From Desulfuromonadales bacterium (GTDB lineage: Bacteria > Desulfobacterota > JAENJC01), in NCBI GenBank assembly GCA_919902985.1, contig CAKKSC010000012.1:1-44759 (forward strand): 44,759 nt of DNA. The letters are read 5' to 3'. The position numbers and the translations under genes are program-made. Below are positions 1 through 44,759 of this stretch, in pieces. Below the pieces are notes generated by a model. It had not been told where the DNA came from and made no database searches. It saw only the letters and a program-made list of their open reading frames with translations. The first letter of the stretch is position 1, and each line of letters begins with the position of its first letter.

Positions 1-229
1 CAACATAAACCTTTGAGAGCTTGTTGTTACTATAGTTTTAATGCGTTTGACCTGGACAGGAGAAAGGTCTTCCTTGACATCGAGGCAGGAACTTGTTAGT
101 CTTACAAATTTTACAATAATCGGAGTATTGAGCTTAGTCAGGCTCTCTGCTCTAACAGGCTGCATTATGAATACCTTGGACATAAGCAAGAAAGTATAGT
201 ATATCCTTAGCAAGGAGCATAAATTCGTT
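1..229. other. Intergenic lead-in, no gene seen
   Basis: No open frame with a recognisable product and no RNA gene is visible here. The last part carries a ribosome-binding AGGAG about 12 bases before the ATG of the following gene, which is longer than usual. A promoter for the polysaccharide operon may lie here but I could not assign one. Confidence 0.4.
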
Positions 230-1441
230 ATGGAAAGACAGATAGAACCGATTGAGAACGAGATAAACCTCTTAGATTTACTTATCGTCCTTGTAAAACG
301 CAAGGGGCTGATAATCGGCATCACCCTTGGAATTGCCTTGATCACGGCCATTGTAAGCTTCACCATGACACCGATATACAAGGCTGAGACGAAGATACTC
401 CCTCCCCAGCAGGGCAGTTCGAGCATGACGAGTCAACTGCTTAGTCAATTGGGTGGGGCGGCGTCCTTTATCGGAGGCACAGTCGGTGTTAAGAGCTCGA
501 ACGACCTCTACATCGCCATATTAAAAAGCAGGCCTATCCTCGACAACATCATAGATAAATTCAAGCTGATGGAGTTGCACAAGGCTAAATCCAGAGAGGA
601 TACAAGAAAAGCCCTCATTGGAGTGCTGAAGATGCAGGATGATAAGAAAAGCGGGATAGTATCTGTCGGTATAGAGGGTAAAGACCCTAAGATGGCTGCC
701 GACATTGCAAATGCATTTGTAGATGAGTTGAGGGAATATAACAAGAGACTTGCCTTGACGGAGGCAAGTCAGAGAAGGCTCTTCTTTGAGGAACAACTTA
801 AAGATGTAAAGGAAGGCCTTATAAAGTCTGAGGAAGGGATGAAAGGATTTCAGGAGAAGACTGGGGCCTTTAAAATTGATGATCAGGCTAAGGCAGCGAT
901 AGAGGGGATTGTCCAGTTGAGGGCGCTGATTGCCGAAAAAGAGATACAGATTAGGGTGATGAAGACCTATGCCACATCACATAACCCTGATATACAGAAA
1001 CTTGAGGAGGAGTTGAAGGGACTAAGGGAGCATTTAAGCATACTTGAAGCTAAAGGATCCGGTGGAAACCCGGACGTGATCCTGTCAACAGGAAGAATCC
1101 CGGCACTGGGAACTGAATATATAAGAAAAATGAGGGAGTTTAAATACAACGAGGCGCTTTATGAGATTATGGCAAAGCAGTACGAGATGGCAAGGCTCGA
1201 TGAGGCAAAGGATGCGCCGATAATACAGGTCATTGAAAAGGCGATACCACCTGAGAAAAGGATCAAGCCAAATAGGAGCCAGATGGTGATGATCGCAACG
1301 GTCGCAGGTTTCTTCTTTTCCGTATTTGCTGCATTTCTTATGGAGTTTATAGAAAAATCTTCAGCTGATCCCAAGACCAGGGAGGGGATAAAGAGATTGA
1401 GGATATTAAGCGGACTTAAAGGGAGTATACGTTATGAATAA
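230..1441 (+). CDS. Wzz/GumC-type polysaccharide chain-length protein
   Basis: Polysaccharide co-polymerase that sits in the inner membrane and controls chain length or export of a surface polysaccharide. The 403-residue protein has the family layout: a short cytoplasmic start, a first membrane helix at about residues 28-50, a long periplasmic part rich in coiled coil (about 180-300), a proline-rich stretch (IPPEKRIKP) and a second membrane helix at about 352-373. There is no C-terminal tyrosine-kinase domain, so it is the Wzz/GumC form and not the fused Wzc form. It overlaps the next gene by 8 bases, which suggests translational coupling with the export protein. The exact polymer is not shown by the sequence. 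Confidence 0.88.
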   Translation: MERQIEPIENEINLLDLLIVLVKRKGLIIGITLGIALITAIVSFTMTPIYKAETKILPPQQGSSSMTSQLLSQLGGAASFIGGTVGVKSSNDLYIAILKSRPILDNIIDKFKLMELHKAKSREDTRKALIGVLKMQDDKKSGIVSVGIEGKDPKMAADIANAFVDELREYNKRLALTEASQRRLFFEEQLKDVKEGLIKSEEGMKGFQEKTGAFKIDDQAKAAIEGIVQLRALIAEKEIQIRVMKTYATSHNPDIQKLEEELKGLREHLSILEAKGSGGNPDVILSTGRIPALGTEYIRKMREFKYNEALYEIMAKQYEMARLDEAKDAPIIQVIEKAIPPEKRIKPNRSQMVMIATVAGFFFSVFAAFLMEFIEKSSADPKTREGIKRLRILSGLKGSIRYE

Positions 1442-3779
1442 ACTGTTTAATGTTGCGGCATTTATAATGCTTCTTTCGGGGAATGTCTTCGCCCAGCAGA
1501 ATTTTGATCTCTCGACGCTCGGGAACATGTACCAACTTCCTATGTCAGGTATGATCCCATCATACTCTACCGAACAATTTCAGTATGAATCAGCGATGGG
1601 TGAAAAGGAACCGGTTACACCGGAGCAAGCTAAACCAGCACATCTGGCTGAAGAGCAACTCTCCGAGTTCGAGCAGTTTGTATCCGAAAAGGTTACAGAA
1701 AAAGTCGTCGAGATTTCAGAAACCCAGTTCAATATCCTGAAAAGATACAGAGAAATAACCTTTTCTTACCATTCCCACGCCTCACCCGGTAATATAGCCA
1801 TCCCGATAAGAATTGTTACGGAGGATACCCCGTCTAAGGTTATAGATGCCGGTTTTCTCATAGGCCAAGCCGATGTTATGGGCAGACTCTTTAAGATTTT
1901 GAACATAAGGAGTCCTCTTACTATTTCCATGGAGATCAGGCAGTTCGGGTATCGCCTCTTCAATAAGCCGCCATCCACATTTGCCCCTGTGAACAGGGTG
2001 CCGGTCGGACCGGACTATGTCCTTGGCCCCGGCGACGGCATAAAGATAACGGTTTGGGGGAAGCTGGAGGGTAGGTGGTCTGTTGTCGTTGACAGGGATG
2101 GAAACATCACCCTGCCGAAGATCGGCGTGCTGGGAGTGACAAACCTTACGTTTAACGAGTTAAAGGAACTCCTGAATAAAGAGTTTTCCAAATATTACAC
2201 CGGTTTTGAGATGAATGTGAGCATGGGTGCACTGAGGACGATGAGGGTCTATGTCGTTGGCAATGCAGTAAATCCTGGGGCATATACCGTTTCCTCCCTT
2301 TCAACCATTGTGAATGCGCTTTTTGAGTCAGGCGGACCAAATAAAACAGGGACAATGAGGGACATACAACTGAAAAGGAACGGAAACACTGTCGTTCATT
2401 TCGACATGTATGATTTATTATTAAATGGGGATAAGACTAAGGATGTGAGGTTAATGCCGGAGGATGTGATATTCATCCCGCCTGTAGGTCCGCTCGTCGC
2501 GATTGCAGGCAGCGTGCATAATCCAGCCATATATGAAATTAAAGGGGAGAATAAAGTCACCCAGTTGATAGAGATGGCTGGCGGGGTGAGTGTAGTGGCA
2601 TTCAAAGGGAGGGTCCAGATCGAAAGGATATTTGACCATGACCGTCAGGTAGTATTTGAGTCCAGCCTGGAGGATATAAAGGAAAAGGCGCCAACCCTGC
2701 AGGGTGGAGACGTTGCAAGGATATTCCAGGTCGTTGAAGAGAAAAAGACGGTCTGGTTATCCGGGGCAGTTCATAGAGAGGGTGAATATGGATTAAAACC
2801 TGGAATGGCCATAAAAGACCTGATCTCATTGGCTGGCGGGCTTAAGCAGTATGCCTATAACAAGGAGGCTGAATTATCGAGGACATATATCACTGATAAA
2901 GGGCCGCAGAGAGAAAAGATTAGTGTTGATCTCGAAAAGGCCCTGGCTGGAGATACGGCAAGCAATATCCTACTCAGGGAGGACGACTACCTTTTTATCC
3001 GAACAATCCCTGAATGGAGGCCTTACCGCACAGCTACCATATCCGGAGAGGTAAGATTTCCAGGAACATACGGTATTTACAAAGGAGAGAAACTATCTTC
3101 CCTTATAGAAAGGGCTGGAGGGTTCACGGATAAGGCATATCTTAAGGGGGCTGCATTTACCAGGGAATCTGTAAGGGACCTGCAGCAAAAGAACCTTGAA
3201 GACGCTATGGACAGGATCGAGCAGCAGATGCTTTCCCAGTCAGTCGTATCGGCCCAGACTGCCCTATCTGCTGAGGAGGTTGGACACCAGAAGGCGGCGG
3301 CAGAACAGCAGAAGGCGCTGATAGCAAAGATGAGGGTTGCAAAGGCCAAGGGGAGGATGGTCATAAAACTTGATCCCCTCGAAAAATTCAGAGGGTCGGT
3401 CTATGACGTAGAGCTTGAAACCGGAGACATCCTTTCTATACCCGATCAACCCAGCTCAATCCAGGTGATCGGTTCCATATATAACTCAACTGCCTTCATA
3501 TACGACCCCGGCAAGACCATATCTAGTTATATAGAAAAGGCGGGTGGGACTACGAAATTCGCCGACGGGAAAGAGATATTCATATTGAAATCCGACGGTT
3601 CCGCAGTCACAAGAAAACATGGGGGAATGTTCTTCATGTCATCAAGGCTCGATCCAGGGGATACTGTTGTTGTCCCGGAGAAGCTGGAAAGGATCGCCTG
3701 GATGAGGGAGATAAAAGACCTTACCCAGATTCTTTATCAGATTGCTGTCACCGCAGGGGTCCTGATTGTGGCATTCTAA
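1434..3779 (+). CDS. Polysaccharide export protein with five SLBB domains
   Basis: Likely periplasmic or outer-membrane export protein related to Wza. It begins with a signal peptide (residues 1-20, cleaved after FAQ). The export domain starts near residue 195 (DYVLGPGDGIKITVWG). Five SLBB-type repeats follow at about residues 274, 357, 442, 535 and 677, each of the form G-x-V-x-x-P-x-x-Y then a stretch ending in AGG or SGG. The last residues (about 760-781) form one hydrophobic segment. At 781 residues it is about twice the length of E. coli Wza, and it resembles the long SLBB proteins found in exopolysaccharide loci. Coupled to the Wzz-like gene upstream; a lipidation cysteine is not seen. 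Confidence 0.85.
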   Translation: MNKLFNVAAFIMLLSGNVFAQQNFDLSTLGNMYQLPMSGMIPSYSTEQFQYESAMGEKEPVTPEQAKPAHLAEEQLSEFEQFVSEKVTEKVVEISETQFNILKRYREITFSYHSHASPGNIAIPIRIVTEDTPSKVIDAGFLIGQADVMGRLFKILNIRSPLTISMEIRQFGYRLFNKPPSTFAPVNRVPVGPDYVLGPGDGIKITVWGKLEGRWSVVVDRDGNITLPKIGVLGVTNLTFNELKELLNKEFSKYYTGFEMNVSMGALRTMRVYVVGNAVNPGAYTVSSLSTIVNALFESGGPNKTGTMRDIQLKRNGNTVVHFDMYDLLLNGDKTKDVRLMPEDVIFIPPVGPLVAIAGSVHNPAIYEIKGENKVTQLIEMAGGVSVVAFKGRVQIERIFDHDRQVVFESSLEDIKEKAPTLQGGDVARIFQVVEEKKTVWLSGAVHREGEYGLKPGMAIKDLISLAGGLKQYAYNKEAELSRTYITDKGPQREKISVDLEKALAGDTASNILLREDDYLFIRTIPEWRPYRTATISGEVRFPGTYGIYKGEKLSSLIERAGGFTDKAYLKGAAFTRESVRDLQQKNLEDAMDRIEQQMLSQSVVSAQTALSAEEVGHQKAAAEQQKALIAKMRVAKAKGRMVIKLDPLEKFRGSVYDVELETGDILSIPDQPSSIQVIGSIYNSTAFIYDPGKTISSYIEKAGGTTKFADGKEIFILKSDGSAVTRKHGGMFFMSSRLDPGDTVVVPEKLERIAWMREIKDLTQILYQIAVTAGVLIVAF

Positions 3780-3824
3780 GGCGCTTTCTTTGACATCGGA
3801 CTTCAATGCTGGAAAGAACTCACT

Positions 3825-4898
3825 ATGAATCGAATGCTTGTTACTGGCGGTTGCGGCTTTATCGGATCAAATTTTGTTCGCCTCGTTATGCGGAAGTTGC
3901 CTGATTGTCGGGTCATCAATCTTGATAAACTTACATACGCGGGGAACCCCCTTAGTCTGGCAGATATTGAACATGACTCTCGGTACCGTTTTGTGAAGGG
4001 TGACATATGCGACACCAGACTGGTCGAGCGCCTCTTTAGCGAGGAACATATCGATACAGTGGTACATTTCGCCGCAGAGTCGCATGTGGACAGGAGCATA
4101 GCCGCTCCTGATGAATTCATTCAGACCAACATAGTCGGCACCTTCACCCTGCTCGAAGCGGCCCGCAAGGCCTGGCTTTCCGGCTCCCCGCCTGGAACTC
4201 AGGATACCAAACGTTTTCTGCACGTCAGCACAGATGAAGTCTACGGTTCTCTCGGAGAAACCGGATATTTCACAGAGACGACGCCATATGATCCCCGCTC
4301 CCCGTATTCAGCCAGCAAGGCCTCGTCCGACCACATTATCAGCGCCTACCATCATACTTATGGACTCCCGACCCTCATTACAAATTGCTCAAACAACTAC
4401 GGACCTTATCAGTTCCCTGAAAAGCTCATCCCGCTTATCATCAACAACGCCCGAAACGGCATGGAGCTTCCGGTCTATGGGGACGGGAAAAACATACGCG
4501 ACTGGCTGTATGTTGTTGATCACTGCGAGGCGATCCTTTCGGTTCTTAGTAGTGGAAAAGCTGGTGAAACATACAACATCGGAGGGAACAGCGAGAAGCA
4601 GAATATAGAGGTTGTACAAACCATCTGCGACATACTTGACGAGCAAACAGGGTGTCTTCCTGATGGACAGCCGCGCCGGACATTGATCCGGTTTGTAAAG
4701 GACCGCCCGGGTCACGACCGCAGGTATGCCATTGACGCGTCAAAAATCAGCGGAGAACTTGGCTGGCAGCCGTCCGTAAGGTTTGAGGAAGGGATACGTC
4801 GGACAATAAAGTGGTATCTTGAGAACCCTGCCTGGATTTCATCACTAATTGACGGGAGCTACCGGGAATATTATGAAAAGATGTACGGGAACAGATAG
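3825..4898 (+). CDS. rfbB: dTDP-glucose 4,6-dehydratase
   Basis: Second step of dTDP-L-rhamnose synthesis: converts dTDP-glucose to dTDP-4-keto-6-deoxyglucose using bound NAD. The 357-residue extended-SDR protein has the NAD-binding [10 protein letters not shown] near its start, the catalytic STDEVYG segment, YSASK (the YxxxK pair) and a [12 protein letters not shown] segment typical of the family. Two in-frame ATGs lie at 3825 and 3834; I keep the first because GGAAAG precedes it at normal distance. It heads a complete rfbB-rfbD-rfbA-rfbC operon with gaps of 1-16 bases, so the four enzymes are presumably made together and supply rhamnose for the polymer exported by the two genes upstream. 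Confidence 0.96.
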
Positions 4899-4903
4899 AG
4901 TTC

Positions 4904-5797
4904 ATGAACAACGACAGGAAAAAACTGGCGCTGATAGGTGCGAACGGTATGCTGGCCAGGATGGTAAGGCATGTCGCGCCGTCCATCTATGATATAACCT
5001 CCTTTGATCTGCCTGATTTTGACATAACCAACCGGGACCTGGTTCTGTCTGCCATGATGCATCTCAGGCCTTACGTCATAGTGAATTGCGCCGCATACAC
5101 CGATGTTGACAGGTGTGAAACAAACGAGGAGCTTGCCCTTCTGGTAAACGGCAGTGGTCCGGGATATCTTGCAGAAGCGGCCCTGGATACAGGCGCAACA
5201 CTGGTGCATATTTCCACTGATTATGTCTTTACAGGAGATAAAACTGAACCTTATTCTGAGGACGACCCTACCGGCCCACTCTCCTCATACGGGCAAAGCA
5301 AGCTCGAAGGGGAAAAGGCTATTATGTCCAGCGGGCTCTCCCGTTACTTCATAATCCGAACCAGTTGGTTATATGGGCCCGGAGGAAAGAATTTTGTCGA
5401 AACGATACTCAGGCTCGCGGGGGAGAGGGAGGAACTGCGGATTGTAGCGGATCAGCACGGCTCCCCCACATACACAGAAGACCTCGCTAACGCCATATCC
5501 TCCCTGCTGGAGATAGAAGACGCTCAGAGGCCGTACGGCATATACCATGTCTCCAATTCAGGTTCATGCTCCTGGTATGAATTTGCCGTAGAAATCGTCA
5601 GACTGGCGAGATTAAATAAATTGCCGATAAAGGTAGAGCGTATTATACCAATCAGTACAGAAGATTTTCCACTTCCAGCAAAACGCCCCTCTTATTCTGT
5701 TTTTTCCAAACAGAAATATGAAACGATCACAGGGCAGATAATGCCGGAATGGCGGGAGAGCCTGATTAAATATTTTGCCGTTCGGCAAACATTATAA
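4904..5797 (+). CDS. rfbD: dTDP-4-dehydrorhamnose reductase
   Basis: Last step of dTDP-L-rhamnose synthesis: reduces dTDP-4-keto-L-rhamnose with NAD(P)H. The 297-residue SDR protein shows the nucleotide-binding GANGMLA near its start, the catalytic ISTDYVF segment and YGQSK (YxxxK), and RTSWLYG, all family hallmarks. It starts 5 bases after the rfbB stop codon and ends 16 bases before the rfbA start, so it lies inside the same transcript. Confidence 0.95.
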
Positions 5798-5813
5798 AGA
5801 GAAGAGGAAAGAG

Positions 5814-6701
5814 ATGAGCGGAACAATAAAAGGCATAATCCTTGCCGGAGGCGCAGGCACCAGACTGCACCCTGCCACACTGGCTGTTTCAAAACAACTG
5901 CTGCCGGTATTCGACAAGCCTATGATCTACTATCCTCTAAGCACCCTCATGCTGGCGGGAATACGCGATATTCTTGTCATTTCAACCCCTCAGGACACCC
6001 CGCGCTTTCAACAACTCCTTGGCGACGGCAGTCAATGGGGCTTCAACCTCCAATACGCCGTTCAGCCTAGCCCGGACGGCTTGGCTCAGGCCTTCATCAT
6101 CGGAGACAACTTTATAGGTCAGGACAGAAGCACGTTGGTATTGGGAGATAATATTTTCTACGGGCACGACTTTCATCACCTCCTTGACAATGCCTGCAAG
6201 CGGAAGTCAGGGGCCAGCGTATTCGCCTACCATGTGCATGACCCTGAGCGTTACGGAGTGGCCGAATTTGACTCCACAGGGAAGGTCCTTTCCCTTGAAG
6301 AAAAGCCCAAACATCCCAAATCCAACTACGCGGTTACAGGTCTCTATTTCTACGACAGGCAGGTCGTTTCGCTTGCCAAGAGCCTCAAACCTTCGCCGCG
6401 GGGAGAGCTGGAGATTACCGACCTGAATCGTCTCTATCTCGAACAGGAACAACTCTCTGTTGAGATTATGGGGCGCGGCTACGCCTGGCTCGACACCGGC
6501 ACCCATGAAAGCCTCCTTGAGGCAGGGCAGTTCGTCGCCACCCTTGAAAACCGTCAGGGCCTGAAAGTGGCATGCCCAGAAGAGATTGCGTGGCGGAACG
6601 GGTGGATTGACAACGAAAAACTGAACAAACTGGCTCAGCCCCTGGCAAAGAACGGCTATGGGCAATACCTGCTTGGACTTTTAAAACAAAAGGTGTATTG
6701 A
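5814..6701 (+). CDS. rfbA: Glucose-1-phosphate thymidylyltransferase
   Basis: First step of dTDP-L-rhamnose synthesis: joins dTTP and glucose-1-phosphate. The 295-residue protein begins with the sugar-nucleotide transferase signature GGAGTRLHP, followed by a lysine-containing segment ([12 protein letters not shown]) and later GDNIF and EEKP motifs. An in-frame start 39 bases upstream exists, but it would overlap rfbD and add residues unlike the family. The ATG at 5814 follows GAGGAAAGAG at good spacing and gives the usual length. Confidence 0.95.
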
Positions 6702-6702
6702 T

Positions 6703-7248
6703 ATGCGGGCGACTAAACTCAGCATCCCGGATGTTGTGATGTTTGAGCCTAAGGTATTCGGCGACAACAGGGGCTTCTTTTTTGAGAGCTTCAATAAAAG
6801 CGTATTCGAGGAGGCGACCGGCTTGAAGCGCAACTTTGTCCAGGACAATCACTCCCGCTCAGTCAGGAATGTGCTTCGCGGTCTCCACTATCAGATCAAG
6901 CAACCGCAGGGGAAGCTTGTAAGGGTTATTGCGGGAGAGGTGTTTGACGTGTCTGTTGATATTAGGAAGAGTTCCCCCACATTTGGAAAGTGGGTCGGCG
7001 AAACACTGTCAGCTGAGAACAAGCGCACTCTATGGATTCCCGAAGGGTTTGCCCACGGCTTCCTTGTGCTGTCCGATATCGCCGAATTTATATATAAAAC
7101 CACAGATTATTGGACGCCGGAATACGAAAGAACCATCATCTGGAACGACCCGACCCTTTCGATCAACTGGAAAAACGATGTAGAGCCAGCATTATCAGGG
7201 AAAGACGCAAAAGGCGTTTTGCTTGCGAATGCCGAACTATTCGCCTGA
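6703..7248 (+). CDS. rfbC: dTDP-4-dehydrorhamnose 3,5-epimerase
   Basis: Third step of dTDP-L-rhamnose synthesis: epimerises dTDP-4-keto-6-deoxyglucose at C3 and C5. The 181-residue cupin-fold protein has the catalytic-histidine segment LRGLHYQ, GKLVRV and the PEGFAHGF segment of the family. It begins one base after the rfbA stop and is the last gene of the operon; the next gene, rpmB, has its own promoter-like sequence. Confidence 0.95.
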   Translation: MRATKLSIPDVVMFEPKVFGDNRGFFFESFNKSVFEEATGLKRNFVQDNHSRSVRNVLRGLHYQIKQPQGKLVRVIAGEVFDVSVDIRKSSPTFGKWVGETLSAENKRTLWIPEGFAHGFLVLSDIAEFIYKTTDYWTPEYERTIIWNDPTLSINWKNDVEPALSGKDAKGVLLANAELFA

Positions 7249-7327
7249 GCGGACAATCAAGGTAAGATAAGGGATTAGAAGGATTGTGGAATGGTACAGG
7301 GTGTATTATTGGCGCAATAAAATTTGC

Positions 7328-7356
7328 TTGCCAAAGTTTACTCATTATGGTATAAG
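7328..7356 (+). promoter_or_regulatory. Sigma-70-like promoter for rpmB
   Basis: TTGCCA at 7328-7333 is followed after 17 bases by TATAAG at 7351-7356, close to the classic -35/-10 pair with ideal spacing. It lies 32 bases before the rpmB start. Read from sequence only; the sigma factor is inferred. Confidence 0.5.
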
Positions 7357-7387
7357 TTTTTATTTAACTCAACTCGGAGGTATTATC

Positions 7388-7579
7388 GTGTCAAGGGCAT
7401 GTGACATCTGCGGCAAGGGGCCCACTTTCGGGCACAACGTCAGCCACGCAAACAACAAGACCAGGAAGGCCTGGTATCCAAACGTCCAGAAAGTGAAGGC
7501 CGTTCAGAACGGCTCCGTTCATAAGATAAAAGTATGCACAAGATGCATCCGCACAGGTTCCGTAGTTAAAGCTATTTAA
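7388..7579 (+). CDS. rpmB: 50S ribosomal protein L28
   Basis: Ribosomal large-subunit protein of 63 residues. It begins [11 protein letters not shown] and carries two CxxC pairs (CDIC near residue 4, CTRC near residue 50), the zinc-binding form of L28. The start is GTG at 7388, preceded by CGGAGG; an upstream ATG in frame would add 34 residues foreign to the family. The gene ends tail to tail with ridA, the two stop codons sharing a TTAA (7576-7579). Confidence 0.96.
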
Positions 7580-7962
7580 CGGCCCACCACTGCAACAGCG
7601 TCAATCTCAAGCCTGACGTCCCTCGGAAGTCGGCTGGCCTCTACTGTGGCCCTTGCTGGCTTGTTCCTGGTAAAGAACCTTGCATAGCACTCATTGAACT
7701 TTGAAAAGTCCGTCATATCGGTCAGGAAGACGGTGGTCTTTACCACGTCTTCCATGGATGAACCGGCGGACTCAAGCACCGCAGATATATTCTTCAAGAC
7801 CCTCTCTGTCTGTGTCTCTATATCTCCTGTCACAACCTCTCCGCTGTCAGGAGAAAGCGGTATCTGACCCGAAACAAAAATGAACCCCCCGGCCCTTATA
7901 GCCTGAGAATATGGGCCAATAGCCTTTGGGGCCTTATCTGTACTTATAACCTCTTTTTTCAT
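7576..7962 (-). CDS. ridA: RidA family 2-iminobutanoate/2-iminopropanoate deaminase
   Basis: Clears reactive enamine/imine intermediates produced by PLP enzymes. The 128-residue protein has the family segments [11 protein letters not shown] near the start, [10 protein letters not shown], and the substrate-binding arginine in [10 protein letters not shown]. The start at 7962 follows GGAGG with six bases between; an in-frame ATG 30 bases upstream lacks a binding site. It is the last gene of the minus-strand cluster that begins with the heptose kinase, though a 121-base gap with a repeat separates it from relA/spoT. Confidence 0.92.
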
Positions 7963-8023
7963 ATCATTCCTCCACATATATTTGTTGGGCACAAACCACC
8001 TTACTTTAAACTACGAATCATAT

Positions 8024-8070
8024 GCTTCGACATGTTCAGCATGAACGGATAAAAACCGCTCGCCCTGAGC
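8024..8070. repeat. Interspersed palindromic repeat (TTCGACA/CCCTGAGC type)
   Basis: The block contains GCTTCGACATGTTCAGCATG, then GAACGG, and a near-inverted half with CCGCTCGCCCTGAGC. Similar TTCGACA...CCTGAGC palindromes recur between genes in many environmental bacterial genomes (general recollection). It sits between the relA/spoT stop and the ridA start. Confidence 0.5.
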
Positions 8071-8083
8071 CGCAACTCCTAAT

Positions 8084-10225
8084 TCATCCTCTAAGTCTCT
8101 CAACCTTCAGCACACCCTTAAGTTTGGATAGCGCACTCATTACCTTCTGTAGCTGGTCAACGCTGCCAACCTCAACCTCAAATATTCCTAAAGCCTTTTT
8201 ATCTTCTGTAGCCTTGAGTTGGGCACTTGTTATATTTGCCTCCGAAGAGGTTATGGTTGAACTGATATCTGCCAGAATCCCCTTCTTATCGTTACATATG
8301 ACCTCAATCTTGGCAGGCCTCGAACCTGCGGCCCCTGTATCCCACTCGACCTCTACCTTCCGCTCAGGGTCTATTTCCATCGTCATGGGGCATTCAATCC
8401 TGTGGACTGTAATCCCCCGCCCCCTTGTTATAAATCCTACCACCTTGTCGCCTGAAAGAGGATTGCAGCAGTTGCCAAACCTGACCATCACATCCTCTAC
8501 ACCCTTAATCCTGATGGCGCTGTCAGGCTTCTTTCTGAACCTGCTTATGACGCTGGCCAGCCCCAATTTTGACTTCTTTTGAATATCAAGCAACTTATCT
8601 TTCGAGACAATCTTTGTCAATACATTATGAATTGGAAGCTTCCCGTAACCTACTCTTGCATAAAGGTCTTCTGCTGTAGGGATATGCAACTCAGAGACGG
8701 CCTTTGATATATCCTCATTCCTCAGTTCAAGGGAATACTTTTTTAGCTCCTTTTCCAGCATCTCCTTTCCGAGAGATATGCTCCTGCCCCTCTCCTCCGT
8801 ATTTATCCACTGGATTATCCTGGCCTTTGCCCTGGAAGTGACAACAAACTTGAGCCAGTCCTTGCTTGGATGGTGTGTAGTGGATGTGAGTATCTCGACG
8901 GTGTCCCCATTTCTCAACTGGTACCTCAGGGGGACCATTTTCCCGTTGACCTTGGCCCCCACACATTTATGCCCTATATCTGAATGAATGTTATATGCAA
9001 AGTCCACGGGGGTCGCCCCCCTCGGCAGTTCCTTTACCAGTCCCTTCGGAGTAAAGACATAGACCTCATCTGAAAAGAGGTCTACCTTTACCGTCTCCAT
9101 GAACTGGCCAGAGTCCTTCAGGTCCATTTGCAACTCAAGAAGCTGCCTTAGCCATGAGAACCTTGCGTCATCTTTCTGACTGAACGCCTTGTCCTCTTTA
9201 TACTTCCAGTGAGCCGCTATCCCCTCCTCCGCAATCCTGTGCATCTCCCTTGTCCTGATCTGCACCTCCACCCTTTCGCCGTTCGGGGCTATGACCGTAG
9301 TATGCAATGACTGGTATCCGTTCGCCTTAGATATGGCTATAAAATCCTTAAAACGGCCAGGTACAGGCTTCCACAGGGAATGCACCATACCGAGGGCGCC
9401 ATAACAATCTTTTACAGAGTCAACTTTTATCCTGAAGGCCATTATATCGTTGAGTTGTTCTATATCAACGACATCCTGATCACTCAACTTTTTGTAAACT
9501 CCATATATGTGCTTTGGTCTTCCTGTCACCTCACCCTTGATATTAAAACTTTCCATCTCCTTCTCGATAACATCCTTGAAATCTGTTATGAACTTCTCCC
9601 TCTCTACCCATTTATCTGAGACCATTTTTGATATATTATTGTAAAGCTCAGGTCTTAGATATTTTAACGACAGGTCTTCCAGTTCCGACTTTATCCATCC
9701 TATACCAAGCCTGTTGGCTATCGGGGCGTATATATCATGAGTTTCCTGTGCTATAAATATCCGCTTTTCATTTGGAAGATGTTCGAGGGTCCTCATGTTG
9801 TGGAGCCTGTCGGCCAGCTTTACCAGTATCACACGGATGTCCTTCCCCATGGCCAGGATCATCTTTCTGAAGTTCTCAGCCTGCTTTTCTTCAGAAGTTG
9901 CAAAGGCGATCTTCCCTATCTTTGTGACCCCGTCAACCATCTCGGCAACTTCCTGTCCGAAGAACTCCTTGAGTTCTTCTGTGGTGGCAAAGGTGTCTTC
10001 TATCGTATCGTGCAAGAGCCCGGTTGCGATTGTCTGAGGGTCAAGCCTTAGTTGAGCCAGCAGCATAGCTACTTCTATGGGATGATTGAGGTAAGGTTCG
10101 CCGGACAGCCGCACCTGCCCCTTGTGAACCTTGGCGGAAAAGATATAGGCCTTCCTTATCAGATCAAGGTCTCCTGTGGGATTGTAGGCGGAAATCCTTT
10201 CTATGATGTCCTCAAGCCTGATCAT
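8084..10225 (-). CDS. Bifunctional (p)ppGpp synthetase/hydrolase (RelA/SpoT)
   Basis: Makes and degrades the alarmone (p)ppGpp. The 713-residue protein has all long-RSH parts in order: an HD hydrolase with LLHDTIEDT near residue 70 and KLADRLHNMRTL near 135; a synthetase domain (about 230-350) with RFKDFIAISKANGYQSLHT; a TGS domain (about 380-450, VYVFTPKG); and a C-terminal ACT domain (about 640-713). The intact HD motif and the RFKD form of the synthetase loop point to a two-way enzyme. No clear ribosome-binding site precedes the ATG. It lies downstream of rpoZ and gmk; omega is part of a ppGpp site and Gmk is a ppGpp target in several bacteria, so the grouping makes regulatory sense. Confidence 0.95.
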   Translation of the reverse strand: MIRLEDIIERISAYNPTGDLDLIRKAYIFSAKVHKGQVRLSGEPYLNHPIEVAMLLAQLRLDPQTIATGLLHDTIEDTFATTEELKEFFGQEVAEMVDGVTKIGKIAFATSEEKQAENFRKMILAMGKDIRVILVKLADRLHNMRTLEHLPNEKRIFIAQETHDIYAPIANRLGIGWIKSELEDLSLKYLRPELYNNISKMVSDKWVEREKFITDFKDVIEKEMESFNIKGEVTGRPKHIYGVYKKLSDQDVVDIEQLNDIMAFRIKVDSVKDCYGALGMVHSLWKPVPGRFKDFIAISKANGYQSLHTTVIAPNGERVEVQIRTREMHRIAEEGIAAHWKYKEDKAFSQKDDARFSWLRQLLELQMDLKDSGQFMETVKVDLFSDEVYVFTPKGLVKELPRGATPVDFAYNIHSDIGHKCVGAKVNGKMVPLRYQLRNGDTVEILTSTTHHPSKDWLKFVVTSRAKARIIQWINTEERGRSISLGKEMLEKELKKYSLELRNEDISKAVSELHIPTAEDLYARVGYGKLPIHNVLTKIVSKDKLLDIQKKSKLGLASVISRFRKKPDSAIRIKGVEDVMVRFGNCCNPLSGDKVVGFITRGRGITVHRIECPMTMEIDPERKVEVEWDTGAAGSRPAKIEVICNDKKGILADISSTITSSEANITSAQLKATEDKKALGIFEVEVGSVDQLQKVMSALSKLKGVLKVERLRG

Positions 10226-10364
10226 TTTTTTATGATAGCTTAAAAACGGTGGGAAATCAACATTCGAGAGGTACCATCAGCAGACGGCAAAAGAAGAAAA
10301 GAATGAGGTAAAGGAACACTAAGAAGCTAAAAGTGAATAACCTTTTAACCTCTTAGTCTTGGGT

Positions 10365-10562
10365 CTATTCACCAGAGGCGACAGCTGTGACCTTCCCTTC
10401 TGCAATCTCCCTCAGGGCAACGACTATCTCCTTATTGCCCCTTGGGTTCACCAGTGGGTGGGCACCCTGCACGAGCTGGCGAACCCTCTTTGTTGCCAAC
10501 ATGACCAGGGTAAAACGGTTATCCACTTGCTTTAAACAGTCTTCAACAGTTATTCTTGCCAT
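10365..10562 (-). CDS. rpoZ: RNA polymerase omega subunit
   Basis: Small assembly subunit of RNA polymerase, 65 residues. It has the N-terminal pattern ARITVEDCL, then [16 protein letters not shown] and a [19 protein letters not shown] core, which matches the family. AAAGGAGG lies eight bases before the ATG. Located between gmk (upstream on this strand) and relA/spoT, the classic arrangement. A 139-base gap before relA/spoT holds no gene. Confidence 0.95.
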
Positions 10563-10600
10563 ATTTGTTGCCTCCTTTTAGGGTTCACCTGAAAATATAA

Positions 10601-10629
10601 ATTCCAGATTCCAAGCTCCAAATTCCAAA
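10601..10629. repeat. Short TTCCA-rich tandem-like repeat
   Basis: ATTCCAGATTCCAAGCTCCA and AATTCCAA repeat a TTCCA/CTCCA unit about every 8-10 bases, between gmk and rpoZ. It resembles low-complexity interspersed repeats of the same genome type seen at 25669-25734. The function is unknown. Confidence 0.4.
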
Positions 10630-10662
10630 GTAAGATTTACGCAGGGGCAATCCCTGCCTTTA

Positions 10663-11268
10663 CTATATCCCCCAATCTTCTTTTATCTGAGGAAGTATTA
10701 ACTCTCTCCGGCATCGCTCTGCAGCGATAACAGACTTAAGCCTCTCCACCGCATCTTCAAAAAGGTCATTAACTATTATATAGTCGTAATTCACTATCCG
10801 CCCTATCTCTTCCCTGGCATTCAAGAGTCTTGCCTTTATCAGTTCGTTCCCTTCGGTTCCCCTTCCTCTGAGCCGCTTTTCAAGCTCTTCAGGATCGGGA
10901 GGGAGGACAAATATATAGACTCCCTGATTAAGCTTTTGCCTTATCTGTCCGGCACCCTGCACATCTATGTCCAGGATAACGTCTATTCCTTCTGCTTCAT
11001 ATCTCCTTAATGTCTCCTCGGCAGTCCCGTATTTATTGCCATGAACAATGGCCCACTCAACAAACCCATCCCTCTCAACCATTTTAACAAAGATATCTTC
11101 AGATACAAAATGGTAATCAACACCATCTATCTCATTAACCCTTGGAGTCCTGGTCGTATAGGAAATTGAATGGCGGATACCTGGTAAAAGTTCAACAACC
11201 TGTTTACACAACGATGTCTTTCCTGCCCCTGATGGGGCAGACACAACAAATATAAGCCCTTTACGCAT
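10663..11268 (-). CDS. gmk: Guanylate kinase
   Basis: Phosphorylates GMP to GDP. The protein (201 residues from the chosen start) carries the P-loop SAPSGAGKTSL, the GMP-binding SYTTR and a D-G-V-D-Y-H-F stretch, and a lid with RLRGRG. The start at 11268 follows GGGGTGG; a longer in-frame start at 11343 would run through a palindromic repeat and into remA, and is rejected. It lies between remA and rpoZ in the standard order. Confidence 0.95.
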   Translation of the reverse strand: MRKGLIFVVSAPSGAGKTSLCKQVVELLPGIRHSISYTTRTPRVNEIDGVDYHFVSEDIFVKMVERDGFVEWAIVHGNKYGTAEETLRRYEAEGIDVILDIDVQGAGQIRQKLNQGVYIFVLPPDPEELEKRLRGRGTEGNELIKARLLNAREEIGRIVNYDYIIVNDLFEDAVERLKSVIAAERCRRELILPQIKEDWGI

Positions 11269-11278
11269 ATTAAAACCA

Positions 11279-11313
11279 CCCCTCACCTTAATCCTCTCCC
11301 CTAATGGGAGAGG
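11279..11313. repeat. CCTCTCCC palindromic repeat
   Basis: CCTCACCTTAATCCTCTCCC is followed by a CTAAT loop and GGGAGAGG, an 8-bp perfect hairpin stem (11293-11300 with 11306-11313). Same family as the blocks at 29465-29500 and 29881-29916. Its minus-strand reading supplies the last residues and the stop codon of remA. Confidence 0.7.
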
Positions 11314-11560
11314 AGAGAGACGAGGCTGAAAGCCTCTCTGCAACCCTCTCCATCTGCAATGCGGAGAGTATTATATGGTCGCTGTCCGTTATGATCACAG
11401 AACGAGTCATTCTACCCTCTGTTGCATCAACAAGCTTTCCCCTCGCCCTGGCATCCTCTTTTAACCTTTTCATAGGTGCAGAGGATGGAGAGATCACTGC
11501 CACAATCCTTCCAGCAGAGACAATATTGCCAAAACCTATATTTAAAACCTTTAATCCCAA
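11288..11560 (-). CDS. RemA (DUF370) family DNA-binding regulator
   Basis: Small regulator; in Bacillus, RemA binds DNA and activates biofilm-matrix genes. This 90-residue protein has the family pattern [19 protein letters not shown], then [13 protein letters not shown] and [19 protein letters not shown]. The start appears to be TTG at 11560 with AAGGA just upstream; no in-frame ATG gives the conserved N-terminus. The final residues (SSPIRGED) are encoded by a palindromic repeat, so the original C-terminus may have been replaced. The yicC-remA-gmk order is conserved in many bacteria. Its target genes are unknown; the polysaccharide genes of this window are candidates only by analogy. Confidence 0.88.
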
Positions 11561-11601
11561 TTATCCTTCATCCCTTTACGAGCACGCACATGGGTCTGCC
11601 C

Positions 11602-12474
11602 TTACTCTATGTTCTGTACCTGCTCTCTGATTTTCTCGATTTTCGCCTTCACATCAACAACCTTCTGTGAGATGACCGCGTCGTTTCCCTTTGAGCCTAT
11701 AGTGTTTACCTCGCGGTTTATCTCCTGGAGGAGGAAATCAAGCTTTCTGCCGGAAGGTTCAGGGGAAACGGCTATAGCTTTAAACTGTCCAAGATGGCTT
11801 TTCAGCCTTACTATCTCTTCAGATATGTCACATCTGTCGGCAAAGCAGGCCACTTCCTGAACCAGACGTCCCTGGTCCGGCTCATATCCCATGCCTCTAA
11901 TCCTATCCGCCAATCTATTTTTATAAGACGCTACTACTACGGGGGCGCGTTCTTCGACATCGTCAATCGCCCTATCTATCTGTTCAAGTCTACCAAGTAT
12001 ATCTCCCGTCAGGGCCACGCCCTCTGCCCTCTTCATATCATCCAGGGCTGTGAGGCCTTTCTTTATCGCTGCCTCTATGAAAGACCAGTCCCTCTTAATA
12101 TCCAGAGGCTCTTCCTTCATGGTGATGATATCCGGGACAGAACTTATGTCCCTAACGGTTATTTCACCGGCAAGCCCCAACCGGTACTTAAGGGTGCAAA
12201 GGGCTGAATAGTATGAATCTGCCAGAGGAATGTTTAATTCAAGCCCTAACGCCGCTCCTTCAGTCCCTTCTATTGTGAGAGTTACATCCAGTTTCCCCCT
12301 TGAAATGCTGCCTGAAACACACTTCTTTATGTCCCCTTCCAATGCCGTATAACGCCTTGGAAGCCTGATGCTTACATCGCAGTACCGGTGGTTTACAGAC
12401 CTTAGTTCAACAGTAAACCTTAGCCCTTCGCATTCGGCCTCACCCTTTCCATAACCTGTCATGCTCTTGATCAT
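11602..12474 (-). CDS. yicC: YicC/YloC family endoribonuclease
   Basis: Member of the YicC family, recently shown in E. coli and Bacillus to be RNA endonucleases. The 290-residue protein starts with the hallmark MIKSMTGYGKGE, has an N-terminal YicC_N domain, and ends with the DUF1732 segment containing LDFLLQEINREVNTIGSK. Normal family length. It is transcribed between the heptose kinase gene and remA, a common neighbourhood. Confidence 0.93.
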   Translation of the reverse strand: MIKSMTGYGKGEAECEGLRFTVELRSVNHRYCDVSIRLPRRYTALEGDIKKCVSGSISRGKLDVTLTIEGTEGAALGLELNIPLADSYYSALCTLKYRLGLAGEITVRDISSVPDIITMKEEPLDIKRDWSFIEAAIKKGLTALDDMKRAEGVALTGDILGRLEQIDRAIDDVEERAPVVVASYKNRLADRIRGMGYEPDQGRLVQEVACFADRCDISEEIVRLKSHLGQFKAIAVSPEPSGRKLDFLLQEINREVNTIGSKGNDAVISQKVVDVKAKIEKIREQVQNIE

Positions 12475-12500
12475 TTAAAAACCTTCAATCCGCCAATGAG

Positions 12501-13481
12501 CTATTCACTGTTCACTGCCTTTTTGATCTCTTCGGCAGTGACGGTGGCAGTGCCCACCTTCCCAACAACTATCCCGGCAGCATAATTGGATAGATAGGCT
12601 GCCTCTTTAAAACCGCCGCCTGCAGCCAGGGCCAGGGTGAATGCGCTTATCACCGTGTCACCTGCTCCGGTTACGTCATAGACCTCTTTTGCAACGGTAG
12701 GAATGTGGGTAACATCTCCATTTTCTTCGAAGAGGCTCATCCCCTCCTCTCCTCTGGTAACAAGGACAGATTTGCATTTTAGCTTTTTAAGAAGGGCCTG
12801 CCCCGCTGTTATAACATCCTTTTCATTCTCTATCTTTATCCCGGCGCCCTCCGCGGCCTCAAGGTGGTTTGGAGTAAGCGCAGTAACTCCTGTATAGAAA
12901 GGGTAGTTGCCTGTCTTGGGGTCTACAACTATCGCCTTCTCCTTTGCTATCTTCAATATCTGCTTAAGCAGCTGCTCAGAGATCACACCCTTGCTGTAAT
13001 CTGAAACAACGACCGCATCAATGTTATCCAGCACGGTCGTAAGATAAGACACCATCCTCTGTATGCTGTCAGGGGATATGGGGCTCTTAGACTCCCTGTC
13101 ATAGCGTACCATCTGCTGACTGTGGGCCACTATCCTGGTCTTTACGGTAGTCGGCCTTTCGTGTTCAACAATCACACCCTCGGTGTCAACCCCAGCCAGT
13201 CGGAGTTCATGAATTACCTTTCTCCCCATGTCATCCGGCCCGATAACTCCGGCGACAAAGACATTACCCCCCAACGACCTTATATTGTTGACCACATTGG
13301 CAGCGCCACCCAATAGAAGTGTCTCCCTCGTGACATTTACAACAGGGACAGGGGCCTCCGGGGATATCCTTGAAACCTTTCCCCATATGTACTCATCCAC
13401 CATGATGTCTCCTATAACAAGCACCCTGGCATTAGGAAAGTTATTGAGTACCCTGTTAAGTTTTGGAAGCTCCACTTTCAA
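12501..13481 (-). CDS. rfaE1: D-glycero-beta-D-manno-heptose-7-phosphate kinase
   Basis: PfkB-type sugar kinase that phosphorylates heptose-7-phosphate for the LPS core. The 326-residue protein has LLGGAANVVNNIRSLGG near residue 55 and the C-terminal anion hole and catalytic aspartate in DVTGAGDTV. It equals the kinase half of HldE only; no cytidylyltransferase domain follows, so the second activity must be encoded elsewhere. The start is TTG at 13481 behind AAGGAG with seven bases between. It is the first gene of the minus-strand cluster leading to relA/spoT. Its presence indicates a heptose-containing LPS. Confidence 0.9.
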   Translation of the reverse strand: MKVELPKLNRVLNNFPNARVLVIGDIMVDEYIWGKVSRISPEAPVPVVNVTRETLLLGGAANVVNNIRSLGGNVFVAGVIGPDDMGRKVIHELRLAGVDTEGVIVEHERPTTVKTRIVAHSQQMVRYDRESKSPISPDSIQRMVSYLTTVLDNIDAVVVSDYSKGVISEQLLKQILKIAKEKAIVVDPKTGNYPFYTGVTALTPNHLEAAEGAGIKIENEKDVITAGQALLKKLKCKSVLVTRGEEGMSLFEENGDVTHIPTVAKEVYDVTGAGDTVISAFTLALAAGGGFKEAAYLSNYAAGIVVGKVGTATVTAEEIKKAVNSE

Positions 13482-13508
13482 TGCAGTTCTCCTTGTTCAT
13501 TATAAAAA

Positions 13509-13583
13509 AAGGATGAAGGTTGAAGGCTAAGGGATGAATTAACTGTTGTTTTTCATCCTTCAACCATTCAGCCCTCATCCTTG
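13509..13583. repeat. Inverted repeat (AAGGATGAAGG type)
   Basis: AAGGATGAAGGTTGAAGGCT at the left is echoed in inverted form at the right (CATCCTTCAACC, then AGCCCTCATCCTT). It lies between the heptose kinase start and tRNA-Pro. A further member of the set of intergenic palindromes in this window. Confidence 0.5.
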
Positions 13584-13593
13584 CTTTTTTATT

Positions 13594-13670
13594 TGGTCGG
13601 GGCGGCGGGATTCGAACCCACGACCCCACGCACCCCAAGCGTGTGCGCTACCAGGCTGCGCTACGCCCCG
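13594..13670 (-). tRNA. tRNA-Pro (anticodon GGG)
   Basis: On the minus strand the gene folds as a full cloverleaf: acceptor CGGGGCG/CGCCCCG, D arm GCGC...GCGC, anticodon stem CACGC/GCGTG around the loop TTGGGGT giving anticodon GGG, and T arm GTGGG-TTCGAAT-CCCGC. A discriminator A and an encoded CCA end the gene. Confidence 0.96.
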
Positions 13671-13721
13671 ACAAAATTCAGACAGGAAAGGATTTACCCA
13701 TTGCCTACCTCCGGAAACCCT

Positions 13722-14063
13722 TTACTCAAGCATTTCCCTTATACCTTCAAGCTCACTTTTAATCAGAGCCATTATATCACCTTGTTCGGAAAAGGGAATA
13801 TCTAATTGCTTCTTCTCCCTTTTTATATCCCTTATCCTCTTCTTGGCGCCTATGATGGTGTATTTCTCATCATAAAGGAGCCTCTTGATCTCCATTATAA
13901 GGGCGAGATCATCTCTGTCATAAATTCTTTGATTGGACCTTGTCTTTTCAGGGGAGACTATGCCAAACTCCGTCTCCCAATACCGCAGGACATGGGACTT
14001 CACCCCTGTTATTCTGCTGACCTCACCTATCCTGAAATATCTTTTGGATGATGGAAGTTCCAT
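13722..14063 (-). CDS. MerR-family transcriptional regulator
   Basis: DNA-binding regulator of 113 residues. The winged helix starts with YFRIGEVSRITGVKSHVLRY, followed by WETEFG, NQRIYDRDDL and a long C-terminal helix. No effector domain or metal-binding cysteines are present, so it is the short MerR form commonly found beside ihfA and pheT. The start is uncertain: ATG at 14063, ATG at 14075 and TTG at 14087 are all in frame and none has a good binding site, because the upstream DNA is an AT-rich repeat. Confidence 0.85.
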   Translation of the reverse strand: MELPSSKRYFRIGEVSRITGVKSHVLRYWETEFGIVSPEKTRSNQRIYDRDDLALIMEIKRLLYDEKYTIIGAKKRIRDIKREKKQLDIPFSEQGDIMALIKSELEGIREMLE

Positions 14064-14075
14064 GTTAAATCTCAT

Positions 14076-14159
14076 TGCAAAATTCAAAATGCAAAATTCA
14101 AAATGAAGGACGCTACTACTAACTTTTCAATTTTCACTTTTCAATTTGCAATTTGCAAT
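14076..14159. repeat. AT-rich repeat (AAAATTCAAAATGC units)
   Basis: GCAAAATTCAAAATG occurs twice in tandem at the left, and TTTTCAATTTTCACTTTTCA with CAATTTGCAATTTGCAATC lie at the right, giving an imperfect inverted repeat between ihfA and merR. It removes any normal ribosome-binding site for merR. Confidence 0.55.
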
Positions 14160-14160
14160 C

Positions 14161-14442
14161 TCATTCTTTATTTAATGCGTCCCTAAGGACATTGCTCGGC
14201 TTAAAGGTTAATACCTTCCTCGCCGGGATCTCTATCTCAGCGCCGGTCTGAGGGTTTCTGCCCCTCCTGCTCTTCTTCTCCTTCACTGTAAAGTTCCCAA
14301 ATCCTGCGACCTTTACTGTGCCTTCCCCGCGGCTCAACTCCTCCCTGATAAGATCAAAAGCCGACTCAACGATCTCGTACGACTCTCGCTTGGGGAAGCC
14401 AACCCTTTCATAGACCTTTTCCACAATCTCAGCCTTTGTCAT
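14161..14442 (-). CDS. ihfA: Integration host factor alpha subunit (HU/IHF family)
   Basis: DNA-bending protein of 93 residues. It begins MTKAEIVEKVYERVGFPK and has the DNA-contact arm with GRNPQTGAEIEIPARKV, the R-N-P motif included. The position directly downstream of pheT (11 bases) is the typical place of ihfA, which is why alpha is preferred to HU. AAAGGAGG precedes the ATG. Confidence 0.93.
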   Translation of the reverse strand: MTKAEIVEKVYERVGFPKRESYEIVESAFDLIREELSRGEGTVKVAGFGNFTVKEKKSRRGRNPQTGAEIEIPARKVLTFKPSNVLRDALNKE

Positions 14443-14453
14443 ACCTGCCTCCT

Positions 14454-16832
14454 TTATTCCCTTAAAACCCCGCCCACCTCATCCTTTACGGCAGCAAGAA
14501 CTTTCTCATGCAGTATATTCACCTCTTCTTCCCTCAACGTCCTGTCATTGGCCTGATACCTGATGGAATAGGCCATGCTCTTTTTTCCATCAGGGACATG
14601 TTTCCCCTGATAAAGGTCAAACAGAAATAGTTCAGTAATAAGCGGGTCTACATCCTTAATTACCTTATAAACCCTCTCAGCCGGGACATCGTCATCCAGG
14701 ACAATGGCAATGTCTCTCGAAACAGCAGGGAATTTCGGGATATGGGCAAAAGAAACAGACCTTGTCAACTCCATGAGAGGCTTCAACTCTATTTCAAACA
14801 CATATGCCCTTCCCTTTATATCAAATCTCTCCATGACATCAGGGTGCACCTCTCCCAATACCCCTGCATCCTGGTCAAATACCTCCACAGTTGCAGACTT
14901 GCCGGGATGGAGATACTGGATGGTATCGCTGGGAGCAAATACTGCTGATACCCCCGCACTGTTTAAGAGATTTTCCACGACCCCTTTAACATCAAAGAAG
15001 TCCAACTCCTCAGCCGGAAGGTTCCATCTCTTCCCATACCTGAGCCCGGTCAATATCCCGGTAACAACCATCCTTTCGCCTCTGTCATCACCACAAAACG
15101 GGAAGACCCTTCCTATCTCAAAGAACTTCAGGTCTTCATTCTGATGACTATGGTTCCTTCCAACAACCTCAAGGAGCAATGGTATTATGGTTGTCCTCAT
15201 CACAGACTGTTCTTCGCTTATCGGGTTTAAAAGCCTCACAGGCACAACGTTTGAAGGGAGGAATGGTGAAATCGCCTTTGGGGAGGTAAAACCGTATGTC
15301 ACAGCCTCGTAGAAACCCATACCTATCATGGCTCCCCTGAGCCTGTCCTCCAATATCCCTTTTTTATTCTTCTCTCCTGCCCTCGCCTCCACCTTCGGAT
15401 ATGTAACAGGTATGATGTCGTAACCTTTCAGCCTCGCCACCTCTTCTATGAGGTCTATCTCCCTGGTCAGGTCAACCCTGAAGGTAGGTGGAGTAACCAT
15501 TATCCGCTCTCTATCCATTTCTTTTACAGCAAGCCCAAGTCCATTAAATCCATAAATAACCGAATCCATGTCCAGGTCTATCCCAAGAATGGACTTTGCC
15601 CTGCCCAGCCTCATCTCTATATTTACAGGGTTCATCTTGTTCGGATATATATCTATGAGCCCTGAAGAAGGGTTTCCACCGGCAAGCTCCAATATAAGTC
15701 CAATCGCCCTGTTCGAGGCATGAAGAACACCGTTAGGGTCAACCCCTCTCTCAAAGCGATGAGATGACTCTGTATGCAGTCCAAACCTCTTAGAGGCCTT
15801 CCTTACGATGGATGGCTTGAAACAGGCGCTCTCAAGGAGGATATCTGTGGTTATCTCTGAAACCTCTGACCCCATTCCTCCCATCACGCCTGCAATTGCC
15901 AACGGTTTTTCGTTGTCTGCAATTATCAATGTTTCGCTGCCAAGAGACCTTTCTATGCCGTCGAGGGTCGTTATTTTTTCTTCTTCAGATCCCTTTCTTA
16001 CTACAATCTTGTTACCACATAGGAGGCTGAGGTCAAAGGCGTGGAGCGGCTGACCTGTCTCCAGCATTACATAGTTTGTCACATCAACCACATTGTTGAT
16101 AGTCCTGATACCGGAGGCCTCAAGCCTTCTCTTAATCCACAAGGGGGACGGCACTATCTTTACATCCCTGATTATCCTCCCTGTATACCTTGGACATGCG
16201 TCTGAATCCCGCATATCCACCGATACTCCCGATGTATCCAGGTCGCCCTCAGTAAACTCGACCTTTTGCCTCTTGAGGTACTTTCCTGTAAGGGCCGCAA
16301 CCTCCCGCGCAATACCTATAACTGAAAGGCAGTCAGACCTGTTTGGAGTAATGTTTATATCAAATACAGTATCATCCAGCATAAGGGCCTTCGCAAAAGG
16401 AGTTCCAAGAGTTAACGTATCCTGCAGGATCATGAGACCTGAGGACTCCTTGGCAAGACCAAGCTCAACCTCAGAACAGAGCATGCCTTCAGAAACTTCG
16501 CCCCTTATCTTACTCTTAACAATTTTTGTACCGTTGGGAAGGTGTGCGCCTGGGAGGGCTAGGGCAACTAAGTCTCCCTCCTTCATATTCTTTGCACCGC
16601 AGACAATCGAATGGGTTTTATCGCCGGTGCTCACAGAACAGAGTGTGAGCCTGTCGGCATTCGGGTGGGAATTCATGGAGAGTATTCGGGCAACAACTAC
16701 ATTATTAAGCCCTTCTCCAAGCTTAGAGATCCCCTCCACTTCCAGACCTGCGGTTATCAATGTCTCAGCAAGTCTCTCAGGAGAGAAATCTATATCAACG
16801 AAATCACTTAGCCAGTTTAGGGATATTTTCAT
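14454..16832 (-). CDS. pheT: Phenylalanyl-tRNA synthetase beta subunit
   Basis: Large subunit of the alpha2-beta2 PheRS. The 792-residue protein has the usual parts: N-terminal domain (WLSDFVDID), an EMAP-type tRNA-binding fold (about 40-150), the B3/B4 editing region (about 200-400, GQPLHAFDLS), the B5 domain, a catalytic-like core, and the C-terminal FDX-anticodon-binding domain (PAVSRDIAIVLDDDVP onward, last ~95 residues). Normal length. It lies 103 bases downstream of pheS; that gap holds a palindromic repeat. Confidence 0.97.
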   Translation of the reverse strand: MKISLNWLSDFVDIDFSPERLAETLITAGLEVEGISKLGEGLNNVVVARILSMNSHPNADRLTLCSVSTGDKTHSIVCGAKNMKEGDLVALALPGAHLPNGTKIVKSKIRGEVSEGMLCSEVELGLAKESSGLMILQDTLTLGTPFAKALMLDDTVFDINITPNRSDCLSVIGIAREVAALTGKYLKRQKVEFTEGDLDTSGVSVDMRDSDACPRYTGRIIRDVKIVPSPLWIKRRLEASGIRTINNVVDVTNYVMLETGQPLHAFDLSLLCGNKIVVRKGSEEEKITTLDGIERSLGSETLIIADNEKPLAIAGVMGGMGSEVSEITTDILLESACFKPSIVRKASKRFGLHTESSHRFERGVDPNGVLHASNRAIGLILELAGGNPSSGLIDIYPNKMNPVNIEMRLGRAKSILGIDLDMDSVIYGFNGLGLAVKEMDRERIMVTPPTFRVDLTREIDLIEEVARLKGYDIIPVTYPKVEARAGEKNKKGILEDRLRGAMIGMGFYEAVTYGFTSPKAISPFLPSNVVPVRLLNPISEEQSVMRTTIIPLLLEVVGRNHSHQNEDLKFFEIGRVFPFCGDDRGERMVVTGILTGLRYGKRWNLPAEELDFFDVKGVVENLLNSAGVSAVFAPSDTIQYLHPGKSATVEVFDQDAGVLGEVHPDVMERFDIKGRAYVFEIELKPLMELTRSVSFAHIPKFPAVSRDIAIVLDDDVPAERVYKVIKDVDPLITELFLFDLYQGKHVPDGKKSMAYSIRYQANDRTLREEEVNILHEKVLAAVKDEVGGVLRE

Positions 16833-16851
16833 AATTTTAAAGTCATAACTT

Positions 16852-16912
16852 ACCGCTGAGACGCGGAGACGCAGAGGAAACCATTTACAGATTTTCTCAG
16901 CGCCTCTGCGGT
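16852..16912. repeat. ACCGC...GCGGT intergenic palindrome, copy 1
   Basis: Starts ACCGCTGAGACGCGGAGACG and ends CTCAGCGCCTCTGCGGT, so the ends are inverted copies of one another. It fills the pheS-pheT gap. Related blocks lie at 18622-18687 and 23464-23480. Confidence 0.75.
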
Positions 16913-16935
16913 GAAAATAAGCTTTTCAGCAATAA

Positions 16936-17952
16936 TCAAAATTGATTCAGGAACCTTATGTCGTTCTCAAAGAAGAGCCTTATATCATTTATCTTGTATT
17001 TCAGCATGGCTATCCTCTCTATGCCCATGCCGAAGGCAAAACCGGTATATATCTCAGGGTCGTATTTCACAAAATTGAATACGGCCGGATCCACCATCCC
17101 GCAACCCATAATCTCAAGCCACCCTGTACCTGAGCAGACCCTGCACCCGTCACCCCTGCAAAGAACACACTGGATATCTACCTCTGCAGAAGGTTCTGTA
17201 AAAGGGAAGAAGCTCGGCCTGAACCTTAACGACACGTCCTCTCCAAACATCTCGCCAACGAAGGTCTTAAGTATACCTTTGAGGTCTCCAAAGGATATCC
17301 CCCTGTCTACTATAAGTCCCTCTACCTGATGAAACATTGGAGAGTGGGTGACATCGGAGTCACATCTGTAAACAGACCCTGTGGCGATGATCCTTATCGG
17401 AGGGGCCTGTCTCTCCATTGTCCTTATCTGAACAGGTGACGTATGGGTCCTGAGGACAATATCCTCGGATATATAGAAGGTATCCTGCATGTCCCTGGCT
17501 GGATGGTCTTTGGGAATATTCAGGGCCTCAAAATTGTAGTAATCAGTCTCGATCTCCGGGCCGTCAGCCACAGAAAACCCGATCCTCGTGAATATGCCGA
17601 TCACCTCATCCATCACAGTGGTAAGCGGGTGCCTTTTTCCGACCGATACCCTTCTGCCTGGGAGAGATATATCAACCTTCTCCTTCTTTAGAGAATCCTC
17701 AGTGGCCATCTTCTTTATGGATAGTAGCCTTCCGTTAAGCGCATCCTCCAGGCTGTCTTTTACAATATTTACAAGCTGTCCAAAGGCTGGGCGCTCAGAC
17801 GGAGAAAGGCTTCCCATCTCCTTCATGATCGCCGTGATCTCACCCTTCTTTCCGAGATAACGGGCCTTTACAGAGATGAGCTCCTGCTCGTCAGGCGCCT
17901 TATCTATAAGGACAAGCGCCTCTTCCTTAAGCCTTTCAAGACTTCCCTTCAT
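16936..17952 (-). CDS. pheS: Phenylalanyl-tRNA synthetase alpha subunit
   Basis: Catalytic subunit of PheRS, 338 residues. An N-terminal coiled coil is followed by the class II core: HPLTTVMDEV, the motif-2 region with RTHTSPVQIRTM, FHQVEGLIVD, and motif 3 with GFAFGMGIERIAMLKY. The start ATG at 17952 lies one base from the rplT stop, so it is likely co-translated with rplT. Confidence 0.97.
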   Translation of the reverse strand: MKGSLERLKEEALVLIDKAPDEQELISVKARYLGKKGEITAIMKEMGSLSPSERPAFGQLVNIVKDSLEDALNGRLLSIKKMATEDSLKKEKVDISLPGRRVSVGKRHPLTTVMDEVIGIFTRIGFSVADGPEIETDYYNFEALNIPKDHPARDMQDTFYISEDIVLRTHTSPVQIRTMERQAPPIRIIATGSVYRCDSDVTHSPMFHQVEGLIVDRGISFGDLKGILKTFVGEMFGEDVSLRFRPSFFPFTEPSAEVDIQCVLCRGDGCRVCSGTGWLEIMGCGMVDPAVFNFVKYDPEIYTGFAFGMGIERIAMLKYKINDIRLFFENDIRFLNQF

Positions 17953-17953
17953 C

Positions 17954-18310
17954 TTATTTAGTGTTTTCTTTGGCTATCGTTATAAGCCTGGAAAAACCAG
18001 CAGGGTCGTTCACACAGAGGTCGGCCAGTACCTTCCTGTCAAGATCGACACCGCCTTTTTTGAGGCCGGCAATGAACTTGCTGTACGACAGGTCGGACAT
18101 CCTCACAGCCGCATTTATCCTTGTGATCCAGAGGGCCCTGAACTCTCTCTTCTTGACCTTCCTGTCCCTGAATGCGTAGTTAAGACCTTTATCTATGGTC
18201 TCCATAGCTGTCTTCAAACGGATCCTTCTGCTGCTATAAAAACCCTTTGCCAACTTCAGTATCGCTTTTCTCTTGTTTTTACCTTTAGGTCCTCTTTTTA
18301 CTCTGGGCAT
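17954..18310 (-). CDS. rplT: 50S ribosomal protein L20
   Basis: Ribosomal protein of 118 residues, essential for early large-subunit assembly. It starts MPRVKRGPKGKNKRKAI, the family N-terminus, and contains WITRINAAVR and LDRKVLADL. The start at 18310 follows AAGGAG; a start 45 bases upstream would run through a repeat. Confidence 0.97.
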   Translation of the reverse strand: MPRVKRGPKGKNKRKAILKLAKGFYSSRRIRLKTAMETIDKGLNYAFRDRKVKKREFRALWITRINAAVRMSDLSYSKFIAGLKKGGVDLDRKVLADLCVNDPAGFSRLITIAKENTK

Positions 18311-18336
18311 TTCATTACTCCTTGATTTATTTTTCC

Positions 18337-18387
18337 GTAGGGGCAGGTCTTGCACCTGCCCAGGGCAACCGCAGGGGCCGCCCCTAC
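18337..18387. repeat. GTAGGGGC...GCCCCTAC palindrome, copy 1
   Basis: GTAGGGGCAGGTCTTGCACC begins a hairpin (GGGCAGGT/ACCTGCCC) and the block closes with GCCGCCCCTAC, inverted relative to the start. It lies between rpmI and rplT. Same family as 27888-27913 and 36569-36626. Confidence 0.75.
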
Positions 18388-18394
18388 ATTACAT

Positions 18395-18592
18395 TTAAAG
18401 ATAAGGCAGCAACCTCTTCATGTTCTTTTCATCCACCTTTGCAACAAGGCCGCCCTTCCGAAGCCCCCTCTTTCTTGAGGTAGTCTTGCTTGTAAGGATA
18501 TGTCTGGTGTTGGCCTTGCTCCTCTTTACCTTTCCCGACGCCGTCAGTTTAAACCTTTTGGCGGCCCCTCTATTCGTCTTAAGCTTTGGCAT
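18395..18592 (-). CDS. rpmI: 50S ribosomal protein L35
   Basis: Ribosomal protein of 65 residues, strongly basic, starting [20 protein letters not shown] and containing [12 protein letters not shown], which is diagnostic. AAAGGAGG precedes the ATG. Located between infC and rplT, the universal order. Confidence 0.97.
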
Positions 18593-18621
18593 ATGCCCTC
18601 CTTTTTAAAATCATATTTCTT

Positions 18622-18687
18622 ACCGCAGAGGCGCAGAGAAAACCTTTTATCTCTATTGTAAAAGATTACTCTCAGAGTCTCAGCGGT
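18622..18687. repeat. ACCGC...GCGGT intergenic palindrome, copy 2
   Basis: Starts ACCGCAGAGGCGCAGAGAAA and ends CTCAGAGTCTCAGCGGT. It fills the infC-rpmI gap. Ends match copy 1 at 16852-16912. Confidence 0.75.
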
Positions 18688-18709
18688 TAATTTGTTCTTG
18701 TAATGTACT

Positions 18710-19228
18710 TTATTTCTTTGGTGCAATAATCATCGTCATGTTCCTTCCTTCCTGCCTTGGAGTCTGCTCAATCACACCATGGTCCTTTACCATCTCCGCC
18801 ATCCTGTCGAGTAATGCCCTTCCAAATTCAGTATGGGCCATCTCCCTGCCTCTGAATAAGACTGTGACCTTAGCCTTGTTGCCGTCTTCCAGAAACCTGA
18901 GTACATGCTTGAATTTAAATTGAAAGTCATGCTCCTCTGTCTTCGGCCCAAGCTTTACCTCTTTAACAAGAACAACACTCTGCTTCTTCTTCGCCTCATG
19001 ACTCTTCTTGCTCTGCTGGTATTTAAACTTTCCATAGTCCATGATTCGACATACCGGCGGAATCGCCCCTGGAGATATCTCCACCAGGTCCAGCCCCTCG
19101 GCCTCAGCCGCAGCCAGTGCGTCCCTTACGCTCATGATGCCGAGCTGGCCCCCGTCACTTCCCAGCACCCTGATCTCCGAAGCCCTTATCATCCTGTTGA
19201 TTCTTACTGTGTCCTTAGCGATATTCAT
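18710..19228 (-). CDS. infC: Translation initiation factor IF-3
   Basis: Keeps ribosomal subunits apart and checks start codons. The 172-residue protein has the N-domain ([18 protein letters not shown]), the basic linker and the C-domain with [12 protein letters not shown]. The annotated start is the ATG at 19228, which overlaps the thrS stop as ATGA. However, AGGAGG lies only two bases before that ATG and eight bases before an in-frame ATC at 19222. Because infC often uses a rare start codon (AUU in E. coli, AUC in Myxococcus), the true start may be the ATC, two residues shorter. First of the infC-rpmI-rplT trio. Confidence 0.95.
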
Positions 19229-20952
19229 TCCCTCCTGTAGATTAAATTCTCTTTCATTATAGATATAAAGCCGTCTATCCCCATAAAACCAAGGTCTTCG
19301 CCGCTCCTCTTCCTGACGGCAACACCTTCATTTTCCATCTCCTTGTCCCCGACAACCAGCATGTACGGGACCTTCTGCATCTGTGCCTCGCGGATCTTGT
19401 AGCCTATCTTCTCGTTCCTCTTGTCTATTTCCGCCCTTATCCCGGCCTTCCGCAGCTTATCAAGTACGCCATCTGCATAAGCAATCTGCTTGTCTGTTAT
19501 GGTCATCACCAAAGCCTGAACCGGGGCAAGCCAGGTCGGGAAGGCCCCGGCATAATGCTCTATGAGGACCCCAAAGAACCGTTCAAGGGAACCCATAAGG
19601 GCCCTGTGTATCATTATAGGCCTATGCCTCTTGCTGTCCTCGCCTATATAGTTCACATCAAACTTCTCAGGAAGGTTGAAGTCCACCTGGATAGTTGAAC
19701 ACTGCCAGGAACGTCCGATGGAGTCCTTTATCTTCAGGTCTATCTTTGGACCATAAAAGGCCCCGCCACCCTCATCAACTTTGTACGAGAGGTTGTGCCT
19801 TTCAAGTCCTTCCCTAAGAGCCTCTGTCGCCTCATCCCACACTGCGGGCTCGCCCACAAACTTCTCAGGCCTGGTTGAGAGGTAGGCCTCGAACTCGCTG
19901 AATCCAAACGTCCTCAGTATATAAAGAACAAATTCAATGACCCTGTCAATCTCTGTCCCAAGCTGTTCACGGGTGCAGAAGACATGGGCATCGTCCTGGG
20001 TAAACCCCCTGACCCTCATAAGCCCATGGAGAACGCCGGACTTCTCGAACCTGTATACAGTGCCCAACTCCGCCAGCCTTATCGGAAGGTCCCTGTAACT
20101 CTTCATGGACGAGTTGTAGATCATGATATGGAAAGGGCAGTTCATAGGTTTGAGCTCGTACTCAAACCCCTCCACATCCATGGGGGAGTACATACTCTCC
20201 CTGTAAAAATCCCAGTGCCCACTCTGCTTCCAGAGGTCAAGCCTGGCTATGTGGGGCGTAAACACCAGCTCATAGCCTGCCTTGTAATGCTCATCCCTCC
20301 AGAAATCCTCTATAGCCTTCCTGATCCTCGCGCCCTTTGGATGCCATAGGACAAGCCCTCCGCCAGCCTCGTCGTTTATACTGAAGAGATCAAGCTCCTT
20401 CCCAAGCTTCCTGTGGTCCCTCTTCTTGGCCTCTTCGAGCTTGTCAAGATGGGCCTTCAGTTCATCCTTGGTAAGGAACGCAGTTCCATAAACCCTCTGA
20501 AGCATCTTATTCTTTTCATCACCGCGCCAGTAGGCGCCGGCAATGGACAAGAGCTTGAATGCCTTTGCCTTGCCTGTATATCGAAGATGCGGGCCACGGC
20601 AGAGGTCAACGAAATCTCCCTGTTCGTAGACAGAAAAGGTCTCATCAGGGAAACCGGCTATCAGTTCCAGCTTGTAGTCCTCGCCTTTCTCCTTAAAGAG
20701 CCTGATGGCATCTATTCTCGAGAGCTCTTTCCTCACGATGGGGAGGTTTCGCTTCACGATCTCGGCCATCCTTTTCTCTATGGCGTCAAGGTCTTCGGGC
20801 GTAAAGGGCCTGTCAAAGTCGAAATCATAATAGTACCCGTCCTCAATGGCAGGGCCTATGGCAAGCTTCGCTTTCGGATAAAGCTCTTTCACGGCCTGTG
20901 CAAGGATATGCGCAGAGCTGTGGCGTAATACCTCAAGTTCCTCTGTACTCAA
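19225..20952 (-). CDS. thrS: Threonyl-tRNA synthetase lacking the TGS domain
   Basis: Charges tRNA-Thr. The 575-residue protein has the editing domain (HSSAH near residue 11 and CRGPH), class II motif 2 ([20 protein letters not shown]), the zinc ligands (Cys in PMNCPFH, His in DDAHVF and MIHRA), motif 3 ([11 protein letters not shown]) and an anticodon-binding C-domain. It starts directly at the editing domain; the ~60-residue N-terminal TGS domain of E. coli ThrS is absent. An in-frame stop lies 17-18 codons upstream of the TTG start, so no TGS domain is hidden. GGAG precedes the TTG by five bases. Confidence 0.95.
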
Positions 20953-21001
20953 GACATCTCCATTCCGGTTAAACGGCCCGAGCCCAAGACGGGCGTAGGC
21001 G

Positions 21002-21030
21002 GCCGGTCATGAACTGACCGGCACTTTTTT
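21002..21030 (+). terminator. Hairpin with T-run on plus strand, orphan
   Basis: GCCGGTCA-TGAAC-TGACCGGC is an 8-bp perfect stem, followed after AC by six T on the plus strand. That is the form of a rho-independent terminator, but no plus-strand gene leads into it. On the minus strand it lies in the thrS leader between tRNA-Val and the TTG start, next to further GGGC/GCCC repeats. It may stop antisense transcripts or shape the thrS leader. Confidence 0.5.
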
Positions 21031-21060
21031 ATATCAGCCCTGACGGCTAACAGTCTTTCA

Positions 21061-21135
21061 TGGTAGGCACGGGCAGGATTGAACTGCCGACCCCTTCCGT
21101 GTCAGGGAAGTGCTCTCCCACTGAGCTACGCGCCT
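21061..21135 (-). tRNA. tRNA-Val (anticodon GAC)
   Basis: Minus-strand cloverleaf with acceptor AGGCGCG/CGTGCCT (one G-T pair), D arm GCTC...GAGC, anticodon stem CTTCC/GGAAG around CTGACAC giving GAC, and T arm GGCAG-TTCAATC-CTGCC. CCA is encoded. It borders the accessory patch at 21199-23349. Confidence 0.96.
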
Positions 21136-21198
21136 GAAATATAAGCTGCTTTTATACCAGTTGAGACTCTTCTTGTCAAGTAAAATATGGCAACATTG

Positions 21199-21486
21199 TC
21201 AACAATAAAGACTGTTCCCTCTCATCCTGCTCTCATCCCTAATCCCCGCTTTACCTTGGCTGACTTTCCAGGTAGAGGTGTCATAGCTAAGATCCAGTTC
21301 GCCGGACCATTCCACAGAGCCTGCTACAACCCGTGCTGCTTGAAAGGCAGCGGGGTTTTGCAGTCGGACGAAAACGCCGCGTTGCAAATATGGCTTTGCG
21401 TCGAAAATTCGGCATTCCCCATTCTCGAACACAATTTCTAATACGTGATCTTTGAGCGGACGCAGCGATTTTACATATGGATTCAT
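21199..21486 (-). CDS. DUF2442 domain protein
   Basis: Small protein of 95 residues with the DUF2442 pattern: ENGECRIFDAKPYLQRGVF, a NPAAFQAARVV segment and WSGELDLSYDT. The biochemical role of the family is not established; it is usually found beside DUF4160 proteins and the pair has toxin-antitoxin-like context. Here it starts eight bases after a DUF4160 gene. The ATG at 21486 follows AGAGGTG at good distance and is preferred to a GTG at 21492. The last ~15 residues are more divergent than usual. Confidence 0.8.
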   Translation of the reverse strand: MNPYVKSLRPLKDHVLEIVFENGECRIFDAKPYLQRGVFVRLQNPAAFQAARVVAGSVEWSGELDLSYDTSTWKVSQGKAGIRDESRMRGNSLYC

Positions 21487-21494
21487 AGACACCT

Positions 21495-21763
21495 CTACTT
21501 CAGTGGTTCGATCTTGAAGACTTCTTCGCCATGCACAGCTAACTGCCAGTCAGCCATTAGTTCTTCTCGATGGATTTCAATCCACGCCTGCACCATTTTA
21601 ATCTTTCCAGGCGGCAGTGTGCCGGCCAATAGACTACGTCTTCTATACTGAACACGGATAGCTTCCCAGAGTATTCGGCATGTAAGTGGGAAGCGTGATG
21701 CTCTTTGTTATCATAGAAGTACATACGAATTATGATGCCATAGAACATTGACAGAATCGGCAT
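21495..21763 (-). pseudogene. Frameshifted DUF4160 gene
   Basis: The first frame gives PILSMFYGIIIRMYF then HASHLHAEYSGKLSVFSIED, the DUF4160 N-terminal half. After position ~21638 the family continues only in the next frame: SLLAGTLPPGKIKMVQAWIE, then HREELMADW and the stop TAG at 21495-21497. One base is missing near 21634-21638 (GACGTAGT where GACGGTAGT would restore the frame). AAGGAG precedes the ATG. The damage could be a real single-base deletion or a sequencing error. Its partner DUF2442 follows. Confidence 0.82.
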
Positions 21764-21934
21764 AGGTATTTCTCCTTAATAACAGCTTTTTTCTAAGCTG
21801 ACCCTACCACCAGCCACGTAGGCTGTCAAGCCCACTTACTCAGGGGGCAATTCTTCCTCTCATTCATCCCCAAGACCTCTCAATTGCGCCAACAAGTCAA
21901 TCTTTGAATCTGACCACAACCCTCTAATTGAAGC

Positions 21935-22204
21935 CTAATTTATCACATGGTAGAAAATGACCTCGCCCCTCCCGAAGGTCTCCCGCTCTTCAAGAATTTT
22001 ATTGTATATACCGATCTCGTCTGCCGACTTGTCCTTCCATATCCCGAAAAGCCCTAAAAACCCCTCTTTATCGAATTTCTCAGCCTCAATTACGGCCTTT
22101 ACCTTCTCCCCTTTTTTGAGGGACAAGGCTTTTACCACCTTTTCAGGGATGGAAAGATGGCCGTCACCAAGAAGCTCGGCTGTAAACGTGGCAGTTGTTC
22201 CCAT
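21935..22204 (-). CDS. AbrB/MazE-type antitoxin, no toxin partner
   Basis: An 89-residue protein whose first half is a swapped-hairpin AbrB-like DNA-binding domain: FTAELLGDGHLSIPEKVVKA and LKKGEKVKAVIE. The second half has a short helical tail (FGIWKDKSADE, ILEERETFGRGE) of the kind that binds a PIN toxin. GGAGG precedes the ATG. The gene ends in RGEVIFYHVIN and no PIN or MazF gene follows in the 170 bases before the DUF4160 gene, so the toxin seems lost. Confidence 0.75.
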   Translation of the reverse strand: MGTTATFTAELLGDGHLSIPEKVVKALSLKKGEKVKAVIEAEKFDKEGFLGLFGIWKDKSADEIGIYNKILEERETFGRGEVIFYHVIN

Positions 22205-22280
22205 GATATTCCTCCGTTATGCCTTTAAAATACACATTTCACTGTCTTAATAGTATATAGCGGCACATAATGCTGTCAAA

Positions 22281-22300
22281 GAGGAATAAGGAGGAATAAG
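22281..22300 (+). repeat. Two tandem copies of GAGGAATAAG
   Basis: A perfect 10-bp direct repeat that abuts the left end of the transposase element; its last base is the first G of the terminal repeat. It may be part of the insertion target or a by-product of insertion. Confidence 0.7.
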
Positions 22301-23349
22301 GGGTCAATTCTTTATCGTTGACAACTATCAAATCGCTGTGCTATAAGACATAAATATGTCCAGACCACTGAGAATTACATATGCCGGGGCTGTATATCAT
22401 TTAACATGCAGAGGAAATGAGCGGCAGGAGATATTCCGCGATGACAGGGACAGGATGCGGTTTCTTGAACTTCTTTCAGAGTCGGCTGAAATATATTCCG
22501 TAAAGGTCTATGCCTATGTCCTTATGTCCAACCATTTCCATCTTCTCGTAGAAACACCCCTCGGCAATCTTTCCGAATTCATGCGCCGGTTCAACATAAT
22601 CTATACAGGTTTTTTCAACAAGCGACACGAGCGCGTGGGGCATCTTTATCAGGGACGGTATAAAAGTATTCTGGTGGAAAAAGATTCTTATCTTTCTATG
22701 GTCTCCAGGTATATTCATCTAAATCCTATACGGACAGCGGGAATGAAGGATCAAACAGCGAATGAGAAGACTTTGTATCTTAAAACATACAGATGGAGCA
22801 GCCTTCCTGAATATATTCTAAAAGATAGTAGAGACGGTATTGCTGAATATCAAGCTGTTCTCAGCCTATATAGCGAAGACACCGATAGCGCACGGCATCA
22901 GTACTGGGATGAGACATGTAATGACATTCGGCAACCTTACGATTTAAAATCTTGTACAGTAGGTCAGAGCATCTTGGGAAGTGAAAGTTTTATAATGCAG
23001 AAGCGATGCGAACTGCAAGAAACAGGAAAAGACAGGGAATGTCCTCCCTTACAAAAAATCAAGACATACAATGCCAAAGAAGAGATTTTGGCAGCAGTTA
23101 GCGAAGAGACTGGAAAGGGTTTGAAGGAGATTACAGGTGAAAGTGGCGATATTCGTCAAGTCGCAATGGAACTGCTATATCGTAAGGGAGGACTGAAGGG
23201 GCGTGAGGTTGGCGAGCTGTTTGGTGTAGATTATAGTACCGTTAGTATTGGTCGGAAACGACTTCTGGAAAAATTAAAGAAGGATGACGGCCTCAGTCAA
23301 CTTATGGAACGGCTGGAGTTGAGATTATCAAAGATAAAGAATTGACCCC
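22300..23349 (+). mobile_element. Y1-transposase element with 17-bp terminal inverted repeats
   Basis: GGGGTCAATTCTTTATC at 22300-22316 and GATAAAGAATTGACCCC at 23333-23349 are perfect inverted copies and flank one transposase gene. The right copy includes the stop codon of that gene. No clear target-site duplication was seen. Total length about 1,050 bp. Confidence 0.8.
22356..23345 (+). CDS. REP-associated tyrosine transposase (Y1_Tnp) with DnaA-like C-terminus
   Basis: Single-strand HUH transposase related to IS200/IS605 and RAYT enzymes. The 329-residue protein has SRPLRITYAGAVYHLTCRGN, the HUH motif in SNHFHLLVET (HFH) near residue 60, the conserved GHLYQGRYKS and the helix around SRYIHLNPIRTAG. 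The catalytic tyrosine is likely in this last region. Residues ~245-329 form a helix-turn-helix resembling the DnaA C-terminal domain (LLYRKGGLKGREVGELFGVD), a known fusion in this family. The gene is complete, so it could be active. Confidence 0.88.
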   Translation: MSRPLRITYAGAVYHLTCRGNERQEIFRDDRDRMRFLELLSESAEIYSVKVYAYVLMSNHFHLLVETPLGNLSEFMRRFNIIYTGFFNKRHERVGHLYQGRYKSILVEKDSYLSMVSRYIHLNPIRTAGMKDQTANEKTLYLKTYRWSSLPEYILKDSRDGIAEYQAVLSLYSEDTDSARHQYWDETCNDIRQPYDLKSCTVGQSILGSESFIMQKRCELQETGKDRECPPLQKIKTYNAKEEILAAVSEETGKGLKEITGESGDIRQVAMELLYRKGGLKGREVGELFGVDYSTVSIGRKRLLEKLKKDDGLSQLMERLELRLSKIKN

Positions 23350-23571
23350 CAAGATTTTGACTTTTCGAGACCATCATGAATAATGGGGCGATAAAAAAAC
23401 CTTTTCAACGGTAGAAATTTGTGATAATCTGTCCTACCATTGAATAAATCATGAATCAAAATTTACCGCAGAGACGCAAAACTTTAACATCTCAATAGCC
23501 ATTGGCCTCTCAATGATCTGTCTGTCATTTGCCTATCTGCAATAATACCAACGGTTGTTTTAAAGAGGTTT
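23346..23571. other. Gap before parA with hairpin and repeat fragment
   Basis: CAACGGTAG and CTACCATTG (around 23407-23443) form an imperfect hairpin, and ACCGCAGAGACGCAAA at 23464-23480 is a one-sided remnant of the ACCGC palindrome family. No gene is seen. The parA promoter presumably lies here. Confidence 0.45.
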
Positions 23572-24333
23572 ATGGGTAGAATTATAGCTGTAGCCAACCA
23601 GAAAGGCGGCGTGGGTAAGACCACAACTGCGATAAACCTTGCAGCTTCACTGGCCGTAGCAGAAAAAAAGACCCTCCTTGTAGACATAGATCCGCAGGCT
23701 AATGCAGGTAGTGGTCTGGGCTGCAAGAAAAACGAGATAAGGGAAAGCGTTTACCACGCACTGATAGGGGAAAAGGATATAAAAGATGTTATAAGGAGAA
23801 CGGAATTAAAATACCTTGACCTGGCACCCTCAAATATAGACCTCACGGGAGCGGAAATAGAGCTTGTCAGCGCCATTTCACGGGAAACAAGACTCAGAGA
23901 AGCTATTGCATCCATTTCGGACGACTACGACTATATTATTATAGACTGTCCGCCATCTCTGGGCCTTCTGACGGTAAATTCACTTACTTCTGCCGATTCT
24001 GTGATAGTCCCTATGCAGTGTGAATATTTCGCAATGGAGGGTCTAAGCCACCTTTTGAATACAGTAAACCTTATAAAAAAGTCGCTAAATCCTTCCATAA
24101 AGATAGAGGGTATTCTCCTTACCATGTTCGACCAGAGGAACAGGCTTTCGCATCAGGTGGCCGAGGATATAAGGGCCCATTTTAAGGAACAGGTGTTTGA
24201 ATCGGTTATACCGAGGAACGTGAAATTAAGCGAGTGTACGAGTTTCGGCAAGCCGATTCTTCTTTATGATATAAAGTCCAGAGGCGCTGTAGGCTATCTG
24301 GATCTGGCCCAGGAGTTGATGGCAAGACATTGA
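23572..24333 (+). CDS. parA: Chromosome-partitioning ATPase ParA (Soj)
   Basis: Walker-type ATPase that moves the ParB-parS complex. The 253-residue protein starts with the deviant Walker A NQKGGVGKTTTAINLAASLA, has DIDPQANAGSG (A') and IIDCPPSLGLLT (Walker B). It lacks an N-terminal DNA-binding extension, which fits the chromosomal Soj type. parB follows after 84 bases that hold a repeat, then bactofilin. Confidence 0.96.
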   Translation: MGRIIAVANQKGGVGKTTTAINLAASLAVAEKKTLLVDIDPQANAGSGLGCKKNEIRESVYHALIGEKDIKDVIRRTELKYLDLAPSNIDLTGAEIELVSAISRETRLREAIASISDDYDYIIIDCPPSLGLLTVNSLTSADSVIVPMQCEYFAMEGLSHLLNTVNLIKKSLNPSIKIEGILLTMFDQRNRLSHQVAEDIRAHFKEQVFESVIPRNVKLSECTSFGKPILLYDIKSRGAVGYLDLAQELMARH

Positions 24334-24348
24334 ACCGCAGTGATCACT

Positions 24349-24405
24349 TGTCAGTGGCCAGGGGTTAGTTAGTTCTTAATATCCCGACTACCGACCACTG
24401 ACCAC
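24349..24405. repeat. CAGTGG/CCACTG inverted repeat
   Basis: GTCAGTGGCCAGG at the left mirrors GACCACTGACCACT at the right. It lies between parA and parB and resembles the CACTGACCACTGACC-type repeat common between genes of environmental bacteria (general recollection). Confidence 0.5.
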
Positions 24406-24417
24406 TAAGAGGTATGC

Positions 24418-25254
24418 ATGGTGCAGAAAAGTGTTTTAGGCAGGGGAATGGGAGCCCTTCTTCCTGCAGTTGAGGCAGATAAGAGGCTCATATTCTGCGG
24501 CATAGAGGAGTTAACTCCCAACAGGCACCAGCCGAGAAAGGTCTTTGAAATCGGCAAACTGAGGGAGCTGGTTGCATCCATCAAGGAAAAAGGGGTGATA
24601 CAGCCTCTATTGGCCCGGCGTATAGCCGGCGGGTACGAACTTATAGCCGGGGAGAGAAGGTGGAGGGCGGCCCAGATGGCGGGCCTTAAGGAGATTCCTG
24701 TTGTCCTTAGGGATGTCAGGGATACAGAGATGCTTGAACTGGCCCTGATAGAGAACATACAGAGGGCTGACCTGAACCCGATAGAGGAGGCGGAGGGATA
24801 CCAGAAGCTCATTGACGAATTCGATTATACGCAGGAGGAGCTTTCAATAAGGGTTGGGAAGGAACGCTCAACAATCAGCAACCATCTCAGGCTTTTGAAA
24901 CTGCCTGAACCTGTTAAAAAGGATATTTCTGAAGGTATTGTCACAACCGGACATGCCAAAGCGATACTCGGTCTTGAATCTCCTCAGAAGCAGATTGAGG
25001 CTCATGCCGCTGTCGTAAAAAAGGGGCTTTCCGTCAGAGAGACAGAGTCCCTGGTAAGGAGAATGGCAAAGGGCAGGCCTGTAAAAAAGGTACAGAAGAC
25101 GAACACAGATATTGAAAAGGTTCAGGAAGGACTGATGAGGTCTCTCGGCACAAAGGTCAGGATATTGGGAAGCAATAAGAAGGGCAAAATACTGATAGAA
25201 TATTATTCTTCAGATGAGTTGGACAGGCTCATCGATATTCTTAAGGGAGGGTGA
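24418..25254 (+). CDS. parB: Chromosome-partitioning protein ParB (Spo0J)
   Basis: CTP-dependent DNA clamp that loads at parS sites. The 278-residue protein has VLGRGMGALLP at the start (ParA-contact region), NRHQPRKVF, the CTPase/ParB boxes IAGERRWRAAQMAGL and ALIENIQRADLNPIEEA, and a helix-turn-helix in which LSIRVGKERSTISNHLRLL can be read. AAGAGG precedes the ATG. I did not find a canonical parS (TGTTTCACGTGAAACA) in the window. Confidence 0.96.
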   Translation: MVQKSVLGRGMGALLPAVEADKRLIFCGIEELTPNRHQPRKVFEIGKLRELVASIKEKGVIQPLLARRIAGGYELIAGERRWRAAQMAGLKEIPVVLRDVRDTEMLELALIENIQRADLNPIEEAEGYQKLIDEFDYTQEELSIRVGKERSTISNHLRLLKLPEPVKKDISEGIVTTGHAKAILGLESPQKQIEAHAAVVKKGLSVRETESLVRRMAKGRPVKKVQKTNTDIEKVQEGLMRSLGTKVRILGSNKKGKILIEYYSSDELDRLIDILKGG

Positions 25255-25255
25255 G

Positions 25256-25666
25256 ATGATAGGACGGAGAGAGTCGAGTGCGAGCGATATAAAGGCCTTT
25301 CTCGGGAAAGGCAGCGAATTTGAAGGAAAGCTTACCTTTAACCAGACAGTGAGGATTGACGGGAATTTTAAAGGCCAGATTATATCAACCGGCACACTTA
25401 TTATAGGCGATGACGCCGTTATAAATGCAGAAATTGAGGTTGGAACTGCGGTAATAAGCGGCAATGTTGAAGGAGGAATAACTGCCAGGGGGCAGCTTGA
25501 ACTCCATCCGCCCGCAAAGGTATCCGGCACTATAAAGACCCCTAAGCTTATCATAATAGAAGGTGCAATATTTGATGGGAGTTGTCAGATGGCTAATATA
25601 GAGGAGGAGAAGAAAGAGGAAACAAAGAGACCGACCCTGTTGAGCAGGGTTGAGGCCATAAACTAA
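25256..25666 (+). CDS. Bactofilin (polymer-forming cytoskeletal protein)
   Basis: Forms filaments that scaffold cell shape or chromosome positioning. The 136-residue protein has a central beta-helix with the family pattern GSEFEGKLTF, VRIDGNFKG, GTLIIGDDAVINAEI, and GGITARGQLELHPPAKVSG, between short unstructured ends. The start at 25256 follows GGAGGG and lies one base after the parB stop; an upstream in-frame start would overlap parB. Coupling to parAB recalls Myxococcus, where bactofilins hold the ParABS machinery. Confidence 0.93.
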   Translation: MIGRRESSASDIKAFLGKGSEFEGKLTFNQTVRIDGNFKGQIISTGTLIIGDDAVINAEIEVGTAVISGNVEGGITARGQLELHPPAKVSGTIKTPKLIIIEGAIFDGSCQMANIEEEKKEETKRPTLLSRVEAIN

Positions 25667-25668
25667 GT

Positions 25669-25734
25669 TTCAAGTTTCAGGTTGCAAGTTTCAAAACACA
25701 ACCGCTTGCATCTTGAATCTTGCATCTTGCAACT
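25669..25734. repeat. CAAGTTTCA/TTGCATC repeat block
   Basis: AAGTTTCAAGTTTCAGGTTG and GCAAGTTTCAAAAC lie at the left, and TTGCATCTTGAATCTTGCAT with CTTGCAAC at the right, an imperfect inverted repeat between bactofilin and the helicase gene. Confidence 0.55.
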
Positions 25735-25759
25735 TTAATTTAAAAGGAGAATAAATAAA

Positions 25760-27373
25760 TTGGAAAAGAAAAATATTGTGTTCAGTGATTTTAATTTAAG
25801 CAGTGAAGTATTGAAGGCGATTTCCGCCATGGGTTTTGAGGAGCCTACCCCCATCCAGGAAAAGACCATCCCTGTCCTTTTAAGCGGCAAGGATGTCGTG
25901 GGCCAGGCGCAGACAGGGACTGGAAAGACCGCAGCCTTCGGGGTCCCTATTATTGAAAGAATGGATAAGACCAATTTTGGGGTCCAGTCTATAATACTTA
26001 CCCCTACAAGGGAGCTTGCCGTACAGGTGGCTGAGGAGATGAATAAGCTCGGCAAGTTCAAGAGGATACTGGCTCTCCCGGTCTATGGCGGGACATCGAT
26101 AGAAAGGCAGATAAAGGCCCTCAAAAAGGGCGTCCAGGTCGTCGTCGGAACCCCCGGCAGGGTAATAGACCACATAGAGAGAGGAACCCTTAAACTCAAG
26201 GATGTCCAGGTTGTAGTCCTTGATGAGGCAGATGAGATGCTTGACATGGGTTTCGTGGACGATATCACCAAGATACTTAAGGAGACCCCGGACGAAAGGC
26301 AGACACTCCTTTTCTCAGCTACCATGCCTGAAGAGATACTTAAGATATCCAAGCGCTATATGAGGTCTCCTGAAAAGATAAAGATTGCGCTTGATTCCGT
26401 TACCGCTCCGAAGATAAGCCAGATATTCTATGAGGTGCGGCCCGCAGAGAAGACGGAGGCGTTGTGCCGGCTTATAGATGCAGAGGACTCAGACCTATTC
26501 CTTGTCTTCTGTCATACAAAAAGGGAAGTGGACGAGGTTTCTTCAAACCTGAAACTCAGGGGATATACGGCAGAGGCTATTCACGGAGATTTCAGCCAGG
26601 CCCAGAGAGACTCTGTGATGAAAAAGTTCAGGGAGTCAAAGATTGACGTACTTGTGGCTACAGATGTGGCGGCGAGGGGTATAGATATAAGCAACATCTC
26701 CCATGTCGTTAATTACAGCATCCCCCAGAACCCTGAGTCGTATGTCCACAGGATAGGAAGGACAGGAAGGGCCGGAAGAGAGGGGGTTGCCATAACATTT
26801 GTGTCGCCGCGCGAGGAAAGACAGTTACGGCTCATCATGGCCGTTTCTAAGGCTAAAATAACGAAAGGGAAGCTGCCGACCATGGAGCAGGTCATGACGG
26901 CCCGCACAGAGAGCCTGAAAGAGAAGATACAGGAGTTCATTGACGACAAGAGGTTTGATTCATTCCTCAAGATGGTAGAGAGGCTTTCAGTAGGTCTTGA
27001 GCCTATAGAGGTTGCCGCTGCGCTCTTAAAGTTCCACCTTGAGGGTTTCGGTAAGGAAGCTGTCCGTGAAAGCTCCGTGTCCCTTGATGACACAGGGGCC
27101 GCGCCCGGGATGGTCAGACTCTTCATGACCGTAGGAAGGGAGCAGAACGTCAGGGCTGGAGACATAATAAAGGCTATTGCGGACAAGGCAAATATCCCCG
27201 GAAAGGCCATAGGCGGGATAAATATATTTGATAAATTCACCTTTGTAGAAGTGCCAAGGGAATCTGCGGAGAAGGTAATAGATGTCATGCACCAGAGTAT
27301 TGTATCCGGCCAGAAGGTGGCCGTTGCCCCTGCAAAGCCGAGAGAAGGCGACAGCAGAGGGGGAAGGAGGTAA
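25760..27373 (+). CDS. deaD: DEAD-box RNA helicase with DbpA-type RNA-binding domain
   Basis: ATP-dependent RNA helicase, probably in ribosome assembly or cold adaptation. The 537-residue protein has every motif in order: Q motif (GFEEPTPIQ), AQTGTGKT, PTRELA, DEAD near residue 155, SAT, HGDFSQAQR, VATDVAARGIDI and HRIGRTGRAG. The last ~85 residues (VRLFMTVGREQNVRAGD onward) form a DbpA/CsdA-type RRM with a basic tail. The start is TTG at 25760 behind AAGGAGA. It is followed after three bases by ribH. Confidence 0.93.
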   Translation: MEKKNIVFSDFNLSSEVLKAISAMGFEEPTPIQEKTIPVLLSGKDVVGQAQTGTGKTAAFGVPIIERMDKTNFGVQSIILTPTRELAVQVAEEMNKLGKFKRILALPVYGGTSIERQIKALKKGVQVVVGTPGRVIDHIERGTLKLKDVQVVVLDEADEMLDMGFVDDITKILKETPDERQTLLFSATMPEEILKISKRYMRSPEKIKIALDSVTAPKISQIFYEVRPAEKTEALCRLIDAEDSDLFLVFCHTKREVDEVSSNLKLRGYTAEAIHGDFSQAQRDSVMKKFRESKIDVLVATDVAARGIDISNISHVVNYSIPQNPESYVHRIGRTGRAGREGVAITFVSPREERQLRLIMAVSKAKITKGKLPTMEQVMTARTESLKEKIQEFIDDKRFDSFLKMVERLSVGLEPIEVAAALLKFHLEGFGKEAVRESSVSLDDTGAAPGMVRLFMTVGREQNVRAGDIIKAIADKANIPGKAIGGINIFDKFTFVEVPRESAEKVIDVMHQSIVSGQKVAVAPAKPREGDSRGGRR

Positions 27374-27376
27374 GGT

Positions 27377-27883
27377 ATGGCGAAGGTTATGGAAGGTAAG
27401 TTAAATGCGGTGGGATTGAAGTTCGGCATTGTGGTCAGCCGGTTCAATTCATTCATCAGCGAAAGGCTGGTGGAAGGCGCGGCGGACGCCCTGGTCAGGA
27501 ACGGGGCAAAGGATGGTGACATAACCATAGTAAAGGTCCCTGGTGCCTTTGAGATACCCGCAACCGCAAAGCTCCTTTCCGGCAAGGGGTATGATGCCGT
27601 CATATGCCTCGGCGCAGTTATAAGAGGTTCAACCCCCCACTTCGAATATGTGGCCTCTGAGGTTTCAAAAGGGGTCGCCCAGGTATCGATGGAGAGCAAT
27701 ATACCTGTCGTGTTCGGCGTCCTTACGACTGACAACATAGAGCAGGCCATTGAAAGGGCGGGGACCAAGTCAGGGAACAAGGGATGGGATGCTGCTGTGA
27801 CTGCCATTGAGATGGTCAACCTTTATAAGGAGCTCGGCTCACGACCCTCCAGAAGGGGCAGGAAACCGAAGCTTGAGGCATAA
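27377..27883 (+). CDS. ribH: 6,7-dimethyl-8-ribityllumazine synthase
   Basis: Penultimate step of riboflavin synthesis. The 168-residue protein has the substrate segments [41 protein letters not shown] (with the catalytic HFE-type histidine) and [15 protein letters not shown]. It ends in a basic tail (SRRGRKPK) slightly longer than usual. The other rib genes are not nearby; here it rides behind the helicase gene. Confidence 0.95.
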
Positions 27884-27887
27884 ATTT

Positions 27888-27913
27888 GTAGGGGCAGCCC
27901 TTTGTGGCTGCCC
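27888..27913. repeat. GTAGGGGC palindrome, copy 2
   Basis: GTAGGGGCAGCCCTTTGTGG continues to CTGCCC, with GGGCAGCC/GGCTGCCC as the stem. It lies between ribH and the EcfT-like gene and contains a GTG that could be mistaken for the start of the latter. Confidence 0.75.
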
Positions 27914-27927
27914 AATCCTTTCATAAA

Positions 27928-28719
27928 ATGAAATTTCTACAGGACATCACCTTCGGGCAGTATATACAGGGCGCCTCTATTATTCATACCCTTGACCCGA
28001 GGGTGAAACTCCTGTCAATTTCCATACTGTTGCCGCTGATATTCACCGCCCGCGGGTTACTCCCCTTTTTTTATCTGGTATTCACAGCCCTTATTGCTAT
28101 TACTCTTTCCGGGATAAGTATCGGTTTTATCCTGAAAGGGCTCAGGCACTTCTTATGGTTGTTCCTCTTTGCAGCGATATTCCATGCCTTTTTTACGCCG
28201 GGAGAGCCGCTTCCCTATATAACCTGGGTTTCATATGAAGGTGGGCAGGAAGGGGTCATGATAATGAGTCAGCTTGTTCTGGCAATTATCTTCAGCAATC
28301 TCCTTACCCTGACAACCCCTCCTTTAGAGCTGACAATGGGACTCGAAAGGCTCCTTTCTCCGCTGAAAGATATTGGTGTCCCCGTCTCAGACCTGGCCAT
28401 GATGATGCTGGTGGCCATCAGGTTTATCCCTATATTAAAGACGGAGGCAGAGAATCTCGTAAAGGCCCAGAAGGGAAGGGGGATAGACCTTTCCAGTGGA
28501 GGCCTTATCGAAAGGGCAAAAAATATTCCAGTTGTACTCGTCCCGCTTATTTACAGCAGCTTCAGGAGAGCCGATGATCTGGCAATAGCAATGGTTTCCA
28601 GGGGTTATGTCCCCGGTGCTGCGAGGGGGAGTCTTAAGGAGATGCGGCTTGGTGTGAAAGAGTATGTAACACTTGGTTTTATCGCAGTCCTGCTTATATC
28701 CGTATATTACACAAGATAG
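27928..28719 (+). CDS. Energy-coupling factor transmembrane protein (EcfT/CbiQ family)
   Basis: Membrane scaffold of ECF vitamin or metal importers. The protein (263 residues from the ATG at 27928) has about five to six hydrophobic helices and the two Arg-Gly coupling motifs, KGRGID and SRGYVPG, with which EcfT contacts the ATPases. A longer reading would start from GTG at 27904 inside a palindromic repeat; I prefer the ATG although its ribosome-binding site is poor. No ATPase (EcfA/CbiO) or substrate-binding S component is adjacent, so the substrate is unknown; a riboflavin link to ribH is only a guess. Confidence 0.85.
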   Translation: MKFLQDITFGQYIQGASIIHTLDPRVKLLSISILLPLIFTARGLLPFFYLVFTALIAITLSGISIGFILKGLRHFLWLFLFAAIFHAFFTPGEPLPYITWVSYEGGQEGVMIMSQLVLAIIFSNLLTLTTPPLELTMGLERLLSPLKDIGVPVSDLAMMMLVAIRFIPILKTEAENLVKAQKGRGIDLSSGGLIERAKNIPVVLVPLIYSSFRRADDLAIAMVSRGYVPGAARGSLKEMRLGVKEYVTLGFIAVLLISVYYTR

Positions 28720-28746
28720 AGTTTAAATTAGCAGAAGGGACTTTTG

Positions 28747-29061
28747 GGGTCACCCATGCCGTAAGCCACTAAAGGGGTGGTTAACAACCATTAGACCTAA
28801 AAAACCAATTGGACACGGCATGGAACCGACGATTTTCTGGTCCGCTAATTGCGGAAAGGGCCGACACACAACAGGCACTGCTAAATTACCGGCCTTAATC
28901 CTGATGGGTGACTGGCGCAGTGAAGACTGACGCCGAAACTTAAAGAAACTACGGCAATGGCAAGGAGATTGTTAACTGAAATTATAAACAAGAAAAGCTC
29001 TTTTTTTCTTGCATAGGGGTAGTCTTTCCTCTTGACAGGGCCTTTTAAATGGGTGACCCAT
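28747..29061. mobile_element. MITE-like structured non-coding element
   Basis: About 315 bp without a gene. GGGTCACCCAT (28747-28757) is inverted at the other end (29049-29059), and ACTTTTG flanks both sides (28740-28746, 29062-29068) like a 7-bp target duplication. Inside are several stems: CCATGCCGT with ACGGCATGG (28754-28762/28815-28823), TCCGC-GCGGA (28841/28851), GGCCG-CGGCC (28859/28890), and a nested GGCG-CAGT-GAAG-ACTG-A-CGCC (28914-28934). A third copy of ATGGGTGAC lies inside at 28904-28912. No transposase is nearby. It could be a MITE, an insertion-sequence end or a structured RNA gene; strand unknown. Confidence 0.55.
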
Positions 29062-29079
29062 ACTTTTGACCCATACTTT
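29054..29079 (+). repeat. Two tandem copies of TGACCCATACTTT
   Basis: A perfect 13-bp direct repeat (29054-29066, 29067-29079) that spans the right end of the structured element and touches the broken start of the alanine dehydrogenase fragment. It partly explains the apparent ACTTTTG duplication, so that duplication should be treated with caution. Confidence 0.8.
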
Positions 29080-29084
29080 GCTCC

Positions 29085-29453
29085 CCGAGGCTTGTGACGA
29101 AAGAGATGGTGTCAAAAATGAAAAAGGGCTCTGTCATAGTTGACGTATCCATAGACCAGGGCGGTTGCATAGAGACGTCAAAAAGGACGACCCATAAAGA
29201 ACCTGTCTACAAGGTTGACTGGGTTACCCACTACTGTGTTGCAAACATGCCTGGGGCCGTGCCAAGGACTTCAACATTTGCCCTCACCAATGCTACCCTG
29301 CCGTATGTCTTGAAGATCGCTAACCTTGGGCTGGAAGAGGCCGCACGGAAGGATGCAGGTCTCGCAAAGGGGATAAATACCTATGAAGGCAGGTTGACAA
29401 ACAGGCCAGTGGCCGAGTCGCTGGGGCTGAATTATGAGGAATTGAAATTGTAG
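29085..29453 (+). pseudogene. ald: Alanine dehydrogenase, 3' fragment only
   Basis: The intact frame reads [20 protein letters not shown], then [25 protein letters not shown] and LTNATLPY, which is the C-terminal third of alanine dehydrogenase (full proteins are about 370 residues). Roughly the first 240-250 residues, with most of the catalytic and NAD-binding parts, are missing. The homology begins about 25 bases after the structured element. The remaining ~120 codons have no internal stop, so the loss may be recent. A GTG or ATG could still start a fragment, but it would not be active. Confidence 0.85.
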
Positions 29454-29464
29454 GGCTGTGGGCT

Positions 29465-29500
29465 CCCTCCCCTTCAAGGGGAGGGTCAGGGTGGGGATGG
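29465..29500. repeat. CCCTCCCC hairpin repeat, left of DUF559 gene
   Basis: CCCTCCCCTTCAAGGGGAGG forms a hairpin and is followed by GTCAGGGTGGGGATGG. It matches the inverted reading of 29881-29916 at 32 of 36 positions. Two of the four differences are paired changes that keep the hairpin stem. Confidence 0.8.
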
Positions 29501-29515
29501 GGTAAAAATGTTCGT

Positions 29516-29959
29516 ATGATAGGTCAGACTAACAAAGCAATTATTAAAAACGAGCTTCAACGTCATCTCCGCAAGACCATGACTGATGCTGAACGGCTAC
29601 TCTGGCAAGCATTGCGCAGCAGGCAAATGTCCGGATATAAGTTCCGTCGGCAACATCCTTTTGGAGACTTTATTATGGATTTTGTATGTCTTGAAAAGAT
29701 GCTGGTAATCGAGATAGACGGTGGACAGCACGTAGAGCGTCAAGCCTTGGATAATGTGCGCACTGAAAAACTCGTAAATGCTGGCTTTCGCGTCCTGCGG
29801 TTTTGGAACCATGAAGTTCTTAATGAAATTGAGGCTGTTAAGGAAAGAATTTGGATGGAATTGCAGAAAGCTGGTGGAACCCATCCTCACCCTAACCCTC
29901 TCCTTGAAGGAGAGGGAACACTATATCCCATCAAATTTATTGACCATCCCAAACCTTAA
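29516..29959 (+). CDS. DUF559 (Vsr-like) endonuclease-domain protein
   Basis: Small protein of 147 residues with the DUF559 domain, distantly related to very-short-patch-repair nucleases. It has LRKTMTDAERLLWQALRSRQ, YKFRRQHPFGDFIMDFVC, the acidic core VIEIDGGQH, and VLRFWNHEVL. The C-terminal ~25 residues (THPHPNPLLEGEG onward) are translated from a palindromic repeat and are not part of the domain. The function of the family is not established. Inverted copies of the repeat lie on both sides and a further inverted 9-mer brackets the unit (ATGTTCGTA at 29508, TACGAACAT at 29981). No good ribosome-binding site precedes the ATG. Confidence 0.85.
   Translation: MIGQTNKAIIKNELQRHLRKTMTDAERLLWQALRSRQMSGYKFRRQHPFGDFIMDFVCLEKMLVIEIDGGQHVERQALDNVRTEKLVNAGFRVLRFWNHEVLNEIEAVKERIWMELQKAGGTHPHPNPLLEGEGTLYPIKFIDHPKP
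29881..29916. repeat. CCCTCTCC hairpin repeat, inside DUF559 3' end
   Basis: CCATCCTCACCCTAACCCTC is followed by TCCTTGAAGGAGAGGG, the inverted partner of 29465-29500. It is translated as part of the DUF559 C-terminus. Confidence 0.8.
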
Positions 29960-30124
29960 ATAGTATATTGCTGGAAAGTTTACGAACATCTTGCACGCAT
30001 AAAGGTGAAAAAAATACTTTCCCAGTTATAACTCGACAAGAAAAGATAGCAGGAACCGGATACTAACTTGTTCTCTCGGCGCTTCGCGCCTGGAGAATGC
30101 AGAGCCTCTTCAGGAGTAACAAGA

Positions 30125-30586
30125 ATGATTCTCGATGACATAGCGCGGAAAGGTCTCGTGGACGAGTGGCAGACTCTGCGTTGCTCACAAGGCAAGGTGG
30201 AGATCCACTACACCGCGTCGTGCGCTATGGGTGGATTTATGTTGTCGTCAATTGTGGACAATATATATGCTTTATTTTTACCTTTTGGATTTTCGGTGCT
30301 TGAACATGCGCTTCAGCAGATACGCGACGAAGGAAAATTCACTTGCAGGTCATCACAGCTAAAGGCTTTAATGGAGGCATCAAAAAATATCGTTTCGTGG
30401 CGCGACTACGATACTATCTATGATGCACGTGACATACGGAACCAGTTGACCCATGAGCAAGTAGTGCCTAAAAGCAAAGATACATTTCAAATCCTGGACA
30501 AGATAGAGCAGGAACTTATTCAGTGGGGAATACTTGAAGTACCAGTAAAATATGATTTTACCCTTTCTTTTACACCCACCACATAA
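30125..30586 (+). CDS. HEPN-like protein of unknown function
   Basis: I do not recognise a named family. The 153-residue product is mostly helical and contains DARDIRNQLTHEQ near residue 120, an R-N-x-x-x-H (Rx4H) motif of the kind found in HEPN RNases and in HEPN-type antidefence or toxin proteins. No nucleotidyltransferase (MNT) partner is adjacent. The ATG at 30125 follows CAGGAG at good distance; a longer frame from 30068 lacks a binding site. The stop codon lies inside the left arm of an attC-like site, as is common for cassette genes. The HEPN assignment is inference from one motif. Confidence 0.6.
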   Translation: MILDDIARKGLVDEWQTLRCSQGKVEIHYTASCAMGGFMLSSIVDNIYALFLPFGFSVLEHALQQIRDEGKFTCRSSQLKALMEASKNIVSWRDYDTIYDARDIRNQLTHEQVVPKSKDTFQILDKIEQELIQWGILEVPVKYDFTLSFTPTT

Positions 30587-30660
30587 CCACGCGTTCAACT
30601 CAGACTCGAAAAAGCAACGCTTCGCTCTGTTTTTGTTAGCTGGTTAACGCGCAACGTTAT
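30583..30660 (+). other. attC-like recombination site
   Basis: ATAAC (30583) pairs with GTTAT (30656), separated by spacers from an inner pair, CGCGTTCAAC against GTTAACGCG, in which one extra C is left unpaired. AAAAAG and CTGTTTTT continue the stem around a CGCTTCGC tip. This order (R box, spacer, L box with an extra-helical base, variable tip) is the attC plan, and the 78-base size is normal. Confidence 0.65.
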
Positions 30661-30761
30661 CCGTCCAAAATAGGAGGGAAGGATTAAGGATCAGACTTGA
30701 AAATTTCCATCTTTGTAAAAAGTAAAACGGGACGGATTTATTTCCAAATATCGACCTTTAC

Positions 30762-31172
30762 TTAATGCTTACTCACCAGCTCAATAAATTCCGCAGCATT
30801 GACAATCTTTATATTGCCATAGCTCTTTAAATCCAGCAGGTGTTTGTCGCCGGAGACTATGTAATCTGCATCGGCAGCAAGGGCGCATTCGATAAAAACA
30901 TCATCGTCCGGGTCGTCTTTCACAACTTTAATGCTTTTATCAGGATAAATAGTATCGGAGATTGCTTCCAGTTCGCGTTCTACAGCCAACAGCTGAGGTG
31001 CGGTAAACCGGAATTTGCGACCGCCAAGTATCTCCCTTATCTCTTCAAACATAAGTTTGGAAAAGAATAGGCTGATTTTCCCTTCAATGGCGAGACTCAA
31101 AACCTTTCTTGGTTTGCCGCCAAAGATGACGGCTGAGATAACTACATTGGTATCCAGCACAGCCTTGATCAA
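30762..31172 (-). CDS. PIN-domain toxin of a type II toxin-antitoxin pair
   Basis: Putative ribonuclease toxin of 136 residues. The acidic PIN residues are visible: LDTNVVISA near residue 7, MFEEIREIL near 43, KDDPDDDVFIECAL near 93, and ADADYIVSGDKHLL near 110. The sequence matches the family often annotated as 'toxin component, PIN family' and not the short VapC class. It starts with TTG that overlaps the antitoxin stop codon, so its translation depends on the antitoxin. Stop TAA at 30762. Confidence 0.85.
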   Translation of the reverse strand: MIKAVLDTNVVISAVIFGGKPRKVLSLAIEGKISLFFSKLMFEEIREILGGRKFRFTAPQLLAVERELEAISDTIYPDKSIKVVKDDPDDDVFIECALAADADYIVSGDKHLLDLKSYGNIKIVNAAEFIELVSKH

Positions 31173-31420
31173 TGGCGGGTCTTCTTTTTTGCGCGATGTT
31201 TTTTGATCTCTGCCTCAATATCCTCTTCTTTCAATCCTAAATCGGTTCTCTGTTTATCACCCAGAGAAAAGATGTCATCCCACCGTTTTCTGCGGTCAAG
31301 ATAAAGTCTCGCAGCTTCCCTGATGAATTCGGAACGGCTCCGGAACTCATTTTTAGCCGCCTTGTCTATTTCTTTCAACAGATCTTTTTGAAATGCAATA
31401 TTAACTGTACTTGTCTGCAT
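31169..31420 (-). CDS. Ribbon-helix-helix antitoxin
   Basis: DNA-binding antitoxin of 83 residues. It starts MQTSTVNIAFQKDLLKEIDK (beta strand then helix) and continues RSRSEFIREAARLYLDRRK, the ribbon-helix-helix pattern of CopG/MetJ types; the charged C-terminal part would bind the PIN toxin. GGAGG precedes the ATG at 31420 by five bases, so an upstream in-frame start at 31468 is rejected. Likely autorepressor of the operon. Confidence 0.85.
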   Translation of the reverse strand: MQTSTVNIAFQKDLLKEIDKAAKNEFRSRSEFIREAARLYLDRRKRWDDIFSLGDKQRTDLGLKEEDIEAEIKKHRAKKKTRH

Positions 31421-31534
31421 GACCCCTCCATCATCTTGCCTATCTTTTCTAAGGTCTATTATATACAATCATTGTATACTGTCAATTATTTTTGCGGCTA
31501 TTCGAACAGGCATAGCGAGTAGATGGGTGTCCCT

Positions 31535-32002
31535 CTATTTCTTTAAATCCCCGAGTACCTCCTCTAACAGTTTCAGTATTGCCTCCTTATGTGTTGCCAA
31601 CCAGTAAATCCTGTTGCATCCTGGGCACACGCTGAAAGACTCCTGTGTTATGTAGACATACTCCGGAATGGTATCCTTTACCGTTTCTTTTTCGATATTA
31701 GATAAAACGAGGTTGCACTCCGCACAGCGGGTAAGTAAATCTCTGGAAGGATTTATTGAGAAATGCCGTATAACCTGCTTTAGCTGGTCTTTGTAGCTGT
31801 TCCCCTCAACAAGGAATGAGTTCCCTTTCGCCTTTCTCCTTTTAATCAGAAGGGTATCTTTCGTAAGGATGATCCTTCCTTCTCTTTGGGCCAGATCAAC
31901 AAGCTCAGAGTCACCAATAGCGCGATAATAGGTGACATCGCATCCTATGATCCTCATCCAATTTGCAAGCCTGCCGAGCATGCTGTCTGCGATGAATTTC
32001 AA
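31535..32002 (-). CDS. Mut7-C RNase-domain protein with zinc ribbon
   Basis: A 155-residue protein of the Mut7-C (DUF82) family, a PIN-like RNase fold. The start reads MKFIADSMLGRLANWMRIIG with the conserved D, then RIILTKDTLL. The C-terminal half has two CxxC pairs (RCAECNLVL and VCPGCNRIYW) that form a zinc ribbon. The start is TTG at 32002 behind AGGTGA. A toxin role has been proposed for the family but its substrate is unknown. No antitoxin gene is adjacent. Confidence 0.85.
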   Translation of the reverse strand: MKFIADSMLGRLANWMRIIGCDVTYYRAIGDSELVDLAQREGRIILTKDTLLIKRRKAKGNSFLVEGNSYKDQLKQVIRHFSINPSRDLLTRCAECNLVLSNIEKETVKDTIPEYVYITQESFSVCPGCNRIYWLATHKEAILKLLEEVLGDLKK

Positions 32003-32033
32003 CTAATCACCTGTCACCTTGCGATCTAACTCC

Positions 32034-32693
32034 TCAATCCTCAACCCTGCGCCATACATCCAAATCAATCTGCATCAACGAATCCAACGAAACATCAGCT
32101 ATAGCGAACCGCCGGTCATGTCTGACGCCTTCATACGGTATGGCTATACATTTCATCTTTGCGGCCTTGGCAGCCAGGACCCCGTTAAAAGAGTCTTCTA
32201 TGGCAAGACACTCGACTGGGGCGACATTTAACCTTTTTGCTGCTGATATATAAACAGCGGGATGGGGCTTCCCGTATTCTTCCTCCTGGGCGGAGTATAT
32301 CTTTTCAAACTCCTTCATCAACCCGAATTTCTCCAATACCGTGTTGATTATTTCGTATGATGAGGAAGATGCCAGGGCTGTTTTTACACCCTTGGACCTC
32401 ACAAAATCCAGCGACTCTTTTACACCCTCCATCAACTCGCCCTTTTCCTTTATCAGTCCGATCAGCTCCCTTATTATATCCGATGTGATCTCCGTCCTTG
32501 AAGGGCCCTCCCACGGGAACCTCCTGAACCAGTAGTCAACCACTTCGTCAGTCCTCATCCCCATGACCTTCATGCAATCTTCTTTGGAGAGGTTGATCTT
32601 TAAAGACTTAAATACAGATATCTCCGCCTCCTGCCAGAGAGGCTCGGAATCAATAATAAGTCCGTCCATATCGTAGATTACCGCTTTTACCAT
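32034..32693 (-). CDS. HAD-family sugar phosphatase
   Basis: Haloacid-dehalogenase hydrolase of 219 residues with a helical cap. The nucleophile motif is YDMDGLIIDSEPLW near residue 8, motif II LASSSS near 112, the lysine GKPHP near 145 and motif IV AIEDSFNG near 168. The sequence is closest to the 2-deoxyglucose-6-phosphatase/HxpB or beta-phosphoglucomutase-like branch, so a hexose phosphate is a likely substrate. It is separated from the Mut7-C gene by 31 bases on the same strand. Confidence 0.88.
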   Translation of the reverse strand: MVKAVIYDMDGLIIDSEPLWQEAEISVFKSLKINLSKEDCMKVMGMRTDEVVDYWFRRFPWEGPSRTEITSDIIRELIGLIKEKGELMEGVKESLDFVRSKGVKTALASSSSYEIINTVLEKFGLMKEFEKIYSAQEEEYGKPHPAVYISAAKRLNVAPVECLAIEDSFNGVLAAKAAKMKCIAIPYEGVRHDRRFAIADVSLDSLMQIDLDVWRRVED

Positions 32694-32729
32694 TCTGCTC
32701 CCTCTCTTTAAACCTCAAAACGGCAATTA

Positions 32730-32858
32730 GACACAGATTAGCACTGATATAAGCTTATGATTTGCACAGTTAGATTTATTCGGCTTTTTTACCAAAATGG
32801 AGGTCATTTAGCCTTTATTTCTATGAAAAATCATAGTTAATCTGTGGAAATCTGTGTC
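32730..32858. repeat. 129-bp inverted-repeat element (GACACAGATT ends)
   Basis: GACACAGATT (32730-32739) and AATCTGTGTC (32849-32858) are perfect inverted ends, and a second inverted pair ATGATTT/AAATCAT lies inside. It fills most of the 298-base gap between the HAD gene and xerD, which has no gene. The xerD promoter probably lies near the right end. Confidence 0.65.
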
Positions 32859-32991
32859 CAAAATGCTTTTAAGGTTAAATGCATTTTTTGGGTTAATAAT
32901 ATCAGCAAAGTTGAAATTGATGAAGCAAATACTGCGTTACACGTCCAGGCTTGACAGGCTTTGGATATGCGGCTATTTTAAAAATATAACT

Positions 32992-33876
32992 ATGGAACAC
33001 TACCTCGACCTCTTCATAAACTACCTGATCGTAGAAAAGGGCCTCTCAAGGAACACCATTGATGCCTACAGCAGGGACCTGTTGGATTTTATAAATCACC
33101 TCACGGAAATGAAGGTTGCCGACCCTGGCAATGTTGCTCCTGTTGATATTGTAAAATATATTGGTAGACTCAGGGACAGCGGGATAGCGCCGCGTTCATC
33201 GGCCAGGAAACTCACCACTATCAGGATGTTTTACAGGTTCCTGAATGCAGAAAGGTATATAAAAGACAACCCGACCCTTCTGGTAGAGCTGCCCAAGGGG
33301 ATTTCAAGGCTTCCCAAGGCGATCTCTTTGGAGATGGTGGACATGCTCCTGTCGGCACCGGATGCAAGAACTCCCCTTGGATTGAGGGACAAGGCGATGT
33401 TTGAGCTCCTTTATGCGACAGGGCTTCGCGTCTCTGAGCTGGTATCTCTAAAGGTCGGAGATGTTAACCTTGATGTGGGGTATCTGATGGCATTCGGTAA
33501 GGGTTCTAAGGAGAGGATTGTCCCTATCGGAGAATCGGCCCAGGTGTGGGTGAAGGACTATATTCTGAACGGAAGGTCAAAGCTTTCCAAGCGGCACTCG
33601 GAGAATCTCTTTATAAACCGGTCAGGAAAAGGGCTTTCAAGGCAGGGGTTCTGGAAGATCATTAAGTCGTATGCAAGGAAGGCGAAGCTAACCTTACCCA
33701 TTACACCACACACACTCCGCCACTCCTTTGCAACGCACCTTCTGGAAGGGGGTGCTGACCTGCGCTCAGTACAGATGATGCTGGGGCATGCAGACATATC
33801 TACGACCCAGATATATACTCATGTGACCACCAAGAGGCTCAAAGATATCCACAAAAAACACCATCCAAGGGGGTAA
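32992..33876 (+). CDS. xerD: Tyrosine recombinase XerD/XerC
   Basis: Resolves chromosome dimers. The 294-residue protein has an N-terminal SAM-like domain (YLIVEKGLSRNTIDAYSRD), then the catalytic residues: Arg in ATGLRVSELVSLK, Lys in SKERIVPIG, the H-x-x-R pair in HTLRHSFATHLLEGG, His in LGHADISTTQ and Tyr in IYTHVT. The ATG at 32992 gives the usual length; the open frame extends 46 codons upstream through the repeat, which is rejected. XerD and XerC cannot be told apart with certainty here. It is not beside any integrative element, so a housekeeping role is likely. Confidence 0.9.
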   Translation: MEHYLDLFINYLIVEKGLSRNTIDAYSRDLLDFINHLTEMKVADPGNVAPVDIVKYIGRLRDSGIAPRSSARKLTTIRMFYRFLNAERYIKDNPTLLVELPKGISRLPKAISLEMVDMLLSAPDARTPLGLRDKAMFELLYATGLRVSELVSLKVGDVNLDVGYLMAFGKGSKERIVPIGESAQVWVKDYILNGRSKLSKRHSENLFINRSGKGLSRQGFWKIIKSYARKAKLTLPITPHTLRHSFATHLLEGGADLRSVQMMLGHADISTTQIYTHVTTKRLKDIHKKHHPRG

Positions 33877-33877
33877 G

Positions 33878-34618
33878 ATGATAAGTTCGAACTGGAAGTT
33901 ATTTATAGGGGTTATTCTTGTGGCCTTGTCTGCCGTGCTGGGTGTCTTGCACTATGCCGTCTTCGGGGACGCCAATACCCTTCTATTTTATCTGGCCCTG
34001 GATATCGTCTTCGTTCCCGTACAGGTGCTTCTTGTGACTGTAATCATCGAGAAGCTTTTGACCGAGAGAGAACAGCAGATTATGCTTAAGAAGCTCAATA
34101 TGGTCATCGGCGCCTTTTATAGCGAGGTCGGGAACAACCTTTTGCTGCATTTCAGGAAGCTGTATAAGGACACTATACAGATAGATGCAAGGCTTAAGGT
34201 AAACAAGGAGTGGAGTGATAAAGATTTCCGCGCAGCTATAGGTTTTGCCAAGGGATGTGACTGCTACTCTGGTTTTGATTCAGTAGAACTGGCAGCTCTC
34301 CAGGAACTACTTATCTCAAAAAGGGGCTTCATGCTTGGGCTATTGCAAAACCCGAGCCTGCTTGAACATGACAGATTTACAGACCTGCTCTGGGCTGTAT
34401 TTCACCTGACTGAAGAACTGGCAGCAAGGCAGGCAACGGACAGCCTTCCTCCGGAGGATATTGATCACCTTAATAACGACATGAGACGTGCCTTTGGACT
34501 GCTGATATCCGAATGGCTTGAATACATGAAGCACCTCAAGATCGAGTATCCATACCTTTTCTCCCTTGCAGTGAGGACAAATCCGTTTAATCCAGAGGCA
34601 TCGGTGGTGATAAAATAA
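33878..34618 (+). CDS. Two-helix membrane protein of unknown function
   Basis: I do not recognise the family. The 246-residue product has two membrane helices near the start (about residues 7-27 and 36-60), followed by ~185 cytoplasmic residues that are largely helical, with a KLLTEREQQIMLKKL linker. A CDCYSG motif lies near residue 127. The gene starts one base after the xerD stop and ends 12 bases before the pyruvate-kinase-like gene, so it belongs to that transcript. No promoter is seen. Confidence 0.75.
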   Translation: MISSNWKLFIGVILVALSAVLGVLHYAVFGDANTLLFYLALDIVFVPVQVLLVTVIIEKLLTEREQQIMLKKLNMVIGAFYSEVGNNLLLHFRKLYKDTIQIDARLKVNKEWSDKDFRAAIGFAKGCDCYSGFDSVELAALQELLISKRGFMLGLLQNPSLLEHDRFTDLLWAVFHLTEELAARQATDSLPPEDIDHLNNDMRRAFGLLISEWLEYMKHLKIEYPYLFSLAVRTNPFNPEASVVIK

Positions 34619-34630
34619 GGAGAAATTAAC

Positions 34631-35197
34631 ATGATAAGACAGGTCGAGTACTTTGAAAAGGGTGGAAGGGAAAACTCTGAAAAGTGCCTTGAGATAACGG
34701 CGTCCCTTGTAGACGAAGGTTATAAGCATGTGGTAGTTGCCACAACCGTCGGGGATACAGGCGTTGCCATGGCCAGAAGGGTTCAGGGTAAAGATCTAAA
34801 CCTCGTTATAGTCACCCATTCGGCAGGGTTCAAGGAGGCAAACCACCTTGAGCTGTTGCCTGAAAACAGGGATGAGATACTCAGGCTCGGCGGGAAGATC
34901 TATACAGGAACGATACTTACGCACTCCATAGAGACGGCATTCGCGCAAAAATTTAACGGCCTATATCCCACCATGATTGTTGCCCAGTCGCTCAGGCGGT
35001 TTGGGGAAGGGCCAAAGGTCTGCTGCGAGATAGTTATGGAGGCGTGCGATGCAGGACTTATACCGGAGTTTGAAGAGGTGGTGGCAGTTGCAGGAACAGG
35101 GAGGGGGGCAGATACCGTATGCATAATAAGATCGGCTGCTTCAAAGAGGTTCTTTGACCTTAAGGTCCTTGAGATACTTGCCAAACCGAGGAAGTAA
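34631..35197 (+). CDS. Stand-alone pyruvate kinase C-terminal-domain protein
   Basis: The 188-residue protein corresponds to the allosteric C-terminal domain of pyruvate kinase, with no barrel or active site: HVVVATTVGDTGVAMARRV, LVIVTHSAGFKEAN, and VAVAGTGRGADTV near the end. The family (PK_C-like) is known but its role is not. It directly precedes eno, so a regulatory role in lower glycolysis is a fair guess and not more. GGAGAAATTAAC precedes the ATG. Confidence 0.83.
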   Translation: MIRQVEYFEKGGRENSEKCLEITASLVDEGYKHVVVATTVGDTGVAMARRVQGKDLNLVIVTHSAGFKEANHLELLPENRDEILRLGGKIYTGTILTHSIETAFAQKFNGLYPTMIVAQSLRRFGEGPKVCCEIVMEACDAGLIPEFEEVVAVAGTGRGADTVCIIRSAASKRFFDLKVLEILAKPRK

Positions 35198-36565
<1,368 letters not shown>

Positions 36566-36568
36566 CCG

Positions 36569-36626
36569 GTAGGGGCAACCCTATGTGGTTGCCCAGTGAG
36601 GGGTGGCCACGTAGGGCCGCCCCTAC
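36569..36626. repeat. GTAGGGGC...GCCCCTAC palindrome, copy 3
   Basis: GTAGGGGCAACCCTATGTGG begins a first hairpin (GGGCAACC/GGTTGCCC); the block closes with GGCCGCCCCTAC. It lies between eno and ftsB, three bases after the eno stop. Confidence 0.75.
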
Positions 36627-36647
36627 AGATTTGTTAAAAAGGTGTTC

Positions 36648-36932
36648 ATGTCCCAACTATTTCCAAGGCTGCTGAAGATCATATTGCCTATATTGATTTT
36701 GATGGCGCTTCTGACCGTATTTGGTGAGAGAGGCCTTTTAAAGGCCCACAGGTTAACCAGTGAAAGGGATGATATAAGGGCAAAGGTCGAGAAGCTGAGG
36801 AGAGAGAACCAATACTTGCGCGGAGAGCTGTCCTCGTTGAGGAACGACAGGCGCTACATTGAAAACATAGCCAGGAAAGACTTGGGACTTGTCAGGGAAG
36901 GAGAAATTGTTTACCGTTTCAGGGGAGAATAA
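36648..36932 (+). CDS. ftsB: FtsB-like septum formation initiator
   Basis: Small bitopic division protein of 94 residues. It has one membrane helix (about residues 8-28) followed by a coiled coil (RLTSERDDIRAKVEKLRREN) and the DivIC/FtsB tail ending in ARKDLGLVREGEIVYRF, the family signature. AAGGTG precedes the ATG at 36648, which is preferred to a GTG two codons upstream. Position after eno supports the assignment. Confidence 0.9.
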   Translation: MSQLFPRLLKIILPILILMALLTVFGERGLLKAHRLTSERDDIRAKVEKLRRENQYLRGELSSLRNDRRYIENIARKDLGLVREGEIVYRFRGE

Positions 36933-36948
36933 AACATCCTCCCCTGAA
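36918..36948. terminator. Hairpin between convergent genes
   Basis: TTCAGGGGAG and CTCCCCTGAA form a 10-bp perfect stem around an 11-base loop that spans the ftsB stop. No T-run follows on either side, so it may slow or end transcription only with help. Confidence 0.45.
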
Positions 36949-36963
36949 GGCAAGAGTTATTCA

Positions 36964-37233
36964 TTATTTCGTTTTGCGTTTCATCTCTTTCCATATACCA
37001 CTTTTTTCCTCTTTGAAGCTCTCCCTGCATTTCTTCAGATCTTCTTTTGTAGCTGCATCTGTTATACATTTCTTGAGCTCCTGGAGGATGCCGATGCGTT
37101 TGTCGATCCTTGATACTACATCCTCTTTCTTCTTTTCGATATCGATCCCCTTCTGCTCTGCCGGTTCCTCTGCAAAAACAGGGAACGATATGACAAAAAG
37201 AGATAAAACTGCTAACAATATAACACTTTTCAT
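36964..37233 (-). CDS. Small secreted helical protein, unknown function
   Basis: I do not recognise the family. The 89-residue product begins with a clear signal peptide (ILLAVLSLFVISFPVFA, cut near residue 21), leaving a short, highly charged, helical mature part with two cysteines about 12 residues apart (KKCITD and KKCRES). Cross-linking or metal binding by the two cysteines is possible. AAAGGAGGTGAT precedes the ATG, a very strong binding site. It is transcribed towards ftsB, alone. Confidence 0.75.
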   Translation of the reverse strand: MKSVILLAVLSLFVISFPVFAEEPAEQKGIDIEKKKEDVVSRIDKRIGILQELKKCITDAATKEDLKKCRESFKEEKSGIWKEMKRKTK

Positions 37234-37415
37234 TATTTATCACCTCCTTTGCAGTAAAATATAAACGCTCATATCAGGGCTGTCAAGGGAATCATGAACT
37301 TTGCATCACTGAAAAAAACAATGGCTTGCTGTGATGGTGATAAAATGTAATAATTTGACAGGAATATAAGAAACTGGAAATGCCTGCGAAGGCTTGTTGG
37401 AAAGGAGAGTTTGGG

Positions 37416-38597
37416 ATGATGAAGAGAATACTGTTTGGCATTGTGATCTTATTGGCCCTCGGTGGAGTTGCTTTTATATTTTACAGCAGAAATGAGGTTG
37501 CCTTGAGCTTCAGAACAGAGAAGGTCACAACCGGAGACATAGTCTCAACCGTTACCGCTACAGGCACTGTCAATGCCGTGACTATGGTCCTTGTCGGAAC
37601 TCAGGTGTCAGGGACTATAAAGGATATCTATGTGGACTTCAACTCTCATGTCAACAAGGGACAGGTGATAGCCCAGATAGACCCCGCCACATTTGAGGCC
37701 CAGGTTGAACAGGCTCGGGCGAACCTCCTTTCGGCCCATGCTAATCTCGAAAAAGCAGTGGCAGCGCTTCTTGATGCAAAGAGGACAATGGAGAGAAACC
37801 AGGAACTGTATTCTCAGAATATGGTGGCAAAGAGTGAAATGGATTCCTCGGAGACGAATTATGAATCTGCGAGGGCCCAGGTGAGTGTTGCGAAGGCCCA
37901 GATATCCCAGACAGAGGCCGCATTAAGGCTTTCAGAGATAAACCTCAGGTACACAAAAATAGTATCTCCTGTAGATGGGACCGTTGTGTCAAGAAATGTA
38001 GACATAGGCCAGACAGTTGCAGCAAGCTTCCAGACCCCGACTCTCTTTAACATAGCCCAAGACCTTACTAAGATGCAGATAGACAGTAGCGCTGCCGAAG
38101 CGGACATCGGAAGGATCATGGTGGACCAGTCAGTAGAGTTTACTGTTGATGCGTATCCCGAAGTTACCTTTAAAGGCAGGGTCTCGGAGATCAGGAACGC
38201 TCCCATAGTCGTCCAGAATGTAGTCACATACAATGTGGTAGTCAAGGTTGATAACCGCGAACTCAAACTGAAGCCCGGAATGACAGCGAACGTCTCCGTA
38301 ATAGTATCGGAAAAGAAGGGTGTTCTTAAGATTCCGAATGCAGCATTAAGGTTCAGGCCTCCGGATATGCGCAATAAGGATACATCAAAGGATAAGTCAA
38401 GGGAAAGAGGAAGCGGTGTATGGATACTGGAAGGGGAAAAACCGAAGCGGGTAAAAGTAACAACTGGAATAAGTGATGGGAGCTATATGGAAATGATCTC
38501 TGGTGATCTAAGACTGGGGCAGGAGGTTATAGTGGAATCCCTGACAAAGTCAACAACATCGGGCCAGGCTGGGCGGACAGGGCCAAGGATGTTCTGA
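37416..38597 (+). CDS. macA: MacA-like periplasmic adaptor subunit
   Basis: Membrane-fusion protein of a tripartite efflux pump, 393 residues from the start at 37416 (AAGGAGA seven bases before). An N-terminal membrane anchor (ILFGIVILLALGGVAFIFY) is followed by a barrel-sandwich half (GDIVSTVTATGTV), a long coiled-coil hairpin (about 90-180), the returning half (SPVDGTVVSRNVDIGQTV) and beta-barrel domains. Directly followed by the ABC ATPase and permease, so together they form a MacAB-type export system. The outer-membrane partner is not encoded here. Confidence 0.9.
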   Translation: MMKRILFGIVILLALGGVAFIFYSRNEVALSFRTEKVTTGDIVSTVTATGTVNAVTMVLVGTQVSGTIKDIYVDFNSHVNKGQVIAQIDPATFEAQVEQARANLLSAHANLEKAVAALLDAKRTMERNQELYSQNMVAKSEMDSSETNYESARAQVSVAKAQISQTEAALRLSEINLRYTKIVSPVDGTVVSRNVDIGQTVAASFQTPTLFNIAQDLTKMQIDSSAAEADIGRIMVDQSVEFTVDAYPEVTFKGRVSEIRNAPIVVQNVVTYNVVVKVDNRELKLKPGMTANVSVIVSEKKGVLKIPNAALRFRPPDMRNKDTSKDKSRERGSGVWILEGEKPKRVKVTTGISDGSYMEMISGDLRLGQEVIVESLTKSTTSGQAGRTGPRMF

Positions 38598-38598
38598 T

Positions 38599-39291
38599 AT
38601 GCCTCTTATAGAGATAAATGACATAAGCAAGATATACAGGCTTGGGGATATAGATGTCAATGCCCTGAACTCCGTCTCAATCAACATCGATAAGGGTGAG
38701 TTTGTTGCGATAATGGGGCAGTCCGGGTCTGGTAAATCCACATTTATGAATATCCTCGGCTGCCTTGACAAGCCCACAAGCGGGAGGTATTCCCTTGAAG
38801 GGGTTGATGTTGCCGGACTTACAAGGGACGAGCTTGCGGCCATCAGGAACAAGAAGATAGGTTTTGTTTTTCAGGGATTCAATCTCCTTTCAAGGACGTC
38901 CGCCCTTGAGAATGTTGAATTGCCAATGCTTTACAACGGGTTGCCCGCAAGAGACAGAAAGGGACGGGCTGCTGCTGCCCTGGATAAGGTCGGCCTTTCC
39001 GGGAGGGAGAACCACCATCCAAACCAGCTCTCAGGCGGCCAGCAGCAGAGGGTCGCCATAGCCAGGGCCCTTGTAAACGAGGCACCCTTAATCCTCGCTG
39101 ATGAACCGACAGGAAATCTCGACACAAAGACGAGCACAGAGATAATGGAGCTTTTTGTAAGGCTGAATGCAGAGTCAAATATCACTGTGATTCTTGTTAC
39201 CCATGAACACGATATAGCCGCCTTCAGCAAGAGGACAATGAAGTTCCTTGACGGCCGGGTAGTAAGTGACAGTCCAACGATAAAGTTATGA
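38599..39291 (+). CDS. MacB/LolD-type ABC transporter ATPase
   Basis: ATPase of 230 residues that powers the neighbouring permease. Walker A is GQSGSGKST near residue 38, the Q-loop FVFQGFNLLSRTS, the signature LSGGQQQRVAIARAL, Walker B LILADEPTGNLD and the H-loop VTHEHD. Unlike E. coli MacB the ATPase is not fused to the permease. It starts one base after macA and overlaps the permease start by four bases (ATGA). Confidence 0.92.
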   Translation: MPLIEINDISKIYRLGDIDVNALNSVSINIDKGEFVAIMGQSGSGKSTFMNILGCLDKPTSGRYSLEGVDVAGLTRDELAAIRNKKIGFVFQGFNLLSRTSALENVELPMLYNGLPARDRKGRAAAALDKVGLSGRENHHPNQLSGGQQQRVAIARALVNEAPLILADEPTGNLDTKTSTEIMELFVRLNAESNITVILVTHEHDIAAFSKRTMKFLDGRVVSDSPTIKL

Positions 39292-40517
39292 TAAACATCC
39301 CCTCTACAATCAAGATATCCGTCAGAGCGCTTAGGGTCAACAAGATGCGGTCGGCCCTTACCATGCTCGGTATAATAATAGGTGTCGGGGCAGTTATCAC
39401 GATGCTTGCCGTGGGCACAGGGGCCCGCCAGAAGATCGGTGAACAGATCGCCAGCATGGGTAGCAATCTGCTCATAGTGCTCCCAGGAGCCACAACATCC
39501 GGAGGAGCAAGGATGGGGGCGGGAAGCCAGATGACCCTTTCGATGGGGGACGCGGAAGCAATTTTAAAGGAATGCCCTGCTGTGCAAACCGTTGCCCCGA
39601 ATCTCGGAGGAGTGGCCCAGGTTATCTCCGGCAACCAGAACTGGTCAACAGGCGTCACTGGAACGACCCCGGGAATGCTTGTGGTAAGGGACTGGCAGAT
39701 TTCCGAAGGACGGTCTTTTACCGACGATGACGTAAGGGGCGCCACAAAGGTCTGTCTTCTTGGGCAGACTGTTGTCGAAAACCTCTTCGGGAGCATATAT
39801 TCGATTGGCCAAGTTGTCAGAATAAAAAATGTCCCCTTTACGGTTATAGGTGTGCTTGACAGGAAAGGCCAGTCCCCTAACGGTCAGGATCAGGATGATA
39901 CTATATGGATACCTGTGACAACAGCTCAGAAAAAGATATTCGGGACCACCTTCCCAGGAATGGTAAGGATCGTTATGGTAAAGGCACGGAGCACGGAAGA
40001 CCTGCCCGCTGCGGAAGAACAGATAAAGGAGCTGCTAAGACAGCGACACCGTATCGGCCAGAAACAGGATGACGATTTTACAGTGCGAAACCTGACCCAG
40101 ATGATGCAGGCCGCGGAGCAGTCTGCCCGGATCATGGCCCTGCTCCTCGGTTCTATTGCAGGAGTGTCTCTGCTTGTCGGAGGTATAGGGATAATGAACA
40201 TCATGCTCGTATCTGTAACGGAAAGGACCAGGGAGATAGGAATAAGGATGGCTGTGGGGGCCAAGACGTGGGACATAAGGCTTCAATTCCTGATAGAGGC
40301 CCTTATCCTCTCACTGATCGGCGGTGGGATTGGTATTCTATTTGGCGTATCAGGTTCACAGGTCTTGTCAACAATCGCAGGCTGGCCAACAATAGTATCG
40401 CCCTTCTCAATATTCCTTGCCTTCAGCTTTTCAGGTGTGGTGGGGATATTCTTCGGGTTTTATCCGGCAATGAAGGCGTCCCTCCTTGACCCCATCGAGG
40501 CCTTGAGGTATGAGTAA
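39288..40517 (+). CDS. MacB-like ABC transporter permease
   Basis: Permease of 409 residues with the MacB/FtsX layout: a first membrane helix (LTMLGIIIGVGAVITMLAVG), a large periplasmic domain (about 50-280) and three C-terminal membrane helices starting at ARIMALLLGSIAGVSLLVGG with the coupling segment ERTREIGIRMAVGAK. It is the third gene of the operon. Likely cargo: antibiotics, peptides or lipid-like molecules; the sequence does not say which. Confidence 0.92.
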   Translation: MINIPSTIKISVRALRVNKMRSALTMLGIIIGVGAVITMLAVGTGARQKIGEQIASMGSNLLIVLPGATTSGGARMGAGSQMTLSMGDAEAILKECPAVQTVAPNLGGVAQVISGNQNWSTGVTGTTPGMLVVRDWQISEGRSFTDDDVRGATKVCLLGQTVVENLFGSIYSIGQVVRIKNVPFTVIGVLDRKGQSPNGQDQDDTIWIPVTTAQKKIFGTTFPGMVRIVMVKARSTEDLPAAEEQIKELLRQRHRIGQKQDDDFTVRNLTQMMQAAEQSARIMALLLGSIAGVSLLVGGIGIMNIMLVSVTERTREIGIRMAVGAKTWDIRLQFLIEALILSLIGGGIGILFGVSGSQVLSTIAGWPTIVSPFSIFLAFSFSGVVGIFFGFYPAMKASLLDPIEALRYE

Positions 40518-40524
40518 AGTGTCT

Positions 40525-40761
40525 CTATTCCGCCTTCTTCAGGTATATCTTAATGACCTTGCCCTCCTCCTCTACCCCAAGTAGTTCATTCCCCGTGCTC
40601 TGTGCCCACACAGGCAGGTCCCTCTTGGATACAGGGTCGTCTGTCAGGACTTCAATGACCTGACCGACCTCCATTTGCTCAAGGGCCAGGGTCGTCTTTA
40701 CCGATGGGAGGGGGCAGCTTAGTCCTGTGCAATCAATGCTCTTGTCCACTTTATAATTCAT
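40525..40761 (-). CDS. tusA: TusA-family sulfur carrier protein
   Basis: Small sulfur-transfer protein of 78 residues. It has the active cysteine in IDCTGLSCPLPSVKT (CPLP motif) near residue 16 and the family fold with VGQVIEVLTDDPVSKRDLP. It is transcribed after dsrE2, so the pair may hand sulfane sulfur between carriers. The pathway, sulfur oxidation or tRNA thiolation, cannot be told from this window. Confidence 0.92.
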   Translation of the reverse strand: MNYKVDKSIDCTGLSCPLPSVKTTLALEQMEVGQVIEVLTDDPVSKRDLPVWAQSTGNELLGVEEEGKVIKIYLKKAE

Positions 40762-40775
40762 CTTGCTTTAGCCCC

Positions 40776-41270
40776 TTAAATAAAAAGATTTATGGTTGTT
40801 TCCTTTGCAATCGAAAGGTACGAAACCGCGCCGATAACCTCCTCACATTCGTCTATGAAGTCTTCTTTCTTGAGTCCCATTACTGTCATGCTCATCTCGC
40901 ACGGGTAAAACTTCACACCTAAGGCAGTGGCCATTGAGATGAACTCCTGAAGGCTCGGGACCTTCTTATGGGACATCATCGTCTTGAGCATGGCCGGCCC
41001 CATCCCGAACATGTTCATCTTCGATATTGCAAGCTTCTTCGCATGGCCGTAATTCATGATGTTCAACATCTTCTGCATCCAGTTCCGCCCTTTGATCAGA
41101 CCACCTTCCTTCTTGATCACATTGAGACCCCAGAACGTAAAAAATATGGTCACTTGCATCCCCATGGATGCGGCTGCAGTAGCTATCACAAAGGTTGCGA
41201 TGGCCTTGTCCATATCGCCGCTGAATAACACTATAGTGACGGAGCCCTTATTTTTCCCTTGTTCAGTCAT
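40776..41270 (-). CDS. DsrE2-like sulfur-transfer protein
   Basis: DsrE/F-fold protein of 164 residues, of the DsrE2 branch. It starts with VTIVLFSGDMDKAIATFVIA, has a membrane-like helix (TAAASMGMQVTIFFTFWGLN) and the conserved cysteine in KFYPCEMSM near residue 127. Members occur beside tusA and rhodanese genes in sulfur-oxidising bacteria. It lies 14 bases upstream of tusA on the same strand. Confidence 0.88.
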   Translation of the reverse strand: MTEQGKNKGSVTIVLFSGDMDKAIATFVIATAAASMGMQVTIFFTFWGLNVIKKEGGLIKGRNWMQKMLNIMNYGHAKKLAISKMNMFGMGPAMLKTMMSHKKVPSLQEFISMATALGVKFYPCEMSMTVMGLKKEDFIDECEEVIGAVSYLSIAKETTINLFI

Positions 41271-41408
41271 GTTTCACCTGCCGGTTTTATATTATGTGCC
41301 GCAACCCTACCCCGATTATGACTGGGCATGAATTGTATACAACAGATATGCGGGCATGTCAACAGTTCCCTTGCACTCCTTCAGATGCGGTATCCAGCAT
41401 GGGCAACC

Positions 41409-43166
41409 TCAACACACCCCACATCTGTGGCACTTTGGCGGATTGCATGGAGGTGTAAACTGGCCCTTTAATGCCCTTTCATATTCCTTCCAGAGGTAGC
41501 CCTTCTCAATCCCATGGTCTATAAAGTCCCACGGTAGGATCTCGCCCTTATCCCTGATCCTGTAAACATAAAAGTCTGTATCAACTTGCGACTCTTTTAT
41601 CCCTCTGTTCCAACTCCCGGTCTCAAGGGCAGCCCTGATGATCCCCCCTACCCTCCTGTCTCCCCTTGAAAGAAGGGCCTGGAGATATGAATCCTTCGGG
41701 TTCTCATGGTTGACCTCTATGTTCCCCTCTTTTTTGAGGGACTCCTTTATATATTTAAGCTTATTGCCCAAAGACTTCACATCTTCCATGGGTGACCACT
41801 GGAACGGGGTCCAGGGCTTTGGTATAAAAGGGTTTATGCTGAGTGTAATTGTCCCAATCCTCCCGGCCTCTTTTGTTAACACCAAGACTTCTTTTTTTAT
41901 CCTCTTTGCAAGCTTCACAATCCCCTCTATATCTTCGTCCGTCTCAGTCGGTAAACCTATAAGGAAATACAGCTTTGCATTCAATATCCCTCTTGATATA
42001 GCCATCTCTACCGACTTTAGAATGTCCTCTTCTGAAATACCTTTATTTATAACATTTCTTAGGCGCTCTGTCCCTGCCTCCGGCGCAAAGGTCATGGTCT
42101 TGTGTCCGCTGTCCTTCAACGCATCCATCAGTTCGTCGGTAGTTGAATCCATGCGGAGGGAGGAAACCGACACCTTCTTCCCCTTTGCGATAAGAGGCAC
42201 ACAGAGGGAATCGATGAAGGGATAATCGGATACTGCCGCACTTACCAGGCCGACTTTCACCCCCCCTTTCGTCCCCCCCTTGCTAAGGGGGGGATTGAGG
42301 GGGGGTGCCTCCAATGATTCCAATATCTTTTCCGGCCTTCTTATCCTAGGAGGAAGGTATATGAACCCTGCTGTGCAGAACCTGCATCCCCTTCCGCAAC
42401 CCCTGCTTATCTCCACAAGATGCATTCCGGAAAACTCAGTATCATGCGTAAATATCCTGGACATTGTCGGGGCGCTGTCTATGTCCCTGATCCATCTCCT
42501 TTTTAACTTTCTCGGGGCTTTTATTTTATTAAGGAACGATTCTATCTCTCCATTTTCCTTGTAGGTTACCTGATAGAATGAAGGGATGTATGCGCCTTCC
42601 AGTTTGGATACGCTGGAGAGAAAGTCCTTTTTGTCTCCATTGCTGTTCTTTATAAAGCTGTCTATAAGCTCGTTGACAACCTCCTCCCCCTCCCCTATCA
42701 GGAAAAGGTCGATAAAATCGGCCATAGGCTCAGGGTTAAGAAAAGTTGTCACCCCTCCGGCAATGACGAGGGGGTAATTCTCATCCCGCTCGGACGCGAG
42801 AAGAGGGATATTCCCCATTTCAAGGACCTTCAAGGCATTAAGGTAGTCGTTTTCAAAGGGAATGGAAAAGGCGATGATGTCGAAATCCCTGAGAAGCCTC
42901 TGCGATTCCAGCGAAAATATCTGTGTGCCGGTCCTCTGATATTCATCCATATCCTCCCTGTCAGGCAGGAACACCCTCTCGCAAATGGTGTCCTCTCTCT
43001 GATTTAGCAGATAGTAGACCTGCTGGAACCCAAGGTTAGACATGCCTACATAATAGGTGTTGGGATATATCAGGGCGACCGTGACCTTCCGCCCCCAGCG
43101 TTTTATAACTGTTCCGCTCTCCGCAAAGAGACGCCTGGCTGATTTTTCTTTTAGTTTACGGGACAT
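41409..43166 (-). CDS. Radical SAM protein, TIGR03960-like, with repeat insertion
   Basis: B12-binding-type radical SAM protein of 585 residues. The N-terminal part resembles a cobalamin-binding domain (VALIYPNTYYVGMSNLGFQ, then VIAGGV). The iron-sulfur cluster motif is SRGCGRGCRFC near residue 258 (CxxxCxxC). The C-terminal ~14 residues end in a cysteine cluster (CNPPKCHRCGVC). The closest family is TIGR03960, usually fused to a TIGR03936 domain; here it stands alone. Residues near 290-305 (PPLNPPLSKGG) come from a palindromic repeat. Substrate unknown. Confidence 0.87.
   Translation of the reverse strand: MSRKLKEKSARRLFAESGTVIKRWGRKVTVALIYPNTYYVGMSNLGFQQVYYLLNQREDTICERVFLPDREDMDEYQRTGTQIFSLESQRLLRDFDIIAFSIPFENDYLNALKVLEMGNIPLLASERDENYPLVIAGGVTTFLNPEPMADFIDLFLIGEGEEVVNELIDSFIKNSNGDKKDFLSSVSKLEGAYIPSFYQVTYKENGEIESFLNKIKAPRKLKRRWIRDIDSAPTMSRIFTHDTEFSGMHLVEISRGCGRGCRFCTAGFIYLPPRIRRPEKILESLEAPPLNPPLSKGGTKGGVKVGLVSAAVSDYPFIDSLCVPLIAKGKKVSVSSLRMDSTTDELMDALKDSGHKTMTFAPEAGTERLRNVINKGISEEDILKSVEMAISRGILNAKLYFLIGLPTETDEDIEGIVKLAKRIKKEVLVLTKEAGRIGTITLSINPFIPKPWTPFQWSPMEDVKSLGNKLKYIKESLKKEGNIEVNHENPKDSYLQALLSRGDRRVGGIIRAALETGSWNRGIKESQVDTDFYVYRIRDKGEILPWDFIDHGIEKGYLWKEYERALKGQFTPPCNPPKCHRCGVC
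42258..42307. repeat. CCCCCCTT...AAGGGGGG palindrome inside a gene
   Basis: CCCCCCTTGCTAAGGGGGGG is flanked by further runs of C and G, giving nested hairpins. It lies in frame within the radical SAM gene and encodes PPLNPPLSKGGTKGG on the minus strand. Confidence 0.85.
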
Positions 43167-43182
43167 AGGATCGGTGTTGGGG

Positions 43183-43485
43183 TCAAATAAGAGAATCCTC
43201 TTTCATCAGCCGTCTTCCATGGACAACAGTAACAATCTTTATTTCATCACGAGTGGAAAGATACCGGTATATTACACGATAACTGTCAACAATGATTTCA
43301 CGGTGGGGCAAAGATGGGAATTCAGGAATGCTGCGACCGGATGCAGGGAATATGGTTAGGCGTTCAGCAGATTTAAAGATTTTTTCTACCTGGAATTGCG
43401 CATATAACGGAGAATCGCGGGCAATAAAATCATAGATGCCCTCCAAGTCGGCTAAAGCCTCTTCATTCCATATTAGTGCTGCCAT
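43183..43485 (-). CDS. ParE/RelE-type toxin
   Basis: Type II toxin of 100 residues. The ParE/RelE fold is seen in ALIWNEEALADLEGIYDFIA at the start, ERLTIFPASGRSIPEFP in the middle, and the strands VDSYRVIYRY and IVTVVHGRRLM at the end. Gyrase-poisoning (ParE) or mRNA-cutting (RelE) activity cannot be told apart here. Its start overlaps the antitoxin end by 13 bases. Confidence 0.88.
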   Translation of the reverse strand: MAALIWNEEALADLEGIYDFIARDSPLYAQFQVEKIFKSAERLTIFPASGRSIPEFPSLPHREIIVDSYRVIYRYLSTRDEIKIVTVVHGRRLMKEDSLI

Positions 43486-43661
43486 TTCTTAGACAACCTT
43501 GCTACGGCTTCATTATGGGTCAGCATTTTGCCTTCAGCAATATCGGCATCTCCGGCTTCTATCTTCTGAAAGAGATAAAGCCGGTACATCACTTCCTCAG
43601 TATCAACACTTTCTGGTAGGTCTTTAAACATGCCCTCTAATTTTGCTTTTTCGATATTCAT
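43473..43661 (-). CDS. Antitoxin partner of the ParE-like toxin
   Basis: Small protein of 62 residues upstream of and overlapping the toxin gene. It is helical and acidic (LEGMFKDLPESVDTEEVMYR), ending with a LTHNEAVARLSKKW segment typical of antitoxins that sit with RelE/ParE toxins. It has no clear separate DNA-binding domain, so whether it represses its own promoter is uncertain. GAGGA lies eight bases before its ATG. Confidence 0.75.
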   Translation of the reverse strand: MNIEKAKLEGMFKDLPESVDTEEVMYRLYLFQKIEAGDADIAEGKMLTHNEAVARLSKKWQH

Positions 43662-43734
43662 CAGCTTATCCTCCTCCGAAACAAGGTCCCAAATAATATT
43701 AAATATATCAGATTGAATCCCTATTTACAATCAT

Positions 43735-43776
43735 CAAAAAAACGCCCACTGATCTCTCAGACCAGCGGGCGTTTTA
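43735..43776 (-). terminator. Rho-independent terminator of the PEP-CTERM gene
   Basis: On the minus strand AAAACGCCCGCTG pairs with CAGTGGGCGTTTT around a short loop, followed by seven T. It lies 30 bases after the PEP-CTERM stop. The A-run on the other side means it could also work from the plus strand. Confidence 0.85.
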
Positions 43777-43805
43777 TCTACCTGAATTCTTCTTGTGCTT
43801 AACCT

Positions 43806-44519
43806 TTATCCTTTAGCCTTAAACCTTCTTCTCATCCCTGCCAACCCCACAAGACCGGAGCCGAGGAGGAGCAGGGTAGACGGTTCAGGGACTGGGTTTG
43901 TATTGGACTGACCATACTGGAGATGGTCAACCTCTATTCCACCACCGGTATTGCTGATCTTTATGGCTGAGATGCCATCAGCATCGATTAATCCGAAGAA
44001 GCTATCTTCAGCAGTAGCGCCGGAATGGCCTTCGTCAGCAATAGCAACGGGACCTATCGTCCCCAAAGAAACACCACCGGATCCAAAGGCTTCAAATAGG
44101 GTATTACCTGCACCATCTGTCCAAACAATTCCAACCTGTGTCGGGAGACCCCCAAGAATTGAAGCGTTGAAAGTGAACATAATGCCAGTCGCGCCAGACG
44201 AACTAAAATATGAATCGCCAAGCAGCCCCGACCCATCAATGCTCCCGTCATCGGCATCGACAGAGTCGTGAATTGAAGGACCAAAAACTACACTTGTAAC
44301 GCCACCAGCAGATGCAATCACGCCAGGGGTATCGAGTAGATGGTCTTCAAAGGTTTCCAGATAGGTTGTTCCAGCAGTAATATCAGTGCTGAATGGACTA
44401 TCGGCTTGACTTAGATAAGATGTAGGCCCCAAAAATGTTGGAACTGCATTTGCATTTGTCAACACGGTCATAGAGATCAATACCGCAAGGCCAAGGACTT
44501 TAATGCTTCTGTTTCTCAT
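43806..44519 (-). CDS. PEP-CTERM sorted exported protein
   Basis: Exported protein of 237 residues. It has a signal peptide (cut near NANA, residue 24) and the C-terminal sorting signal VPEPSTLLLLGSG, a membrane helix and a basic tail (RRRFKAKG), recognised by an exosortase. The middle part has no family I recognise; it is rich in G, S and D like many PEP-CTERM proteins. AAAGGAGGTGA precedes the ATG at 44519 perfectly, so I prefer it to a GTG three codons upstream. The exosortase is not in this window; the exopolysaccharide genes at 230-3779 are the usual partners of the system. Confidence 0.9.
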   Translation of the reverse strand: MRNRSIKVLGLAVLISMTVLTNANAVPTFLGPTSYLSQADSPFSTDITAGTTYLETFEDHLLDTPGVIASAGGVTSVVFGPSIHDSVDADDGSIDGSGLLGDSYFSSSGATGIMFTFNASILGGLPTQVGIVWTDGAGNTLFEAFGSGGVSLGTIGPVAIADEGHSGATAEDSFFGLIDADGISAIKISNTGGGIEVDHLQYGQSNTNPVPEPSTLLLLGSGLVGLAGMRRRFKAKG

Positions 44520-44625
44520 TAGTCTCACCTCCTTTGCAAATTATATAGTAGACTGGCAACCAATCTTTATACACATAATTAAGAACAGTGGGCCATCTGC
44601 ACTGTTTACTTACTTTAACTTCTTT

Positions 44626-44759
44626 TTACGCCTTAAACCTTCTTCTCATCCCTGCAAGCCCGACAAGACCGCTGCCAAGAAGGAGGAGGGTGGAGGGTTC
44701 GGGAACAGGGTTCGGAAGTGGCGTAGTTCCGATACCATCGAGGAAGGCGGAGGCGCCAT
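44626..44759 (-). CDS. PEP-CTERM protein, C-terminal end only
   Basis: The frame that runs off the window edge ends in ASAFLDGIGTTPLPNPVPEP, then STLLLLGSG, a helix and RRRFKA, then TAA. It is a second PEP-CTERM protein upstream of the first on the same strand. Its sorting signal is almost identical to that of its neighbour, which suggests a tandem duplication or gene conversion of the ends. Confidence 0.85.
   Translation of the reverse strand, partial: GASAFLDGIGTTPLPNPVPEPSTLLLLGSGLVGLAGMRRRFKA

What the first reader, a model, noticed from the sequence alone, without database searches (positions are those of the whole stretch)
28740..29068. Structured non-coding element with inverted ends at the break point of a truncated gene
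A ~315-bp stretch without a gene has 11-bp inverted ends (GGGTCACCCAT at 28747, its complement at 29049), a third internal copy of ATGGGTGAC at 28904, at least five stems (9-bp CCATGCCGT/ACGGCATGG and a nested GGCG-CAGT-GAAG-ACTG-CGCC hairpin the clearest), and ACTTTTG on both flanks like a 7-bp target duplication. The left end can pair either with the internal copy or with the right end. It lies exactly where alanine dehydrogenase loses its first ~245 residues. No transposase is near. It may be a new MITE, an orphan insertion-sequence end or a structured RNA gene.
Basis: partly seen in the sequence, partly recalled or inferred. Interest (0 to 1): 0.65.

Follow-up and report, generated by a model that had tools for sequence, protein, structure and literature searches.

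The report
Remnant of an RNA-guided jumping gene
The stretch is the broken right-hand end of an IS110-type jumping gene, including most of the gene for the RNA that such elements use to find where to cut and join DNA; it is a dead remnant rather than a new kind of element, but its relatives show how one part of that guide RNA recognises the element's own end.

Summary
Window 28753-29059 is the 5'-truncated 3' non-coding region plus right end (RE) of an IS110-family insertion sequence (ISGsu4-like; transposase matches NCBIfam 'IS110 family RNA-guided transposase'). Intact relatives run: left end TGATAATCATnTAAAAGGC - DEDD transposase - 400-500 nt 3' non-coding region - RE GCCTTTTAATGGGTGACCC. 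In the window the left end, transposase and first RNA module are gone.

A covariance model of the 108-nt module finds it in 29 of 395 genomes of the phylum and in 12 of 14 plasmid-borne relatives, mostly just downstream of the transposase; 13 of 27 pairs show compensatory changes.

Only CCCAT of the left 'inverted end' belongs to the element; GGGTCA is junction sequence. There is no target duplication. The ald gene breaks at 29084/29085, not at the element's edge. Target guides were not resolved. Verdict: remnant of a known kind.

The parts
28753..29059 (+). 5'-truncated 3' non-coding region plus right end of an IS110-family (ISGsu4-like) insertion sequence
   Evidence: blastn/nhmmer copies with different flanks and a precise right end; intact relatives have the transposase upstream
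28753..28860 (+). conserved RNA module (covariance model R1): basal stem, two inner hairpins, GAUUUUCUGG hairpin, GGUCCGC hairpin
   Evidence: R1 107.6 bits; 13 of 27 pairs with changes on both sides
28754..28762 (+).
   Evidence: helix 1: 5 of 10 pairs with compensatory change
28815..28823 (+). 3' arm of the basal stem
28861..28894 (+). variable segment between conserved blocks; candidate place of a target-binding loop (not shown)
   Evidence: alignment (length and sequence vary); target matches not significant
28904..28912 (+). ATGGGTGAC, inferred donor guide for the element's own right end
   Evidence: shares 13 non-consensus substitutions with the RE 9-mer over 31 copies, 0 of 200,000 permutations
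28915..28935 (+). hairpin next to the donor guide
   Evidence: sequence; fold; region conserved in alignment
28989..29011 (+). CAAGAAAA/TTTTCTTG hairpin upstream of the right end, kept as a hairpin of changing sequence in relatives
29032..29037 (+). TTGACA, -35-like motif of the right end (in a circular form it would face the -10-like TGATAAT of the left end, about 20 bp apart)
   Evidence: conserved; promoter role inferred from circle junctions described in PMC11187229
29038..29048 (+). right subterminal inverted repeat (GGGCCTTTTAA; its complement TTAAAAGGC lies at the left end of intact copies)
   Evidence: left ends, right ends
29049..29059 (+). right terminus ATGGGTGAC(CC); flanks differ from copy to copy from here on
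28732..28752 (+). left junction: not element and not shared with the sister genome G001 (synteny ends at 28731); GGGTCA at 28747-28752 completes the apparent 11-bp inverted end
29060..29084 (+). right junction, 25 bp of unassigned sequence between the right end and the ald fragment
   Evidence: ald homology starts at 29085
29085..29453 (+). 3' fragment of alanine dehydrogenase (ORF 29094-29453)
   Evidence: PF01262 profile positions 112-213 of 214; intact copy in G002 elsewhere

Best explanation
Window 28753-29059 is the right-hand remnant of an IS110-family insertion sequence of an ISGsu4-like group in which the guide RNA lies 3' of the transposase gene. In an intact copy the 3' non-coding region would be transcribed into a bridge/seekRNA that binds the DEDD transposase; the conserved segment ATGGGTGAC in that RNA pairs with the element's own right end (donor guide), and other, variable parts should pair with the target; the transposase then joins the ends and the target without a target duplication. 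In the window the left end, the transposase gene and the first RNA module have been lost in a rearrangement that also joined a cbiQ neighbourhood to a fragment of ald, so this copy is inactive. Shown: homology, architecture of intact relatives, precise right end, conserved RNA structure, covariation of internal segment and right end. Inferred: transcription, binding to the transposase, role in target choice, order of the rearrangements.
For: Copies with different flanks and one precise right end. IS110 transposase (PF01548/PF02371; NF033542 187.9 bits, cut-off 140) directly upstream in the same orientation in own contig C23, G021, G003, G144 and most covariance-model loci. Left end and subterminal repeat in intact copies. 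RNA model R1 in 29 of 395 genomes and in 12 of 14 IS110 copies fetched from plasmids. 13 of 27 pairs with compensatory changes against 6.3 in shuffles. Internal guide versus right end: 13 shared non-consensus substitutions in 31 copies, reached by 0 of 200,000 permutations; 4 shared in the 22 copies outside the plasmid set, reached by 13 of 200,000. The layout agrees with published IS1111/IS110 systems (PMC11187229, PMC11208160).
Against: The window copy itself has no transposase and no left end, and whether its RNA is complete is unknown because the 5' end of the RNA in this group has not been mapped. No match between variable segments and target flanks was found. In 7 of 31 copies guide and right end differ, several of them decayed copies. 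The quick-calibrated model gives only rough E-values.
Confidence: 0.92

Rival explanations
1. A mobile MITE: a non-autonomous short element with 11-bp inverted ends, mobilised in trans by an IS110 transposase.
For: Perfect 11-bp inverted pair at the edges; several solo copies without transposase exist; one internally deleted copy with both true ends exists in G084 (L057).
Against: The left GGGTCA is not shared by any other copy; solo copies begin at many different positions of the element, as truncations do; the true left end TGATAATCATnTAAAAGGC is absent here; no target duplication.
Confidence: 0.04
2. A free-standing structured RNA gene or cis-regulatory RNA that is merely picked up by insertion sequences.
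For: Strong fold and compensatory changes; some copies without a transposase.
Against: Module, right end and transposase recur as one unit in distant groups of bacteria; the internal segment covaries with the IS right end, which is expected only of an IS guide RNA; no Rfam family matches.
Confidence: 0.03
3. On the left junction only (compatible with the best explanation): the left GGGTCACCCAT is the outer end of a second, inverted right end, fused to the RNA module at the shared CCCAT by a microhomology deletion.
For: GGGTCACCCAT is exactly the complement of the last 11 bases of a right end, and the element's own sequence supplies only CCCAT; inverted neighbouring copies exist elsewhere (G144).
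Against: Six matching bases can arise by chance (about 1 in 4000 per trial); no intermediate was found.
Confidence: 0.4

Closest known systems
ISGsu4-like IS110-family elements (for example AP028202.1, Paraburkholderia largidicola)
   Same: Same order of left end, transposase, RNA module (R1 47.8 bits), internal guide, TTGAC, subterminal repeat and right end; transposases about 45-52% identical
   Different: The window copy lacks left end, transposase and first module; the repeat is TTAAAAGGC instead of TAGCCGGCC or TAGCGGACC
IS1111 group and its seekRNA (PMC11187229) or IS1111 bridge RNA (PMC11208160)
   Same: Long 3' non-coding region with the RNA, short 5' one, subterminal inverted repeats of about 9 bp
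   Different: Bases outside the repeats are about 10 on the left and 9-11 on the right, not the 7 and 3 described for IS1111; the 3' region here holds two related RNA modules
IS621 bridge RNA (IS110 group, PMC11208160)
   Different: The IS621 RNA lies 5' of the gene; target guides and right donor guide were not identified here
MITEs
   Same: Short, non-coding, apparently symmetrical edges
   Different: No true left end, no target duplication, variable 5' truncation among copies

Membership tests
IS110 family (DEDD transposase elements) | DEDD N-terminal domain plus Transposase_20 domain | tested here: met
   Met in intact relatives (L008, L032); the window copy has no transposase, so it is a remnant of a member
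IS110 family (DEDD transposase elements) | No target duplication | tested here: met
   None flanks the window copy or copies with both ends
IS1111 group | Subterminal inverted repeats of 7-17 bp | tested here: met
   TTAAAAGGC / GCCTTTTAA and, in Burkholderiales, TAGCCGGCC / GGCCGGCTA; only the right one is present in the window
IS1111 group | Long non-coding region downstream of tnp | tested here: met
   About 400-500 nt downstream in L032, L035, L041, L142
IS1111 group | Terminal extensions of 7 bp left and 3 bp right outside the repeats | tested here: not met
   About 10 bp left and 9-11 bp right; so filed under the IS110 family, with an IS1111-like layout only
bridge RNA / seekRNA | Conserved RNA secondary structure in the non-coding end | tested here: met
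bridge RNA / seekRNA | Segment complementary to the donor end | tested here: met
   (right end only; a guide for the left end was not identified)
bridge RNA / seekRNA | Segments complementary to both target strands | tested here: inconclusive
   No signal above background in 9 left-flank and 17 right-flank cases
bridge RNA / seekRNA | RNA expressed and bound by the transposase | not testable with these tools
   no expression data
MITE | Both ends present, repeated with the same boundaries | tested here: not met
   Left boundary not shared
MITE | Target-site duplication | tested here: not met
   ACTTTTG copies are not adjacent to both ends
Rfam RNA families, HEARO / IscB omega RNA included | Match to the Rfam model | tested here: not met
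   No match at gathering threshold; only two chance-level hits up to E = 5

The most novel reading that the evidence does not exclude
The many solo right ends with a precise 3' end and variable 5' truncation, of which the window copy is one, arise by a one-ended insertion process of RNA-guided IS110 elements rather than by decay of full copies.
Probability: 0.05. Interest if true: 0.6.

Novelty: new member of a known kind. Interest (0 to 1): 0.3.

Why it matters
It turns an apparent orphan RNA or MITE into a remnant of a known RNA-guided recombination system, and the relatives collected on the way give covariation evidence for a donor guide in the 3' bridge/seekRNA of a large group (ISGsu4-like) that Rfam does not cover. 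That group would be a source of diverse RNA-guided recombinases for testing.

Tried and rejected
Rfam at gathering and permissive thresholds: nothing. DNA similarity to phages and plasmids: no match, although a protein search finds distant plasmid relatives. Search for target guides by matching flanks to the RNA, copy by copy and over all copies against mismatched pairs: no clear signal. Right donor guide against the left end: a 7-of-8 match (TGATTTTC) in some copies, which is within chance for about 450 nt and does not covary in the Burkholderiales copies, so not claimed. Empty sites for solo right ends: flanks of L005, L078 and L087 find long matches in sister genomes that do not bridge the element, so insertion versus decay stays open. 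Papers on solo or non-autonomous IS110 ends: none found in the held library.

Full report
What is in the sequence. The stretch folds better than all 100 shuffles on either strand.

It is a repeated element. The same genome holds two further pieces, both at contig ends: C23:1-102 (98% identical to the left part) and C6:22999-23053 (the right end). Fourteen of 99 genomes searched hold copies, with different flanks. The copies share a precise right end, TTGACAnnGnCCTTTTAATGGGTGACCC with few changes. On the left, the shared sequence begins at 28753 (CCCATGCCGT) or runs further upstream into another, related hairpin module; none has the window's GGGTCA. So the outer half of the apparent left inverted end is junction sequence.

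It belongs to an IS110-family insertion sequence. In C23 and in G021 an open reading frame for an IS110 transposase (PF01548, PF02371) ends just upstream of the element in the same orientation. Copies with both ends (L032, L035, L053/L074, and L010 with an internal deletion in the gene) start with TGATAATCATnTAAAAGGCACCTCC and end with the right end above. The subterminal repeat TTAAAAGGC is found inverted at both ends. The transposase scores 187.9 bits with NF033542, 'IS110 family RNA-guided transposase' (cut-off 140) and shows sequence similarity to the solved ISCro4 and IS621 transposases. The closest annotated name is ISGsu4. The window's own genome has only one recognisable IS110 transposase, the internally deleted one in C23.

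The RNA. An alignment of 11 copies of the 108-nt module gives a consensus fold with 27 pairs, 13 of which have compensatory changes; shuffles give 6.3 on average, and sliding the partner by one to three columns gives 1-4. A covariance model finds it in 29 of 395 genomes of the phylum, mostly with the transposase directly upstream, and downstream of the transposase in 12 of 14 plasmid copies, all of them from Burkholderiales or Pseudomonas; the two more distant copies, from Vibrio and Manganitrophus, did not match. No Rfam family matches.

The internal copy is a guide. ATGGGTGAC recurs in the RNA as CCTGATGGGTGACTGG and at the right end as AATGGGTGAC. Where one changes the other tends to change to the same base: ATGGATGAC in L010, ATGGGTGTC in L018 and several Burkholderiales copies, ATGGGTGCC in L008 and L132, ATGGGTGTG in L149, ATAAGTGTT in L155. 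Over 31 copies there are 13 shared non-consensus substitutions; none of 200,000 permutations reaches that. With the 22 copies from outside the plasmid set alone, 4 are shared and 13 of 200,000 permutations reach that. Permutation ignores relatedness, so these are not exact probabilities; dropping three near relatives leaves 10 shared and still 0 of 200,000. The match stops at the element's terminus. This is what the left donor guide of a bridge RNA does in IS621 (PMC11208160). The target guides could not be located.

The window copy. It lacks the left end, the gene and the first module. Synteny with G001 stops at 28731, and homology to the intact ald of G002, which lies elsewhere in that genome, starts at 29085. 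The remnant therefore sits at a rearrangement junction with 21-25 bp of unassigned sequence on either side; it did not simply insert into ald at its edge. A deletion between CCCAT in the module and CCCAT of a second, inverted right end would explain GGGTCACCCAT; this is inference.

Solo right ends. Of 27 right-end matches in 148 genomes most stand without a transposase and inside contigs, beginning at many positions of the element; left-end matches inside contigs are fewer, most of them lying at contig ends as expected of full copies. One copy in G084 has both ends and an internal deletion. Whether solo right ends come from decay or from one-ended insertion could not be settled, because no empty site could be read; decay is the default.

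Comparison with what is known. The layout (short 5' end, long 3' non-coding region with the RNA, subterminal repeats) is that of the IS1111 group, but the bases outside the repeats are about 10 and 9-11 rather than 7 and 3 (PMC11187229), so I file it under the IS110 family with an IS1111-like layout. Durrant et al. predict such RNAs for most elements of these groups (PMC11208160), so this is a new member of a known kind.

Noticed in passing
window 29464-29504 and 29880-29921: A DUF559 gene (29516-29959, PF04480) is flanked by copies of a roughly 40-bp repeat (CCCTCACCCTAACCCTCTCC type) that matches at many places in G001 and G002.
   Followed up: no
window 29054-29079: Tandem 13-bp repeat TGACCCATACTTT x2 that overlaps the right terminus; origin unknown.
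   Followed up: no
window 30762-31468, minus strand: Adjacent PIN-domain (PF13470) and ribbon-helix-helix (PF01402) genes, a likely toxin-antitoxin pair.
   Followed up: no
L071 1501-1609 (G011:C25): A 109-bp stretch with the IS left end at both edges in inverted orientation and target-like flanks on both sides; looks like a palindromic non-autonomous derivative.
   Followed up: no
L057 1154-1522 (G084:C13): Internally deleted copy of about 370 bp that keeps both the left end and the right end.
   Followed up: no
left flanks in L052, L053, L068, L069, L125 and others: Recurrent left target GAGTCAAGAGCAGAC(T/C) shared by copies in several genomes; other target classes are TTCTATTTTCCAGGGC (L032, L120) and AATGCAATAnnGCAAGCC (L010, L035).
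   Followed up: partly
L053 1-1522 and 1909-2092 (G144:C3): A full copy and a solo right end in opposite orientation, 387 bp apart.
   Followed up: no
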